Position numbers and translations under genes: made by a program
Part shown: one piece after another, positions 1-58,829 of the stretch
How positions within the stretch are numbered: position 1 is the stretch's first letter
Layout of the letters: each line of letters begins with the position of its first letter
The notes under the pieces: model-generated
What the model was told of the DNA's origin: nothing
Database searches by the model: none
What the model saw: only the letters and a program-made list of their open reading frames with translations
Source of the DNA: Cyanobacteria bacterium MAG CAR3_bin_5
GTDB taxonomy: Bacteria > Cyanobacteriota > Cyanobacteriia > PCC-6307 > Cyanobiaceae
Direction: 5' to 3'
Assembly (NCBI GenBank): GCA_026709085.1
Contig: JAPOTR010000027.1
Span: 1-58,829, forward strand
Length of the DNA stretch: 58,829 bases

Positions 1-321
1 CTGGCTTGAAGCATCCAGAAGCATAAACGCCTTGCGGCCGCCGATCCGCCCGCGAGTAATCTTGTCTGGGCTGTCGAAGCGGTAGGCCGCAATTTTGCGC
101 CCAGTCTTCTGACTGGCCACTCGAAACGTCTCAAGGGGGATACCGCACTCACGCACATCGCGGGCTGCCCTGGGCGGGTGATCGTACCCGTAAATGTTTT
201 GCAACTCTTCGCTGGTGATGAAACCGTGTTGGAGAATATGGTTGATCACTGTGCGAGGGCGCTTGGCCGTTACTTTTTTGCACAGAGCAAGAATTTGTGG
301 ATCGATACTTCGGCTTGACAT
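1..321 (-). CDS. HNH-type restriction endonuclease, N-terminal part (runs off the left edge)
   Basis: An open frame of 107 codons starts at ATG 319-321 and has no stop before the window edge. It begins MSSRSIDPQILALCKKVTAK and continues with a segment that resembles a winged helix (AKRPRTVINHILQHGFITSEEL), then YDHPPRAARDVRECGIPLETF. From memory this N-terminus matches HNH-family type II restriction endonucleases, in which this DNA-recognition region precedes a C-terminal HNH nuclease. The nuclease half would lie outside the window, so catalysis cannot be judged. No clear ribosome-binding site is visible. The start is only 19 bp from a DUF924 remnant on the other strand, suggesting this gene was inserted into that locus. 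The frame is certain; the family call is moderately sure. Confidence 0.6.
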   Translation of the reverse strand, partial: MSSRSIDPQILALCKKVTAKRPRTVINHILQHGFITSEELQNIYGYDHPPRAARDVRECGIPLETFRVASQKTGRKIAAYRFDSPDKITRGRIGGRKAFMLLDASSQ

Positions 322-339
322 GACCCGGCATAGGGGCAA

Positions 340-459
340 AAGAGCACGCAGAGGAAAGGTCTTGCAGCCTTTGGACGCTTCCCCCATCGTAATGGGGTGC
401 TTGGGCGTATCAGCAAGCCTGAAGAGAAAGAGTTTCTGCAAGGCGGCGGTTTTCCGGCT
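340..459 (+). pseudogene. 3' remnant of a DUF924 family gene
   Basis: One forward frame reads LAAFGRFPHRNGVLGR followed by ISKPEEKEFLQGGGF, which matches the conserved C-terminus of DUF924 proteins as I remember it (FGRFPHRN, LGR, E..FL, GGF). No start and no upstream part remain: the HNH gene begins 19 bp away on the other strand. The frame runs on past GGF without the expected stop, so the 3' end is also altered. It points toward the duplicated end of the ABC permease gene, so the native locus was probably a DUF924 gene convergent with that permease gene. Confidence 0.5.
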
Positions 460-482
460 AGCCGCCACCCATGCCGGGGCTT

Positions 483-530
483 AGAACCGCACCCGGGGAT
501 CAATCCAGGCCACCACCACGTCCACCACCA
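483..530. repeat. Left copy of a 48-bp direct repeat flanking the defence island
   Basis: These 48 bp are identical to 12177-12224, the last codons of the peptide ABC permease gene. Read on the minus strand the left copy still encodes VDVVVAWIDPRVRF and ends in TAA (481-483) instead of the TGA of the intact gene. Beyond position 530 the match fades (two mismatches, then GTG), and left of 483 it ends after one mismatch. The two copies enclose 11,646 bp holding only defence-type genes, so this is best read as an attachment-site-like or recombination duplication. Confidence 0.8.
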
Positions 531-565
531 CGGTGCCAACATTGGACAGAAAGCAGGCTAGGCAA

Positions 566-3500
566 ATGAATGCCTCAAGACCGCCAAGCCCTTGGGGCTT
601 GACCACTGATCCGATGCGTCCCCCCACCATCTACGACTTGTGCCGACCGCGCCAGGATGTCCTTGCGGGACAGATCCGGGACGAGGACTTTGCCGCCGAC
701 CTGAGCCAAGTGCTCAAGGGTACGGCGCCGGAACTCTACAAAAACCCTGCCCTCTTCTTTGCCAACACCCACCCCACCCGCGGCCTCAAGGATTTGATCC
801 AGGCGGTGGTGGGGCGGCTCAGCGGCGCTGACAACCAGTTGGGCAGCATCCTGCGGCTGGACACCAGCTACGGCGGCGGCAAGACCCATGCCCTGATCGG
901 CCTCAATCACATCCTTACCGCGCCCCGGCAGATCCCCAACCTGGAAGAGTTTGTGGATCCGACTGCGCTGCCCAGCCAGCCGGTAACGGTGGCGGTTTTT
1001 GACGGGGAGAACGCCGACCCCATGAACGGCCGGCGGATGGAAGGAGACATCCTGGCCACCACCCCTTGGGGGGAACTGGCTGTGCAACTGGCGGGGCGGA
1101 GCGGTTACGGGCGCATCCGCAACAGCGACCAGTTGGGTGCGGCGCCCCCCGGAGCAGAAACCCTGCGGGAACTCATGGGCGAGCGACCGGTGCTGATCCT
1201 CATGGACGAGCTCTCCATCTATTTGCGCAAGCTCAAGGGGCCTGCCGCTGGCCAGGCCGCCGAGCAACTCACTCCCTTCCTTACCGATTTGATCAAGGCG
1301 GTGAACTCCTCCCCCAACGCCGTGTTGGTGTTCACGCTGGCCTTGGGCCGTGGTGGCCAGGCAGTGGATGCCTACGGTGAGGAAAACCAGCGGATTGATC
1401 GGATCTTCGCGGAACTGGAATCCGTGACGGGGCGGCAAGTTACGGCCCTGACCCCCACCAGTGAAGACGAGACGATGCAGGTGTTGTGCCGCCGCCTGTT
1501 TGCATCCATCGACCGCAGCCGGGTGGGGGAGGTGGTGCGGGCCTACCAGGATCTGTGGAGCCGCCATGCCGAGGCCCTGCCGCCCGTGGGGCGGAACGAT
1601 GATCGAGCCGAGGCCTTGCGCAAGGGCTACCCACTTCATCCGGAGCTCATCGAGACCCTGATGCAGAAAACCTCCACCCTGGAGAATTTCCAACGGGTGC
1701 GGGGCATGTTGAGGCTGCTGGCCCAGACCGTTGCCCAGCTTTGGCGGGAGCAGCCCGGTGACGCCACCGCCATCCACCTGCACCACGTTGACCCCGGCAA
1801 CGAGCGGATCCGCCTGGAGATCGCCGCCAAGCTGGGGCTCCATGCCTTCATCCCGGCGATCCGGGCCGACGTGGCCCGCACCAGCGCCGAGGACGGCAAA
1901 GCCCTGGCCCAACAACTGGATACAGGTGAGTTTGCGGGTCTGGCGCCCTACGGCTCCCTGGCGGCCCGCACGGTGTTGCTCCACTCCCTGGCCTTCAACG
2001 AGCCCCTCAAGGGTCTCGGGCGGCTGGAGTTGAATTACAGCCTTTATGCCCCAGGGCTGGATCCCGCCTTCATCAACAAGGCGGTGCGCCACCTCCAGGA
2101 GGCATCGGAGTACCTGGACGACAGCGCTACCAGCAAGCTGCGCTTCCTCACCGAAGCCAACCTCAACCAGATGGTGAGGAAACGGGAGGGGCAGTTTGAC
2201 CTGGAGACGGTTCGTCAGGAGTTGAATCGCCATATTGGCGTCATCTTCGCCAAGGGCAGGCGGTGTTTTGAGCCGGTGGTATTCCCGGCCAGCCCGGCGG
2301 AGATCCCCGACGATACGGACGGCCCCTATCTGGCGGTGCTCCACTGGGAGGGCCACACGGTGGCACAGGACCACGTGCATCTGCCGGAGTTGGTGGTGCG
2401 GCTGTTCAAGGAGCGGGGAGACAACGCCAACACGCGGCGCAATCGCAACAATCTGGTGTTTGTCTGTGCCGACGGGCTGCAGGTGAACGACATGCTGCGC
2501 AAGACCCGCACCTTTCTGGCCCTGAGGCAGATGCAGCAGGTGGACCTGTTCGCCAGCCTGCAGACCCACCAGCAGGAGCAGGTGAAGGAGCGCCATGGAC
2601 GGGCGCAGCAGGCGTTCGCCCTGGCGGTGCAGCAGGCCTACCGCCATGTGTTCTACCCCGAGCGTGGCCCGTGGCCGGATGTGCCCCTCGTCCATGCCGC
2701 TGTCACCGTCACCAATGCCAGCAGCGAGCCCGGCGTGGGGCAAAAGCAGGTGGAGCGGGTGCTGCGGGACGCAGGGGAGTTGATGCTTGCCGATGACGCA
2801 CCGCCTGCCCCCAACTACATGGCGGATAAGACCCCGTTGCGGCGTCTGGGGGTGATGAGCAGCCGGGATCTGCGCAACGAGTACTACCGGGACCCCGCCT
2901 TGCCCGTCCTGATTGGTGACGAGGTGCTCAAGAGGTGTCTATGGAAGGGGCTGGAGGGCGGGGTGTTCGTCTACAAGGAGGGGGAGCGGCTGGAGGGCCG
3001 GGGCCTGCCGCCGGGGATGCTGAGCATCAGCGAGGACGCCAAGATCTACATGCTGGAGAAGGCAGAGGCACTGGGCATCTGGCCACCGCGCACCGCTGCG
3101 CCCGAACCCCCACCTGCCTCGCCTGCAGGGCCGTTCACAGGTGGCGGGGACAGCAAGGACACCAATGATGATGATGCCGTCACCCGCGGTAGCAGTGACC
3201 CCGCAACCCGGCAGGCCACACCCCCGTCACCCCCGGGGATGCTGGAGCGAACCGGCAACGTCAAAACAGTTCTCACCCAGTTGGCCCAACAGGTGAGCAG
3301 TTCCGGCAAGGGAATCCGCTCCCTCACATGGCGCATGAACAGCGGTGACGGCTTTGTGCCCCTGGCCCTGCTCAAAGCCGAGCCGGGCGCCACGGTGCAG
3401 GTGGAAATGATGGAAGGGGGCTGGAGCAGTGGCGACGGCGCGGCGGAGTGGAGTTTTGAGTTCAAAGGCGCGCCGGAAGAGGCCGTCATCCTGCGCAGCT

Positions 3501-3676
3501 TCATCGAGGGGCAATGGCGGCGGGGTGGCGAGAGGTCCCTCGACATCACATACAAGCTCACCTACGACCCGCCCCTCACCTGGAGCGATCAGGGTGAGGA
3601 CTGGATCAGACGCCTCACCAGGGTACGCCTGGGCGCCCAGACAGCCACCGTTGGCCTGGAGTTGAACGCCCCATGA
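566..3676 (+). CDS. DUF499 family P-loop ATPase, anti-phage-associated
   Basis: A large ATPase (1036 aa from ATG 566; a GTG at 533 would add 11 residues) that opens the defence island. Walker A is SYGGGKTH near residue 103 and Walker B is LILMDELS near residue 213. The C-terminal third has a low-complexity Pro/Gly/Asp linker (about 850-905) and then a small beta-rich domain. DUF499 proteins are annotated, from memory, as anti-phage-associated when found with DUF1156 methylases and PLD-helicases, which is exactly this context; the mechanism is not established. Its stop overlaps the next gene by 4 bp, so the two are coupled. The frame is intact. ATG 566 is preferred because the longer start reaches almost into the 48-bp repeat. 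Confidence 0.88.
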   Translation: MNASRPPSPWGLTTDPMRPPTIYDLCRPRQDVLAGQIRDEDFAADLSQVLKGTAPELYKNPALFFANTHPTRGLKDLIQAVVGRLSGADNQLGSILRLDTSYGGGKTHALIGLNHILTAPRQIPNLEEFVDPTALPSQPVTVAVFDGENADPMNGRRMEGDILATTPWGELAVQLAGRSGYGRIRNSDQLGAAPPGAETLRELMGERPVLILMDELSIYLRKLKGPAAGQAAEQLTPFLTDLIKAVNSSPNAVLVFTLALGRGGQAVDAYGEENQRIDRIFAELESVTGRQVTALTPTSEDETMQVLCRRLFASIDRSRVGEVVRAYQDLWSRHAEALPPVGRNDDRAEALRKGYPLHPELIETLMQKTSTLENFQRVRGMLRLLAQTVAQLWREQPGDATAIHLHHVDPGNERIRLEIAAKLGLHAFIPAIRADVARTSAEDGKALAQQLDTGEFAGLAPYGSLAARTVLLHSLAFNEPLKGLGRLELNYSLYAPGLDPAFINKAVRHLQEASEYLDDSATSKLRFLTEANLNQMVRKREGQFDLETVRQELNRHIGVIFAKGRRCFEPVVFPASPAEIPDDTDGPYLAVLHWEGHTVAQDHVHLPELVVRLFKERGDNANTRRNRNNLVFVCADGLQVNDMLRKTRTFLALRQMQQVDLFASLQTHQQEQVKERHGRAQQAFALAVQQAYRHVFYPERGPWPDVPLVHAAVTVTNASSEPGVGQKQVERVLRDAGELMLADDAPPAPNYMADKTPLRRLGVMSSRDLRNEYYRDPALPVLIGDEVLKRCLWKGLEGGVFVYKEGERLEGRGLPPGMLSISEDAKIYMLEKAEALGIWPPRTAAPEPPPASPAGPFTGGGDSKDTNDDDAVTRGSSDPATRQATPPSPPGMLERTGNVKTVLTQLAQQVSSSGKGIRSLTWRMNSGDGFVPLALLKAEPGATVQVEMMEGGWSSGDGAAEWSFEFKGAPEEAVILRSFIEGQWRRGGERSLDITYKLTYDPPLTWSDQGEDWIRRLTRVRLGAQTATVGLELNAP

Positions 3677-4125
3677 CCAGCGCCGTCGCATCGGGCCGCC
3701 CCGCCTATGAACTGCGCAGCCGCCAGCGGGGTCCCAGTGACCTGCTGCTGGAGGTGTGGCAAGTGCCCAGCACCGCCACCCCGGAACTCAGACAACCCCG
3801 ACGGATTGCCGGTCTTGGGGGTCATAAGCTCCTGTTGGTGGAGGGGGCCGTGCTGCGGCGTCTCAACACCGAGAAGGTGAGCCTCGCCAGGCTCCGCAAG
3901 GGGGAATCCCGCCGTGACGGGCTTTCGGAGGAGTTGGCCATGGCCATGGGCTTGTTGTTCAAGCTGCTGGCGCCCATGCGCAACGTGACCGCCATGGACA
4001 ACTGCGCCCGGGGCATTGACGCCATGGCTCGGGAGGAAGCCGCCTACTGGCTGGGCATGGCCATGCACCGCAAAAAACCCCGGCGGGTGCTGGCGGCCCT
4101 GCGCCTGCTGCTCTCCGCCAACTGA
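3673..4125 (+). CDS. Small conserved protein of the anti-phage cassette (DUF7680-like)
   Basis: A 150-aa protein beginning with ATGA overlap on the DUF499 stop codon, so the two are translationally coupled. It carries a conserved-looking C-terminal block, EAAYWLGMAMHRKKPRRVLAA near the end, and a central basic segment RLRKGESRRDG. I recall small proteins with this ending (DUF7680) directly downstream of DUF499 ATPases, but the family name is from memory and no function is known. There is no signal peptide or membrane segment. The next frame starts immediately after its TGA stop. Likely a structural partner or regulator of the ATPase (inference). Confidence 0.75.
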   Translation: MTSAVASGRPAYELRSRQRGPSDLLLEVWQVPSTATPELRQPRRIAGLGGHKLLLVEGAVLRRLNTEKVSLARLRKGESRRDGLSEELAMAMGLLFKLLAPMRNVTAMDNCARGIDAMAREEAAYWLGMAMHRKKPRRVLAALRLLLSAN

Positions 4126-4428
4126 ATGATGCAGAGGCTACTCGCCAACGCAGACCAGAAGGAGAGGCTGTCTCTCGTCTACGTCAAGGCGCTGGCGGCA
4201 CGGGCAGGATTCTCCACTTTCGAACCTGATCTGGATCGGGACAGCGTTGATCTACGCATTCAAGCAGGCGGGCCGCGCCGCCCGGCTCTCGACTTGCAAC
4301 TGAAAGCAACGGCAAGCCTCGATTCACCACAGAACGGTCATTGCCCCAAGCCTCCAGTTCAGGCAAGAGCAAGGGGCACTAGCCTGTTTGAAGCCCCATT
4401 CCCCTCCCACGGGAGCCCGCTACGCTGA
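4126..4428 (+). pseudogene. Truncated DUF4365 domain nuclease-like protein
   Basis: The ATG directly abuts the TGA of the preceding gene. The first 65 residues resemble the N-terminus of DUF4365 proteins: ANADQKERLSLVYVKALAAR, FSTFEPDLDRDSVDLRI and DLQLKAT. The spacing D...QLK recalls a PD-(D/E)xK-type nuclease core. After residue 65 the similarity stops and the frame reads into unrelated Pro/Ser-rich sequence, ending at 100 aa, whereas full-length members are about 160 aa or more. The C-terminal half has been deleted or replaced. Either the cassette has lost this component or only the N-terminal fragment is made. Confidence 0.65.
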
Positions 4429-4446
4429 AATCCGGCAACCGTAGCC

Positions 4447-4902
4447 ATGACCTCCAGCGCCTCCACAACGCAGCCGCCCGCTGCTCAACCCGGCCCCCAA
4501 TGGCTCACCCCTGCCTTGCTGGTAAGCTTGATCCTGTTTATGGCGGTGATCAGCTTTGGCCTGCTGACGGAGTTGCGGGGATTCCGGGCTGAAATCAAGG
4601 CTGATTTACGGGATTTTCAGCAGGAGATGAAGCAGGACCTTCGGCGGGAGATCGAGACGGCGATTGGCGGGGTCAATAGCCGCACGGATACCCTGCGCGC
4701 CGAGATCAAGGCAGACAATCAGCAACTGGCCAGCCGCATGGACAGCCTTGACAACCACATGGACAGCCTCAACGACCGCATGGACAGGCTGGATGGCCGC
4801 ATGGACAAGTTGGGCGCCGACCTCAGTGGCCGCATGGACAAGTTGGATGGCCGCATGGACCAGGTTTATCAACTGCTGCTGCCAGCCAAACCCAAGCCGT
4901 GA
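4447..4902 (+). CDS. Membrane-anchored coiled-coil protein with heptad repeats
   Basis: A 151-aa protein with a short cytoplasmic Pro/Gln-rich N-terminus, one membrane helix at about residues 22-42 (LTPALLVSLILFMAVISFGL), then a charged coiled coil to the end. The coil contains tandem 7-residue units of the form MDSLDNH, MDSLNDR, MDRLDGR, MDKLGAD, MDKLDGR, encoded by an obvious 21-bp DNA repeat. No enzymatic motif is present. It lies inside the anti-phage operon between a broken nuclease and the methylase, on the same strand. A protein of similar build (one membrane helix plus coiled coil) is encoded at 33032-33298. The function is unknown; a membrane scaffold or sensor is one possibility. 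Confidence 0.75.
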   Translation: MTSSASTTQPPAAQPGPQWLTPALLVSLILFMAVISFGLLTELRGFRAEIKADLRDFQQEMKQDLRREIETAIGGVNSRTDTLRAEIKADNQQLASRMDSLDNHMDSLNDRMDRLDGRMDKLGADLSGRMDKLDGRMDQVYQLLLPAKPKP

Positions 4903-5050
4903 CTCCCCTGGGGGCCGGACTTCCGGCCAACACCGTGGCCGATGACCGAGAAGCGAGAAGCGCTTGGCGAGGCCCCCACGAGACGAGCCGCCAGCCTCTC
5001 GCAACGCCAAGCCGACTCAAGCGGTGAGCCAAGGCCCATAATCAATTCCT

Positions 5051-5071
5051 CCCCCCCCCCCCGCCCAGGAG
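5051..5071 (+). promoter_or_regulatory. C12 homopolymer next to the methylase ribosome-binding site
   Basis: Twelve consecutive C residues (5051-5062) sit 4 bp upstream of an AGGAG ribosome-binding sequence (5067-5071), which is 12 nt before the ATG of the DUF1156 methylase at 5084. Tracts this long are prone to slippage, so tract length could vary between cells and alter spacing or mRNA structure. No frame is interrupted by it. Confidence 0.5.
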
Positions 5072-5083
5072 CCGCCCCCACGG

Positions 5084-8062
5084 ATGACCAACCGCCTGAT
5101 CGAGGAGTGGCTGCCCATCGCCGAGTTGGGCATTGAGAGCGTGCGGGAGCGGACACCCATGACCCCCTTCCCGGCCCCAAATCGGCTCCACGTCTGGTGG
5201 GCGCGGCGGCCCCTGGTGGCTTCCCGGGCGGCGGTGCTGGCCTCCCTCCTGCCCGCCGATGCCGACCGCCAAACCTTCCTGCACATGCTGGGGATTCACG
5301 GGGATCCGGTGGCGGCGAAGCAGCGCATTGCCAAGGCCAAAAAGACGGGCGAGAACTTGGGACCTAACCCGTATGGTTATTTCCGATCCTTCCAGTACAG
5401 CCCCAGCGAGAAGGAGAGGCTCTGGCTACTGGAAGAGGCGCGGAAGCTGGGTATTGAGCGGCCCATCACGCTGGATCCAACTGCTGGTGGTGGGTCGATT
5501 CCTTTTGAAAGTCTTCGCCTCGGATGTAAGACCCTTGCCAATGACATCAACCCTGTTGCGGTGCTTCTGCAGAAGGCCACTTTTGAATGGCCCAACCAGT
5601 TTGGCCCAGTGCTTATTGAGGAGTTCAACCGTCTGTCTAGCCGCTTCTTGGAACTCGCCGAACCCCGCTTTCAGTGCACCTATCCTCCAGAGCCACCCGA
5701 CACCCAGGTGCTTGGCTACCTCCACGCCCGCACCATCACCTGCCCCTACTGCGCCGGCACGGCGCCCCTTTCCCCCAACTGGCGGCTGGCGCCCGACGGC
5801 ACGGGTGTGAAAGTGGTTCCCCACATGGGAGCAGGGCCGGGGGATGGCAGCCGTCACTGTAGTTTTGAGATTGTGGCCAGCGCCGGGGAGCAGAGCGCGG
5901 GCACGGTGAAGGGGGGAGACGCCACCTGCCCCTATCCCGATTGCGGCCGGGTGATTGACGGCCCCCAGGTAAAAGCCCAGGCCCAGGCGGGCGGCATGGG
6001 GGAGCAATTGTTTGCCGTGGTGTACAAACGCAAGCTGCCCACGGAATATACCAAAACCGGCAAGCCCAAAAAGGCCAAATGGCGGCGGGGGTACCGGGCG
6101 CCCCGCCCCCAGGACGACAACAGCGCCGCCATCGCCGCCGCCCTGGCGGACAAGCTGCCGGAATGGGAGGCGCTGGATCTGGTTCCTAATGAGGAGTATG
6201 GAGAAATGTTTGCTGATCGCTCCAAGGCCTATGGTGTGAACTTCTGGCGTGATCTCTTCTCCCCCCGCCAACTGCTGTGCCACGGCATGAGCGTGGAGAT
6301 TTTCCGGGAACTGGTACACGAGGAATCCGCAAAACCCGAAGGCTTGAATGATTGCACCCGGGCGGCGCTGTCATATATCGCTTTGGCGTTGGATAAGTTG
6401 CTGAACTATAACTCAAGAATGTCGGTCTGGATGCCAACCCGAGAGGTGGTTGCAAATACCTTCAATCGACATGATTTTGCTTTTTGCTGGTCCCATGCCG
6501 AGATGGCGCCCCTCGTCGTTGGCCTCGGCTACGACTGGGCCTTTGGTCAGGTGGCCAAGTGTATTGGTGAGCTGATCGCGTTGACTTCACCGAACACATC
6601 AACCCCTCCAATCTCCGGCCCTTTACTATCAACACCCGGCCCGGAGATTGGGAGCAGAACAACTCCACCGGTGGTAATTTCCTGCGGCTCCGGGGATTCC
6701 ATGGCCCACGTCACGGACGGCACGGTGGATGTTGTCGTGATGGATCCCCCCTACTACGACAACGTCATGTATGGGGAGTTGAGTGATTTTTTCTACGTGT
6801 GGCTGAAACGCACCGCCGGGCTCCTCTATCCCGATCTTTTCATGGCCCCCCTCACCGACAAGGAGAACGAGGCGGTGGCCAATCCTGCCCTGCATCGGGG
6901 CAAAAAGGGGGCCAAGGCGTTGGCCGGGCGGGATTATCAGGAGAAGATGGGGGAGATTTTCGCCGAGTGCCGTCGGGTGCTCAAGGGGGACGGGGTGATG
7001 ACGTTGATGTTCACCCACAAGGCCACCGGCGCCTGGGATGCCCTCACCAAGGGGTTGATGGAGGCCGGGTTTGCCATCACCGCCTCATGGCCCATCAATA
7101 CCGAAGCGGAGGGCTCCCTGCACATCAAGGACAAGTCCGCCGCCAACAGCACCGTGTTGCTGGTGTGTCGCCCGCGACCACCGCAGACTGTTGCCGATGG
7201 GGTGCGTTACTGGGAAGATCTGGAGCCCCGCCTGAAGGCGGCCGTGCGGCGGCGCATCCAGCAGTTCCAGGCCGCCGGCATCCGCGGCGTGGATCTTTAT
7301 CTCTCCTGTTTTGGGCCGGCGCTGGAGGAGTTTTCCCGCCATTGGCCCGTCAGATGGGGCCAACCCAAGCCCATGGACGACAAACCCCGTGGGGGCAGGC
7401 GGCGGGGACGGATCACCCCGGATGAGTCGGCAGACCGTGATCCCTACGCCGTCACCCCGGACGACGCTTTGGATGCCGCCCGGCGGGAGGTGAAGGCCTG
7501 GCGCATGGAAACGCTCACTTCCAGCCAGCGGCGCGGCGCGCTGGATCCCCTTAGCGAGTGGTTCGTGCTGGCCTGGGACGCCTTCGCTGCCCCCAAGTTC
7601 CCCTACGACGAGGCCTTGCGTCTGGCCCGGGTGGTGGGGCTGGATCTGGACCAGGAGGTGGTGGGGGTGCTGGCGGAAAAGAAGGCCGGCGACTTGATCC
7701 TCTGGGACAGCTCCACCCGCGCCGGCAAGGGCAGGCTGGGGGCGCCCGACGGCAGCCGCGCCTGGATTGACGCCGTCCACCACTGCGCCCATCGCGCCCG
7801 CGCCATGGATCTCGATGCCGCCCAGCAACTGGTGAGCGACAACAACCTGGCCAAGAGCGTGGATTTCCTCACCGCTCTGGAGGCGGTGCTGGAGGTGCTG
7901 CCCATCTCCGCCCGTTACACGGGTTTCGATCCCGTCAAGGCAGCGCTGCCGGCAGCATCCGATTTTGAAGCCCTGGAGAACTTGCGCCGGCTGATGTTTG
8001 CCGAGCAGGTGGGCACACCCAAACAACTGGAGTTGGTGATGGGGGAGTTGGCCGAGGGGTGA
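5084..8062 (+). CDS. DUF1156 family DNA methylase, anti-phage-associated
   Basis: A 992-aa DNA methyltransferase. It opens with the DUF1156 block ([34 protein letters not shown]), followed by the AdoMet-binding motif [13 protein letters not shown] at residues 130-141, a cysteine-rich insert (CPYCAG, CPYPDCG), and the catalytic DPPYYDN at 554-560. The C-terminal half has extra regions of unknown function. DPPY enzymes usually methylate adenine N6, sometimes cytosine N4. In this gene set the methylase is thought to mark self DNA for an anti-phage system containing the DUF499 ATPase and PLD-helicase (from memory of family annotations). The frame is intact. Expression may be affected by the C12 tract just upstream. 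Confidence 0.88.
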
Positions 8063-8084
8063 GGGATTGCCGTGGGAAGGTTGG

Positions 8085-8543
8085 TCAAAGGTCGAGTCCT
8101 CCCCGCACCAAACAACGTTCCACAGTATCTATTGACCATACAGGAACACCGCTTCCCCAGAAGTCTTTATCATGGGAGAAGATGCCACAGCCCAGATGCA
8201 ATGCCAGAGCAACCACCTGCCAATCGTTCGTCTTCCTGGCATCACTGGCAAGTCGAGCCTGGGCTGCTTCCTTTCTGTACATGTGTTGATATGGAAATAC
8301 AGTAAAACGTTCTTTGAGAGAGGCCAAAGAATCCCGCCAAACAGCCATATCAGTACCTTCTCTATGGGCAATCTCTGGTACGTTTTTATCAACTTCTTCC
8401 ATAATAATCACAGGACAACAGATATCAATTTTTAACTTGAAATTTGGATGTTCCAAAACCCTCCATCTGGGAGGCTCGAAGACAGCGCCAATGATGATAT
8501 TGGCATCAAGGATCAGCTTCCCTTTGGGATCCATCTTGACCAT
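8085..8543 (-). CDS. PIN domain ribonuclease, VapC-like toxin
   Basis: A PIN-domain protein of 152 aa if it starts at ATG 8543 (an upstream TTG at 8564 would add 7 residues). The acidic active-site set is complete: D13 in LILDAN, E49 in IIMEEVD, D107 in NDWQVVAL and D125/D127 in FSHDKDFWG. PIN enzymes cleave RNA, typically as toxins held by a cognate antitoxin. It lies on the minus strand between the methylase and the helicase, with a small basic protein gene ending 24 bp before the chosen start, which may be the antitoxin. It interrupts an otherwise co-directional defence operon, so it is probably a separate insertion or a self-contained addiction module. Confidence 0.8.
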   Translation of the reverse strand: MVKMDPKGKLILDANIIIGAVFEPPRWRVLEHPNFKLKIDICCPVIIMEEVDKNVPEIAHREGTDMAVWRDSLASLKERFTVFPYQHMYRKEAAQARLASDARKTNDWQVVALALHLGCGIFSHDKDFWGSGVPVWSIDTVERCLVRGGLDL

Positions 8544-8567
8544 AAGAGGAAGAGGAAATGGCAAACG

Positions 8568-8801
8568 TCACCAATGTGCAACGGTTCGCCCGCTCTGCGA
8601 AGAATCAGGACCATGGGGTTGTCCTGAGCACTCTGCAGCCTTCTTGCGGCTACGCTCGCGCTCCTCCCGTCTCAACTCTCGAAAGGCCTTCACTGCCCAC
8701 TCTCCATCCAGGTCCAGCCCCAACCTCTTGCACTCGGCTTCCATCCGCTTTGTGATACGGGAAAAGTCGGACTCGGCAGGGGCCGGTGGGGATGGAGACA
8801 T
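8568..8801 (-). CDS. Small charged protein upstream of the PIN gene, possible antitoxin
   Basis: A 77-aa highly charged frame starting at ATG 8801 and ending 24 bp before the preferred PIN start. It has a predicted helical, Arg/Glu-rich middle (RITKRMEAECKRLGL, FRELRREERERSRKKAAE). I do not recognise a DNA-binding fold. Position and strand suggest it is co-expressed with the PIN ribonuclease and may be its antitoxin, or a short relic of one. The Pro/Ser-rich start and polar tail are not diagnostic. Confidence 0.45.
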   Translation of the reverse strand: MSPSPPAPAESDFSRITKRMEAECKRLGLDLDGEWAVKAFRELRREERERSRKKAAECSGQPHGPDSSQSGRTVAHW

Positions 8802-8919
8802 GGCGATGGTGGGTCAAGAATCCTCTCTGGCCATGGGTCTAGCAGTAGGACCCGTCAAGTTATCAAGCCGTGGGAACATTGACCATAGATCCGGTTGGCT
8901 GAGGGGGTGACACCTGACC

Positions 8920-11900
8920 ATGGCGGGACTTGCTGACCATCCCTGGAAGCGGCGCTTCAGCAGCTCCATGGAGAGTTTGCTGGAGGGTTTCTACAAGCCG
9001 GCCCTGATGGATGCGGTGCGCTACTGGCGCAGTACGGGCTACTTCACCAGCCGCGCCCTGCTCCAGGTGCTGGACGGGGTGGAGCAGCTTGTGGCCGCAA
9101 CCCCGGATGAGCGCGGGCACGGTCAGATGCGGCTGATTACCGGCGTTTTCCTCAGCCGGCAGGACGTTGCCGCCGTTGCCGGAGGCGCGGCGGTGGAGCA
9201 GGTGCTGGGCAATCACCTGGCGCAGGCGTTTCCGTTCCGGCACGTGCAACCGGGAGGCAAGGATGATGAGGCGCTGGGGGCTGAACTGCTGGCCTGGCTG
9301 GTGGACCACGGCCATCTGGAGATCCGCGTGGCCCTGCCCCTCCACAACGGGCGGGTGGCCAACGACGGCGCCATTTTCCACGCCAAGGAAGGCATCGTCG
9401 AAGACCGCCATGGCCAGCGCTTGGCTTTCACCGGCAGCGTCAACGAAACCCCCAACGGCTGGAGCAGCAACTACGAGTCCTTCACCACGTTCTGTTCCTG
9501 GCGCCCCGGTGGGGAGGAGGACGTTGACGAGTTGGAGGCCGGCTTTCTGCGCCTTTGGCAGAACCGGGATCATGGCGCCCGCACCTTCACCCTGCCCGAT
9601 GCCGTCCGCCGGGAACTGGCCGTTTTCCAGCCCGCGGAAGGGTTGCCCCGGCGCCTCAGGCTTCACGTCAAGACGGCGCCACCAGGTGAGAGCCGGCCCG
9701 AACCAATTCCCGTGCCCCCGTCAGACATTGACGAGCGCCGCCGCGTTGTCTGGAATTACGTGCTCCATAGCGCTACCAGCAACCTGCCCGGGTGCGAGCG
9801 CGTGGGGGAAGCCACCAGCGCCGTGGTTCCATGGCCCCACCAGCACAGGGCCTTTCAGCGGCTCTGGCAGGGCTGGCCGCCCCGGCTGCTGATTGCCGAC
9901 GAGGTGGGGCTGGGCAAAACGGTGCAAGCCGGTCTGCTGCTGCGCCAGGCCTGGCTGAGCGGCAAGGCAAAACGCATCCTGGTGATGACGCCGGCCTCCA
10001 TCCTCAGGCAATGGCAGCGGGAGCTGCGGGAGAAGTTCGCCCTCGACTGGCCCATCTACACGGGCAACTCCCTGGAGTGGCAAGCCACACCCTTGCGGCC
10101 CCACGGGGAATCCAAGCCGGTGGAGCGCTCCCAGTGGACGGTGACGGCCCCCTGTGTGCTGGCATCCAGTCATCTGCTGCGGCGCCGGGATCGCCAGCAG
10201 GAAGCGCTGGAGGCGCCGCCCTGGGATCTGGTGGTGCTGGATGAGGCCCACCACGCCCGCACCCGCCGCGAGGCCGGTGGCCGCGGCGTAGAGCGTCACC
10301 GACCCAACACCATGATGCAGCTCATGCAACAGCTTCGGTCCCGCACCCGGGGGTTGCTGCTGCTCACCGCTACCCCCATGCAGGTGAGCCCCCTGGAGGT
10401 GTGGGATCTGTTGAATCTACTGGGTCTGCCCCCGCAATGGACGGAGGAGACCTTCACCCACTTTTTCCAATGGGTGGACCAGAAGAACCCGGACGACGCC
10501 ATCCTGGCCACCCTGGCTGAGCTTTGGCGCAGCACTGTGGAGCGTTTTGGGGAGGCGCCGTCTTCGGCCTGGCCGGAGACCTTGCGCAACTCCTCCATCA
10601 AGCGCCGCAAGGCGTTGCGCGCCCTGGGGGACCGGGATCCCCTCTCCCGCCGCAATCTGGATGTTGAGTTGCGCCGCGCTGTCCTGGCATTGGCCAGGCG
10701 CTGGACACCGGTGCAGGGCCTCATTTCCCGCCACAGCCGCAATCTGCTGCGGGCCTACCAGCAGCAGGGGGCCATGAATCTGGACATCGGCCAACGGCGC
10801 GTGGAAGACCGCTTCCTGGCGAGCAGTAACCAGGAACGGATCCTCTACGACGCGGTGGAGGACTTCATCTCCACCCAGTACGCCAAGGCCGGCGCCCGGA
10901 AAAGATCTGCCGTAGGCTTCGTCATGACCGTCTACCGGCGGCGGCTGGCCAGCAGCGTGGCGGCCCTGGTGTCCACCCTGGAAAAACGCCTGGGGGGCCA
11001 ACTCCAGCAACCGGACGAGGAGGACATGGCCGCCAGCGAAGGAGACGACCTGGGCGGCGATCTCCCCATGGATGCTCAGGAGGTGGAGTGGGGCCTTGAG
11101 ACCCTGTCCCTGCAGGAGGAACGCAATGCCGTCACGGCGCTGCTGGAGCAGGCCCGGCCCCTGGTGGGGCAGGAGAGCAAGGGGGATGCCCTGCGGCGCG
11201 CCCTGGATGAGTTGCCATCAAAGGGCTACCGCCAGGTGATGGTCTTCTCCCAATACACCGACACGGTGGACGCGCTCAAGCAACTGCTGGTGGCCGCAGG
11301 CCACACCAGCCTGATGGCCTTCACCGGCAAGGGCGGCCAGTTTCTCGACAGGGGAGGAGTGTGGCAACCCCTCACCCGAGAGGCCACGAAAAAGCGCTTC
11401 CGCGAAGGGGCTGCCTCCATTCTTCTCTGCACCGACGCTGCTGCTGAAGGTCTCAACTTCCAGTTCTGCGGCGCCCTGATCAACTACGACATGCCCTGGA
11501 ATCCCATGCGGGTGGAGCAGCGCATTGGCCGCATCGACCGCATCGGCCAGCGCCATCCGCACATGCGCATCATCAACCTGCACCTGGAAGGCACCGTGGA
11601 GACCGATGTGTACAAGGCCCTCAAGGGGCGCATCCGGATGTTTGAGCAGGTGGTGGGGACGCTGCAGCCGATTCTGGCCGAGGCCGCCTCCGTCGCCATT
11701 GGCCGAGCCGTCCTGGTGGGCCGGGAGCAGCGCCAGAAGGCTCGGGAATCCGCTGTGGCGGCGGTGCAGCAGACACAAGAGATCAGTGGCCTGGACCTGG
11801 ATGCTGGCCAGCAGGATCTGGAGGCCATGGAGCAGGCGGTCAACCGGTTGCAACCATCTCCCCTGGGCTTGCAGGATCTGGAGGCCATTCTTGCGCGTCC

Positions 11901-12141
11901 TGAACTGCTGCCGCCAGGCTGTGGCGCCCAAAGGATCGGCCGGGACTTCACCTGGACCCAGCCCGGCCTGCAGAAGGAACTCCGCGTCACCTGTGATCCC
12001 GCCTACTACGACCACCACAGCGAAAGCTGTGAGTTGTGGATGCCCGGCAGTCCCCTGTTTCCACTGCAGCAGGCCATGGCGTTGGCGGGAGGCGATGCGG
12101 GCGTGTCCCGTCAGGATTTCTTGCAGGCTTTAGATGGATAG
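8920..12141 (+). CDS. PLD-domain SNF2/DEAD-type helicase, anti-phage-associated
   Basis: A 1073-aa protein. The N-terminal PLD-like nuclease domain (about 10-210) has FHAKEG with H154, followed by FTGSVNETPNGW. The SF2 helicase core follows: Walker A GLGKT at 330-334, DEAH at 441-444, LTATPMQ (motif III), and LLCTDAAAEGLNFQ with QRIGRIDRIGQ near 867-877 (motifs V and VI). A single PLD half-site implies dimerisation for catalysis. Such PLD-helicases accompany DUF499 and DUF1156 genes in anti-phage cassettes (family knowledge from memory). The gene ends 35 bp before the right 48-bp repeat copy and is intact. It is likely the effector or translocase arm of the system (inference). Confidence 0.9.
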   Translation: MAGLADHPWKRRFSSSMESLLEGFYKPALMDAVRYWRSTGYFTSRALLQVLDGVEQLVAATPDERGHGQMRLITGVFLSRQDVAAVAGGAAVEQVLGNHLAQAFPFRHVQPGGKDDEALGAELLAWLVDHGHLEIRVALPLHNGRVANDGAIFHAKEGIVEDRHGQRLAFTGSVNETPNGWSSNYESFTTFCSWRPGGEEDVDELEAGFLRLWQNRDHGARTFTLPDAVRRELAVFQPAEGLPRRLRLHVKTAPPGESRPEPIPVPPSDIDERRRVVWNYVLHSATSNLPGCERVGEATSAVVPWPHQHRAFQRLWQGWPPRLLIADEVGLGKTVQAGLLLRQAWLSGKAKRILVMTPASILRQWQRELREKFALDWPIYTGNSLEWQATPLRPHGESKPVERSQWTVTAPCVLASSHLLRRRDRQQEALEAPPWDLVVLDEAHHARTRREAGGRGVERHRPNTMMQLMQQLRSRTRGLLLLTATPMQVSPLEVWDLLNLLGLPPQWTEETFTHFFQWVDQKNPDDAILATLAELWRSTVERFGEAPSSAWPETLRNSSIKRRKALRALGDRDPLSRRNLDVELRRAVLALARRWTPVQGLISRHSRNLLRAYQQQGAMNLDIGQRRVEDRFLASSNQERILYDAVEDFISTQYAKAGARKRSAVGFVMTVYRRRLASSVAALVSTLEKRLGGQLQQPDEEDMAASEGDDLGGDLPMDAQEVEWGLETLSLQEERNAVTALLEQARPLVGQESKGDALRRALDELPSKGYRQVMVFSQYTDTVDALKQLLVAAGHTSLMAFTGKGGQFLDRGGVWQPLTREATKKRFREGAASILLCTDAAAEGLNFQFCGALINYDMPWNPMRVEQRIGRIDRIGQRHPHMRIINLHLEGTVETDVYKALKGRIRMFEQVVGTLQPILAEAASVAIGRAVLVGREQRQKARESAVAAVQQTQEISGLDLDAGQQDLEAMEQAVNRLQPSPLGLQDLEAILARPELLPPGCGAQRIGRDFTWTQPGLQKELRVTCDPAYYDHHSESCELWMPGSPLFPLQQAMALAGGDAGVSRQDFLQALDG

Positions 12142-12174
12142 GCAGCGCTGTCCACAGGCTCCCCGTTCCCGGAC

Positions 12175-13197
12175 TCAGAACCGCACCCGGGGATCAATCC
12201 AGGCCACCACCACGTCCACCACCATAGTGACGGCCACCACCAGGGCCGCCACCACCACCACCACACCCTGAACAACCGGGTAGTCCCGCTGGCTGATGGC
12301 CTGTTGCAGCCGCAGGGCCACCCCCGGCCAGGAAAACGTCACCTCGATGAGCAGGGCGCCGCCGATGAGGGAGGCCACGGTGATCCCCCCCAGTGTCAAC
12401 ACGGGCAGCAGGGCGTTGGGGAGGGCATGGCGGCTGATGATGCGCCACTCCTTCAGCCCGCGGCTGCGGGCGGCTTCCACGTAGTCCGAGCGCAGGGCGC
12501 GGCGCAGGTTCAGCCGCAGCACCTTCTCGAAAATGCCACTCAGCAGCAGACCCAGGGTGAAGGCGGGCAAGGCCAGGTGCCGCAGACTGGCCAGCAGGGC
12601 TGTGCCGTCCCCCGCCAGCAGGGCGTTGATCAGGTAGAAGCCGGTGGGTTGCTCCGGGGGGGAAAGGGTGGCGGGGAAGCGCCCCCCCACCGGGAGCCAG
12701 TGGAGCCACACCGCAAAACACAACTGCAACACCATGGCGGCCCAGAAGGGGGGGAGGGCGTAGGTGCCGATTCCGAAGAGGCGCCCCGCCAGATCCACGG
12801 ATCCCTCCGGCTTGGCGGCGCCGCTGAATCCCACCGCCAGCCCCAGCAGGGCCCCCAGCAACAGACCCATGCACCCCAGTTCGATGGTGGCCGGCAGACT
12901 GGCTTTGATGATCTGCCCCACCGCCTCCTGACTGGCCAGGGAAGTGCCCAGGTGGCCACCGACGAGGTCTCGCAGATAGGTGACGTACTGCACAATCAAC
13001 GGCTGATTCAGCCCCAGTTGGACCCGCAGGGCCTCCCGGGCGGCCGGGGTGGCGCGAAGACCCAGCAGCGCATCGACGGGATCCCCGGGGGCAACCCGCA
13101 GCAGCAGAAATACCAGGCTGGCAATGATCCAGAGCATGACGGGCGCCAGGGCCAGCCGCGCTGCCACATAGCGGAGAAGATCCCGACGCAGCACCAT
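12175..13197 (-). CDS. Peptide/nickel-type ABC transporter permease (DppB-like)
   Basis: A 340-aa inner-membrane permease with about six membrane segments. It starts MVLRRDLLRYVAARLALAPV and has the usual DppB-type N-terminal region (LLRVAPGDPVDALLG). The cytoplasmic EAA loop is DYVEAARSRGLKEWRIISRH, about 100 residues from the C-terminus, which contacts the ATPase. It is preceded by its solute-binding lipoprotein gene 8 bp upstream, so the two form an operon. No ATPase or second permease gene follows; the defence island sits directly at its 3' end. The substrate is not predictable beyond peptide-like. Confidence 0.9.
   Translation of the reverse strand: MVLRRDLLRYVAARLALAPVMLWIIASLVFLLLRVAPGDPVDALLGLRATPAAREALRVQLGLNQPLIVQYVTYLRDLVGGHLGTSLASQEAVGQIIKASLPATIELGCMGLLLGALLGLAVGFSGAAKPEGSVDLAGRLFGIGTYALPPFWAAMVLQLCFAVWLHWLPVGGRFPATLSPPEQPTGFYLINALLAGDGTALLASLRHLALPAFTLGLLLSGIFEKVLRLNLRRALRSDYVEAARSRGLKEWRIISRHALPNALLPVLTLGGITVASLIGGALLIEVTFSWPGVALRLQQAISQRDYPVVQGVVVVVAALVVAVTMVVDVVVAWIDPRVRF
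12177..12224. repeat. Right copy of the 48-bp direct repeat flanking the defence island
   Basis: This copy is part of the intact permease gene: it encodes its last residues, through DPRVRF and the stop. It is identical over 48 bp to 483-530, in the same orientation, and closes the 11.6-kb segment. An intact 3' end on this side and a leftover copy on the other is the pattern produced when an element integrates into the end of a protein gene and restores it. Confidence 0.8.
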
Positions 13198-13205
13198 GGA
13201 GGCGT

Positions 13206-14819
13206 CTAGCGACCCAGGGCGTCCAGGCGCAGCCAGCCGGATCCGTCATAACCCAGACCGGTCACGGAGGCCTGGGACCAAGCCCGGTTGCGGCCTTGCC
13301 AGATGGGGATATAGGGCACGCCAGCGGCGATGCGCTCCTGCAGGGCCATCAGGGTGTCCTGACGCTGATCCGGCGGCTGGTTCTGCTGGTCCGCCAGAAG
13401 CCGGGCCGCCTCGTGGTCAAACCAGAACACGCCGCCGTAGACCGCATCTCCTGCGGTGCAGACACTACCCTCGTGCTCGTCACAGCCAATCATGGGCCGC
13501 AGGTAGTTCTCCGGATCCAGAAAATCGGGGGCCCAGTCGTACATCACCATGGTGAAGGCCCCTGTGTCCAACTGGTCATAGACGGTTGTGGATTCCAGAC
13601 CGTCAATCTCCATGGTCAGGCAATCCCCCAGTTCCTCCGCCAGAAACTCCTGCCATGTGAGGGCCAGGAGCCCGTCGGTGGGTATGTTGGAGCGGTAGGT
13701 GAATTCCACTGTCAAGGGGTTGCCCTGGCAGTAGCCGGCGCTGGTCAACAGTTGCCGGGCCTGGTCGATGTCCAACCCCGGCCATGTGGGCTGCGCTGCG
13801 GGGAACAGGTCCGGGATCAGGCTGCGCAGGGGGGTGTTCAATCCCTGGCTGGCCCGCCGGCTCAGCAGGGACCGGGGCAGGGCATGGGCCAACGCCTGGC
13901 GCGCCGCCACTTGATCCAGGGGAGGACGGTTCGTGGCCAGGGCCAGCACCTCAATGGTTTGGGGTGGGCTGGAGGCGGTGGCCAGGCGACCCGCCGCGGC
14001 CTCTTTTTCCAGTTCCAACTGGTGCTCCGCCTCAAGGCTTGAGGAGAGCAACACGTCCACCTCGCCGCTCTTCAGCGCCCCGAAGAGGGCGGTGGAATTC
14101 TCCAGGCTCACCAGATCAAGGCGGGTACTGCGGGCCGGCTCACCCCAGTAGTCGTCAAACCGCTCCAGACGGTGCTGGGTTCCGTCGGCGCTGCGGGATG
14201 CCAGGCGATACGGTCCTGTGCCCACAAAACCATCCGCCGACAAACAGAGATCATCCGCGGTGTCGGTCCCACCAGCCCGGTCGCCAGGACATGGCCCATA
14301 GGCGCTGGCGGGAACCGGCGTGAGCCCGGCAAAGCTGAGCAGATTGCGGAAGGGGGCATAGGGCTTCTGCAGCGTCAACTCCAGCTTCAGAGGACCCGCA
14401 ACCGTGATGGACTCCACATCATCCAGCAGGTAGCTGAGGGAGCCGCCACCATCCCGGAACCGTTGCAGACTGAAGGCCATGGCCTCCGCATCCAGGGGGC
14501 TGCCATCGTGGAAGCGCACCTCATCCCGCAGGGTGATGGCCACCCGCAGACCATCGGCGCTCACCTGGGGTGGCGTTGCGGCAAGGCGGGGAATCAGCTC
14601 CCCGGTCTCGCTCAGGGCATAGAGGGGGTCTCCCAGCACCCGAATCAGTTGCAAGGCGCGGGTTTGGTAAGCCTTGGCGGGATCCAGGGAAGCGATGGCC
14701 CCCTTGGCGCCCACCACCAGGTGATCCGGGGCGCGAGACGGGGCACAGGCCGTTGCGCCCACCCCCAGGAGGCCTGCCAGCAGGAGTGGCCACAGTTGTT
14801 CACACTTAGCCATGGGCAT
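13206..14819 (-). CDS. ABC transporter substrate-binding lipoprotein, peptide/nickel family 5
   Basis: A 537-aa extracytoplasmic binding protein. The N-terminus is a lipoprotein signal (LLLAGLLGVGATAC, lipid attachment on the Cys), followed by family-5 blocks: SLDPAKAYQTRALQLIRVLG, LRDEVRFHDGSPLDAEAMAF, PYAPFRNLLSFAGLTPVP, GTGPYRL and NRPPLDQVAARQALAHAL. It captures a peptide-like or other small solute for the downstream permease. A GAGGA sequence 7 nt before ATG 14819 supports this start, which overlaps the end of the upstream small gene by 14 bp. The frame is intact. Confidence 0.9.
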   Translation of the reverse strand: MPMAKCEQLWPLLLAGLLGVGATACAPSRAPDHLVVGAKGAIASLDPAKAYQTRALQLIRVLGDPLYALSETGELIPRLAATPPQVSADGLRVAITLRDEVRFHDGSPLDAEAMAFSLQRFRDGGGSLSYLLDDVESITVAGPLKLELTLQKPYAPFRNLLSFAGLTPVPASAYGPCPGDRAGGTDTADDLCLSADGFVGTGPYRLASRSADGTQHRLERFDDYWGEPARSTRLDLVSLENSTALFGALKSGEVDVLLSSSLEAEHQLELEKEAAAGRLATASSPPQTIEVLALATNRPPLDQVAARQALAHALPRSLLSRRASQGLNTPLRSLIPDLFPAAQPTWPGLDIDQARQLLTSAGYCQGNPLTVEFTYRSNIPTDGLLALTWQEFLAEELGDCLTMEIDGLESTTVYDQLDTGAFTMVMYDWAPDFLDPENYLRPMIGCDEHEGSVCTAGDAVYGGVFWFDHEAARLLADQQNQPPDQRQDTLMALQERIAAGVPYIPIWQGRNRAWSQASVTGLGYDGSGWLRLDALGR

Positions 14820-15033
14820 CCACGGTCCTCGTCCGGTGTTGACGGCGTTCAGGGGCTGGGCAGGTGAGGCCCACCATCACGTTGCCCAGATCTTCCTCGA
14901 AGACGGGGGTGTTTTTTTCCTGTAGGGGCCATGGCCGCAGCCAGCAGCGATTGTGCAGGCTGTCAATGGCGATGACTTGATAGGTCCGCTCATCAAGTCG
15001 CAGTCGCACACAGTCGCCCTGGTTGATGACCAT
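14806..15033 (-). CDS. Small conserved cyanobacterial protein of unknown function
   Basis: A 75-aa protein, MVINQGDCVRLRLDERTYQV at its start, with ID, NRCWLRPWPL and FEEDLGNVMVGLTCP further on. The pattern of short beta strands resembles a small barrel. I recall similar short proteins in marine picocyanobacteria but no function. An open frame extends upstream to 15189, but the extension is low-complexity and unconserved in appearance, so ATG 15033 is preferred. It overlaps the binding-protein gene by 14 bp and lies downstream of homoserine dehydrogenase. Confidence 0.65.
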   Translation of the reverse strand: MVINQGDCVRLRLDERTYQVIAIDSLHNRCWLRPWPLQEKNTPVFEEDLGNVMVGLTCPAPERRQHRTRTVDAHG

Positions 15034-15170
15034 GACTACAGGAACAATGATTGCTGCATCCAGACTGCCACCTGGTCGGCCCTGGGTGTGCCGGATAGAA
15101 CACTTTTTTGGGTTTTTGCGTTCAGGTCCTGATGCCTTGACAAAGAATCTGGTTGTTTCCCGGCCCCCTG

Positions 15171-16478
15171 TCAGAGTGTGCGCAGGCAACAGGCAATGGA
15201 GATCACGCTGTCCAGTTCACCCAGGGCTGCCAGGGAGCGACGGAAACGGGCCTCCTGCACCTGCTGGGTGACCACCACCACCTCGGCTTCTTCCGGGTTG
15301 CCGTTCACCTGGATGATGCTGCGGATACTCACACCCTCCGCCCCGAAACAAGCGCCAATCTGACCAATGACGCCAGGGTGATCCTGCACCTTGAGACGCA
15401 CGTAGTTGCTGTGGCTGGTCAACTTGGCGTCCGCGAGGCGGCACTGGCGCCAGCTTACAGCAGCCAGGAGTGGATCAAGGCCGGCATGGCTGCCATGGGC
15501 CACCTCCCGGATGGCGGCGATGTTGAGCATATCCGCCACCACGGCGCTGGCCGTGGGTCCGGATCCCGCCCCAGGCCCATAGAACATCACCTGTCCCACC
15601 GGCTCCCCTTCCACCAATACGGCATTGTTCACACCCTTCACCCCCGCAATGGGGTGATCCCTGGGCACCAGGGTGGGGTGAACATGGACGTCCAGCAGTT
15701 GGGCGCCGTCCCTGTCCTGTTCCAGGCAGGCTGCGGTGGCCAGCAGCTTGAGGGTGTAGCCCAGTTGATCCGCATAGGCCAGGTCCGTGGCCTGCAGGTG
15801 GCGAATGCCTTCCGTGGATACCTGCTGCCGCTGCACCAGCCCTCCATAGGCCAGCCCCGCCATGATGGTGATCTTGTCGGCGGCGTCATGGCCGTCCACG
15901 TCCGCCGTGGGGTCCGCCTCCGCATAGCCCAGGGCCTGGGCATCCGCCAACACGTCGGCAAACACCGCCCCCTCGCTGGCCATGCGGGTGAGGATGTAGT
16001 TGGTGGTGCCGTTAATGATGCCGATGATCCGCTGAATCCGGTTGGCGCCCAGGGATTGCTTGAGGGGCTCGATGATGGGAATCCCCCCCCCCACGGCAGC
16101 CTCCATCAGCACGTAGACGCCGGCCTGGGCGGCAGCCCCGTTGATCTCCACCCCATGGTGGGCAATCACCGCCTTGTTGGCGGTGACCACCGGCTTGCCC
16201 AGGGCGATGGCCTGCAGGATGAGGGAGCGGGCCGGCTCCAGCCCCCCCAGCATCTCCACCACCACGTCAACGGCGGGATCAGCCACCACCGCCTCCAGTT
16301 GATCCGTAAGGCAGCCGGTTGGGAGGGGAACGGCGCGGGGCTTCTCCAGGTTGCGCACCCCGATTTTTCGCAACTGAAGCTGCCTCACGAGGGGTTGGCG
16401 GCCCTCCGGGTTCAGCAGGATCCCGGCCACGCCGGTTCCCACGGTTCCGAGTCCAAGAAGTCCGACGCCAAGGCTCAT
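15171..16478 (-). CDS. hom: Homoserine dehydrogenase
   Basis: A 435-aa enzyme reducing aspartate semialdehyde to homoserine, leading to threonine and methionine. The NAD(P) fold starts GVGLLGLGTVGTGVAGIL; the catalytic domain has AAVGGGIPIIEPL, GIINGTTNYILTRM, DPTADVDGHDAADKI and a C-terminal ACT domain (SNYVRLKVQDHPGVIGQIG) that usually confers threonine feedback. The GGGIP motif is encoded by a run of ten G (C in the forward strand, 16083-16092), so the gene holds a slippage-prone tract at a conserved site but is in frame here. Length matches the ACT-containing family. Confidence 0.95.
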   Translation of the reverse strand: MSLGVGLLGLGTVGTGVAGILLNPEGRQPLVRQLQLRKIGVRNLEKPRAVPLPTGCLTDQLEAVVADPAVDVVVEMLGGLEPARSLILQAIALGKPVVTANKAVIAHHGVEINGAAAQAGVYVLMEAAVGGGIPIIEPLKQSLGANRIQRIIGIINGTTNYILTRMASEGAVFADVLADAQALGYAEADPTADVDGHDAADKITIMAGLAYGGLVQRQQVSTEGIRHLQATDLAYADQLGYTLKLLATAACLEQDRDGAQLLDVHVHPTLVPRDHPIAGVKGVNNAVLVEGEPVGQVMFYGPGAGSGPTASAVVADMLNIAAIREVAHGSHAGLDPLLAAVSWRQCRLADAKLTSHSNYVRLKVQDHPGVIGQIGACFGAEGVSIRSIIQVNGNPEEAEVVVVTQQVQEARFRRSLAALGELDSVISIACCLRTL

Positions 16479-16819
16479 TCGCTGTTCACCTGAATCCCCA
16501 TCCTACGGTGAGCCCGATGCTGAATCTGCCGCAGATCCACCTGGAATCACGATTGCGGCGACCCAACTGTGGACATCGCATAGGGTGGGCTCAGGTCAGT
16601 AGCGAGGCAGATTTTTCTGATGTGCCCTTGAAAAGCCTTGCTGGAAGAGGGAAGTAGGAGTTTTATCTGGATCTGATTTAGAGGGGTTGACAAATTGATG
16701 ATTCTGTGCCCTCATTTTCGTGAGGCAGACAAAGGAGCCTCATCCACCCCCTCATCACACAAATTTGGCTTTCCCTTCTTCGGGCTTCCCTAAAGAGGTT
16801 CCCAGACCTACTAGTTAGT

Positions 16820-16833
16820 GTATCATATGATAC
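16820..16833. promoter_or_regulatory. 14-bp perfect palindrome, likely operator
   Basis: GTATCATATGATAC is a perfect palindrome placed immediately before a consensus TTGACA (16834-16839). Such a site next to a -35 element fits a dimeric regulator. The downstream frame ends in a winged-helix segment, so autoregulation is possible (inference). Confidence 0.5.
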
Positions 16834-16886
16834 TTGACAAATCGCCTAAGACGTGCTAGGTTGTATGCAACAACGATAAAGGAGGA
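16834..16886 (+). promoter_or_regulatory. Sigma-70-like promoter and strong ribosome-binding site
   Basis: TTGACA at 16834-16839 is followed after 17 bp by TAGGTT (16857-16862), a weak -10. AAAGGAGGA (16878-16886) is a near-perfect Shine-Dalgarno sequence, but the ATG it serves (16895) opens a frame of only three codons. The S1-like frame begins 60 bp further on at 16955. Either translation of the S1 gene is now uncoupled from its original site, or a leader is used. Confidence 0.45.
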
Positions 16887-16954
16887 TTCATTCAATGACA
16901 CTCTAGATAGCCAACCCGTTCACCGTCCGTTCACCTCACCGCCTACTTTTCTCA

Positions 16955-17830
16955 ATGGATCCTTCTGCAAAAAATCTTTTCCCTAAATTTTCATCTCCTG
17001 CAAGTATGAGCTTTTCCAATTCTCTCAATCCCAACACAAACAACTCTTCAAGTGACACTTGGAAGGAATTGACTTCTATGGCTCAAGACCGCAAACAAAT
17101 GGAGATTAAAGTCTCCATGGTTAACCAAGGTGGCTGGTGTGGGTAGTTATAAAGGTCTGAGTGCCTTTATCCCCAACTCTCATCTTTGTGCTCGTCCAGA
17201 AAGTCCAAGCAAGCTAATCGGGCAAACCCTGAAAGTAATACCTTTTGAGGTAAACCCTGACAACAGCCCGTTTCCAAAGCTTGTGCTCTCAGAGAGAGAA
17301 GCTCGGAGAGATGAGCATTTTGCTTCCTTGGAGGTGGGCAGCTCGATTAGCGGAAAGCTTACTAAAAGCGAACACTATGGTCTCTTTTTTGACCTCGGTC
17401 ATGGAGTGCATGGTCTCCTACACAGGAGTTCCATGCCCGCTGATTTAGGCTTAGAGGTTGGGGAATCTGTTGATGTCCTGATCGCAAGCAAAGAGGGAGG
17501 TCGTATTGCCCTCGCACTCGACGAGCAGCCTGCTGCAGCGAAGCTTGAGCAGGTTCTTGCTGATAGTTGTATTATCATTGGGAAGCTTTTCCTGAGTAAG
17601 AAGCTCCTCGACTTCTCTGTAATGCTATCAGACTTGGAATTTGCACTGCTTCATTGCCTCTGGCGACATCGCGGGGATACTGTCTCCTACGAGATTATCC
17701 TCCAAGAGTGGGGCAATTCTGATGGACCATTGAAGCCATCAGGAACATTGTTCACCAACTTCATTCCCATGGTCTGGAGATCAAAACTGATCATGGCATT
17801 GGCTACCGTCTGGAGGTACCTGAGGGCTAA
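16955..17830 (+). pseudogene. Frameshifted S1-S1-winged-helix protein
   Basis: Three segments in different frames join into one ancestral protein. From ATG 16955 an unordered N-terminus leads to MEIKVSMVNQGGWCG, where TAG interrupts at 17144-17146; one frame over, GSYKGLSAFIPNSHL continues the same S1 domain, so a single-base insertion lies near 17143. A second S1 domain follows (GSSISGKLTKSEHYGLFFDL, GHGVHGLLHRSSM). Then comes a winged-helix of the OmpR C-terminal type: LSDLEFALLHCLWRHRGDTV, a second frameshift near 17722, and TIEAIRNIVHQLHSHGLEI with HGIGYRLEVPEG, ending TAA 17828-17830. The S1 part is a diverged relative of the intact S1 gene at 55615. RNA-binding fused to a DNA-binding wing is unusual. 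It is now non-functional unless frameshifting is programmed. Confidence 0.65.
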
Positions 17831-18208
17831 ATTGTCCCTGAGGCCGAAGACTCCAGAATAGCTTTATTGCCTTTGGAGTTTACCTCCTGAAGGCAAGATG
17901 ACCTTGTTGTGGCCATAGGTCCGCAGGTCACCTTCCTTCGCTAGAGGTTGGAGAAAGGATAGGCATTCTCCCTACCGAGCAATCGCCTGTGAGGACTCCC
18001 AACCTGACTGACCTACACCATGGATGCCCTTGGCAAGAGAGGGCATCCCCTTGGATCAAATTCATTCGATCAACTCCATGAGAACTATGGCCAAAAGCAA
18101 GCATTACAGAAGTCGGATGCTCCAGCGCGGCATCCGTGAAACAAACAACATTGCGTTGGTACAGTCCCGAGGCATTGCCCGCTCGCGGGTGCGAAGTCGG
18201 TGCGCGGC
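17541..18208. repeat. 668-bp tandem duplication, first copy
   Basis: Identical to 18214-18881 except for one difference that I can see (T at 17573 against C at 18246); the period is 673 bp, with 5 bp (18209-18213) between copies. It spans the winged-helix end of the S1 pseudogene and about 380 bp of non-coding sequence. Near-identity indicates a recent event. Both copies carry the second frameshift, so gene decay came before the duplication. Confidence 0.9.
17867..17896. repeat. Stem-loop after the S1-winged-helix pseudogene
   Basis: Arms TTGCCTT (17867-17873) and AAGGCAA (17890-17896) with an inner GGAG/CTCC pair form a stable hairpin 37 bp after the winged-helix stop. It lacks a T run, so it is not a typical intrinsic terminator. 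An identical hairpin occurs at 18540-18569 in the second duplicate. Confidence 0.45.
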
Positions 18209-18213
18209 ATCGA

Positions 18214-18881
18214 AAGCTTGAGCAGGTTCTTGCTGATAGTTGTATCATCATTGGGAAGCTTTTCCTGAGTAAGAAGCTCCTCGACTTCTCTGTAATGCTA
18301 TCAGACTTGGAATTTGCACTGCTTCATTGCCTCTGGCGACATCGCGGGGATACTGTCTCCTACGAGATTATCCTCCAAGAGTGGGGCAATTCTGATGGAC
18401 CATTGAAGCCATCAGGAACATTGTTCACCAACTTCATTCCCATGGTCTGGAGATCAAAACTGATCATGGCATTGGCTACCGTCTGGAGGTACCTGAGGGC
18501 TAAATTGTCCCTGAGGCCGAAGACTCCAGAATAGCTTTATTGCCTTTGGAGTTTACCTCCTGAAGGCAAGATGACCTTGTTGTGGCCATAGGTCCGCAGG
18601 TCACCTTCCTTCGCTAGAGGTTGGAGAAAGGATAGGCATTCTCCCTACCGAGCAATCGCCTGTGAGGACTCCCAACCTGACTGACCTACACCATGGATGC
18701 CCTTGGCAAGAGAGGGCATCCCCTTGGATCAAATTCATTCGATCAACTCCATGAGAACTATGGCCAAAAGCAAGCATTACAGAAGTCGGATGCTCCAGCG
18801 CGGCATCCGTGAAACAAACAACATTGCGTTGGTACAGTCCCGAGGCATTGCCCGCTCGCGGGTGCGAAGTCGGTGCGCGGC
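18214..18881. repeat. 668-bp tandem duplication, second copy (contains a second winged-helix fragment)
   Basis: Second copy of 17541-18208. It contains an isolated winged-helix fragment (18214-18503) without S1 domains; a forward frame of 132 codons from 18136 crosses the junction but carries the same frameshift, so I treat it as a fragment. The distal part holds a basic frame (18697-19014: MPLAREGIPLDQIHS, KSKHYRSRMLQRGIRE) that I cannot assign. Confidence 0.9.
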
Positions 18882-19067
18882 GCGGAATCCGCTGCGGGGA
18901 CAGCCTGTTACTGGGAAGCAAACAGATCTGGTACGTCATCCAGAAGTTTTGGTCTCCAGCGCAAGAAGCTTGTCCGAGCAATGGACAAGATCGGCGAGTA
19001 AGGGCTGGGCGTAGCCCCATCATCCCCCAACCTCGGACTTACGGCCCCCTCGGCTTGGAAACGCTTT
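18882..19067. other. Unassigned sequence between the duplication and the restriction remnant
   Basis: No complete gene. One forward frame ending in TAA near 19004 reads SFGLQRKKLVRAMDKIGE, which looks like the end of a real protein, but nothing upstream in that frame extends it and I do not recognise it. Probably debris of an older insertion. Confidence 0.3.
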
Positions 19068-19352
19068 TCAGCTTATCGAGTCGAGGGCGGTTTGCGCCTC
19101 CAGGAAATCTTTCCGGTCAAACACCAGCCGGAACATGCCTTTGGTTGAGACGTCGTGAATGGTTACCTTGCCAGCATTGAAGATTTGCTCCAACGCGGCG
19201 AAAACTCGCCTTTTGTATTGGGTATCGTCGTTGACATGCAGGTGCTGGCCCTTTGTCTCAAACACCAGAAGGGATCGGGAACGAGCAACGCCCGTTCCAG
19301 GGTGGAACACGTCTTTGCTCGGATGGAGATGGTCATAGGGGCAAGGTGACAC
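19068..19352 (-). pseudogene. C-terminal remnant of a type III restriction (Res) subunit
   Basis: A 94-codon minus-strand frame contains SRSLLVFETKGQHLHVNDDT, then YKRRVFAALEQIFNAG and KGMFRLVFDRKDF. This matches, from memory, the C-terminal endonuclease region of type III restriction subunits or related helicase-nucleases, where the E-T-K of FETKG is part of the PD-(D/E)xK site. The preceding 700 or more residues (helicase part) and any mod gene are missing. Only the tail of a lost restriction system remains. Confidence 0.6.
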
Positions 19353-19457
19353 GTTGTATTGGTTTGGCCAGGGTGCGAGCTTGGTGGTATTTGCGGAATC
19401 CGGTGTTTAACGTTCTCAGACTCAGTCAGCACAAGTATGGAATAGTAGCCCATAGTA

Positions 19458-19478
19458 ATCTAATGGTGTCCATTAGAT
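19458..19478. repeat. Perfect 9-bp inverted repeat with 3-nt spacer
   Basis: Arms ATCTAATGG (19458-19466) and CCATTAGAT (19470-19478) enclose TGT. It is too short for a classical terminator and has no T run. It could be an operator or the tip of a mobile-element end; it lies between the restriction remnant and cobN. Confidence 0.5.
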
Positions 19479-19594
19479 AGTGGGATAATCTCTTGACCGT
19501 TGGTTGCCTGTCGTGGCTCTTGCTGATGCCATAGAGCGTGCAGGGCAGGATAGTGACTCCTTTCCCCTAACCTCTCATATCGCTGTTCTCCCAT

Positions 19595-19616
19595 CTGAAA
19601 AAGCCTGCTGGCCCAT
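19595..19616. repeat. 22-bp sequence repeated exactly at 30200-30221
   Basis: The core AAAAAGCCTGCTGGCCCAT and three bases before it are identical at both sites, 10.6 kb apart, in the same orientation. The flanks do not match. Both copies lie in decayed non-coding accessory DNA, which suggests remnants of one dispersed element. Confidence 0.6.
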
Positions 19617-19776
19617 ACAAGTCCGTTCCACAACTGACTTTCTTTCTGAAGATAAATGCCATTTGGGCAATTGCCAGTCCAATACAAGACCGAATTAAGA
19701 TCGTAAGACTGGCGCCAAAGCCAGCCTGGGGTAGGGTTTCATGGGTTGGACATGATCGAATGTCAAGTCCCCTCCC

Positions 19777-22700
19777 ATGCATCGTCTTGCAGTCCTTCCC
19801 GGCGTTGACGACGGCCAGGGTGGCGCCCTGTTGGTGGAGCAGGAGCCCGCCCCCATTCTGCTGCTGACCACCTCGGATACGGACCTGGCCACTATGGCCA
19901 CCGTGCTGGAGCGGTCCCCCCAACCCCGTCCCATGCGGGGCCTTAACGTTGCCGCCCTGGCCCATCCCGCCGTGGTGGACCACTATCTCCGCACCACCGT
20001 GGCCCCTGCCCGGGTGGTGCTGTTGCGTCTTCTGGGGGGGCGCAGTGTGTGGAGTTACGGCCTGGAGCGCCTGCAGGAGTGGCAGGCTGCCGGGGGATGC
20101 CTGGTGGTGCTGGATGCGGTGGCCCCGGATCCGGCGCTGGAGAGCCTCAGCAGCACCGCGCCCGAGTTGACCCGGGCCCTGGGAGATGCTTTCCGTTGGG
20201 GTGGGACCGACAACCTGGCGGGTGTGGCCGCGGCGCTGCAAGACCTGGCGGCCGGCATTGAGCCCCAACTCCCCCGCCCGGCGCCCCTGGCGGATCCCCT
20301 TCCCCATGACTGGCGCCAGGATGACCAGGGGCCGGCCGTGGGGGTCCTGTTCTATCGGGCGTTGGCCCAGGCGGGTGATGTTGCCCTGGTGGATGCCGCG
20401 CTGGCCAGCCTCCGGGCAGCGGGCATGGCCCCCAAGGCGCTGCTGATCAGTGGCTTGCGCACACCGGGGATTCAATCCGGCATCGTGGCTCTCTGGCGAC
20501 GGCAGGGAGTGAAGCTGGTGCTCACCACCACGGGCTTTGCCGCAGTGGGGACAGGGGCAGGGGCGGTGGAGGATGCCGCCACCCTCTGGGACGAACTGGA
20601 TTGTCCCGTGCTGCAGATGGTCTGCAGCAGCGGCTCCCGGGAGGCTTGGCGGGAGAGCAGCGTGGGTCTGGGCCCTCGGGATCTGGGGATGCAGGTGGTG
20701 CTGCCGGAGTTGGACGGCCGGCTTCTGGGGCGGGTGGTGAGCTTCAAGGAGGCGCAGCAACGTCACCCGCAACTGGACTGTCCGTTATTTCGTTACACGC
20801 CGGTGGCGGAGCGGCTCACCTGGTGCGCCCGCTGGGCGCGGGCCTGGCTCCAGCTTGCCGCCACCCCGGCGGAGCATCGGCGGCTGGCCATTGTTCTGGC
20901 CAACTATCCCACCCGCAACAGCCACCTGGCCAACGGCGTAGGCCTGGACACCCCGGCCAGTGTGGCCGCCTGTCTGGGTTGGCTGGCGGCGGCGGGCTAC
21001 GGGGTGACCGGGGCGTTGCCCAGGGACGGGGATCATTTGATCCATCAACTCACCATGGGGCGCAGCAACGATCCCCGCAGCCTGCCTCTGGCGCCCATGG
21101 CCCATTTGCCCCTGGCCGTCTATGAAGCCTGGTTTGCTCGGCTCCCCGCCCCGGCCCGCCGGACGGTGCTGGAGCGGTGGGGTCCCCCCGGTCGGGATGA
21201 ACACCTGGAAGCCGACGGGTTTGCCATCCATGGCAGCCGTTTTGGCGCGGTGGTGGTGCTGATTCAGCCCAGCCGCGGCTATGAGCAGGATCCCCAACTC
21301 AGCTACCACAGCCCGGATCTACCACCCACCCACCACTACCTGGCCACCTACCACTGGCTGCAAACGGTTCATCGGGCTGACGGGGTGATTCATTTCGGGA
21401 AGCACGGCAACCTGGAATGGCTGCCGGGCAAGGGTGTGGGCCTTTCCGCCAACTGCTTCCCGGACCTGGCCCTGGGTCCCTTGCCCCATCTGTATCCCTT
21501 CATCGTGAACGATCCGGGGGAAGGGGCCCAGGCCAAACGCCGCAGCCAGGCCCTGATCCTGGACCATCTCACCCCACCCCTGGCCCGGGCCGGCCTCCAT
21601 GGTCAGGAGGCCCTTCTGGAGCAAAGGTTGGATGAGTACTGGCAGGCGCTGCAGCTTGGCAGTGATCGGGCTCCCCATCTGCGCCGGGAACTGGATGGGC
21701 TGCTGGCGGCGCTCCACCTGGAGGCGGAAGGCGATCTGGATCAACGGCTGGAGCAGGCCGACGGCTATCTCTGTGAATTGAAGGAAGCCCAGATTCGCAC
21801 GGGGTTGCATCGCTACGGGATGGCGCCGGAGCCGCAGCAGCGGCTGGAGCTTCTGCTGGCGTTGGCCCGTTGCCCCCGGGGAGACCAGCCCGGCCTCACC
21901 CAGGCCATGGCCCTGGATCTGGGTCTGACGCTGGATCCCTGGACCAGCGAAGAGGAGGCGGCCCTGAGCCCGCAAGATCGGCAACGGCTGAATCTTTCCG
22001 CCACGGCCCGCTGCGCCGGTGACGCCATGGCCATGCTGGAAGACTGGGCCATGGGGCTGCTGAAGGGTGAGGCCACGGCGCCGGGCCCCCGCAGCCGCCA
22101 CTGTCTGGAGCAGGTGGCCGCCGATGTGGCGCCCCGTCTGGATGCCTGCCCCAAGCAGGAGCAACAGTCCCTGCTCCGTGGCCTGGCGGGGGGGCGGATC
22201 CCCCCGGGACCTGCCGGAGCCCCCACCCGCGGCCGCCTGGAGGTGCTGCCCACGGGGCGGAACTTCTACAGCATCGACCTGCGGGGACTACCCACGGAAG
22301 CCGCCTGGGATCTGGGGCGCCGGGCTGCGGAGTTGCTGCTGGAGCACCATGAGCAGCAGCAGGGGGAGCCCCTGCGCCACCTGGCCATGAGTGTCTGGGG
22401 GACGGCCACCATGCGCAACGGCGGCGATGAAATTGCCCAGGCCCTGGCGCTCATGGGGGTGCGGCCCGTGTGGGACGGCCAGCAACGGCGGGTGGTGGAT
22501 CTGGAGGTGATCCCCCTGCCTCAACTGAACCGCCCGCGGGTGGACGTGACGCTGCGGATCTCCGGGTTCTTCCGGGATGCGTTCCCCAATCTGGTGGACC
22601 TGATGCACCGGGCCGGCCTGTTGTTACGGCAGGCCACCGGCACGATCCTGGGGCAGATCTACGGCTCGGCGCCGGGGGCCTACGGCGCCGGTTTACAGGG

Positions 22701-23397
22701 GCTGATGGACAGCGGCGCCTGGGAGAGCGCCACGGATCTGGCCACCGCCTTCCTCAACTGGAGCCAGTGGCGTTACAGCAGCAATGCCGCGGGTGAGCTG
22801 CAGGTGCAGCAGGACCGGGACGGTCTGTGCGACCGGCTGCGGCAGGTGGACGGGGTGCTTCACAACCAGGACAACCGGGAACACGACCTGCTGGATTCCG
22901 ATGATTACTACCAGTTCCAGGGTGGCCTGGCGGCGACGGTCACCCAGTTGCGCGGCCAGACCCCTGCCCTCTGGTTTGGGGACCATGCCCGTCCCCAACG
23001 CCCCCGGATCCACCGTCTGGCCCGTGAACTGGACAAGGTGGTCCGCTCACGACTACTGAATCCCCGCTGGCTGGAGGGGATGCGCCGCCATGGGTATCGG
23101 GGCGGTTTCGAGATGAGCGCCAGCTTGAATTACCTGTTTGCCTACGACGCCAGCACCGGCGCGGCGCCGGATTGGGCCTATGGCGCCATTGCTCGGCAAT
23201 GGCTGCTGGAGCCCGAAGGCCGGGCCGCCCTGAACAACAGCAACCCGTGGGCGTTACAGGAAATGGGAGAGCGGCTGCTGGAGGCCCACCGCCGCGGCCT
23301 CTGGAAAGACGCCGACAAGGAGCAGATTCAGGCCCTTGAAGCGCTGGTGCGCCAAGTGGATGCCGATCTGGAGCTTGGTCAGGGGGGGCGTGGTTAG
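19777..23397 (+). CDS. cobN: Cobaltochelatase subunit CobN
   Basis: A 1206-aa protein of the CobN/ChlH family that inserts cobalt into the corrin ring, using ATP with partner subunits not in this window. It starts MHRLAVLPGVDDGQGGALLV, typical of cyanobacterial CobN and unlike ChlH. Family blocks include IVLANYPTRNSHLANGVGLD, ADGVIHFGKHGNLEWLPGKG, GRNFYSIDLRGLPTEAAWDL, and a C-terminal MRRHGYRGGFEMSASLNYLF with YDA. Full length and intact. Its stop overlaps the convergent gene at 23394 by 4 bp. It is needed for cobalamin (pseudocobalamin) synthesis in this clade. Confidence 0.93.
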   Translation: MHRLAVLPGVDDGQGGALLVEQEPAPILLLTTSDTDLATMATVLERSPQPRPMRGLNVAALAHPAVVDHYLRTTVAPARVVLLRLLGGRSVWSYGLERLQEWQAAGGCLVVLDAVAPDPALESLSSTAPELTRALGDAFRWGGTDNLAGVAAALQDLAAGIEPQLPRPAPLADPLPHDWRQDDQGPAVGVLFYRALAQAGDVALVDAALASLRAAGMAPKALLISGLRTPGIQSGIVALWRRQGVKLVLTTTGFAAVGTGAGAVEDAATLWDELDCPVLQMVCSSGSREAWRESSVGLGPRDLGMQVVLPELDGRLLGRVVSFKEAQQRHPQLDCPLFRYTPVAERLTWCARWARAWLQLAATPAEHRRLAIVLANYPTRNSHLANGVGLDTPASVAACLGWLAAAGYGVTGALPRDGDHLIHQLTMGRSNDPRSLPLAPMAHLPLAVYEAWFARLPAPARRTVLERWGPPGRDEHLEADGFAIHGSRFGAVVVLIQPSRGYEQDPQLSYHSPDLPPTHHYLATYHWLQTVHRADGVIHFGKHGNLEWLPGKGVGLSANCFPDLALGPLPHLYPFIVNDPGEGAQAKRRSQALILDHLTPPLARAGLHGQEALLEQRLDEYWQALQLGSDRAPHLRRELDGLLAALHLEAEGDLDQRLEQADGYLCELKEAQIRTGLHRYGMAPEPQQRLELLLALARCPRGDQPGLTQAMALDLGLTLDPWTSEEEAALSPQDRQRLNLSATARCAGDAMAMLEDWAMGLLKGEATAPGPRSRHCLEQVAADVAPRLDACPKQEQQSLLRGLAGGRIPPGPAGAPTRGRLEVLPTGRNFYSIDLRGLPTEAAWDLGRRAAELLLEHHEQQQGEPLRHLAMSVWGTATMRNGGDEIAQALALMGVRPVWDGQQRRVVDLEVIPLPQLNRPRVDVTLRISGFFRDAFPNLVDLMHRAGLLLRQATGTILGQIYGSAPGAYGAGLQGLMDSGAWESATDLATAFLNWSQWRYSSNAAGELQVQQDRDGLCDRLRQVDGVLHNQDNREHDLLDSDDYYQFQGGLAATVTQLRGQTPALWFGDHARPQRPRIHRLARELDKVVRSRLLNPRWLEGMRRHGYRGGFEMSASLNYLFAYDASTGAAPDWAYGAIARQWLLEPEGRAALNNSNPWALQEMGERLLEAHRRGLWKDADKEQIQALEALVRQVDADLELGQGGRG

Positions 23398-23888
23398 TTG
23401 GTTACGTCCCGCACCATCGAGCGGAAGGGATCAATGGAGCCCGGCTTCTTGCTGGCCGCGCTTCTGGGCACGGCGCGCCCCTGCCGGGGTGCGGCGGCGG
23501 GTTGTTTCTTCTTTTTTACGGAACCACCCCGTAGCCGCTGGGCCAGCTCCTGGGGGCTCATGGTCTGGGCAAAGGTTTTGCGCACCGTGGCGCCCGGGTT
23601 GGGGGCAGTGACCGGCGCCGGGCCGGTGCTTCCGGCGGCTGCCCTGGCCTCCGGCGCCCCACCTGTGGCCTTGGTCACCCGAGAGGCCATGGCGCCCACC
23701 TCCTGAATCACTTCCCCCCCGTCCGGCGAGGAGAGCGATTTGGGGAAGGTGCGGCGGATGGTGTTGGAAGAGCGCAGATAGGACATATCGCCTACGGTCT
23801 GCGCCGCGTCGTTGTCCAGGAAGAATGCCTTGTCGCTGGTGTTTTCAGCCTGGCCAGGCTTGGCGCGAAACCGGTCGAACAGTCCCAT
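23394..23888 (-). CDS. Conserved picocyanobacterial protein of unknown function
   Basis: A 164-aa protein starting MGLFDRFRAKPGQAENTSDK, then AFFLDNDAAQTVGDMSYLR and SNTIRRTFPKSL, with an Ala/Pro/Gly-rich middle and a basic end (SVKKKKQPAAAPRQGR, FRSMVRDVTN). I recall close relatives next to cobN in marine Synechococcus; none has a known function. A longer open frame reaches 24392, but ATG 23888 fits the conserved N-terminus. It is convergent with cobN, with a 4-bp overlap. Low complexity suggests a largely disordered protein. Confidence 0.8.
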   Translation of the reverse strand: MGLFDRFRAKPGQAENTSDKAFFLDNDAAQTVGDMSYLRSSNTIRRTFPKSLSSPDGGEVIQEVGAMASRVTKATGGAPEARAAAGSTGPAPVTAPNPGATVRKTFAQTMSPQELAQRLRGGSVKKKKQPAAAPRQGRAVPRSAASKKPGSIDPFRSMVRDVTN

Positions 23889-23992
23889 TGGGCCGGGGGC
23901 AAACAATAAAAAGATTCTAGAGGAAATCCAAGGCGCCGGCGCCGCTCCGGTCGTTTTGCAACGATGCGCAAAGACAGCGCCCCCCGCCGCCC

Positions 23993-24682
23993 TCAGCGCC
24001 CCCTCAGGTTGGCGCCATGGGTGTCCGTCCCACAACTGGCCAGCAACCCCAGATCCTGGCGCAGTTGATCCACGTGGTCGCAGATCAAGGGGGACGGTTG
24101 CCACCAGGGGCCCATATCGTAGTCGTACCAGGTCTCCACCGCATCGAACTTCAACCCCTGGGCCGCCCGGATCAACACGCGGAAATCCAGGCGGTAGCGG
24201 GCCGGATGAGCCAGGGCGGCCAGGCCCCCCGCCCTGTGAACGGCCCTCACCACGGCCCCCGCCTGCAATGGCTCCCCACGGACCGCTTCCCCCTGGAGAT
24301 AGGGCATCAGCGGCTCCTCCGCCCCGTACCCCAGGGCAAGAACATGGACAAGACAACCTTTGAGAAGGGCGCTGATCTCCACGCCGCGCCACAGCCTGGG
24401 GACGGCCTGCCCCTGCCGTTGCAACGCCGCCAGGGTTTGTTGCGCAAGCGGGTAGGCTCGCTGGCTGTGGTGGTCCGTAACCGCCAAGTGCTCCAACCCC
24501 AGCTCGGCCGCCTGAACCGCCAACTCCTCAGGCGTCAGGCTGCCGTCGCTGCACGTGGTGTGGCAATGAAAATTGCACCGCCCGGGGCAGCTATGGCGGT
24601 CAATCGTCGCCAGAACCTTGACCAGAGGATGGGGAAGGGAGCCAGCGTCAGGCGCCCTGGGAGAGGGCCTGCTGCTCCGCAT
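23993..24682 (-). CDS. PHP domain phosphoesterase (COG0613/YciV-like)
   Basis: A 229-aa metal-dependent phosphoesterase. PHP motifs are present: NFHCHTTCSDGSLTPEEL, HLAVTDHHS, GVEISALLKGCLVHVLALG, LAALAHPARYR and SCGTDTHGANLRG, supplying the His/Asp metal ligands. Relatives hydrolyse 3',5'-nucleoside bisphosphates or trim RNA 5' ends; which reaction applies here is not determined. ATG 24682 gives a 35-bp overlap with the end of hemJ; an upstream ATG at 24703 is possible. It is likely co-transcribed with hemJ. Confidence 0.85.
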   Translation of the reverse strand: MRSSRPSPRAPDAGSLPHPLVKVLATIDRHSCPGRCNFHCHTTCSDGSLTPEELAVQAAELGLEHLAVTDHHSQRAYPLAQQTLAALQRQGQAVPRLWRGVEISALLKGCLVHVLALGYGAEEPLMPYLQGEAVRGEPLQAGAVVRAVHRAGGLAALAHPARYRLDFRVLIRAAQGLKFDAVETWYDYDMGPWWQPSPLICDHVDQLRQDLGLLASCGTDTHGANLRGR

Positions 24683-25235
24683 CCCGTCGACGCTTGCGGG
24701 CATAGAATTGAATGGCCAACGCCATGAAAACAACGAGGGCTGCCACCAGCCACGTGGCGAGACCCGTGGGGAACTGGCCTTTGAAAACGGCCAGCATCAC
24801 GATCACCACCAGCAACAGGGTGGGGGCTTCGTTCAGCGCCCGCAGCTTGCCGCTGCTCCAGGCGCAGATCCCTTGCTGCAACTGCCCCATGAGCCGGTAG
24901 CAGAACAGGTGGTAGGCCATCAGCAGGGCCACGAAGGCCAGCTTCACGTGCAACCAGCCCTGGTGCAGCCAACCGGGATTGGTGGCCAACAGACCCACCG
25001 CCATGGCCACCGCCACCACCATGCCGGGGGTGGTGATGATGTTGGCCAGCCGTTTCTCCATCAAGGTGTATTGGGGCTTGAGCACCGCCTGGGCATCCGG
25101 GCTGAGGGCGTCCGCCTCCACGTGGTAGATGAAGAGGCGCACCAGATAGAAAAGCCCGGCAAACCACACCACCACCCCGATGACGTGGAAGGTCTTGAAC
25201 CAGAGATAGGCCTCTGGCGGCAGGTGCAGCGCCAT
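24648..25235 (-). CDS. hemJ: Protoporphyrinogen IX oxidase HemJ
   Basis: A 195-aa integral membrane enzyme that oxidises protoporphyrinogen IX to protoporphyrin IX for haem and chlorophyll. It has four to five membrane helices; the N-terminus AYLWFKTFHVIGVVVWFAGL carries the conserved His of the family, and LVRLFIYHVEA and GWLHVKLAFVALLMAYHLFC follow. Length is typical. The first 33 codons and the upstream region are duplicated, in diverged form, at 28048-28245, on the far side of a restriction-modification-like insertion. Confidence 0.92.
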   Translation of the reverse strand: MALHLPPEAYLWFKTFHVIGVVVWFAGLFYLVRLFIYHVEADALSPDAQAVLKPQYTLMEKRLANIITTPGMVVAVAMAVGLLATNPGWLHQGWLHVKLAFVALLMAYHLFCYRLMGQLQQGICAWSSGKLRALNEAPTLLLVVIVMLAVFKGQFPTGLATWLVAALVVFMALAIQFYARKRRRDAEQQALSQGA

Positions 25236-25320
25236 CGGGTTGGGGGAGCTTCGGGTCAGAGCTTATTACAGCATGGCTTGCTGGGGTGTGGTCCTCAACT
25301 GTCAGGTACTTGTCCCCTCA
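25137..25320. repeat. Duplicated hemJ 5' end and upstream region, intact copy
   Basis: This stretch matches 28048-28245 with scattered substitutions and small indels; long identical blocks include GGAAGGTCTTGAACCAGAGA and GCGCCATCGGGTTGGGGGAG. The two copies bracket about 2.7 kb that contain the HEAT-nuclease and methyltransferase genes. Divergence shows the event is older than the 668-bp duplication. Confidence 0.85.
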
Positions 25321-25427
25321 GGGAGCGTTCCGTGTAGAGATTCGCTCTTTTGCGGCTTGGTCGAGCGGGGCGCCTCATAGACTCAGGCACGGTCTCTGGC
25401 CATAGCCCGTTGGGTTAGATTGTCACC

Positions 25428-26990
25428 ATGCCACCTCTTGCCTTCAAACCTGACTCCAGCTTCTTCGAGAAGATCGCCCTTGGAGCTGTTGGCAGCCGGC
25501 ATGTGGCGCAAGATCTGGAAAGACTGGGTCACCAGATCGTTGAGCTCGAACGTGGCGCCATGGACACGAAGCTCTGGAAGGACGTAAAGCGCAAGCGAGT
25601 CCGCATTCCGGACCTTGTGTGCAAGGTTTGCGGACTTCGCATCGAGAGCCGGGCGAAAACAAAGGCCGAACTGTCCATGTCCCATAGCTTTTCAGCCCAT
25701 GAACGTGCGTGGGACTTTGGCATGGTGGACACTGACTTGGTCGCTTTTCCTGTCTGCATAAAGGATAAAGATCAAGAAAAGCAGTGGTGCATTGGTCGGC
25801 TCAATGACCAAAACTCTTATTGGCACGAGCGTAACCGGATCCAGTGGCAACCCCAAGGCAAGGTCAATTACATACGAGTCGGCCAGTTCAGAGACGTACC
25901 ACATGATGAAGCGTCGACCAAGGGAGTGACCGAAGCGTCGGAAACCAGTATCTCGTGGAAGTCACGGTTTTCCCGTCGCAACGGCTTCGTTAAAGTCGTG
26001 AGCGGTCAAAAGATCACACTCACCAGAGCTGGCGATGGGCATCGTCACACCCAGACAATTCCCCCAGAAATAAAAATAGTAGTAGACTATGGCGACCAAG
26101 TTGCGCTCAATCAGATTATCGCGTCGAGAGTCAGACCAGAAACTGATAATCACTTGCGTTGCTCCCAGGAGTTGACAGACTTTCAACTTTTGCAGCTTCT
26201 GTCTTCCCGCGAGCGGACTCAGCGTTTTACTGGGGTGAAGCTGGCAAGACTCCGGCTTAGGCGTAGCGACTCTCTAGCCAATACTATTGCTAGTCTTGAA
26301 AGAGATCAGGAAGAAGACATGTACATTCGGCTGGAAGCTGCGGCATACCTTGTTGCAATCTGTGATATGGGAGCACAAGATCTCTTTATGCCGTACTTGA
26401 TGAATTGTGACGAGCAGATTCAGCTTGAAGCTGTCATTTCGCTGGGAGAAGCCGGTACCCAGGAGTGTGTGAGCCTATTGAGCACCATCTTGAACGACGC
26501 TGAACGCCCTTACTTTGCACGTAGTGCTGCGGCTTGGTCATTAAGTCGCATCAATGACTCTCAATCGTGTCAGTGCCTTGTGCAGGCGTTTGGGGATATC
26601 AATCCAAACCTCCGTGAAGAGGCTCTTGAAGGTATTGTCAGGCTGCATTCAGACGCAGTTCCCTGGCTTCTCTCCGGGTTACAGGAAGAGAATCCTGCCA
26701 TCGCAGCCGGCTGTGCCGAAGCCCTGCGTCAGCACGGGGCGCTACCAGCCGAGGCCATCGGTACGTTGACTGAACAGCTTACCGAGGAAAACCCTTCCAA
26801 ATGGGCCGTTTGGCTGGCCGGTCACTTGCCCAGAGAATGTCTCGCTGGGGCAGTAGCGGATCTACAGGAAACGGCGCCAGAACTTCACTACGCGATTACT
26901 GTATTGTGGTCGTTCGCCGAAAGCTGGATAGCGCGGCACTGGGAGTTGCAACCGGGCGCAAACTTCCCTCCTATGGGCAATGCCCCATGA
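25428..26990 (+). CDS. HEAT-repeat protein with an N-terminal PD-(D/E)xK-like nuclease, putative restriction enzyme
   Basis: A 520-aa protein. Residues 60-77 read IPDLVCKVCGLRIESRAK: a PD at 61-62, a CxxC pair (C65, C68) and E73...K77, a plausible variant PD-(D/E)xK nuclease core; the E near 39-41 could be the helix acid. Residues about 290-500 contain HEAT-type helical repeats (RLEAAAYLVAICDMGAQDLF, LEAVISLGEAGTQECVSLL, ARSAAAWSLSRINDSQSC). HEAT repeats are rare in restriction enzymes. The stop overlaps the ATG of a DNA methyltransferase (ATGA), so both are made from one message. The best interpretation is the restriction half of a restriction-modification pair; a regulatory role is the alternative. 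Codon and base composition are more AT-rich than in neighbours. Confidence 0.7.
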   Translation: MPPLAFKPDSSFFEKIALGAVGSRHVAQDLERLGHQIVELERGAMDTKLWKDVKRKRVRIPDLVCKVCGLRIESRAKTKAELSMSHSFSAHERAWDFGMVDTDLVAFPVCIKDKDQEKQWCIGRLNDQNSYWHERNRIQWQPQGKVNYIRVGQFRDVPHDEASTKGVTEASETSISWKSRFSRRNGFVKVVSGQKITLTRAGDGHRHTQTIPPEIKIVVDYGDQVALNQIIASRVRPETDNHLRCSQELTDFQLLQLLSSRERTQRFTGVKLARLRLRRSDSLANTIASLERDQEEDMYIRLEAAAYLVAICDMGAQDLFMPYLMNCDEQIQLEAVISLGEAGTQECVSLLSTILNDAERPYFARSAAAWSLSRINDSQSCQCLVQAFGDINPNLREEALEGIVRLHSDAVPWLLSGLQEENPAIAAGCAEALRQHGALPAEAIGTLTEQLTEENPSKWAVWLAGHLPRECLAGAVADLQETAPELHYAITVLWSFAESWIARHWELQPGANFPPMGNAP

Positions 26991-27997
26991 ATTTTGACTT
27001 CCTCCAGGACAAGCAGGTGTACCGGACGCCCTGCGGCCTTCAGTTGTGCGGTGACAGCTTGGAGTTGCTGGCGCACCTGCCGGACCAGTCCGTGGATTTG
27101 ATCATGACCAGCCCTCCCTTTGCACTGCTGCGACAGAAGGCATACGGCAACAAAGGGCAGGATCAGTATGTTGAATGGCTAGGAAGGTTTGGAGAAGCTG
27201 CATATCGTGTGCTGAAGGATAGCGGCAGCTTCGTTCTGGACCTGGGCGGGGCCTACAAGCGCGGCAAGCCGGTACGCTCGCTCTACAACTATCACGTACT
27301 TTTAGACTTTTGCGACCGTCTCGGCTACGAATTGGCAGAAGAATTTTTCTGGTTCAATCCGTCGAAGTTGCCGTCGCCAATCGAATGGGTCAACAAGCGC
27401 AAGATTCGGGCCAAGGATGCCGTAAATACTATCTGGTGGTTTTCCCGATCAACTGAGCCGAAAGCGGACGTTACGAAAGTGTTGGTACCGTACTCGAAGC
27501 GCATGAAGACATTGCTTGACAACCCCGACAAATTCTACCAACCGAAGGAAAGACCTTCAGGGCACGACATCGCCAGGGCCTTCGCCAGAGACAACGGCGG
27601 TGCGATTCCCTCGAACCTGTTGCAAATTCCCAATACGGAAAGCAATTCAAGCTATCTGCGACTGTGCAACATGCTGGGACGAAGCAGCCATCCCGCACGG
27701 TTCCCCAGGGCACTACCACAGTTCTTCATAAAATTTCTTACCAACCCGGAAGATCTGGTGGTGGACATTTTCTCCGGGTCTAACACCACCGGTCAGGCAG
27801 CCGAGGAACTGGGCCGCCATTGGCTCAGCATGGACATCAGTCGCGAGTACGCTGCTCTCTCGGCTTTACGCTTCATGGATGCTTGGAGCGATGCGGAGGT
27901 TCATCAAACCATCACACGGCTTGACGCTGGTGAAGCCGTTGATCTATGTCTCGGCCTAGTGTTTCAGGCACCCCTGTGGTCAGGCTCAACTAGGTAA
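26987..27997 (+). CDS. DNA methyltransferase, beta-class, N4-cytosine type
   Basis: A 336-aa methyltransferase. The catalytic TSPPF (41-45) comes before the AdoMet-binding FSGSNTT (262-268, with VVDIFSG just before), the beta-class order. TSPP motifs are typical of N4-cytosine methylases, though adenine N6 cannot be excluded. CGDSLELLAHLPDQSVDLIM is the usual N-terminal block. Its ATG overlaps the stop of the HEAT-repeat protein (ATGA), giving translational coupling. The recognition sequence is unknown. The C-terminal residues after 300 are poorly conserved in appearance. Confidence 0.88.
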   Translation: MNFDFLQDKQVYRTPCGLQLCGDSLELLAHLPDQSVDLIMTSPPFALLRQKAYGNKGQDQYVEWLGRFGEAAYRVLKDSGSFVLDLGGAYKRGKPVRSLYNYHVLLDFCDRLGYELAEEFFWFNPSKLPSPIEWVNKRKIRAKDAVNTIWWFSRSTEPKADVTKVLVPYSKRMKTLLDNPDKFYQPKERPSGHDIARAFARDNGGAIPSNLLQIPNTESNSSYLRLCNMLGRSSHPARFPRALPQFFIKFLTNPEDLVVDIFSGSNTTGQAAEELGRHWLSMDISREYAALSALRFMDAWSDAEVHQTITRLDAGEAVDLCLGLVFQAPLWSGSTR

Positions 27998-28047
27998 CTG
28001 GCTCATCATGGTCCAGTGAGTCAATCTGCGGCAACGGCAGCCAGGGG

Positions 28048-28245
28048 GCGCACCAGATAGAAGATCCCCCGCCCAGCAAACCACCCCACCCCGATGGTGT
28101 GGAAGGTCTTGAACCAGAGATAGGCCTCTGGCAGCAGGTGCAGCGCCATCGGGTTGGGGGAGCTTCGGGGTCAGAGCTTATTACAGCATAGCTTGCTGGG
28201 GTGTGGTCCTTAACTGTAGGTCAACTGTAGGCGCTTGTCCTCTCA
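28048..28245. repeat. Duplicated hemJ 5' end, degenerate copy
   Basis: Diverged second copy of 25137-25320. On the minus strand it still encodes MALHLLPEAYLWFKTFHTIG before losing the hemJ frame, so it is a hemJ N-terminal pseudogene fragment (28048 to about 28149) plus the upstream region. It ends in sequence without a gene. It marks the right edge of the inserted nuclease-methyltransferase segment. Confidence 0.85.
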
Positions 28246-28584
28246 CAGCCAGTAAGTCTCAAAGCCGTCTCAAGCAACTGTTCATGGGAGGTTCCGCAAG
28301 GAGTGCAAGGAGTTAGTGAGGGTCCTTGGCCATCCAGGGTTCAGGTTCTATGGGGAAAACCAACCCCGCCTGAAGTGGGCTACTGCTTTGAGATCCTATG
28401 AGACTAGCCCCAAAAGCAAGTATTTGGTCAAGAGATTCGATTCTATAGTGCTATTGTATTTAGGTCTTGGAGTGGAGTTCGGTAACCACGCCCTTATCCC
28501 GTGGCCCTGTGGGCTGTTTCTAGCCTAGGTTAGGTGCGTCTAGCTTCGGCTAGGCATGTTGTCTATGGGAGTCCCCCATCCATC
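28246..28584. other. 339-bp region without a recognised gene
   Basis: A forward frame of 70 codons (28316-28528) has no recognisable motif and no ribosome-binding site. I see no repeats or RNA genes here. Confidence 0.35.
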
Positions 28585-28869
28585 ATGAAAACCGATCACC
28601 AGATGATTCTTCGACTGTTGAGGCAAATCCGGGATTGTAGTGACTTGCCAAAGTCATCAAGGGCAATTTGGCCAGAAACATCACCTAAGACTTGTGAAAG
28701 TCAAGGACGGAAGATTCTGCGTTGCCTGCAGCTCATGCTTAGCCAACAGTTGATTGAAGTTTATCAAGACTCACCCCTCTTGAGCATAGGATGTGCTCTT
28801 GAGCCTGATGAATATATGATTGAGGGCATTACTGACTTTGGTTATAAACTCTTGGAGAATTCAAGTTAA
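28585..28869 (+). CDS. Small DUF2513-like protein
   Basis: A 94-aa protein from ATG 28585: MKTDHQMILRLLRQIRDCSD, then PKSSRAIWPETSPKTCESQG, a helix KILRCLQLMLSQQLIEV, and an ending GITDFGYKLLE. The layout (M-K-x-D start, two helices, 'LIE', then a G-x-T-x-x-G-x-x-L end) resembles DUF2513, a winged-helix-like family common in phages and islands; the resemblance is by eye only. A longer frame starts at 28534, but the first 17 codons look unrelated. It stands alone between the methyltransferase insertion and the ankyrin loci. Confidence 0.5.
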   Translation: MKTDHQMILRLLRQIRDCSDLPKSSRAIWPETSPKTCESQGRKILRCLQLMLSQQLIEVYQDSPLLSIGCALEPDEYMIEGITDFGYKLLENSS

Positions 28870-29363
28870 TTTTCTCAGCAAGATCTAAGGGGGGACTGGG
28901 AAGCAGAGGTTGCCCATCCATAGAAGGAGCATGCCCATGCTACTTAATCGCCCCCGGTTGCTATCAAGCTCAATGAGAGCGAGAGAAAGAGGGAGCAACT
29001 GCTTAGCATGGCCTGCTCCCTCTCGCCACCACACGGCATGTGGCGTCGTGCGTAAATCGTTCTTGCCTGCACTGAAGGTGCGTCCCACTTAGTGATTGCC
29101 AAGCGACGTGGCGTGAGCAATAATGCCAGAAGCTGATGCTGAACAAGGGTTTCAAAGTTTGGCCCCATCGTATGCAAGCCCCACCTAAAGATCCCTGAGA
29201 ACTACAGATCAGCATCAGATCAGCATCCAATACCTTATTCAAAAGTGGGTGTGAGAGGACCATCTCATGGCAGCCGCAGTACGTGCTGCGCTCTCATTTC
29301 AAAAGCCCTCTCGCTTGCAGCAAGCTCAGTGGAGTCAATCCATTCTTGCCCCGTGTGTTGGGA
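28870..29363. other. 494-bp non-coding region with a stem-loop
   Basis: No gene is recognisable. At 28988-29023 there is a perfect 10-bp inverted repeat (AGAGGGAGCA and TGCTCCCTCT with a 16-nt loop) of unknown meaning. Several overlapping frames of 60-86 codons have no conserved features. Confidence 0.4.
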
Positions 29364-30079
29364 TCAGCGCCCGTCAGCATCCCGGATGGCCTGCGCCACT
29401 CCTGGAACCCCCATATTCTCCTGAGTAGCAACGTAAAGGGGTGTTAATCCGCGTTTGTTCCGTGCATTGATGTCAGTGCCCGGAGCATCCAACAGAACCT
29501 GCACCACTGCTGGGGCCATGCTCCATCGCGCAGCCGCGTGGAGGGGCGTCTCTTCATAGTTGTCCCGTGCATTGGGATCAGCGTCGTCAGCATCCAGCAG
29601 AGCCTGCACCACTTCTGGGGCCATACTCCATTGCGCAGCCCAGTGGAGGGGCGTGTGTCCCAATTGATCCTCCCGTGCGTTGGAATCAGCACCAGCATCC
29701 ACAAGTGCTTTCACCACTTCTGGGGTTTTGCTAAGCGCTGCTGCCCAGTGGAGGGGCGTCAATCCCTTCTTGTCCCGTGCTTTGAGATTAGCACGGGCAT
29801 CAAGAAGTGCTTTCACCACTTCTAGTGACCTACACCTCAGAGCTGGAGAAAGCTGCGTGTCTCCAACTCTTGCTATTGGTGGTGGTTTTGCTGGGCTTCT
29901 ATCTGCCACCGCCCAGTGGAGGGGTGTTGCTCCATCCTTGTCCTGTGCATTGGGATCAGCGCCATCATCGAGAAGGGCCTGCACCGCTGCTGGCATCTTT
30001 CTCGCCGCAGCCCAGTGGAGGGGGGCATGCCGTCTTGGTCTGTGACATCTTTGGGATCGTGGGCTTGGTCGCTTGTCAT
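29364..30079 (-). pseudogene. Ankyrin-repeat protein gene, frameshifted in a G6 run
   Basis: ATG 30079 is preceded by a strong ribosome-binding site (AAGAGAGGA) and starts MTSDQAHDPKDVTDQDGMPP. The ankyrin consensus continues one frame over: HWAAARKMPAAVQALLDDGA, then NAQDKDGATPLHWAV. The break falls in a run of six G/C (forward 30020-30025). About six ankyrin repeats follow to the stop at 29364, some with extra inserted residues. Ankyrin proteins mediate protein binding and in symbionts are often secreted to the host; no signal peptide is seen here. The G run could be a phase-variable switch, a fixed mutation, or a sequencing error. Confidence 0.7.
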
Positions 30080-30308
30080 TGTTGAAAATCCTCTCTTGCT
30101 TGAGATGAGATTACTTCTCAAGGGTGGCGGACTTAAAACAAGTAGTCAAGTCTGGGAAACCGAACTTCAGGGGACATCGGAAAATCACCATTTTCTCGAC
30201 TGAAAAAGCCTGCTGGCCCATGCCTGACCGATTCCTACTCACTCGTCTCTGTAAGGGGACTTCCATTCAACGTCGCAATACCTTGTTCAAGCGTAGATGG
30301 GAGGATGG
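30080..30308. other. Region between the two ankyrin loci
   Basis: No gene. It contains a 6-bp hairpin GAAAAT-CACC-ATTTTC and next to it the second copy of the 22-bp repeat (30200-30221; see 19595). A forward frame of 99 codons crosses it but is mostly antisense to ankyrin repeats. Confidence 0.4.
30200..30221. repeat. 22-bp sequence repeated exactly at 19595-19616
   Basis: Second copy of the element described at 19595. Here it follows a small hairpin (GAAAAT/ATTTTC), which could be the end of a degenerate mobile element. Confidence 0.6.
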
Positions 30309-30698
30309 TTATTGCATAGCCGCCTCAATGACATGTTCTACGTTCTCGTGTGCAACATCAAGAGCGGTAAAGCCATACTTGTCTTCAGCACTCAGGTTAG
30401 CGCCAGAATTGATGAGGACCTGAGCAACTTCTGCATGACCCAGCCCAGCCGCAAAGTGCAGTGGGGTAAAGCCATCCTTGTCTGTGGCATGAAGGTTAGC
30501 GCCAGAATTGATGAGATACTGCACTGTTACTGAATCTCCCTCCAAGGCGGCAAAGTGTAGTCAGGTCATGCCGTCTTCGTCTGCGGCATCAAAATTAGAG
30601 ACAGTCGTTCTATTTCCAGGTTCTTCATCATCTGTGCCATGCAGCGGAGCCTGAGTCACAACCTCTCCACACTCGTTTTCAATCATATGGACAATGCC
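30309..30698 (-). pseudogene. Former 3' end of the large ankyrin gene, cut off by two nonsense codons
   Basis: In the same frame as the 678-aa ankyrin gene, translation past its TAG (30699-30701) gives GIVHMIENECGEVVTQAPLH, an acidic hinge, a TGA within GMT*LHFAAL, then two more ankyrin repeats (LINSGANLHATDKDGFTPL, AQVLINSGANLSAEDKYG) and a stop at 30309. The first nonsense replaces the Trp found in the parallel hinge (GKQWSIVHM), a TGG-to-TAG change; the second replaces an Arg, CGA to TGA. The ancestral protein had about 808 residues. Confidence 0.75.
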
Positions 30699-32735
30699 CT
30701 ACTGTTTCTTTATTTGTGCAACATCAAGAGGGGTCATGCCATCCTTGTCTTTGGCATCAAGGCTAGCGCCAGCATTGATAAGGACCTGAGTAACTTCTGC
30801 ATGGCCCTTATGAGCCGCAACGTGCAGTGGGGTCCAGCCACGCTTCTCGTTGGCATTGAGGTTAGCGCCAGCATTGATAAGGACCTGAGTAACTTCTGCA
30901 TGGCCCTCATGAGCCGTAAAGTGCAGTGGGGTCAAGCCACCCTTGTCTGTGGCATGAAGGTTGGCACCAGCATTGATAAGGACCTGAGTAACTTCTGCAT
31001 GGCCCTTATAAGCCGCAACGTGCAGTGGGGTCCAGCCACGCTTCTCGTTGGCATTGAGGTTAGCGCCAGCATTGATAAGGACCTGAGTAACTTCTGCATG
31101 GCCCTCATGAGCCGCAACGTGCAGTGGGGTCCAACCACCCTTGTCTGTGGCATGAAGGTTGGCGCCAGCATTGATAAGGACCTGAGCAACTTCTGCATGG
31201 CCCGCAGCCGTAAAGTGCAGTGGGGTCAAGCCATCCTTGTCTGTGGCATGAAGGTTGGCGCCAGAATTGATGAGATACTGCACTGTTACTGAATCTCCCT
31301 TAAAGGCGGCATGGTGTAGTCGGGTCCTGCCGTTCTCGTCGGTGGCATCCAGATTGGAGACGGCCGTTCTATTTCCAGGTTCTCCTTGGTCGTCTGTACT
31401 GTGTGGCGGAGCCTGAGTCATAACCTCTCCACACTCGTTTTCAATCATATGGACAATGCTCCACTGTTTTCCTGCTCGCGCAATATGCAGAGGGGTCATG
31501 CCAGAGGAGTCTCTGGCATTGGGATCAGCACCGCTCCTGGCCAGAATCTTTGCCACGTCCAGATGTCCAGCGCTGGCTGCCATATGTAACGGAGTGGCGC
31601 CGACTGACGTCCGAACGTTGAGATCAGCACCGGCATCGGCAAGAACCTTGACGACTTCCCCATGTCCTTGCGCAACTGCCAGGCTCAGCGGAGTTTGTCC
31701 CCCTTTCTCCGGGGCGTTGATGTTGGCGCCAGCCTCGATGAGCGCTTTCACCACGTCCGGATCGCCTCGCTTTGCTGCCTCGTGCAGTGGCGTTCTGCCC
31801 TGGTGATCCACAGGGTTGGGATAGGCGCCAGCCTTGATGAGGGTTTGGGCGATCTCCCCATGTCCCTCCGTGGCTGCCACGTCCAGGGGAGTATTGCCCA
31901 CCTTGTCCGCCAGGTTCAGATCCGCGCCGGCCTTGATGAGGGCTTTGGCAATGTCCGGGTAGCCTTTGTAGAGAGCCTCGTGCAGTGGCGTTTTGCCCCC
32001 TTGATCCACGGGATTGGCATGGGCGCCAGCCTTGATGAGGGCCTTGACGATGTCCCCATGTCCTTCCGTGGCCGCCATGTCCAGCGGCGTATTGCCGCCC
32101 TTGTCCTTGCCGTTCAGATCAGCCCCGGCGCTGATGAGCGCTTTGGTCATTTCCATATCTCCTTTCGTCACCGCTGCGTGCAACGGCGTCATGCTGTTTT
32201 GATCTTTGACATTAACGTCAAATCCCATGTTAATCAGCGCCATGATGATCGTCAGATCTTCTTTTGTAACGGCTGAGTGTAAGGGAGTCATGTTGTCTTT
32301 ATCCGTGATCGCAAGCTTCGCGCCCGCATCCATGAGAGCTTTGGCGGTTTCTCCATGCTCCAGAAACACCGCAATGTAAAGCGGAGTTGTGCCGTCTTTA
32401 TTTGTGGCGTTCAGGTCGGCGCCAGCCTTGACAAGCAGCCGGGCCATCTCCGGACGGCCTTCCTTGGCCGCTACGCACAACGGGGTCATGCCCTCCTTGT
32501 TTGTGGCGTTCGGGTTGACGCCAGCCTTGATGAGCAGTTGCGCCAAGCCTGGAGATCCATCCCTGGCCGCCCTGTGCAGGAATGATGATGGACTCAACAC
32601 CTTCCAGAGAAACGCCAGAAGGAAGCAGCCGATGAACACCCAGAACGGTCCCCCCATGACCGTCCACACCAGCGCCAGAATCCCTGCGGCGACGGACACC
32701 GTGGTCACAGACATGATGTGCCTGGATCTGGGCAT
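30699..32735 (-). CDS. Membrane-anchored ankyrin-repeat protein (about 19 repeats)
   Basis: A 678-aa protein with one or two membrane segments near residues 9-45 (VTTVSVAAGILALVWTVMGG, FWVFIGCFLLAFLW) and then about 19 ankyrin repeats of 33 residues, pattern G-x-TPLH-AA-GH--V---LI-AGA-. A hinge rich in acidic residues (ENECGEVMTQAPPHSTDD) separates the first 12 from the last set. The last five repeats are nearly identical in DNA, alternating in 198-bp pairs, so they expanded recently. ATG 32714 is an alternative start. Such proteins bind other proteins; in symbionts they may act on the host, but membrane anchoring suggests a periplasmic or cytoplasmic display. It now ends early; see the 3' remnant. 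Confidence 0.82.
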   Translation of the reverse strand: MPRSRHIMSVTTVSVAAGILALVWTVMGGPFWVFIGCFLLAFLWKVLSPSSFLHRAARDGSPGLAQLLIKAGVNPNATNKEGMTPLCVAAKEGRPEMARLLVKAGADLNATNKDGTTPLYIAVFLEHGETAKALMDAGAKLAITDKDNMTPLHSAVTKEDLTIIMALINMGFDVNVKDQNSMTPLHAAVTKGDMEMTKALISAGADLNGKDKGGNTPLDMAATEGHGDIVKALIKAGAHANPVDQGGKTPLHEALYKGYPDIAKALIKAGADLNLADKVGNTPLDVAATEGHGEIAQTLIKAGAYPNPVDHQGRTPLHEAAKRGDPDVVKALIEAGANINAPEKGGQTPLSLAVAQGHGEVVKVLADAGADLNVRTSVGATPLHMAASAGHLDVAKILARSGADPNARDSSGMTPLHIARAGKQWSIVHMIENECGEVMTQAPPHSTDDQGEPGNRTAVSNLDATDENGRTRLHHAAFKGDSVTVQYLINSGANLHATDKDGLTPLHFTAAGHAEVAQVLINAGANLHATDKGGWTPLHVAAHEGHAEVTQVLINAGANLNANEKRGWTPLHVAAYKGHAEVTQVLINAGANLHATDKGGLTPLHFTAHEGHAEVTQVLINAGANLNANEKRGWTPLHVAAHKGHAEVTQVLINAGASLDAKDKDGMTPLDVAQIKKQ

Positions 32736-33031
32736 CAGTCAGGTGAGCAATGAATGGTTGTGACTTTACCACCGCTTCCTTGAGCAACCAAGACGCCTCT
32801 ACCACACCTGCCCCCAGGGCTACAGGCAGGCTCACCCCCGTTGCCCTGTCCTGCTTCAAGGCAGTAAGCCACAAATCCACCCTGTGCTGTTCAGGCTTTC
32901 CGGTTGCAGAGCGGGTGCAGGCTGCCCTGTGTGGCCCTGCACCCAAACCGGAGGCCGGTGTACCGGGCAACCGGATACAGGGCGCTTCTACGGCCCCGGC
33001 CATGCCGAGGCGGCAGGCGTCTTCGAGCGGG

Positions 33032-33298
33032 TCAGTGGGGCGCTTTGCGCAGCATCTCCATGATCTTCAAGGGGAGGCCCTTCACTTCGTCACGGAGGTG
33101 GTCCACCTTTTCATTGAGGACTTTGTTGTCTGCCCGATGCTCGGCGCGCAACTCCTTCACGTCTTCCCGCAGGTGGTCAATCCGCTTGTTTTGCTGGTTC
33201 CACAGGAAGACCAGGACGGTGACGCCCACACCGGCCCAGGCGGCCAGGACGCCAACTACCGCAGCCACGATCATCAGCGTTTGAGAAACAGCCGGCAT
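33032..33298 (-). CDS. Small membrane-anchored coiled-coil protein
   Basis: An 88-aa protein from ATG 33298: MPAVSQTLMIVAAVVGVLAA and further hydrophobic residues form one helix (about 5-33), then NQQNKRIDHLREDVKELRAE continues as a heptad coiled coil (KVDHLRDEVKGLPLKIMEML). It resembles the island protein at 4447-4902 in build but not in sequence. A frame extension to 33340 adds 14 unconvincing residues. The 296 bp between it and the ankyrin gene contain no recognisable gene. Function unknown. Confidence 0.65.
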   Translation of the reverse strand: MPAVSQTLMIVAAVVGVLAAWAGVGVTVLVFLWNQQNKRIDHLREDVKELRAEHRADNKVLNEKVDHLRDEVKGLPLKIMEMLRKAPH

Positions 33299-33479
33299 CG
33301 GGCGGGCCGGCGGACGGGAACAGCCTATCAACGGGAACAACGGCCACCGCTCCCTTCCCGTGCGTGCTTCCAGGCCTGCCCCGGCAGCCAGGGGGGCGCA
33401 ACCCTATGGGACAGCCCGGCCAACCACACACCTCAACGACGGGGGAGGTCTTGAACCGGAGAGCGGAGGATACTGTGGT

Positions 33480-34081
33480 TTACGGCGATGCCTCTGTAAT
33501 CAAAAACTCGGAGATACGGCTTGCAAAGGTTTCCGCATCCCGCTTGAGACTCTCAATCAGAGCGTTTGCAATTCCTATCGGACTACTGTCTGTGTGTTTT
33601 GCCCGGCGACCGACTATCTTGTTTAAGCTGGTGTAAATTGCGGATTCGCTGAGATCCAGGAGATTGCAAAGGAACTGATCCGGCTTGACAGCGTTTATCC
33701 CCACCGACATGAGCGCTTCAGCAGGGAAGTGACGGGTATTCCGGGTAACAATCAGTTCCGCTTTGGCGGCCATAGCCGCTGCCACAACATGGCGGTCACT
33801 CGGATCACAACCAACCCTCTCGGCCAACTCTGCAGGTGGGTTCACCACGGCGCCGGGAAAGACATCCTCCATGGCAGCGCGGAGCTTTCTTGCACAGTGC
33901 TCAGTAATCCGCTGGTCTTGCAACAGATGCCCAAGCGCGTCGTCCAGGATTTTGGGAGACCAATGCACCCGATAAAGGCCGTGGTGTGCTGCTTCCAGCA
34001 GTACATCCCTCATTCGCAAGGATAGAGTACGCAACTGTCCAGTACAACAGGAAAAACCGCAGGTTCCAGCCAAAGGCTCAC
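33480..34081 (-). pseudogene. PIN domain toxin (VapC-like, PIN_3), frameshifted near the N-terminus
   Basis: The gene begins at GTG 34079-34081, overlapping the antitoxin stop (GTGA), and reads VSLWLEPAVFPVVLDSCVLY before meeting TGA. One frame over, MRDVLLEAAHHGLYRVHWSP continues the PIN fold, so a single-base indel lies around 34010-34025. The rest of the domain is intact: DPSDRHVVAAAM, AELIVTRNTRHFP. The nucleophile-side Asp of VVLD is in the cut-off part, so the 190-codon remainder would lack a catalytic acid. The antitoxin is still intact, an orphan in practice. Confidence 0.75.
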
Positions 34082-34536
34082 GCCGTGCTCTCCTCGATCT
34101 CCTGACTCAAGGCACAGAGCCGGTCCAGTGCTTCACAGCGCTGCCGATACTGCTGCTCCTTCAACTGGAGCACGTCACCCAGCCGCAGCCGACGGTGGCT
34201 GCCCACCATTTCGCAGGGAATGGTTTCCTGGTCCAGGAGGCGGTTCAGGTAGGCGCGGGAGACGTTGAGGATCTGGGCGGCCTGTTGCGTGGTGAGCACT
34301 GCATGATGGGGGATCAACGTCACGGCCTCACCATGCTTCAGATGCTCCAGCAGGGTGCGCATCAGCCCGGAAAGAGGCTCAGGAACGCTATGCACCTCGT
34401 TACGGGGACCTGGACCCACAAGCCGGGGACCCTCCAGGGAATTGTCTGCCGGGAACAAGGCCGCAAGCTGTTCCAGTTGATCCTGTGGAATGGAGCCCGG
34501 TCTGACGGTTGGGGGACAAGGAAGGGTCGAATCCAT
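34078..34536 (-). CDS. Excisionase-family (HTH_17) antitoxin of the PIN pair
   Basis: A 152-aa protein with a central MerR/excisionase-type helix-turn-helix, VLTTQQAAQILNVSRAYLNR, followed by DQETIPCEMVGSHRRLRLGD. Such proteins repress their own operon and neutralise the PIN toxin encoded directly downstream; the overlap GTGA supports coupling. The N-terminal 70 residues are Pro/Leu-rich and unconserved in appearance. The frame is intact although the toxin is broken. Confidence 0.82.
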   Translation of the reverse strand: MDSTLPCPPTVRPGSIPQDQLEQLAALFPADNSLEGPRLVGPGPRNEVHSVPEPLSGLMRTLLEHLKHGEAVTLIPHHAVLTTQQAAQILNVSRAYLNRLLDQETIPCEMVGSHRRLRLGDVLQLKEQQYRQRCEALDRLCALSQEIEESTA

Positions 34537-34639
34537 CAGTCGTGCCTCTATTTAGGGGCGCTGTATCAAGGTTAGTACCCGTTCAACTTCCCTGGCGCAC
34601 CGAATCTTGAACAGGAACAATAGAGACAGTGGCACAACG

Positions 34640-35983
34640 ATGGTGCATCAAAACGAGCGACAGTTTGACCTGGTGGTGGTGGGAGCCGGCTCCGGTGGCC
34701 TGGCTGCCGCAAAACGGGCCGCCTCCCATGGGGCCTCCGTGGCGATTGTGGAAGGGAGCCGGGTGGGGGGCGCCTGTGTGATCCGGGGCTGTGTGCCCAA
34801 GAAGCTCCTGGTCTACGGCTCAGCCGTGGGAGAGCAACTGGCGGATGCCCCCAGCTACGGCTGGCCGGTTTCCCCCATGACGCCCCAGACCCACGTGCTG
34901 CTTGACCATGTGCGCCGGGAGGTGGATCGCCTCAACGGCATCCATGAAGCGGCCCTGGACCGGGCCGGGGTGGCGCTGGTGCGGGGGTGGGGTCACTTCC
35001 TGGATGACCGGCGTCTGCAGGTGGGAGAGCAGGTGCTCCGGGGCGAGACCATTCTCGTTGCCGTGGGGGGCCAGCCGGTGCGCCCCCACCTGCCTGGGGC
35101 CGAGCTGGCCCTGGTGAGTGACGACCTGTTCCTCCTGGAGCGCTTCCCCAACTCCATGATCATCATCGGCGGCGGCTACATTGCCTGTGAATTTGCCTGC
35201 ATCCTTCAGGGGCTGGGGGTTACGGTGACCCAGATTGTGCGGGGCCAGTTGCTGCGGGGGTTTGATCGGGGCTGCGTGGCCAGCGTGGAGGCGGGCATGG
35301 TGGAGAAGGGCCTGGTGGTGCGCAAGGGGGTGTCTCCCCAGGCCATCACCAGCACCCCCACGGGCCGCTGTGTGGAACTGTCCGACGGCGGCAGCGTGGA
35401 GGCAGACGCCGTGCTCCTGGCCACCGGCCGCAAGCCCCGGCTGGAGGGGTTGAACCTGGAGGCCGCCGGCCTGGCGGCGGAGGGGGGCCGCATCCCCGTG
35501 GACGGTGACCAACGCACCAATATCCCCCACGTGTTTGCCGTGGGAGACGTGACGGATCGCATCAACCTGACCCCCGTGGCGGTGGACGAGGGGCGGGCCT
35601 TTGCCGATTCCCGCTTTGGCGGGAAGCCCCACCGTACGGACCACGGTCTGGTGGCCAGTGCGGTGTTCACCCAGCCGGAGTTGGCCACGGTGGGTCTGTC
35701 CGAAGAGGAGGCCAGGCAACGGCACGGGGAGGAGGTGCGGGTGTGTGAGGCCCGTTTCCGCAGCCTGTCCCGGGCCTTGCCCAAAACCGGCAGCCCCTGC
35801 CATTTGAAGCTGGTGCTGGATCCCCAGGAGCGGATTTTGGGGTGCCACATGGTGGGGGAACACAGCGCCGAGATTATTCAGATGGCCGCCATCGCCCTGG
35901 GGATGGGGGCCACCAAGGGGGATTTTGACCGCACCATGGCCCTCCATCCCAGCATCAGCGAGGAGTTTGTGACCATGGGCTGA
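34640..35983 (+). CDS. gor: Glutathione-disulfide reductase
   Basis: A 447-aa flavoenzyme reducing oxidised glutathione with NAD(P)H. FAD motif VVVGAGSGGLAAAKRA at 12-27; redox-active disulfide GGACVIRGCVPKK (C46, C51); NAD(P) motif IIGGGYIACEFACIL; C-terminal dimer block TMALHPSISEEFV with the catalytic His. A TTG at 34607 lies in frame, but ATG 34640 gives the normal N-terminus. It protects against oxidative stress from photosynthesis. It stands alone upstream of the chorismate lyase gene. Confidence 0.93.
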   Translation: MVHQNERQFDLVVVGAGSGGLAAAKRAASHGASVAIVEGSRVGGACVIRGCVPKKLLVYGSAVGEQLADAPSYGWPVSPMTPQTHVLLDHVRREVDRLNGIHEAALDRAGVALVRGWGHFLDDRRLQVGEQVLRGETILVAVGGQPVRPHLPGAELALVSDDLFLLERFPNSMIIIGGGYIACEFACILQGLGVTVTQIVRGQLLRGFDRGCVASVEAGMVEKGLVVRKGVSPQAITSTPTGRCVELSDGGSVEADAVLLATGRKPRLEGLNLEAAGLAAEGGRIPVDGDQRTNIPHVFAVGDVTDRINLTPVAVDEGRAFADSRFGGKPHRTDHGLVASAVFTQPELATVGLSEEEARQRHGEEVRVCEARFRSLSRALPKTGSPCHLKLVLDPQERILGCHMVGEHSAEIIQMAAIALGMGATKGDFDRTMALHPSISEEFVTMG

Positions 35984-36053
35984 GGCTGGGACGCCCCGTG
36001 ATGGCGGCTTGACCCGGCCACAGCCAAGGCCAGGCCAACGTTAAGCTTTGTGG

Positions 36054-36647
36054 ATGGTTCTCCGTTCAACGGATCCGCACCTGCACGTTTTGTGGACCGC
36101 CAGCCGTCGCAGTGTCTTGTGGGGGGAGGCTCCGGTTCAACTCAGTCCTTCCTGGCGCCTGATGCTCATGGGGGACGGCAGTCCCACCCGCCATTTGCAG
36201 TTGCTCACCGGCCAGAGAGTGGAGGTGGATCTCATCGGCATGGAACCCGAGGTCCACGGCTCCCGTCAACTCCCCGACGAGGTAACTGAACTGAGCGGGC
36301 CGTTGCTGAGACGGCGGGTCTGGCTGCGCTGTGGCGCGGAAACCCTCATGTGGGCCGAAAGCTGGTGGAATCAACAGGATGCCCAAGGCCATCTCCGGGA
36401 CTTGCGCCAGCCCATCTGGGCCAGCCTGTGCCAGGATCGGGTGGAGTTGTTCCGGGAGGTGGACGGCCTGGGGCAGGTGGAAAGTGAAGCCCTGGAGCAG
36501 CGCTTTTCCGTCTCCAGTCCTCTTTGGTGTCGCCACTATCGCTTTTTCAAAGGGGGACGGGTTCTCACCGTGATTCGAGAGGTCTTCTCCCCGGCCCTCG
36601 AAACCTATCTGGGCAGCAGTTCCATGGCTGACCCCAGTTCTGGATAA
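36054..36647 (+). CDS. Chorismate lyase family protein (UbiC-like, DUF98)
   Basis: A 197-aa protein of the cyanobacterial chorismate-pyruvate lyase family, which makes 4-hydroxybenzoate for plastoquinone. Visible blocks are SPSWRLMLMGDGSPTRHLQL, LLTGQRVEVDLIGM, LLRRRVWLRCG, PIWASLCQDRVELFREVDGL and SSPLWCRHYRFFKGGRVLTV. Start at ATG 36054 (a TTG two codons earlier is possible). It follows gor on the same strand after a 70-bp gap. Confidence 0.85.
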   Translation: MVLRSTDPHLHVLWTASRRSVLWGEAPVQLSPSWRLMLMGDGSPTRHLQLLTGQRVEVDLIGMEPEVHGSRQLPDEVTELSGPLLRRRVWLRCGAETLMWAESWWNQQDAQGHLRDLRQPIWASLCQDRVELFREVDGLGQVESEALEQRFSVSSPLWCRHYRFFKGGRVLTVIREVFSPALETYLGSSSMADPSSG

Positions 36648-36702
36648 CTGGATAAGGAAACTATAATGAATGATGGAGTGATGGGAAGAAGCTAGCATGA
36701 CA

Positions 36703-36720
36703 TATGCAACCAATTGCATA
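36703..36720. repeat. 7-bp inverted repeat in an AT-rich intergenic stretch
   Basis: TATGCAACCAATTGCATA: 7-bp arms around CCAA, in the AT-rich 224-bp gap before the unknown gene at 36872. No T run follows on either strand within a few bases, so a terminator is doubtful; an operator is possible. Confidence 0.35.
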
Positions 36721-36871
36721 AAAATCTATAGACTTAATGATAATTAACTTTTTTAAGGATTCACAGCTTTTCTGGAAAGAATCTGAACTTTCCCCCATTC
36801 ATGTTGTCAGCTTCCAGGGGAGGAACAACTCTTTGTAAAGGTTCGCTTCTGCATCTCACCTGCAGACATCA

Positions 36872-37444
36872 ATGCAAAGCTTCTCCCCCTCACATCCTCC
36901 ATCTCCCACCACTCCCACCGGCCACAAAATCTGGCTCACCTTGACGGAGCTTGGCCGACACTTCGGCATCTCCGCTGTCCACTGCGGTCATCACCTCAGC
37001 CAGGCCGGGCTCAGGGACAAGGATGGGTTGCCCCTCCCCCAGGCCATTGATCGAGGCTACGCCTACAAACGACCTGAGCAGAACGCCAACCGCAGCGTGC
37101 TCTGGAATTACGATCACTGTAGCGGCATCCTGCGGCAGCATGGTCTGAACTCCGTTGAGGAGCAACAGCTGGTGGAGCAATGGGCCGATCTCCTGGAGGC
37201 CCTGCATGTGGGATCGCCAGCCATTCTTCTCACCCCCCAGGAAATGGCGGATTCGGATATGCCCCATCACATCCGCGATTGCGTGAACCAGTGCCTTACC
37301 GCACGGGGCAGCCAACTGCGCATCAGCAAGAAGGAAGTCCAGGGCGGGCGGGCTTCTGGAGGCGAAGCTGCTGTGGATGATTCGGAAGCAACGAATCGCT
37401 TCCAGGAGAATCGTTTCCGGATGTACCCCTTGGCTGTGGCTTAG
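36872..37444 (+). CDS. Unrecognised 190-aa protein, possible HTH at the N-terminus
   Basis: Starts at ATG 36872 with a Ser/Pro-rich leader, then IWLTLTELGRHFGISAVHCG and HHLSQAGLRDKDGLPLPQAI, which looks like a helix-turn-helix followed by a recognition helix. The middle (WNYDHCSGILRQHGLNSVEE, QLVEQWADLLEALHVGSPAI) is helical. The C-terminus is polar. I do not recognise the family; phage or island proteins with a similar 'tELgr.fGiSav' start occur, from memory. It lies between chorismate lyase and the ndh operon, in reverse orientation to ndh. Confidence 0.55.
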   Translation: MQSFSPSHPPSPTTPTGHKIWLTLTELGRHFGISAVHCGHHLSQAGLRDKDGLPLPQAIDRGYAYKRPEQNANRSVLWNYDHCSGILRQHGLNSVEEQQLVEQWADLLEALHVGSPAILLTPQEMADSDMPHHIRDCVNQCLTARGSQLRISKKEVQGGRASGGEAAVDDSEATNRFQENRFRMYPLAVA

Positions 37445-37480
37445 GCGGGCGTTATGGCTCGGGACGGCAGGATGCCTCAC

Positions 37481-38020
37481 TCAATAGGCATCCTGCATTT
37501 CGTAGAAATCCGGCTGCACGTAGTCTTTGCGCAAGGGCCAGCCTTGCCAATCCTCCGGCATCAGCAGCCGCTTGGGATGGGGATGGCCTTCGTAGCGGAT
37601 CCCGAACATGTCGAAGGATTCCCGCTCCTGCCAGTCCGCACCGCGGTACAGGCCGTAAAGGGATGGGGCAACGGGGGCTGATCGGTCGTGGAACACCTTG
37701 AGGCGAACCTCCTCCACGGAGCCTCCCCCGGTGAAACCACCCATCTTCACCAGGTGGTAGAAGCTCACCAGGTAGCGCCCCACCCCTTCGTCGTAGGCGC
37801 CCTGGCACTGTAGATAGTCAAAGCCCAACGCTTGCAGGGCTGCGGCCACGGGCTCGAGCAGCCTTGGCTCCACGGCGATGGTCTCCACCCCCAGGTGATC
37901 CGGTTCCAACACCCGATGGTCCAGGCCCTGACCCCGGATCCGCCGGCTGACCGGTCCCGGCTCAGGCCCTGGGGGTGCCTCCTTGGGAGTACCTGGAGAG
38001 GAGGAGGTGTTTTCACTCAT
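37481..38020 (-). CDS. ndhJ: NAD(P)H-quinone oxidoreductase subunit J
   Basis: A 179-aa peripheral subunit of the photosynthetic NDH-1 complex on the thylakoid, part of the 30-kDa subunit family. Signature [40 protein letters not shown], then [20 protein letters not shown] and [18 protein letters not shown] overlaps the ndhK stop (ATGA). Last gene of the ndhC-K-J operon. Confidence 0.95.
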
Positions 38021-38820
38021 GGGCTGGGTTGTCCTGGGGACGTGGAAGCACCAGGGCGGGCGGGCAGGGATTCGGACCGGGACCGGAACGGCTCCACCTC
38101 CGCCAGGGAAGGCGCCTGAGAGGCGGCCAGGGCAGCCTGCTGGCTCTCCGCCTGAAGATAGCGTCCCGATACTGCCGGAGCCACAATTTTCATGGCATGG
38201 GGCACGGTGCAGTAGCGATGGGTGGGCAGCGTGTTGCCCCGTTCCACCACGGATTCGTTGGCCACTTTCTTGCGCAGCTTGACGACGGCGTCAAAAATGG
38301 CCTCCGGTCGAGGCGGGCAGCCGGGGATATAGAGATCCACAGGAATGAGCTTGTCCACCCCCCGCACCGCCGTGGTGCTGTCTGCGCTGAACATGCCCCC
38401 GGTGATGGTGCAGGCCCCCATGGCGATCACGTATTTGGGCTCGGGCATCTGTTCGTAGAGGCGCACCAGGGCCGGAGCCATTTTCATGGTGATGGTGCCG
38501 GCAGTGATGATCAGATCCGCCTGCCGTGGTGAACTGCGGGGCACCAGGCCAAAGCGGTCAAAATCGAAACGGCTGCCAATCAGAGCGGCAAACTCGATAA
38601 AGCAGCAGGCGGTGCCGTACAGCAAAGGCCAGAGGGAGGAAAGGCGGGCCCAGTTGTGCAGGTCGTCCAGGGTGGTGAGGATGACGTTCTCGGAGAGGTC
38701 ACGGGTCACCTGGGGCTTGCCCACGGGATTGCAGGCACCCTCCCGCAAGCTGCGCACCTGGGCGAGTTGCCCTGACGGCACCATGGGCTGAACAGTGGAC
38801 GGTGAAACTGATGCGGGCAT
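38017..38820 (-). CDS. ndhK: NAD(P)H-quinone oxidoreductase subunit K
   Basis: A 267-aa iron-sulfur subunit (cluster N2). The cluster ligands are visible in [23 protein letters not shown] and [11 protein letters not shown]. The N-terminus up to [20 protein letters not shown] is typical; the last 30 residues are Ser/Pro/Ala-rich and variable. ATG 38820 is chosen; a GTG precedes it in frame. It sits between ndhC and ndhJ. Confidence 0.95.
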
Positions 38821-38870
38821 CACAGGGCTGGATCAGGGAAACGGTGAGTTGGATGGAGAACCGCCTGGAA

Positions 38871-39233
38871 TCATGACCACTCCAGGGCCCCCTTGCGCCA
38901 GGCATAGGCCAGGGCCACCACCAGGATGGAAATGAAAATCAGGGCCTCCACAAAGGCCAGTAACCCCAAGCGATGGAAGGCCACGGCCCAAGGGTAGAGA
39001 AACACCGTCTCCACGTCAAAGACCACAAACACCAGCGCAAACATGTAATAACGGATATTGAATTGGATCCAGGCGCCCCCCTGGGGCTCCATCCCCGACT
39101 CGTAGGTGGTGGTCCGCTCCCCCTGGCGACGGCGGGGGCCAATCACCTGGTTGGTGACCAGCGCCAGCACCGGCACCGCTGCCGCGATCAGGAGAAAACC
39201 CAGAAAGGCGTCATACCCGTCGAGAACAAACAT
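38871..39233 (-). CDS. ndhC: NAD(P)H-quinone oxidoreductase subunit 3
   Basis: A 120-aa membrane subunit with three helices: [20 protein letters not shown] at the N-terminus, the conserved [20 protein letters not shown] loop, and [23 protein letters not shown] 39233 matches the family start; the longer open frame is spurious. It starts the ndhCKJ operon, divergent from the rubredoxin gene. Confidence 0.95.
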
Positions 39234-39361
39234 CGGCAGTCCTGCGGTGCTTCTGGCCTCCAGTCTGACACCGCAGCGGACGGAATTGTGGGGCGCCAAC
39301 CCCACCTGCTGCCTGATTCCGGCAATACAGTCACCTGAGCCCCGTCCGGAGAACAGGCGCC

Positions 39362-39826
39362 ATGTCAGCCAACCCCAACTCTGCCTCGCCAACGCCACCA
39401 TCCCCGGGGGAGCCCAACGCCGTCGCCGGGGATGCCCCGACCACCGGTGTCCGATGGCCACGCATCACCCGGGCAGCAGAAGCCGAGGCCATGGCCCGGC
39501 AACTGGAGAGTGATCCCGGAACCCACAGCTATGAATGCCGCAGTTGTGGCTATCGTTACGATCCTGCCGAGGGTGTGGCCAAGCTGGGCATTGTCCGAGG
39601 CACCCCGTTCACCGCGTTGCCGGATGACTTTCTCTGTCCTGTCTGCCGCAGTCCCCAAGCTGCCTTTGTGGATGTGGGTCCCCGGAGCCGACCCAGCGGC
39701 TTTACCCAGAACCTGGACTACGGCCTGGGGGTCAATCGCCTGACCCCAGGGCAGAAAACCATTCTGATCTTTGGCGGTCTGGTGCTCGCCGCCGCATTCC
39801 TCTTGTCGTTCTACTCCCTCCACTGA
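39362..39826 (+). CDS. rub: Rubredoxin with C-terminal membrane anchor
   Basis: A 154-aa protein with an extended N-terminus, then a rubredoxin fold: [15 protein letters not shown] (C59, C62) and [16 protein letters not shown] (C92, C95) binding one iron. A membrane helix at about 131-150 ([20 protein letters not shown]) anchors it to the thylakoid. The homologue next to ycf48 and psbEFLJ is needed for photosystem assembly (RubA). Divergent from ndhC. Confidence 0.93.
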
Positions 39827-39879
39827 CCTGGCGGCATCTCCCCGCTGAACCCGCCCCACCCTTGCTGCTGCTCCATCCC

Positions 39880-40881
39880 ATGTCCCGTCTGCTTCGCTCT
39901 CTGCTCAGCCTGTTGCTGGTCTGTGGTCTCCTCGGTGGCTGCGTCAGCACCAGGTTGGCCACCGCCGCCGAGAGTCCCTGGCAAGCCGTCCCCCTGAACA
40001 CCCGCTCCAGTGGCCTGGACCTGGCGTTCAGCGACGCGAACCATGGCATGCTTGTGGGCAGCAACCGCCTGATCCTGGAGACCAACGACGGCGGTAGATC
40101 CTGGCAGGAGCGCAATCTGGATCTGCCCGCCGAGGAGAATTTTCGTCTGATCAGCATCGACTTCGCCGGGGATGAAGGCTGGATCGCGGGTCAGCCGGGG
40201 CTGGTGCTCCACAGCACCGACACCGGCCGGACCTGGAACCGTCTGCTGTTGACCAGCAAGCTGCCGGGTGATCCTTATCTGGTGACCGCCCTGGGCCCGG
40301 ACCAAGCGGAGTTGGCCACCACTGTGGGGGCCATTTACCGCACCGATGACGGGGGCGGACATTGGACGGCCCTGGTGGAGGACGCCACCGGGGCAGTGCG
40401 GGATCTGCGGCGGGACAGGACGGGGGGCTATGTGAGCGTCAGCAGCCTGGGGAACTTCTACGCGGACTGGAAGCCTGGCGAGACGGTCTGGACCCCCCAT
40501 CAGCGACCCAGCAGCCAGCGGGTTCAAGCCATGGGCTTTACCCCCACCGGCTACCTCTGGATGGTCAACCGGGGCGCCCGGCTCCGCCTCCCCGACCCGG
40601 AATCCACCCCCACGGAAACGGGCGACCCCGCCTTCGGCGATGCCGTGATTCCCATCACCAACGGCTACGGCTACCTGGATCTGGCCTGGGCGCCGGACGG
40701 CAGCATCTGGCTGGGGGGGGGTAACGGCACCCTCCTGTCCAGCCGTGACGACGGGGCAACCTGGATGAGGGATCCTGTGGGTCAGCAGCAGCCCAGCACC
40801 TTCACCCGCATTCTTTTTGTCGGCGACGGCAAGGGCTTTGTGCTGGGGGAGCGGGGCAACCTGCTGCGCTGGATCGGCTGA
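39880..40881 (+). CDS. ycf48: Photosystem II assembly factor Ycf48/HCF136
   Basis: A 333-aa lumenal lipoprotein that helps load D1 into photosystem II. Signal and lipobox: LLSLLLVCGLLGGC, lipid on the Cys. The mature part is a seven-bladed propeller with repeated BNR-like Asp/Gly-rich units (TNDGGRSWQER, STDTGRTWNRLL, TDDGGGHWTAL, SRDDGATWMRDP). ATG 39880 is preferred over TTG 39862. A run of nine G (40713-40721) lies in the coding region, in frame. Confidence 0.92.
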   Translation: MSRLLRSLLSLLLVCGLLGGCVSTRLATAAESPWQAVPLNTRSSGLDLAFSDANHGMLVGSNRLILETNDGGRSWQERNLDLPAEENFRLISIDFAGDEGWIAGQPGLVLHSTDTGRTWNRLLLTSKLPGDPYLVTALGPDQAELATTVGAIYRTDDGGGHWTALVEDATGAVRDLRRDRTGGYVSVSSLGNFYADWKPGETVWTPHQRPSSQRVQAMGFTPTGYLWMVNRGARLRLPDPESTPTETGDPAFGDAVIPITNGYGYLDLAWAPDGSIWLGGGNGTLLSSRDDGATWMRDPVGQQQPSTFTRILFVGDGKGFVLGERGNLLRWIG

Positions 40882-40955
40882 CCGGGTTGACTGAGAGGTG
40901 TTACAAACCGGCCGGCAATGATGGCATTGATACCCCTGGATGGAACCTTTTTGCG

Positions 40956-40961
40956 TACACT
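40956..40961 (+). promoter_or_regulatory. Possible -10 element of the psbE operon
   Basis: TACACT lies 23 bp before psbE, but no well-spaced -35 is evident (TTGATA at 40927 is 23 bp upstream). The call is weak; photosystem promoters in cyanobacteria often lack a consensus -35. Confidence 0.3.
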
Positions 40962-40983
40962 CTGACGGCGAGTCGTAAAGGCC

Positions 40984-41244
40984 ATGGCTGCCGGTTCCAC
41001 CGGGGAACGTCCTTTTTTTGAGATCGTCACCAGTGTGCGCTACTGGGTGATCCATGCTGTAACCCTGCCCTCCATCTTCCTGGCCGGGTTCCTCTTTGTT
41101 AGCACTGGTCTTGCGTATGACGCCTTTGGGACCCCCCGTCCCAATGAGTACTACCTCAGTTCCGAGGTGCGGCCTCCAGTGGTGAGCGACCGCTATGACA
41201 GCAAACTGCAAATCGACGAGCGCCTGAGCACCCCCACCCCATGA
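40984..41244 (+). CDS. psbE: Cytochrome b559 alpha subunit
   Basis: An 86-aa one-helix subunit of photosystem [22 protein letters not shown] carries the haem-ligand His (H24). The lumenal tail [20 protein letters not shown] is typical. First of four overlapping or closely spaced genes psbE-F-L-J; its stop overlaps the psbF start (ATGA). Confidence 0.96.
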
Positions 41245-41384
41245 CTTCCAGCCTGAACAACCCGGGCCAAGCGCCCCGCGTCTATCCGATCTTCACGGTC
41301 CGTTGGTTGGCGGTCCATGCTTTGGCAGTGCCTACGGTGTTTTTTCTGGGCGCCATTGCCGCCATGCAATTCGTTCGTCGCTGA
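41241..41384 (+). CDS. psbF: Cytochrome b559 beta subunit
   Basis: A 47-aa protein: [20 protein letters not shown] with haem-ligand His (H26), then [14 protein letters not shown]. Ends with TGA at 41382-41384. Pairs with PsbE to bind one haem in photosystem II. Start overlaps the psbE stop. Confidence 0.96.
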
Positions 41385-41396
41385 GACCCCATACAC

Positions 41397-41516
41397 ATGG
41401 AACGCAATCCCAATCCCAACACGCTTCCGGTAGAGCTCAACCGCACCAGCCTGTTTCTGGGCCTGCTGTTTGTCTTCACCTGTGGAATCCTCTTCTCCAG
41501 CTACTTCTTCAACTGA
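41397..41516 (+). CDS. psbL: Photosystem II protein L
   Basis: A 39-aa one-helix protein, [20 protein letters not shown] then [19 protein letters not shown]. It stabilises the plastoquinone side of photosystem II and the dimer. Lies 12 bp after psbF, as usual in cyanobacteria. Confidence 0.96.
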
Positions 41517-41534
41517 TCCGGAGCCCTTCTTCCC

Positions 41535-41732
41535 ATGAGCAAGCCTCTGCAAGGCCCTGACGGTCGCATTCCTGATCGGCTTCCCGATGGCCGACCGGCC
41601 ATCCCCTGGCGCTCCCGCTGGACAGAGGGTGCGCTGCCTCTGTGGATTGTGGCCACCGCTGGGGGAATGGCGGTGATTTTCGTGGTGGGCCTGTTCTTCT
41701 ACGGCGCCTACACGGGCGTTGGCTCCGCCTGA
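41535..41732 (+). CDS. psbJ: Photosystem II protein J
   Basis: A 65-aa one-helix protein: [20 protein letters not shown], then [20 protein letters not shown] and [10 protein letters not shown]. It modulates plastoquinone exchange in photosystem II. Last gene of psbEFLJ; no intrinsic terminator is evident before the convergent hisS. Confidence 0.95.
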
Positions 41733-41746
41733 GATTGGACCCGAGG

Positions 41747-43057
41747 CTACCCGTTCAGCAACCGCCCCACAGTCCCGGCCACTTCCGTAACGGGCACGGT
41801 CCACTCTTCTCCCATGGCCAGGCCTGAGCCCTGTTGCTGTGGGGTTTGATGCAGCCATTTCAATTTCACGACGCCGGCCTGGGCCTCCTGCTCACCGATG
41901 ATCACCGCCAGCCGTCCCCCCGTGCGGTCTGCCCGCTTGAATTGGCGAGCAAAGGCGGCGCCGGAGAGGTCCAGTTCCACATGGAGATTGGCCTGCCTCA
42001 GTTGTCGCGTCAAGACGATGGCGCCCACCTGGGCGGTGTCTCCCCGATTCAATACCACCACCTGGGGAGGGGAGGGATTGCCCTGCTGCCCAAGAAGCAA
42101 CACCAGCCGCTCAACCCCCATGGCCCAACCCATCCCCGCTGTGGGAGGGCCGCCCAGCATGGCCGCCAGGCCGTCGTAGCGACCACCGCCACAGACTGTG
42201 GCTTGCGCGCCCAGTTGGTCACAGGTGATCTCGAAAGCCGTGTGGGTGTAGTAGTCCAGGCCGCGCACAAGCCGGGGCTGGAGAACAAAGGGAATGTCCA
42301 GGGCCCGAAGCAGTTGACAGACCCGGTCAAACCGCTCCCGGCTTCCCTTGCCCAGTGTCCCCAGCAACTGGGGCACCCCAAGGAGCAGTTGCTGCGTGGC
42401 TTTGCTCTTGCTGTCAAGAATGCGCAGCGGATTGGTGGTCAGGCGGTGACGGGAATCCGGGTCCAGTTCATGGGCCCGCTGCTCCAGCCAGCCCACCAAC
42501 TGCTCCCGATAACAGCGGCGATCCTCGGGGGTTCCCAGGGTGTTGATCTGCAACTGCAGCCCCCGAACCCCTAGATCCGCCAGCAGATCCCAGGCCATGG
42601 CAATGGCGTCCACGTCGCTGCGTTCATCGGCAACCCCCAGCAGCTCCAGGCCGATTTGATGGAATTGCCGCTGCCGCCCCGCCTGGGGCCGCTCATACCG
42701 GAACATGGGTCCCATGTACCACAGGCGCTGGGGACCCTGGCTGAGAAGACCGTGCTGAATGGCGGCCCGCACCACGCTGGCGGTGCCCTCGGGTCGCATG
42801 GTGCAGGAGCGCAGGCCGCGATCCTGGAAGGAGTACATCTCCTTGCCCACCACGTCCGTGGCTTCGCCGATGCCCCGGGCAAACAGCGCCGTGGCCTCCA
42901 GCAACGGCGTGCGGATTTCCCCCACCCCGGCCCGCTGGAAGTGTTGCCGGGCCCGGGCCTCCACCTGTTGCCAGACCATGGTTTGTGGGGGCAACAGATC
43001 CGCCATCCCCCGTAACGCCTGCAGCCGTTCCAACGCCGTGCCCAAGACTGACCCCAT
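41747..43057 (-). CDS. hisS: Histidine-tRNA ligase
   Basis: A 436-aa class II synthetase. Motif 2 region [51 protein letters not shown] and the His-binding [15 protein letters not shown] are clear, as is the C-terminal anticodon domain ([20 protein letters not shown]). Intact. Its start lies 3 bp after the galE stop, so the two are likely co-transcribed. Confidence 0.95.
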
Positions 43058-43060
43058 GTT

Positions 43061-44134
43061 CTACGACGGCCCCGGCCCTGGGGTGGGTCCGGTTACCTGA
43101 CAGCCAGTTACCTGGCAGCCATGGCGGCGCTGATGCCAGACCCAGGCATGGCGCACCATGGTGGCGAGTTGGGAGAACCGGGGCGACCAGCCCAACTCCC
43201 GCCTGGCCTTATCTGCGGCTGCCACCAACACCGGCGGATCGCCAGCGCGCCGCGGCGCCACGGATACCGGCAGGGGACATCCCGTCACTGCCGCCGCCGC
43301 CGCAATCACCTCCCGCACGGAATGGCCCCGACCTGTGCCCAGGTTGTAGATGCGCACCGCTTGCCGGTGATCGGACGCTTGCCGGCGAATGGCTTCCAGG
43401 CCCAGCACGTGGGCATGGGCCAGATCTGTCACATGGATGTAGTCCCGCAGGCAGGTTCCATCCGGCGTGGGGTAATCATCTCCGTAGATGGTCAAGGGGC
43501 CGGGGCGCTTGCCGCCGATGGTGTGCAGCACCCGGGGAATCAGGTGGCTCTCCGGCGTGTGGTCTTCGCCAAGGTCACCGTCGGGATCGGCTCCAGCCGC
43601 ATTGAAGTAGCGAAGAATCACCGCGGGCAGTCCATAGGCAGCGGCAAAATCCCGGATCAACATCTCCACCATCCACTTGCTGCGCCCGTAGGGACTGATG
43701 GGCTGCTGGGGGCAATCCTCGGTGATGGGCATGCGCTCCGGGTGACCATAGGTGGCGCAGGTGGAGGAAAACACCAGGGGCATCGGTGGCGTGTGGCGGC
43801 GCCGGGCTTCCTGAATCACGGCCTCCAGCAGCACCATGGTGTCCCCCAGGTTGTTGCGGTAATAGGAGGCCGGATCCACAACGGACTCCCCCACAGTGGT
43901 GTAGGCGGCAAAGTGGAGCACCGCTTCAACGTGCTGCTGGTCCAGGATGGTCTGCAACCGTTGGCGGTCTCCCAGTTGGGCCACCATTAGCGGCGCCTGC
44001 AGCACCTGTTCCACCAGATCACGATGACCATGAACCAGGTTGTCCAGCACGATGGGGTCATGGCCGGCAACCTGAAGCGCTCGAACCGTGTGGGAGCCGA
44101 TGTAACCGCCGCCACCGGTCACCAAAACGCGCAT
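43061..44134 (-). CDS. galE: UDP-glucose 4-epimerase
   Basis: A 357-aa SDR-type epimerase interconverting UDP-glucose and UDP-galactose for polysaccharides. NAD motif MRVLVTGGGGYIGSHTVRAL, catalytic SSTCATYG and YGRSKWMVEML, and the binding blocks NYLRYFNAAGADP-like (ILRYFNAAGADPDGDLGED) and DYIHVTDLAHAHVLGLEAI. ATG 44134 is chosen; the 10 residues before it are not conserved in appearance. The end has a short tandem duplication (CQVTG twice), probably a recent slip. Confidence 0.93.
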   Translation of the reverse strand: MRVLVTGGGGYIGSHTVRALQVAGHDPIVLDNLVHGHRDLVEQVLQAPLMVAQLGDRQRLQTILDQQHVEAVLHFAAYTTVGESVVDPASYYRNNLGDTMVLLEAVIQEARRRHTPPMPLVFSSTCATYGHPERMPITEDCPQQPISPYGRSKWMVEMLIRDFAAAYGLPAVILRYFNAAGADPDGDLGEDHTPESHLIPRVLHTIGGKRPGPLTIYGDDYPTPDGTCLRDYIHVTDLAHAHVLGLEAIRRQASDHRQAVRIYNLGTGRGHSVREVIAAAAAVTGCPLPVSVAPRRAGDPPVLVAAADKARRELGWSPRFSQLATMVRHAWVWHQRRHGCQVTGCQVTGPTPGPGPS

Positions 44135-44193
44135 TTGTGCTGGCACAACAGGATCCACCCCCACAGTAGGGCAGCGGGGGGGAGGCCTCCGAC

Positions 44194-46374
44194 ATGACCG
44201 CTGCCCATTCCGGCGGGCAGCCTGGCGGCCAGCAGGTGGTGCTGGCGGGCGGTGGTCACAGCCATGCCCTGGCGCTGCGCTACTGGGCCATGGGTCACTG
44301 GCCCCTGCCGCCCGCCACAGCCGTCACCCTGGTGAGCCGCAGCGGCGCCAGTCTCTACAGCGGTCTGATCCCCGCAGTCCTGGCGGGCCAAGTCCACCCC
44401 GGCGCTTGTGTGATTGATCTTCGTCGCCTCTGTGCCGCCGCCGGGGCAAGCTTTGTGCAGGGGGAAATCACCGGTCTGGATCTTGAGCGACGCCAGCTTC
44501 ATCTGCGCAGCCCCCTGGAGCCCCCATCGACGCCGCTCCGTTCTCTCCGTTGGGATTGGCTGAGCCTGGACGTGGGCAGCGTCACCGCAGTGCCGGCCGG
44601 AGTGACCGGCCTGCCCGTTCGCCCCCTGGAATCCTTCCTGGACTGGTGTAACCACCTGCCGGCAGCGGTGGAGGTGATGGGCAGCGGCGCCGCTGCGGTG
44701 GAAGTGGTTCTGGCGTTGGCGGCCCGCTGTCGGCGGCGCCGGCAGTCGTGCCGTCTCAGCCTGCGCACCGCGCCGGGTGGTCTACGGCTGGGCAGCGCCC
44801 CACTGGCGCGCCGCCTGGAGCGCATGGTGCAGGCCCAGGGCATCGCCGTTCGCTCCATGGCCCGCCATGATCCAGCCGCCCCCGACCGCGCCACGGTGCT
44901 CTGCACCGGCAGCCGCGCCCCGGCCTGGCTCCGGGACAGCGGCTTGCCCTGTGACGGGCAGGGCCGCGTCCTCACCCATCCCACCCTGGCGGTGCAGGCT
45001 CGGGGGCGGATCTTTGCGGCGGGGGATTGCGGAGTAATGGCCTGCGCTCCCCGGCCGGCCGGGGGTGTATGGGCCGTGCGGGCTGCCCCTGTGCTGGCCG
45101 GCAATCTGCAGGCTGCTCTGGGGAGCCGACCCTTGCGGTCCTGGCGGCCCCAGGCCCATGGTCTGATGCTGTTGGGAGACGGGCAGGGGGGAGCCGTTGC
45201 CCAGCGGGGACGGTTCTGGCTGGGTCCCCATCCATGGCTCTGGCGGTGGAAGCAGCACCTGGACCACCGCTTCATGGCCATGGTGAACGGGACCAATGGC
45301 GCCGCCGCCATGGCCGCCGCACCCGGTCCGCGGCAAGCCATGGCCGGGTCCATGGCTTGCCGCGGCTGCGCCGCCAAGCTCCCGGCCCAACCCCTGAACA
45401 ATGCTCTGACACAACTCTACGGCGCCCTTCCCCAGCCCCGGGACGCCAGTGTCGCGGCCCGGATCGCCCCGGACCGGTTGCTCCTGACCAGTGTGGACGG
45501 GTTCCCGGCCCTGGTGAGCGATCCCTGGCTCAACGGACGACTCACCACCCTGCACGGAGCCAGTGATCTCTGGGCCAGCGGCGCCTGTCTGGAGGGGCTC
45601 CAGGCGCTGGTGACTCTGCCCCGCTGCAGCGCCCCCCTGCAGCAGGACCTGCTGGCCCAGTGCCTGGCCGGGATGCAGGCCACTGCCCGGCAGTTGGGGG
45701 CTGAACTATTGGGGGGCCACAGCCTGCAAGCCCTGGCGGATCCCGATTCCCGCCAGCCCCTGGCCCTTCAACTCAGCCTTGGCGTCAGTGTCCATGGCCG
45801 GGTGCAACGCTGCCAGCGCTGGGGCAAGGGGCCCCTCCAGGCAGGAGATGCGCTGGTGCTCAGCCGCCCACTGGGCAGCGGGGTGATCATGGCTGCCACC
45901 CAGGCCGGCGGCGCCGTTCCCGCCTGGGTGGATCAAGCCCTTGCGACGATGGCCACCCCCCAGCAATGGCTGGTGCCGCTGCTGCAGCGCCATGGCTGCC
46001 ACGCTTGCACGGACGTGACGGGTTTCGGGCTGTTGGGGCATTTGGGGGAAATGATCCAGGCGTCTCCGTCCGGCATTCGGATTCAACTGGATCCCCGGAG
46101 AGTTCCCGCCTATGACGGCGCCCTGGAGTTGTTGAGGGCTGGCCATGCCAGCACCCTGGCGCCCCACAATGCCGCCGCCCTGGAGTTGTTGGCGCCGCAA
46201 GGGGTGATCCAACTGCGATCAGATCCTGACGCCGCCCGGCAGGCATTGTTGATTGATCCCCAAACCTGTGGCCCCCTGCTGGCGGCTGTGCCGGCCCCTC
46301 AGGCCCCGGCCCTGTTGCAGGCCATGGCGGCCGGCCATCCTGGCGGCGCCGTCATCGGCATGGTGCGGGGTTAG
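44194..46374 (+). CDS. selD: Fusion of an FAD-dependent NADH dehydrogenase-like domain and selenide, water dikinase
   Basis: A 726-aa two-domain protein. Residues 1-380 form a pyridine nucleotide-disulfide oxidoreductase-like domain (VVLAGGGHSHALALRYWAMG, GSGAAAVEVVLALAARC, RGRIFAAGDCGVMA). Residues about 385-726 form SelD: MACRGCAAKLPAQPLNNALT with C389 and C392, LTSVDGFPALVSDPWL, GASDLWASGACLEG, LGGHSLQAL and TDVTGFGLLGHLGEM. SelD makes selenophosphate; cyanobacteria carry this fusion, and the role of the oxidoreductase half is not established. Intact. Divergent from galE. Confidence 0.92.
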   Translation: MTAAHSGGQPGGQQVVLAGGGHSHALALRYWAMGHWPLPPATAVTLVSRSGASLYSGLIPAVLAGQVHPGACVIDLRRLCAAAGASFVQGEITGLDLERRQLHLRSPLEPPSTPLRSLRWDWLSLDVGSVTAVPAGVTGLPVRPLESFLDWCNHLPAAVEVMGSGAAAVEVVLALAARCRRRRQSCRLSLRTAPGGLRLGSAPLARRLERMVQAQGIAVRSMARHDPAAPDRATVLCTGSRAPAWLRDSGLPCDGQGRVLTHPTLAVQARGRIFAAGDCGVMACAPRPAGGVWAVRAAPVLAGNLQAALGSRPLRSWRPQAHGLMLLGDGQGGAVAQRGRFWLGPHPWLWRWKQHLDHRFMAMVNGTNGAAAMAAAPGPRQAMAGSMACRGCAAKLPAQPLNNALTQLYGALPQPRDASVAARIAPDRLLLTSVDGFPALVSDPWLNGRLTTLHGASDLWASGACLEGLQALVTLPRCSAPLQQDLLAQCLAGMQATARQLGAELLGGHSLQALADPDSRQPLALQLSLGVSVHGRVQRCQRWGKGPLQAGDALVLSRPLGSGVIMAATQAGGAVPAWVDQALATMATPQQWLVPLLQRHGCHACTDVTGFGLLGHLGEMIQASPSGIRIQLDPRRVPAYDGALELLRAGHASTLAPHNAAALELLAPQGVIQLRSDPDAARQALLIDPQTCGPLLAAVPAPQAPALLQAMAAGHPGGAVIGMVRG

Positions 46375-46376
46375 GC

Positions 46377-48174
46377 TCAGGCCTCATAGCCAGAAGGTGA
46401 TCGTTGCAGCGGGGTGGGACACGACAAGATGAAATGCTTTTCTCCCAGGGCTTGGCGGATGACGTTGCCCCGGTGGCGCTCCCCCTTCGCCTTGGAACAG
46501 CAGGGAGAAGGTGAGCTTGAGGGAATGCTCCGCCGGGGAAGCAGAGGAGACAGATTCCTGCCGCTCCCCTCCAGGGCGATTTCCCAAGGTTCGGTCTGAC
46601 CCTGCCGGGCGTAGGGGGCGAGTGACCAGAGGAGGCCGTAGGTTCTGCTGTCCAGGGCAAAGGCCAGTGCCAGGGCTGGGCTGAGGGTGAGGCGGTCGTT
46701 GCCAGCGGGGAAGCCATAGGCCAGTTCTGCTTCAAAGCGGTGTCCGTTGCTGCTGGAGCCATCCAACCCCTGGATGGTGGTGGGTCGGAGCAGGGCGTCC
46801 ACGCCTCCTTCCGCACTGGCGCCTATGGTGTGATTGAGGGAGAGGGAAGGGTCCCCGCTTGGTTGGGTCGGGGTCCCAGGCGGAGGAGAGGGCAAGGCTC
46901 TGCTCCCGAAACTCCTCCTCCACGTAGGTGAGGAGGGTGTAGCCCTGCACCTCACCCCTGATGCCCCGTTGTGGGTCATGCCAGAGGATGCCGGCGCCGA
47001 TGTCCAGGCCGAAGCCGGCTTCTGCATCGCCATCATCTGTCTCATGCCCACCACCACCCAGGAGGGAACGGGCTGTCCACCTCCTCGGTGGTGGTGCTCA
47101 TTGCCAATAGATCGGTGGTGGTGGAGAGGCTCAACCCGGCAGCGCCCCTGTCAACGAGGAGGCCGTCGATGCCCACTGCCCCATCACCAGGTTGGCGGCG
47201 GACTCGTGCTCCCTCCGGATATCCGGCTTGGGGGAGAGGGAACCCCAGCCGAACCGGCCATGGCCCACACACCCAGCCGGGGGGTGAGGCCGTAGCGTCC
47301 ATAGGGGAAGATGCAGGTCATGGTGCTACTGATCTCCCCGTCACCACTGTTCTCCCCCGCTCCTGCATAGGAGCCGTTGCCCCAGGAGTGGAGAGGGCGG
47401 CGCCGGCTTGCCAGTGCTCCGTGCGCCAGTCCGCCCCCACCAGGGCGGTGGTCACACTGCCGTCAACCGAGGAGAGCCCGTCTTCTTGTCCACGAAAGGA
47501 GGAGATGGCGCCGCTGCCCCAGATGCCCAGCCGGGGCGCTTCTCCTTACTGCCCTTGCTCCGTTCCTTGTTCTTCTGCCTGGGGGAGAAGGGGAAGGCGG
47601 AATCCTCCACCAGTTGGGGGGTGGTGACAGGCTCGAAGCCCAACACCTTGGCCAGTACCCCTTCGTTCTCCACCAACGCTGTGGCGCTGGTGAGTTCTTC
47701 CCCCGCCACCGTGACCGCCAAGCCAGACAGGGGTGGTGGTGTGCTGAAACGCTCCCGCACCAGCCAGGCACGCTGTTGCCTGTGGCTTCCCCCTTCCTGA
47801 TTGGCCATCACCGTCACCTCGATCTCCACCGGCGTCGCCGTCTCGTAGCCGGGACCGCTGACGATATGGCGCAGCCGCAGAGGAGCGGCGGCTCCCGCCG
47901 GCGCCGTGATGGTCACCTCCTGGGGAACGTTCCAGTTGTCCTCGGTGAAGACCAGTTCCGTGGGCGTCACCGTGAAGCTGCTGCCCTCATGGCCGCTGAT
48001 GCTCACCCTCCACACGTCACCCACCGCCAATATGTCGGTCAGGGGTATAGCCATGCTGGCGGCCAGTAACACCCCGCCCCTGCTCAGCAATGCCCCACCC
48101 GGTGGGGTGGACAAGACCACGGCGTAGACCGTATGCCCCTTCCGGGCCAGGAGGAGGGCGGACTCCCGACCCAT
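46377..48174 (-). pseudogene. Autotransporter-type outer-membrane protein, multiply frameshifted
   Basis: Minus-strand fragments in different frames assemble into one protein. Near 48174-47452: a Calx-beta-like repeat (GSSFTVTPTELVFTEDNWNV, PQEVTITAPAG) and a linker region (RAWLVRERF, LAVTVAGEELTSATALVENE). Near 47400-47060: TMTCIFPYGRYGLTPRLGVW, then AGS, where a one-base shift near 47262 is needed to read GWGSLSPKPD; later GQWASTASSLTGAL and TTTDLLAMSTTTEEVDS. Near 46850-46377: a beta-barrel end (RFEAELAYGFPAGNDRLTLS, YGLLWSLAPYARQG). At least two frameshifts exist. Such autotransporter-barrel proteins recur in symbiont Synechococcus genomes, from memory. No longer functional as read. Confidence 0.7.
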
Positions 48175-48258
48175 GCCGGAGGATGCTCCTCAAGGCCCTG
48201 CCGGCAGGCCGTTGGCTCTGGATTGGCGGCGGCCATGACGGGCTCGGCGCCGGGCCCG

Positions 48259-49551
48259 TCATCGAACCCCGTCATGCTCGGCAACTCCCTCCCGTTCTGA
48301 ACCGCCTCCAGATGATCCGGGACTGTCTGCCATGGCGCTGGCCACAAGGCCAAGCTGGAGGCCTGGAGGATAGCCGCCAAGGCGTTGAATCTGGCCGAGG
48401 AACGTTTCGGGGAGGCGAATGCCCAACCCCCTGCAGACCGCCTTCACCAGATCCACCCGATCAATGGTGCCACTGGGCAGACCCGCCCCGTTGAGCACCA
48501 GCAACCGGGATTCGGGAGCGTGTTCCAGGGCCAGGGCGGCCTGCCAGAGGGGGGCGTTGTCCCTGATGCTGGGGATCTCCTCCCTGGGCTGGACCCGTTG
48601 GCTCACGCTCTCTCGCGGCCAACACTGCACCGGCAACGTCTTGAGCGCCTCCGGCTGAAACCGACCCAGCCAACGGTGGCCCTCGTACACCAGAAGCCAG
48701 TCCTGGGGACCCATCTCCGTAGTCTCCCGGGCCACTTGGCGGCTGACGGTCCGAAGATCAAGCTGGGCGTTCAGGATCCGGTAGCGGCGCCCCTGCACCT
48801 GCTGAACACGGAGTTGCAGCAGTTGGTCTTGCAGGCGCAACACCTGCAACTGGGTGCTGGTGGCTTCCAGACCAAACCATCCCAGCACCACCAGCCAGAG
48901 TCCGGAGGGAACCCTGGGAATCAGCACCAACAAGAGGCCCAGAGCCATGGCCGTGACGGCCAGAGCCAGCCCGGCCGCTGCCGCCACCTGAATGCCCCGA
49001 CGACGGCTGCCGCTGAAATGCCACACCAGGGCCTTCACGATCAGGCCCCCGTCCAGGGGCAGTCCCGGCATCAGGTTGAAGATTCCCAGCACCAGGTTGA
49101 GGATCATCAACCGCTGGCACACCAGGGCGGCAACGGGCTGGGCCGTCTCGGCCAGACTGGCAAGAAGAAGGAACACCAGGGCCAGGGCAAAGCTGACGGC
49201 GGGTCCTGCTGCCGCCACCTGCAGGGCCGCAAGGGCTGAGCGGCACTCCTTTTCAATGGTGGCCACGCCACCGAAGAGAAAAAGAGTAATGCTGCGCACC
49301 TTCACCCCATGACGGATCGCCATCAGGGAATGGCCCAGTTCGTGGAGCAGAACGGAGCCGAACAGCAACAGAACCGTCACAAAACCCAGCAGCCAGAGGC
49401 CGGGTGGGGTAACCGCCAACTGACGGTCCTGCAGCAGTTGACCGTACTGCGCTTGAAACAGCACTGTGGCCAGCCCCACGATGACCAACCAACTGGGATG
49501 AACCCGCAGGGGAACACCGCAAATGGCGCCGATTGTCCAGGCTTTTCCCAT
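48259..49551 (-). CDS. Site-2 protease family membrane metalloprotease with CBS-like region
   Basis: A 430-aa intramembrane zinc protease. HELGH (70-74) and NLMPGLPLDGG (D167) provide the zinc ligands; at least six membrane helices span about 20-230. The cytoplasmic C-terminus (240-400) resembles a CBS-domain pair (VSQRVQPREEIPSIRDNAPL, LLVLNGAGLPSGTIDRVDLV). Such proteases cut membrane-bound regulators; CBS parts may sense adenylates. Divergent from trpF, as in marine picocyanobacteria. Confidence 0.88.
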   Translation of the reverse strand: MGKAWTIGAICGVPLRVHPSWLVIVGLATVLFQAQYGQLLQDRQLAVTPPGLWLLGFVTVLLLFGSVLLHELGHSLMAIRHGVKVRSITLFLFGGVATIEKECRSALAALQVAAAGPAVSFALALVFLLLASLAETAQPVAALVCQRLMILNLVLGIFNLMPGLPLDGGLIVKALVWHFSGSRRRGIQVAAAAGLALAVTAMALGLLLVLIPRVPSGLWLVVLGWFGLEATSTQLQVLRLQDQLLQLRVQQVQGRRYRILNAQLDLRTVSRQVARETTEMGPQDWLLVYEGHRWLGRFQPEALKTLPVQCWPRESVSQRVQPREEIPSIRDNAPLWQAALALEHAPESRLLVLNGAGLPSGTIDRVDLVKAVCRGLGIRLPETFLGQIQRLGGYPPGLQLGLVASAMADSPGSSGGGSEREGVAEHDGVR

Positions 49552-49618
49552 GAGAGCCCTTGGCCTTCCATCATCTTAGGAAGGTGCAGCGCTTTCGGTA
49601 ATGGGGGAGATCCCAACC

Positions 49619-50311
49619 ATGGGCAGTATTCCGGTTCAGGTGAAGATTTGCGGGCTGACCACACCGCAGCAGGCCCGGGCCGTAGTGGCCTGTGGCGTGC
49701 AAGCTGTCGGAGTGGTTGCCGTGGCGGGATCCCCCCGTTGGGTGTCGCCGGTCGTCAGTCAGGCCATCTGGACCGCTGTTCAGGAGCAGGATGCTTCCGT
49801 GGAACGGGTGCTGGTGGTTGCCGACGGGGACGATGTCCACCTGGATGCCTATCTGGGTGTGCAGGACAGCCGTCAACGCCCCACGGTTCTCCAGCTTCAT
49901 GGACAGGAACGACCTGAACGCTGCCGCCGGTTGAGCCGGCATTGGGGATTGCCCGTCTGGAAAGCCCACCGCATTCGCAGCCCCGAGGACCTGGAGACAG
50001 CCGGGCAGCGGCGTCAGGACGGCGCCGCTGCCCGGCTGTTTGACGCCTACGTTCCCCGACAATTCGGGGGAACAGGCCGCCAGCTTCCCGTGAACTGGTT
50101 TTGTGGCCAGCGGTTTTCCGGTCCCTGGTGGTTGGCCGGGGGCCTGGAGCCGGAAAACGTGGCCGCCACCCTCCGGCAACTGGCTGTCATGGGGGTGCGC
50201 CCCGACGGAGTGGATGCATCCAGTCGTCTGGAGCATGCCCCGGGGCGAAAGGATCTGCGCCGCTGCGCCGCCTTTGTGGCAGCGGTGAGGGGCGCGGCCT
50301 GTGAGCCTTAG
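49619..50311 (+). CDS. trpF: Phosphoribosylanthranilate isomerase
   Basis: A 230-aa TIM barrel of tryptophan synthesis. VQVKICGLTTPQQARAVV carries the catalytic Cys (in KICGLT); LQLHGQERPE and the phosphate-binding end PWWLAGGLEPENVAA, GVDASSRLEHAPGRKD hold the second acid (D in GVDASS). ATG 49619 is chosen because GGGGGAG 10-16 nt upstream looks like a ribosome-binding site; ATG 49601 also lies in frame. Its end overlaps folE by 4 bp, in convergent orientation. Confidence 0.92.
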   Translation: MGSIPVQVKICGLTTPQQARAVVACGVQAVGVVAVAGSPRWVSPVVSQAIWTAVQEQDASVERVLVVADGDDVHLDAYLGVQDSRQRPTVLQLHGQERPERCRRLSRHWGLPVWKAHRIRSPEDLETAGQRRQDGAAARLFDAYVPRQFGGTGRQLPVNWFCGQRFSGPWWLAGGLEPENVAATLRQLAVMGVRPDGVDASSRLEHAPGRKDLRRCAAFVAAVRGAACEP

Positions 50312-51108
50312 AGCAGGCTCTCCTGCTGGCGAATGAGGTCGAAGAACTCCTTCTTCATGGAGGCGCTGGCGCGGAAGCTGCCCCGCACCACGCTGTTCAC
50401 CATGGAGGCCTGGGGTTCCTTGACGCCGCGCCACTTCATGCAGTAGTGCTGCGCCTTCAGCACAATGCCCAACCCCAGGGGTTTGCAGAGGGTTTCAATT
50501 TCATCGGCCAGGATAATCACGGCTTCCTCCTGGATATGGGGCCTTGAAAACACCCAGTCGGCAACGCGGCTGAACTTGCTCAGACCGATCACCCGTTCTC
50601 CGGGCTGGATGCCGATCCAGCAGTGGCCCAGAATCGGGACCAAGTGATGGGAGCAGGCGGAACGCACCGTAATGGGGCCAACGGTGTAAATCTCGTCCAG
50701 TTCCTTCACGTTGGGGAAGGAAGCCACCTTGGGCTGGGGATGGTAGCGCCCTTTGAACACCTCGTGGAGGTACATCCTGGCCACCCGCTCGGCGGTTTCC
50801 GCGGTGTTGTGGTCGTTGTCCACGTCAATGACCAACGTCTTGAGCAGGCCCCGCACCTGTTGGGTCACCTCGTCTTCCAGGGCCTCAAGCTCCCCCTCGC
50901 CCAGATGGGCGGCGATATTGTCGTTGGCAAAGAACGAGACCCCCGCCGCCCGCAGGCGTTGACGAATGCGGCCGCTGGCGGTGGATGGGGGAGCGTCCTG
51001 GTTGGCTGCGCCGCCGATGGTGGGGGAGGCAGTCTGCTGAACGTGGGACGCCACATGAAAATCCGCCTCCAGGGACGGCATGGACTTCAGGTCGTCAAGA
51101 GTCATCAT
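50308..51108 (-). CDS. folE: GTP cyclohydrolase I
   Basis: A 266-aa enzyme making dihydroneopterin triphosphate from GTP, for folate and pterins. ITVRSACSHHLVPILGHCWI has the zinc Cys/His, and GLSKFSRVADWVFSRPHIQE and ALGIVLKAQHYCMKWRG-like (GIVLKAQHYCMKWRGVKE) complete the site. The N-terminal 60 residues are an extension without clear function. Convergent with trpF; about 10 bp after the SDR gene. Confidence 0.94.
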   Translation of the reverse strand: MMTLDDLKSMPSLEADFHVASHVQQTASPTIGGAANQDAPPSTASGRIRQRLRAAGVSFFANDNIAAHLGEGELEALEDEVTQQVRGLLKTLVIDVDNDHNTAETAERVARMYLHEVFKGRYHPQPKVASFPNVKELDEIYTVGPITVRSACSHHLVPILGHCWIGIQPGERVIGLSKFSRVADWVFSRPHIQEEAVIILADEIETLCKPLGLGIVLKAQHYCMKWRGVKEPQASMVNSVVRGSFRASASMKKEFFDLIRQQESLL

Positions 51109-51118
51109 TCAAAAATGA

Positions 51119-51820
51119 TCAAAGCGCTCCAGCAGCGGGAAGCAGGGTAAGGTTCTCGATGCGCTGCCTTGGGGGCTGCTCCGCCAACTGGAGAAGGGCA
51201 TGAGCAACATCTGCTGGATCCAGCATGGCACGGCGATCCAGGTCGGCGTGGACGGTTGGGGTATCCCATAGGGGCGTATTAACCGCACCCAGGGTGACGG
51301 TCGTTACACGAATGCCCTGGGATGCCTCCTCCAGAGCCAGGGAGCGACCGAACGCCGCCAGGGCGGCCTTGGTCATACCGTACCCTCCCCACTCCGGGAA
51401 GGACTGGTGGGCAGCATGGCTGCTGATGTTGATGATCAAGCCGCCCCCCGCCCGGCGCATACCCGGCAGCACCGTCCGGGTCACTTGAAGCACGCTGGTG
51501 ACGTTGAGTTGCACCAGCCACTGCCAGTCCTGCAGGGACATGGTGGCCAGGGAAGCCGTATAGCCGGCCCCGGCATTGTTGATCAGCACTCCGGGCGGCC
51601 CCCCTGCCGCCAGGAGCGTCTCAATGCCGGCGGGAACCCCGTCGGCTTCGCTCAAGTCCACCGCAGCCCAATGAACTACGGCCCCCTGGCTGCGTAGATT
51701 GCCGGCCATGGCAGCCAGGGCGACGCCGTCCCGGGCCAGAAGCTGCAAGGCCCAGCCCCGGGCTGCAAAGCAGCGGGCCGTGACAGCGCCAATGCCTCTG
51801 GAGGCGCCCGTGATCAGCAC
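51119..51820 (-). CDS. Short-chain dehydrogenase/reductase
   Basis: A 233-aa SDR with LITGASRGIGAVTARCFAAR (cofactor-binding), NNAGAGYTASLATM and the catalytic set in IINISSHAAHQSFPEWGGYG, MTKAALAAF (Ser, Tyr, Lys). The substrate is unknown; it is conserved beside the alkane and fatty-acid genes in marine picocyanobacteria, so a lipid or ketoreductase role is possible (inference). The start is GTG 51820; upstream in-frame codons lack an ATG. Confidence 0.88.
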   Translation of the reverse strand: MLITGASRGIGAVTARCFAARGWALQLLARDGVALAAMAGNLRSQGAVVHWAAVDLSEADGVPAGIETLLAAGGPPGVLINNAGAGYTASLATMSLQDWQWLVQLNVTSVLQVTRTVLPGMRRAGGGLIINISSHAAHQSFPEWGGYGMTKAALAAFGRSLALEEASQGIRVTTVTLGAVNTPLWDTPTVHADLDRRAMLDPADVAHALLQLAEQPPRQRIENLTLLPAAGAL

Positions 51821-51904
51821 GGAGCGGCGCGAAGAGGGTGTGGTTGATGTCAGAGATGCACACGCAGGGGGAACGGTGATCCCGGCAAGGATCGTTAAGA
51901 GAGT

Positions 51905-52897
51905 TTAAGGGTCGATGTCGCTGCTTGTGTCCAGCAACCGGCCCATGCGGCGGAACTTCCCATAGCGCCGCTCCAGAAGTTCTTCCGTGCCGAGAGCCTG
52001 CAACGCTTCGAGACGGCCGAGAACAGCCTCTTTCAGGGCAGCCACCGCCTGCTTGGGGAAGGCATGGTTGCCCCCCGGAGGTTCAGGGATCACCTCATCG
52101 GCCAGTCCCAACGCCTGCAATTGCCGGGCAGTGATCTGCAACGCTTGGGCAGCTTCGGCAGCCTGTTTTGCATCCCGCCAGAGGATGGCGGCGCAGGCTT
52201 CGGGGCTGGCCACGGTGTAGATGCTGTGCTCGAACATCATCAAGTGATCCACAACCCCGATTCCCAGGGCGCCCCCTGAACCACCCTCACCGATGACACA
52301 ACCGATGATGGGTACCCGCAAGGCAAACATTTCCCGCAGGTTGGCCGCAATGGCCTCCCCTTGCCCCTGCTCTTCCGCCTTGAGGCCCGCATAGGCCCCG
52401 GAGGTGTCGATGAACATGAGCAGGGGCAGGTGAAAACGGTCCCCATGGCGCATGAGTCGCAGGGCCTTGCGGTATCCCCCCGGGGAGGCCATACCGAAGT
52501 TGCGGGCCATTCTTTCCTTGGTATCCCGCCCCTTCTGATGGCCCATCAGCAGCAGAGGGACGCCATCCATGACGCCAACGCCCCCCACCAGGGCGGCATC
52601 ATCGCTGCCACAGCGATCCCCATGGAGCTCATACCAGGTGTCGCAAAGGTTTTCGATGTAGTTGAGGGTGTTGGGCCGCTGGGGATGGCGGGCCACCTGG
52701 ATTACCTGGGAGGGGGTGAGGTTGGCGTAGATCTCCTGTCGCCGCTTGGCCACCAGGTGTTGCAGTTCCTCTACCTGCTGACTCACGTCCAGATCAAGAT
52801 CACTGTTTTCCGAATCGAGGCGAATCTGCTGGATCTGGGCCTCTATATCCGCCAGAGGCCGCTCGAAATCCAGCACGTGTTGACTTGCTTTGGCCAT
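51905..52897 (-). CDS. accA: Acetyl-CoA carboxylase carboxyltransferase subunit alpha
   Basis: A 330-aa subunit making malonyl-CoA for fatty acids. Starts [20 protein letters not shown]; signatures include [77 protein letters not shown] and [20 protein letters not shown] (oxyanion site). The longer frame to 53443 is spurious. It is 8 bp downstream of the acyl-ACP reductase gene. Confidence 0.95.
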
Positions 52898-52905
52898 GGC
52901 GGCAC

Positions 52906-53958
52906 TCAAGGGGTGGACGGCACAGGGGCCGTCACCAGATCGCCGAGGCCCAGGGCCCGGAAGCCATGGCGCACGGACGCCTGCCCGATTTTCTCCATGG
53001 CCGCCAGGCTGATGTTGTTGCGGCCCCAACTGAAGTTGGTGTGCCAGCCTTCGAATTCCAGCAGCATGGCCTCGGCAAAACAGGCAAACATCTGACGGCT
53101 GGGGCGCTCCATCTCGGCAATCTGCATCATGTGCCAGCCAATATCGCGCCAGAACTCCACAATGCCTCCTTTCAGCACGTGAAGGTGGGGGCGCCGAAGC
53201 CGGGCGTCCAGATTTTTGGGGTAGCCCCCATCCACCATCAGACAGGGCCACCGCAGGGTGTTGGTGTCGATCTCCATGTTTTTGGGTAGGCTGGCCACCC
53301 ACACCACCACGTCCGCTGCGGGCAGGGCGTCTTCCAAAGACAGAATGTTGCCGCCCCCCAACTCCTGCCGGAGCGTCTCCAGCCGTCCCTGGTGACGGGC
53401 TACCAGCGCCAGTTCCTTGACACCGGTGCGCTGCTTGAGCCACCGGCAGACGGCGCTGCCGATGTCTCCGGTGGCCCCCACCACGGCCACCACGGCTTTC
53501 TTCAGGTCAATGCCCAGGTGGGGTGCGTTTTCTTCCACCTGTCGGCAAATGATCCAGGCGGTGTGGGTGTTGCCGGTGGTAAAGCGTTCCCACTCCAACA
53601 TGATGGAGCGCACCTTCTGAAACCGAGCCAGGTCGAAATTCTCGAAGATAATGGAGGTGAACCCCCCCAGGGCCGTGACGCTGAACCCGTTTTTCTGGGC
53701 ATAGGCCATGGCGTTCTGCACCTTGCGGGCTGCGGTCTTGAAGCGGGCCGGCAACATCTCCGGCAGGAAGCAGGAGTCGATGTAGCCACCCGTGATTTCC
53801 TTGCCCGTCCGGCTGGTGACGGTGAAGGTCTCCAGCAACTGGGGGGGCGTGCTGCACCAGGTGTCCAGATCCCCTTTGGCGTGCTCCATATAGCCCAACT
53901 CTTCCGCCCGTTGCCTGGCCACCGCGAAGCTGGTGGAGTGACCGATCAATCCAAACAT
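52906..53958 (-). CDS. aar: Long-chain acyl-[acyl-carrier-protein] reductase (AAR)
   Basis: A 350-aa NADPH-dependent reductase turning acyl-ACP into fatty aldehydes. [20 protein letters not shown] start; [31 protein letters not shown] (NADPH), and [18 protein letters not shown] match cyanobacterial AAR. It feeds the aldehyde oxygenase gene directly upstream, forming the cyanobacterial alkane pair, upstream of accA. Confidence 0.94.
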
Positions 53959-53995
53959 GTACGGTTTTCATCCATGGGCAACCTAAAGCAAAGCC

Positions 53996-54721
53996 TCAAG
54001 CGAGGGCCTGGGCGCTCATCCTGATGATCTCCCGGGTGGTGAACCCCACGTCGCTGAGGGCCTCCTGGTAGCCGATCAGGAAGTCCTCGATCAGGTTTTC
54101 CTTCGCCATCCGGAGTTGGGCGGCATCCGTCTCCACCGCGTCAAGCATGGTTTTGATGAGGGGGAGGTTGGCCTTGTTGGCGGCCATGAGTTCATCCTTC
54201 ACCTGGTTGAAATGGGCCTTGAGCCACTCCTGGCCGTAGTTGAGGTGGAGGTATTCATCCTTCACCACCCCTTCGGTCACCCGCCGGGCAAAGGGATCGG
54301 CCACTGGAATGTAGATGTGATAGGCGGAAATGGAGAAGGCCTCAATCAGGATGGCCTGGATCAACAGACAGGTGGCCACCCTGCCTTCCGCCAGGGCCGC
54401 CTGGAAGTTGTTCCGCAGGGGAGCGAAAAAGGCCTTGGCGAAGTCCATGTCGGGGGTCACCTTCAGGTTCCTGCCACAGGCCTGGAAGCCGCGCATGTGC
54501 TTCATCTCCATCCGGGCCAGCCGGTTCAACTCCTCGGCCTGCTCCGGCAGCAGGGTGGTGATGGACTTGTAATTGCCGTAGGCCTCGTGCTCCCCCTCGA
54601 TCACGATGGCATTGATGCGGCTGTAGGCGTCCTTGTAGGCGGCTGAAGTGAAGTCGGGCAAGGAAGCAACCAGGTCAGCCGCTGGGATTGTGGGGCCAGG
54701 CGCAGTGGCGGAAATTGACAT
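53996..54721 (-). CDS. ado: Aldehyde oxygenase (deformylating), alkane synthase (ADO)
   Basis: A 241-aa diiron enzyme converting fatty aldehydes to alkanes and formate. Metal ligands lie in [48 protein letters not shown] and [19 protein letters not shown] 54721 gives the usual length; the frame extends 9 residues further upstream. Pairs with AAR 37 bp downstream. Confidence 0.95.
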
Positions 54722-54764
54722 GAATTGCGATGAGCCGGGATGGCTCATACTCTATCGGAAAATT

Positions 54765-55589
54765 TCAAGATCTCCGGGGAGGCCATGAACTGTGCAGCAG
54801 TGCGGTGAACGTGGCCGTCCACCCCTGCACCAGCTTTTGATGAAGGGCGGCCCCCAGCGATGCAGTGGCTCCATGGGGGGTGCCTACAGTCCCTGAGCGG
54901 CTCAGCGCCCCTGTGGTCCAGGCGCTGGGGCAGCGCCCTTCCAGGGTGAGGCCGGCCGGCGGTGTGGGCGGTGGTTCGGCAACGGCGTGCCGAAGCTGCA
55001 CCAGTTCCGGCGCCATGTGGAGCATCAGGCTGGTTTCCGCCAGGCCGGCATGGAGACCTTCGCCACGCTCAGGGTCCGGGATAAGGTCCATCACCCCTTC
55101 CACGTCCCAGAGAAACCAGGCATGGAGTCCAAGCCGGGGGTGGCGGCCGTGGACCTGCCGCGCCGCTACGTCCAGGAGGCTGATCTGCCCCCCATGGCCG
55201 TTGAAGAGCACCAGCCGCCGGAAGCCCGCCTGGGCCAACGGTTCGGCAATGGCCTCCACCTGGGCCAGCAGGGCCTCTGCCGGCTGGGTGAAGCTGATCC
55301 CGAAGCCCTTGTGCTCCGGCGCAAAGCCCAGACTTTGCAGGGGCAGGGACCAGATGGGAAGCCGGGAAGGCAAGGCCTGCAGCACCTGGCGGAGCACTTG
55401 CTCCGCAAACAGGCCGTCGGTCCCCAACGGCAGGTGGGGACCATGCTGCTCCAGACTGCCCCAGGGCACCACGACGGTGCTGCTGTCCCGGGCAGCGGCC
55501 CGCTTCGCCTCCGGCCAACTGAGATGGTGCAGACTACGATGCTGCTCAGGTGTCATGGGAGGGGGAACGATCCGGGGCAATCGGTCCAT
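54765..55589 (-). CDS. Creatininase/amidohydrolase family protein
   Basis: A 274-aa metal-dependent amidohydrolase. STVVVPWGSLEQHGPHLPLG has the E and H ligands, LGTDGLFAE a D, and LVLFNGHGGQISLLDVAAR the conserved NGHGG; EGVMDLIPDPERGEGLHAGL follows. Substrate unknown (relatives act on creatinine or formamidopyrimidine-type rings). ATG 55589 is chosen; ATG 55556 is possible. It is divergent from the S1 gene; starts lie 25 bp apart. Confidence 0.82.
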   Translation of the reverse strand: MDRLPRIVPPPMTPEQHRSLHHLSWPEAKRAAARDSSTVVVPWGSLEQHGPHLPLGTDGLFAEQVLRQVLQALPSRLPIWSLPLQSLGFAPEHKGFGISFTQPAEALLAQVEAIAEPLAQAGFRRLVLFNGHGGQISLLDVAARQVHGRHPRLGLHAWFLWDVEGVMDLIPDPERGEGLHAGLAETSLMLHMAPELVQLRHAVAEPPPTPPAGLTLEGRCPSAWTTGALSRSGTVGTPHGATASLGAALHQKLVQGWTATFTALLHSSWPPRRS

Positions 55590-55614
55590 AATGCCCACAG
55601 CCCACCCAGCTTCG

Positions 55615-56871
55615 ATGAAAGCCAAAGACGTCAAACCCCCCATGGGCAACGACGTCCGTCTCTCCATCCTCAGGATCAACAAACCCGAGGATCGGCAGCG
55701 GGTCACGGACGACGCACCCTTAACGGAAAGCTCACCCCCCCCTGCCGATCCTGCCCCGCCCCCGGAACCGGCGGCGCCGGAGTCCCTGCCTTCCTTCACC
55801 CCCCGCAGCGTGGATGACGTTGACTTTGATGAAGCGGCCTTCCAGTCGGCTCTGGAGGGCAGCGCCGGCATTGGCGCCAAAGGAGAGGAGGTCCATGGAA
55901 CCGTGATCGGCCTCGAAAGTGACGGCGTCTATGTGGACATCGGCGGCAAGGCCCCCGGCTGGCTGCCCCGGCAGGAGTGCGGCTTGGGGGCCGTCACCGA
56001 CCTGGCGGAGCGGTTCCCCCCAGGGAAACAACTGAAGGTGCTGGTGACGGGTGAGCAGAATGCCGAAGGCATGGTCACCGTCAGTTGTCGGGCCGTCATG
56101 GTGCGGGAAAGCTGGGCGACCGTGACGCGCCTTGCCCAGGAGGCCGCCGTGGTGCAAACCCTGATCACCGGGTTTAATCGTGGCGGCTGCACCTGCCAGG
56201 TGGAGGGCCTGCGGGGCTTTATTCCCCGCTCCCAGCTTGTGGACGGGGACAACCACAGCGCCCTGGTGGGCAAAACCGTCGGGGTTACCGTTCTGGAGGT
56301 GAACCCCAGGGACGCCAAGCTGGTGCTCTCGGAGAAGCAGGCGTCCCGTGCCCGGCGCTTTGCCGAATTGAAAGTGGGGGACTTGGTGACGGGTCGGATC
56401 AGCGGCCTGCGGCGGTTCGGCTGTTTCGTGGACCTGGGGCCCATCAGCGGCCTGCTGCACCAGCGCTCCATCAGCGCCGGCCATGTGGGCGAGTTGCGGG
56501 AGGCGTTCACAGTGGGAGAGACCGTCTCCGCCCTGGTGACGGACGTTGACGCCGCCCGGGGCCGCATCGCCCTCAACACCGCCCTGCTGGAAAACCTTCC
56601 CGGTGAAATGCTGATGGCCAAAGCGGACGTCATGGGCCAAGCGGAGCAGCGGGCCGAGCGGGCCCGGGCCGTTCTGTTTCAGGAGCGGCAGCGGGACCGG
56701 GAGCCACCGGCCCTTGATCCGGTCTCCCCAACCTCTGCACCCGTTGCCAACTCCGGCCAGGACCCGGCGTTCTCCCCACCGGCCCCCAGCCCCCGACCGC
56801 CAGCCCCCACCGTACTGGTTCCCCCCACCCGCCCCGGCGCACCATTGCCTGGAGACGACAGCAGCGCATGA
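55615..56871 (+). CDS. S1 RNA-binding domain protein (ribosomal protein S1-like)
   Basis: A 418-aa protein with a Pro-rich N-terminus, three S1 domains and a Pro-rich tail. S1-1 near 85-155 (GEEVHGTVIGLESDGVYVDI), S1-2 near 180-245 (LITGFNRGGCTCQVEGLRGF, EVNPRDAKLVLSEKQ), S1-3 near 255-330 (VGDLVTGRISGLRRFGCFVD). This architecture matches the second S1-like protein of picocyanobacteria, binding RNA in translation or mRNA handling. The tail 350-418 is Pro/Ser-rich. The stop overlaps the Tab2 gene (ATGA), suggesting a shared role in translation. A diverged, broken relative lies at 16955. Confidence 0.88.
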   Translation: MKAKDVKPPMGNDVRLSILRINKPEDRQRVTDDAPLTESSPPPADPAPPPEPAAPESLPSFTPRSVDDVDFDEAAFQSALEGSAGIGAKGEEVHGTVIGLESDGVYVDIGGKAPGWLPRQECGLGAVTDLAERFPPGKQLKVLVTGEQNAEGMVTVSCRAVMVRESWATVTRLAQEAAVVQTLITGFNRGGCTCQVEGLRGFIPRSQLVDGDNHSALVGKTVGVTVLEVNPRDAKLVLSEKQASRARRFAELKVGDLVTGRISGLRRFGCFVDLGPISGLLHQRSISAGHVGELREAFTVGETVSALVTDVDAARGRIALNTALLENLPGEMLMAKADVMGQAEQRAERARAVLFQERQRDREPPALDPVSPTSAPVANSGQDPAFSPPAPSPRPPAPTVLVPPTRPGAPLPGDDSSA

Positions 56872-57731
56872 GCGACTGGGAGGTGGATTTCTATAGCCGT
56901 CCGCTACTGGACCCGGACGGCCGCAAACGCTGGGAACTGCTGGTGTGTGACACGCCAGCCGTGGCAATCCCACCGGACAAGGGCTTTCAATTCTCCAAGG
57001 ACTGCCCGGCGGATCAGGTGAACTCCCTCTGGCTGAGGGAGGCGCTGGGGGAGGCGCTGGATGCGGCAGTGGCGGGCGGCCACGGTCGCCCCCAGCGGTT
57101 GCGGTGTTGGCGTCAGGCCATGGTTTCCATGGTGCGGCGGGCCTCCGAGCCCCTTGGCCTGGCGGTGGCGCCGAGCCGCCGTTGCTATGCCTTGATCGAC
57201 TGGCTCCAGGAACGGCAGCGGACGGTCTATCCCCGGCAGGAGGGCTACCTGGCGGGACCACGGGCTGCTCCCATGCCAACGGCGCCCGCGCCGGCCAAGC
57301 CCCTGCCCGACGCCGCCAGGGGTGACGCCTGGGAATGGGCATCCCTGCCTTTGGCCAGCCTGAGGGAGGCCGGGGATTGGCCGGTGGACTTTTCGGGTCT
57401 CGTTCCTGTGTCTGCCGGGATTGCCTCTGATGCAACCATCCCCGGCGTGCGTCTCTTTGCCGGAGATCGGGCCCTGGCGGTGGCGGGATGGGTGGCCGGG
57501 CTGGAGCCCCTGAAATTCACCGTCAGCGACAACTGCCTGCTGCTGGAGGCGGGGCTGGATCAACGCTGGCTTCTGGGCCGCCTGGATTCCGGCGAGGCCC
57601 AGGCGGCTGCGGCCACGTTTGCGGAGTCCTGTCAATCCACGGCCGGTCTACAGTTTCTCTCTGTGCAAAACACCAGCCGAACCCGGCGCTTTGCCGGCTT
57701 CTGGCTGCTTCGTGATCAGATCCTGCCCTGA
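56868..57731 (+). CDS. Tab2/Atab2 family RNA-binding protein
   Basis: A 287-aa protein of the Tab2 family (DUF1092), which in chloroplasts and cyanobacteria supports translation of photosystem mRNAs. Start MSDWEVDFYSRPLLDPDGRK; blocks KRWELLVCD, QVNSLWLREALGEALD, RCWRQAMVSMVRRASEPLGL and YALIDWLQERQRTVYP. Overlaps the S1 gene by 4 bp and the next gene by 1 bp (TGATG), so the three form an operon. Confidence 0.9.
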   Translation: MSDWEVDFYSRPLLDPDGRKRWELLVCDTPAVAIPPDKGFQFSKDCPADQVNSLWLREALGEALDAAVAGGHGRPQRLRCWRQAMVSMVRRASEPLGLAVAPSRRCYALIDWLQERQRTVYPRQEGYLAGPRAAPMPTAPAPAKPLPDAARGDAWEWASLPLASLREAGDWPVDFSGLVPVSAGIASDATIPGVRLFAGDRALAVAGWVAGLEPLKFTVSDNCLLLEAGLDQRWLLGRLDSGEAQAAAATFAESCQSTAGLQFLSVQNTSRTRRFAGFWLLRDQILP

Positions 57732-58561
57732 TGGCCGATTCCCCCGCTGCTCCTTTTGCAGATTGGCCGGACTCCACCTTCAACAGCCTCGATGGCTGGA
57801 CCTGGGTGGGCTGTTACGGGGGCTACATGCTGCAATGCGATGCCCTGCAAGACTTTGCCCATGGGTTCTTTACCCGCCATTGGGAGGGACGGGGGCCGGC
57901 GGAGTTGGCGGGCTACCTGAGCCCCGGCCTCACGGTTCATCGCCTGCGTCAGGTGCATGGCGGCGTGGTGGTGACGGCCCATGACGCGGTGGCGCCCCCC
58001 TGGCCGGAGGCGGACGGGCTCATCAGCACTGCAGGGGGGCAAAGCCTCTGGGTATGTGGAGCGGATTGCACGCCGGTGCTGATGGCGGATCCCGGCACAG
58101 GACATGTGGCGGCTTGTCATGGGGGCTGGCGCAGCCTGGCTGCCGGGGTGCTATCCGCTGCTGTGGAGCGGCTCGGGACCCAGGGGGTAGAGCCTGCCAG
58201 ATTGCAGGTGGCCTTGGGTCCGGCCGTTTCCGGCCCCTGCTACCAAGTGGAGCGCTCCGTGGTGAGCAACAGGGTGGCTGCTTCGCTCCATGGGGACGGC
58301 CTGCAACGGCTCCTGGCCGCTGGCGACTTGAAACCGGATCCCCAGCCCGGCGGCCAGCCCTTGCGGGATCACCTGGATATTCGTGGCGCAGCCGCCTTGC
58401 AACTGCAGGATGCGGGCGTTCCCGCCACCGCCATTCACACCTGCCCCTATTGCACCTTCACTGAGGAAAGGCTGTTCCACAGTTGGCGACGGGACCAGCG
58501 CAAGGCGGTGCAATGGAGCGGCATTGCGGGTCAGGCCATGGCCGGAAGGGGGGACGGCTGA
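57731..58561 (+). CDS. Polyphenol oxidase family protein (PgeF/YfiH)
   Basis: A 276-aa protein of the DUF152 laccase-like family. Metal-site residues are seen in LRQVHGGVVVTAHDA, GADCTPVLMADP and AACHGGWRSLAAGVL. Relatives are peptidoglycan editing factors or purine-nucleoside phosphorylases; which applies here is open. Start overlaps the Tab2 stop by 1 bp. Intact. Confidence 0.88.
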   Translation: MADSPAAPFADWPDSTFNSLDGWTWVGCYGGYMLQCDALQDFAHGFFTRHWEGRGPAELAGYLSPGLTVHRLRQVHGGVVVTAHDAVAPPWPEADGLISTAGGQSLWVCGADCTPVLMADPGTGHVAACHGGWRSLAAGVLSAAVERLGTQGVEPARLQVALGPAVSGPCYQVERSVVSNRVAASLHGDGLQRLLAAGDLKPDPQPGGQPLRDHLDIRGAAALQLQDAGVPATAIHTCPYCTFTEERLFHSWRRDQRKAVQWSGIAGQAMAGRGDG

Positions 58562-58586
58562 AGCCAACCGGAACCCGGGGCCGCCG

Positions 58587-58829
58587 TCAGGCGCACGGGA
58601 AAGGAATCGCATCGGTCCAGGGGTAGATCTCCACCTGGGTCCAGATGCCCTGTGCCCAGTAAATATCCCCCTTTACCAGCGCCTCCACCTCCTCTTGAGA
58701 CGGGGCCTCGTAGACCCCGAAAACATGGATACTCCCCGCTGTGGGTCCAAGGGTCAGCAACAGGCCGCAGCGGTGCTGCTCCTTGAGGCCTGCCAGATGC
58801 TGCTCCCGATAGGGGAGCCGTTTGGTGAG
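58587..58829 (-). CDS. YCII-related protein, C-terminal part (runs off the right edge)
   Basis: An open minus-strand frame of 80 codons ends at TGA 58587-58589 and continues past the edge. It reads KRLPYREQHLAGLKEQHRCG, LLLTLGPTAGSIHVFGVYEA, EVEALVKGDIYWAQGIWTQV, YPWTDAIPF: the YciI ferredoxin-like fold with its conserved D in KGDIY. YCII proteins are small, of unclear function, sometimes dehalogenase- or lactonase-like. The start is outside the window. Convergent with the PgeF gene. Confidence 0.8.
   Translation of the reverse strand, partial: LTKRLPYREQHLAGLKEQHRCGLLLTLGPTAGSIHVFGVYEAPSQEEVEALVKGDIYWAQGIWTQVEIYPWTDAIPFPCA

Follow-up and report, generated by a model that had tools for sequence, protein, structure and literature searches.

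A HEAT-repeat protein encoded with M.PvuII-type methylases in three bacterial phyla: a candidate restriction endonuclease

What is the role of a large HEAT-repeat protein whose gene overlaps that of a DNA methylase in a cyanobacterial genome? The window analyzed here, i.e., the whole stretch of 58,829 nucleotides, corresponds to contig G000:C11, and the close relatives of its genome (G000) include Synechococcus sp. SB0668_bin_13. An ORF of the forward strand (25428..26990) encodes this 520-aa protein, hereafter HP, a putative restriction endonuclease whose homologues have the same neighbour. We consider it reasonably probable that HP and the methylase form a mobile Type II-like restriction-modification cassette, in which HP would be the endonuclease that cuts unmethylated CAGCTG or an overlapping site.

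The HP-methylase pair and its distribution

The HP gene is followed on the same strand by a gene (26987..27997) encoding a 336-aa M.PvuII-type N4-cytosine methyltransferase, recognized by its similarity to M.PvuII and with CAGCTG as its predicted target. The longest ORF of the methylase begins at 26801, and homology sets its start at 26987, within an ATGA (26987..26990, forward strand) shared by the HP stop codon and the methylase start codon. Both ORFs and the ATGA coupling described in an earlier sequence-only reading of this DNA were thus recovered. The overlap was also found in Bryobacterales (L010), Gemmatimonadota (L011 and L012), and Acidobacteriota (L047), and was absent at loci L078, L101, and L103.

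That reading had taken the downstream gene for a beta-class N4-cytosine-type methylase, and this assignment was confirmed. The protein matched N6_N4_Mtase in Pfam (E = 1.8e-39) and MTase_II PDLC03323 in PADLOC (E = 2.6e-149), its best PDB match was M.PvuII (1boo; E = 1.1e-125, residues 9-320), with 57% identity over the whole length, and motif IV (TSPPF, residues 41-45) precedes motif I (DIFSGS, near 260), which is the beta order. M.PvuII produces N4-methylcytosine in CAGCTG, and at this level of identity the same mark is expected from the window methylase, the predicted target being the inner cytosine. Its dN/dS was 0.05-0.13 in pairs at intermediate divergence (window-L010, window-L011, and L010-L011).

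Searches across genomes recovered HP at 16 loci in Cyanobacteria, Acidobacteriota, and Gemmatimonadota and in two viral contigs, with HP identity down to 28%, and an M.PvuII-type methylase was located directly downstream in each of them. The gene pair is real and conserved. Methylases regularly found without HP, which the first reading had held to speak against its proposal, do exist, for M.PvuII-type methylases in general occur in this way and the majority stand beside R.PvuII; the converse, HP without an M.PvuII-type methylase, was never seen among the 16 loci.

The genome scan gave nine loci, seven of which are complete and come from other groups (a Bryobacterales genome, two of Palauibacter, three further Gemmatimonadetes/Gemmatimonadota, and one under the label Gammaproteobacteria), with 71-79% identity to the window for HP and 80-87% for the downstream methylase. 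The Gammaproteobacteria label (L013, VYDD01000087.1) is probably a naming error for a mislabelled bin, since the phylum-based search of that genome returned the Gemmatimonadota set. Profile searches added Gemmatimonadota G478 and G479, Acidobacteriota G778, G805, and G847 (about 40-50% identity), and one more Gemmatimonadota genome, G1078 (about 41-64% identity). G000 was the sole positive in samples of 386 and 367 Cyanobacteria, and within the genus HP was found only in G000, G005, and G007 and as a remnant in G003. This rare and patchy distribution indicates horizontal transfer of the HP family. Several of the named source genomes probably belong to marine-sponge symbionts, and the cyanobacterium of the window is likewise a probable sponge associate. 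Plasmid and phage collections queried with HP or L101 gave no homologue with the N-terminal domain. In G478 (L050 1667-3220), a MobA/VirD2-like relaxase gene is located just 3' of the HP-methylase pair, which suggests a mobilisable element.

In the window, the cassette is held in a variable region (25273..34607) delimited by comparison with empty sites. In G009, G003, and G001, the neighbouring hemJ-like gene (UPF0093) runs straight into the sequence found at about 34608, and the region, being absent from these genomes, is therefore an insert. The direct repeats of ~165 bp that flank the cassette copy the 5' end of this gene: the left one comprises the hemJ-like 5' end and upstream sequence (25136..25302), and the right one is about 90-96% identical in blocks (28047..28217), with the same arrangement in G005. 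A third, partial copy of the hemJ-like 5' end was found at 33395-33462, suggesting repeated insertion at this site. A different insert, with a PLD-like/SNF2-related gene, occupies the hemJ-like site in G004. Ankyrin-repeat genes (29364-32735, reverse strand), one with 14 or more repeats, are located in the same 9.3-kb insert as the cassette.

Association of HP with CAGCTG methylation

Distant HP homologues were found in two viral contigs, L101 (IMG/VR) by means of a degenerate DNA pattern for PDLxCxxCG...E.K and L103 by means of a stricter pattern for ESRAK; their overall identity to HP is 28%, and that of the N-terminal domain 47-49%. In both contigs, HP and an M.PvuII-type methylase are followed by a convergent and apparently intact R.PvuII homologue, and thus HP is not needed there as the sole cutter. 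L103 is probably part of an integrative element, because two of its genes look like large serine recombinases. A profile built from seven R.PvuII relatives, which detected L101/L103 as a positive control at E < 1e-68, found no R.PvuII-like gene in the 17 genomes with the HP system. In these genomes, HP thus remains the sole cutter candidate that accompanies the methylase.

In a tree of 23 methylases, those accompanied by HP alone formed one clade (96/88), those of L101/L103 grouped with the R.PvuII-bearing ones, and a single clade of all HP-bearing methylases was rejected (p-AU 0.0014). Because the HP-paired methylases fall in two clades, HP is tied to site specificity and not just to one lineage. 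Either HP joined CAGCTG methylases at least two times, or an ancestral HP-methylase-R.PvuII locus later lost one cutter; both histories tie HP to CAGCTG methylation specificity. Since L101/L103 also carry R.PvuII, HP recurs as a partner of CAGCTG-type methylases and is not simply a replacement cutter.

These loci also bear on another explanation, in which HP, rather than being the main restriction enzyme, acts as an accessory nuclease linked to CAGCTG methylation (a second cutter or a DNA-processing enzyme, active beside R.PvuII where the latter is present) and was kept in the window lineage after loss of R.PvuII. The presence of HP together with M.PvuII and an apparently intact R.PvuII in L101 and L103, and with two methylase clades, is consistent with such a role. 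However, 14 of the 16 HP loci are devoid of R.PvuII and HP is strongly conserved in them, so HP works without R.PvuII, and we regard this explanation as unlikely. More tentatively, HP may represent a new HEAT-bearing nuclease family dedicated to CAGCTG m4C methylases, which in some mobile elements would be a second cutter beside R.PvuII with a shared methyl mark. If this is true, a design with two endonucleases would restrict escape through the loss or inhibition of one of them, and the L101/L103 loci offer a direct route to why one system carries two different cutters per mark.

Site counts were compared with maximal-order Markov expectations on genome stretches (455 kb for G000). CAGCTG was seen 4 times in G000 for 119 expected, i.e., it was avoided about 30-fold and was the second most avoided of 64 palindromes; ratios were 0.78-1.04 in four other genomes of the family. 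Acidobacteriota gave seen/expected counts of 1/56 (G805), 1/32 (G778), and 0/39 (G847), compared to 18/44 for order mates without HP. However, genus mates without the pair avoid CAGCTG just as strongly (G004, 4/65; G009, 1/30), the HP-bearing G428 does not (39/42), and the ratios were alike in Gemmatimonadota with HP (0.38-0.77) and without HP (0.57). Since G004 and G009 avoid the site and G428 does not, CAGCTG avoidance is not diagnostic for HP and was rejected as proof of its activity; it is suggestive of past restriction at CAGCTG within the genus. In G000 (stretches L110-L129 and the window), CGATCG, GTGCAC, and ACGCGT were about as strongly avoided as CAGCTG, a hint that the genus has several further restriction systems.

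Domains of HP and the candidate active site

The large HEAT-repeat domain seen in the first reading was retrieved by Pfam (HEAT_2, E = 1.2e-18, best stretch residues 323-402), and HEAT_2 also matched L047, L048, and L101, and weakly L103. On the forward strand, this HEAT half (residues 246-514; 26163..26969) is preceded by a candidate nuclease domain at the N-terminus (residues 1-112; 25428..25763) and by a middle domain (residues 113-245; 25764..26162). Neither a recognisable match for the first 284 residues nor a nuclease family at a meaningful E-value for HP was found in Pfam, PHROGs, and PADLOC. The N-terminal domain is the slowest part of HP, with a dN/dS of 0.05-0.06 in the same three pairs at intermediate divergence; there the middle domain gave 0.16-0.21 and the HEAT half 0.09-0.17, and values of up to 0.28 were also obtained for the middle domain. 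The middle domain, the fastest-changing part, is only 27-29% identical to Acidobacteriota homologues, versus 61% for the N-terminal domain.

An IPD...ESRAK stretch with D62 and E73 had been noticed near the N-terminus of HP, and it proved to be invariant in an alignment of nine N-termini with identities down to 47%, which is far more than chance would give. The candidate active-site motif, I60-P-D62-L-x-C-x2-C-G-x-R-x-E73-S-R-A-K77 (25605..25658, forward strand), includes a CxxC turn, and its P61, D62, L63, C65, C68, G69, R71, E73, S74, R75, A76, and K77 are invariant, together with E39, E41, W50, K54, K56, R57, and R59 upstream and S85, R93, W95, G98, D103, A106, and F107 downstream. The invariant residues thus cluster in one block.

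The group with which this block can be compared is that of PD-(D/E)XK nucleases with an Mrr/resolvase-like core. As in these enzymes, a PD is followed in HP by an E 11 residues later; R75 occupies the usual lysine position (E+2) and K77 is two residues further, giving ESRAK instead of ExK. HP also differs from them by a CxxCG turn between D and E and by the absence of a match to any of their family profiles. AlphaFold2 predictions from shallow alignments, for the full-length protein (9 sequences) and residues 1-125 (8 sequences), reached mean pLDDT values of 43.5 and 42.4. In these low-confidence models, a helix is followed by strands at 37-40, 62-65, and 71-74, and the succession of elements (helix, strand, PD strand, E strand, helix, strand) is compatible with a PD-(D/E)XK core. 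Thus, the earlier proposal of a PD-(D/E)xK nuclease retains a candidate PD-x10-E site, formed by D62/E73 where HP is under the strongest constraint, and a compatible strand order, but it is tempered by the ESRAK sequence and by a fold predicted at a pLDDT of about 43.

Profile comparison of HP with R.PvuII gave nothing (probability 0.1%). An RNA polymerase beta' zinc finger, retrieved for the N-terminus by a PDB profile search, was rejected as the matches were at chance level (E 0.06-1), and the underlying resemblance, KRVR..VC.RCG..RAK, was taken as a coincidence. A Vsr-like repair role was also set aside because the mark is m4C.

Four genomes inform on the decay of the locus. In G003, the methylase is intact and HP is cut to its last ~52 residues; in G1078, HP is found in two overlapping frames with an intact methylase; in G847, HP is frameshifted and the methylase is split by a resolvase and OrfB/TnpB element (L049 2417-4398); and G005 contains, at the end of a contig, a second copy of HP that is truncated. 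HP is broken at every decayed locus, and no intact HP with a broken methylase was observed among the loci found. Such a pattern is expected if HP is a toxic cutter and the methylase protects against it; it comes from few loci, in which draft frameshifts may be assembly errors.

All homologues have an acidic HEAT half (19 K+R and 38 D+E in residues 246-520 of the window protein), which argues against a general DNA-binding solenoid and weakens the earlier idea of a HEAT solenoid that senses DNA. This acidity, the usual binding of proteins by HEAT repeats, and the lack of any nuclease profile match would suit a non-nuclease scaffold or a methylase regulator, acting as an allosteric partner or an expression controller. 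However, constraint is concentrated in the PD-x10-ESRAK motif rather than in the HEAT half, M.PvuII and many relatives exist without HP, and the loss of HP precedes or accompanies that of the methylase, as would be the case for a toxic partner; such a role thus appears quite improbable. Finally, a solitary epigenetic or anti-restriction methylase with HP as an unrelated passenger is barely credible, for although phage contigs also contain M.PvuII-type methylases, in one case (L055) with no R.PvuII nearby, the adjacency extends across three phyla with HP identity down to 28%, and the ATGA overlap is conserved in several of them.

In the favoured restriction-modification cassette, the methylase would add an N4-methyl group to the inner cytosine of CAGCTG, by analogy with M.PvuII, and HP would be the restriction endonuclease. 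Its N-terminal domain may form a divergent PD-(D/E)XK-like active site from D62, E73, and R75/K77 and would cut CAGCTG or an overlapping site when the mark is absent, while the middle and HEAT domains could contribute specificity, dimerisation, or contact with a partner protein. The sequence-only reading had proposed an undescribed restriction-modification design; the conserved pair, the N-terminus of no known family, and the decay pattern support it, while its nuclease fold depends on low-confidence predictions. A literature search, with most subscription journals and REBASE outside its coverage, returned no description of a HEAT-repeat restriction enzyme. If HP is a nuclease, it would provide a new endonuclease family and a new architecture for Type II systems, in a restriction cassette common to several phyla.

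Comparison with known systems

Restriction systems inserted with long target duplications have been described (PMC3031569). The window cassette resembles them by its ~165-bp direct repeats and by the empty sites of its relatives. It differs in being nested with other inserts, so that the original event is not clean.

Another point of comparison is a 275-aa protein encoded by a Novacetimonas hansenii plasmid (WP_192266627.1), which contains PDLRCPRCGLLFEVKKR then SHS, with the same spacing as HP and a canonical ExK, and whose plasmid also carries an M.PvuII-like methylase. Unlike HP, it has no HEAT match in Pfam, and this statistically weak lead (tblastn E = 2) was for that reason not counted as evidence of homology. 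In plasmids L069 (NZ_CP118613.1) and L098 (NZ_CP062148.1), more distant M.PvuII-like methylases have as neighbours an AAA ATPase and a protein of ~410-421 aa, in which a nuclease-like motif, RPDL...VEVK, was read for L098; this gene set is possibly another restriction design.

PvuII is among the best studied restriction systems, and its type of methylase occurs, in the window and in other phyla, alongside a large protein that lies outside all family libraries. The window methylase belongs to the same family as that of the PvuII system of Proteus vulgaris (pPvu1), to which it is 57% identical over its whole length. In the window cassette, R.PvuII is not adjacent, HP has no profile similarity to it, and no controller-like ORF (C-protein) of at least 60 aa was found beside HP and the methylase. 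Since R.PvuII is absent, the window pair is not a PvuII system proper. The gene layouts also differ, as the PvuII R and M genes are divergent, whereas the HP and methylase genes are on the same strand and overlap.
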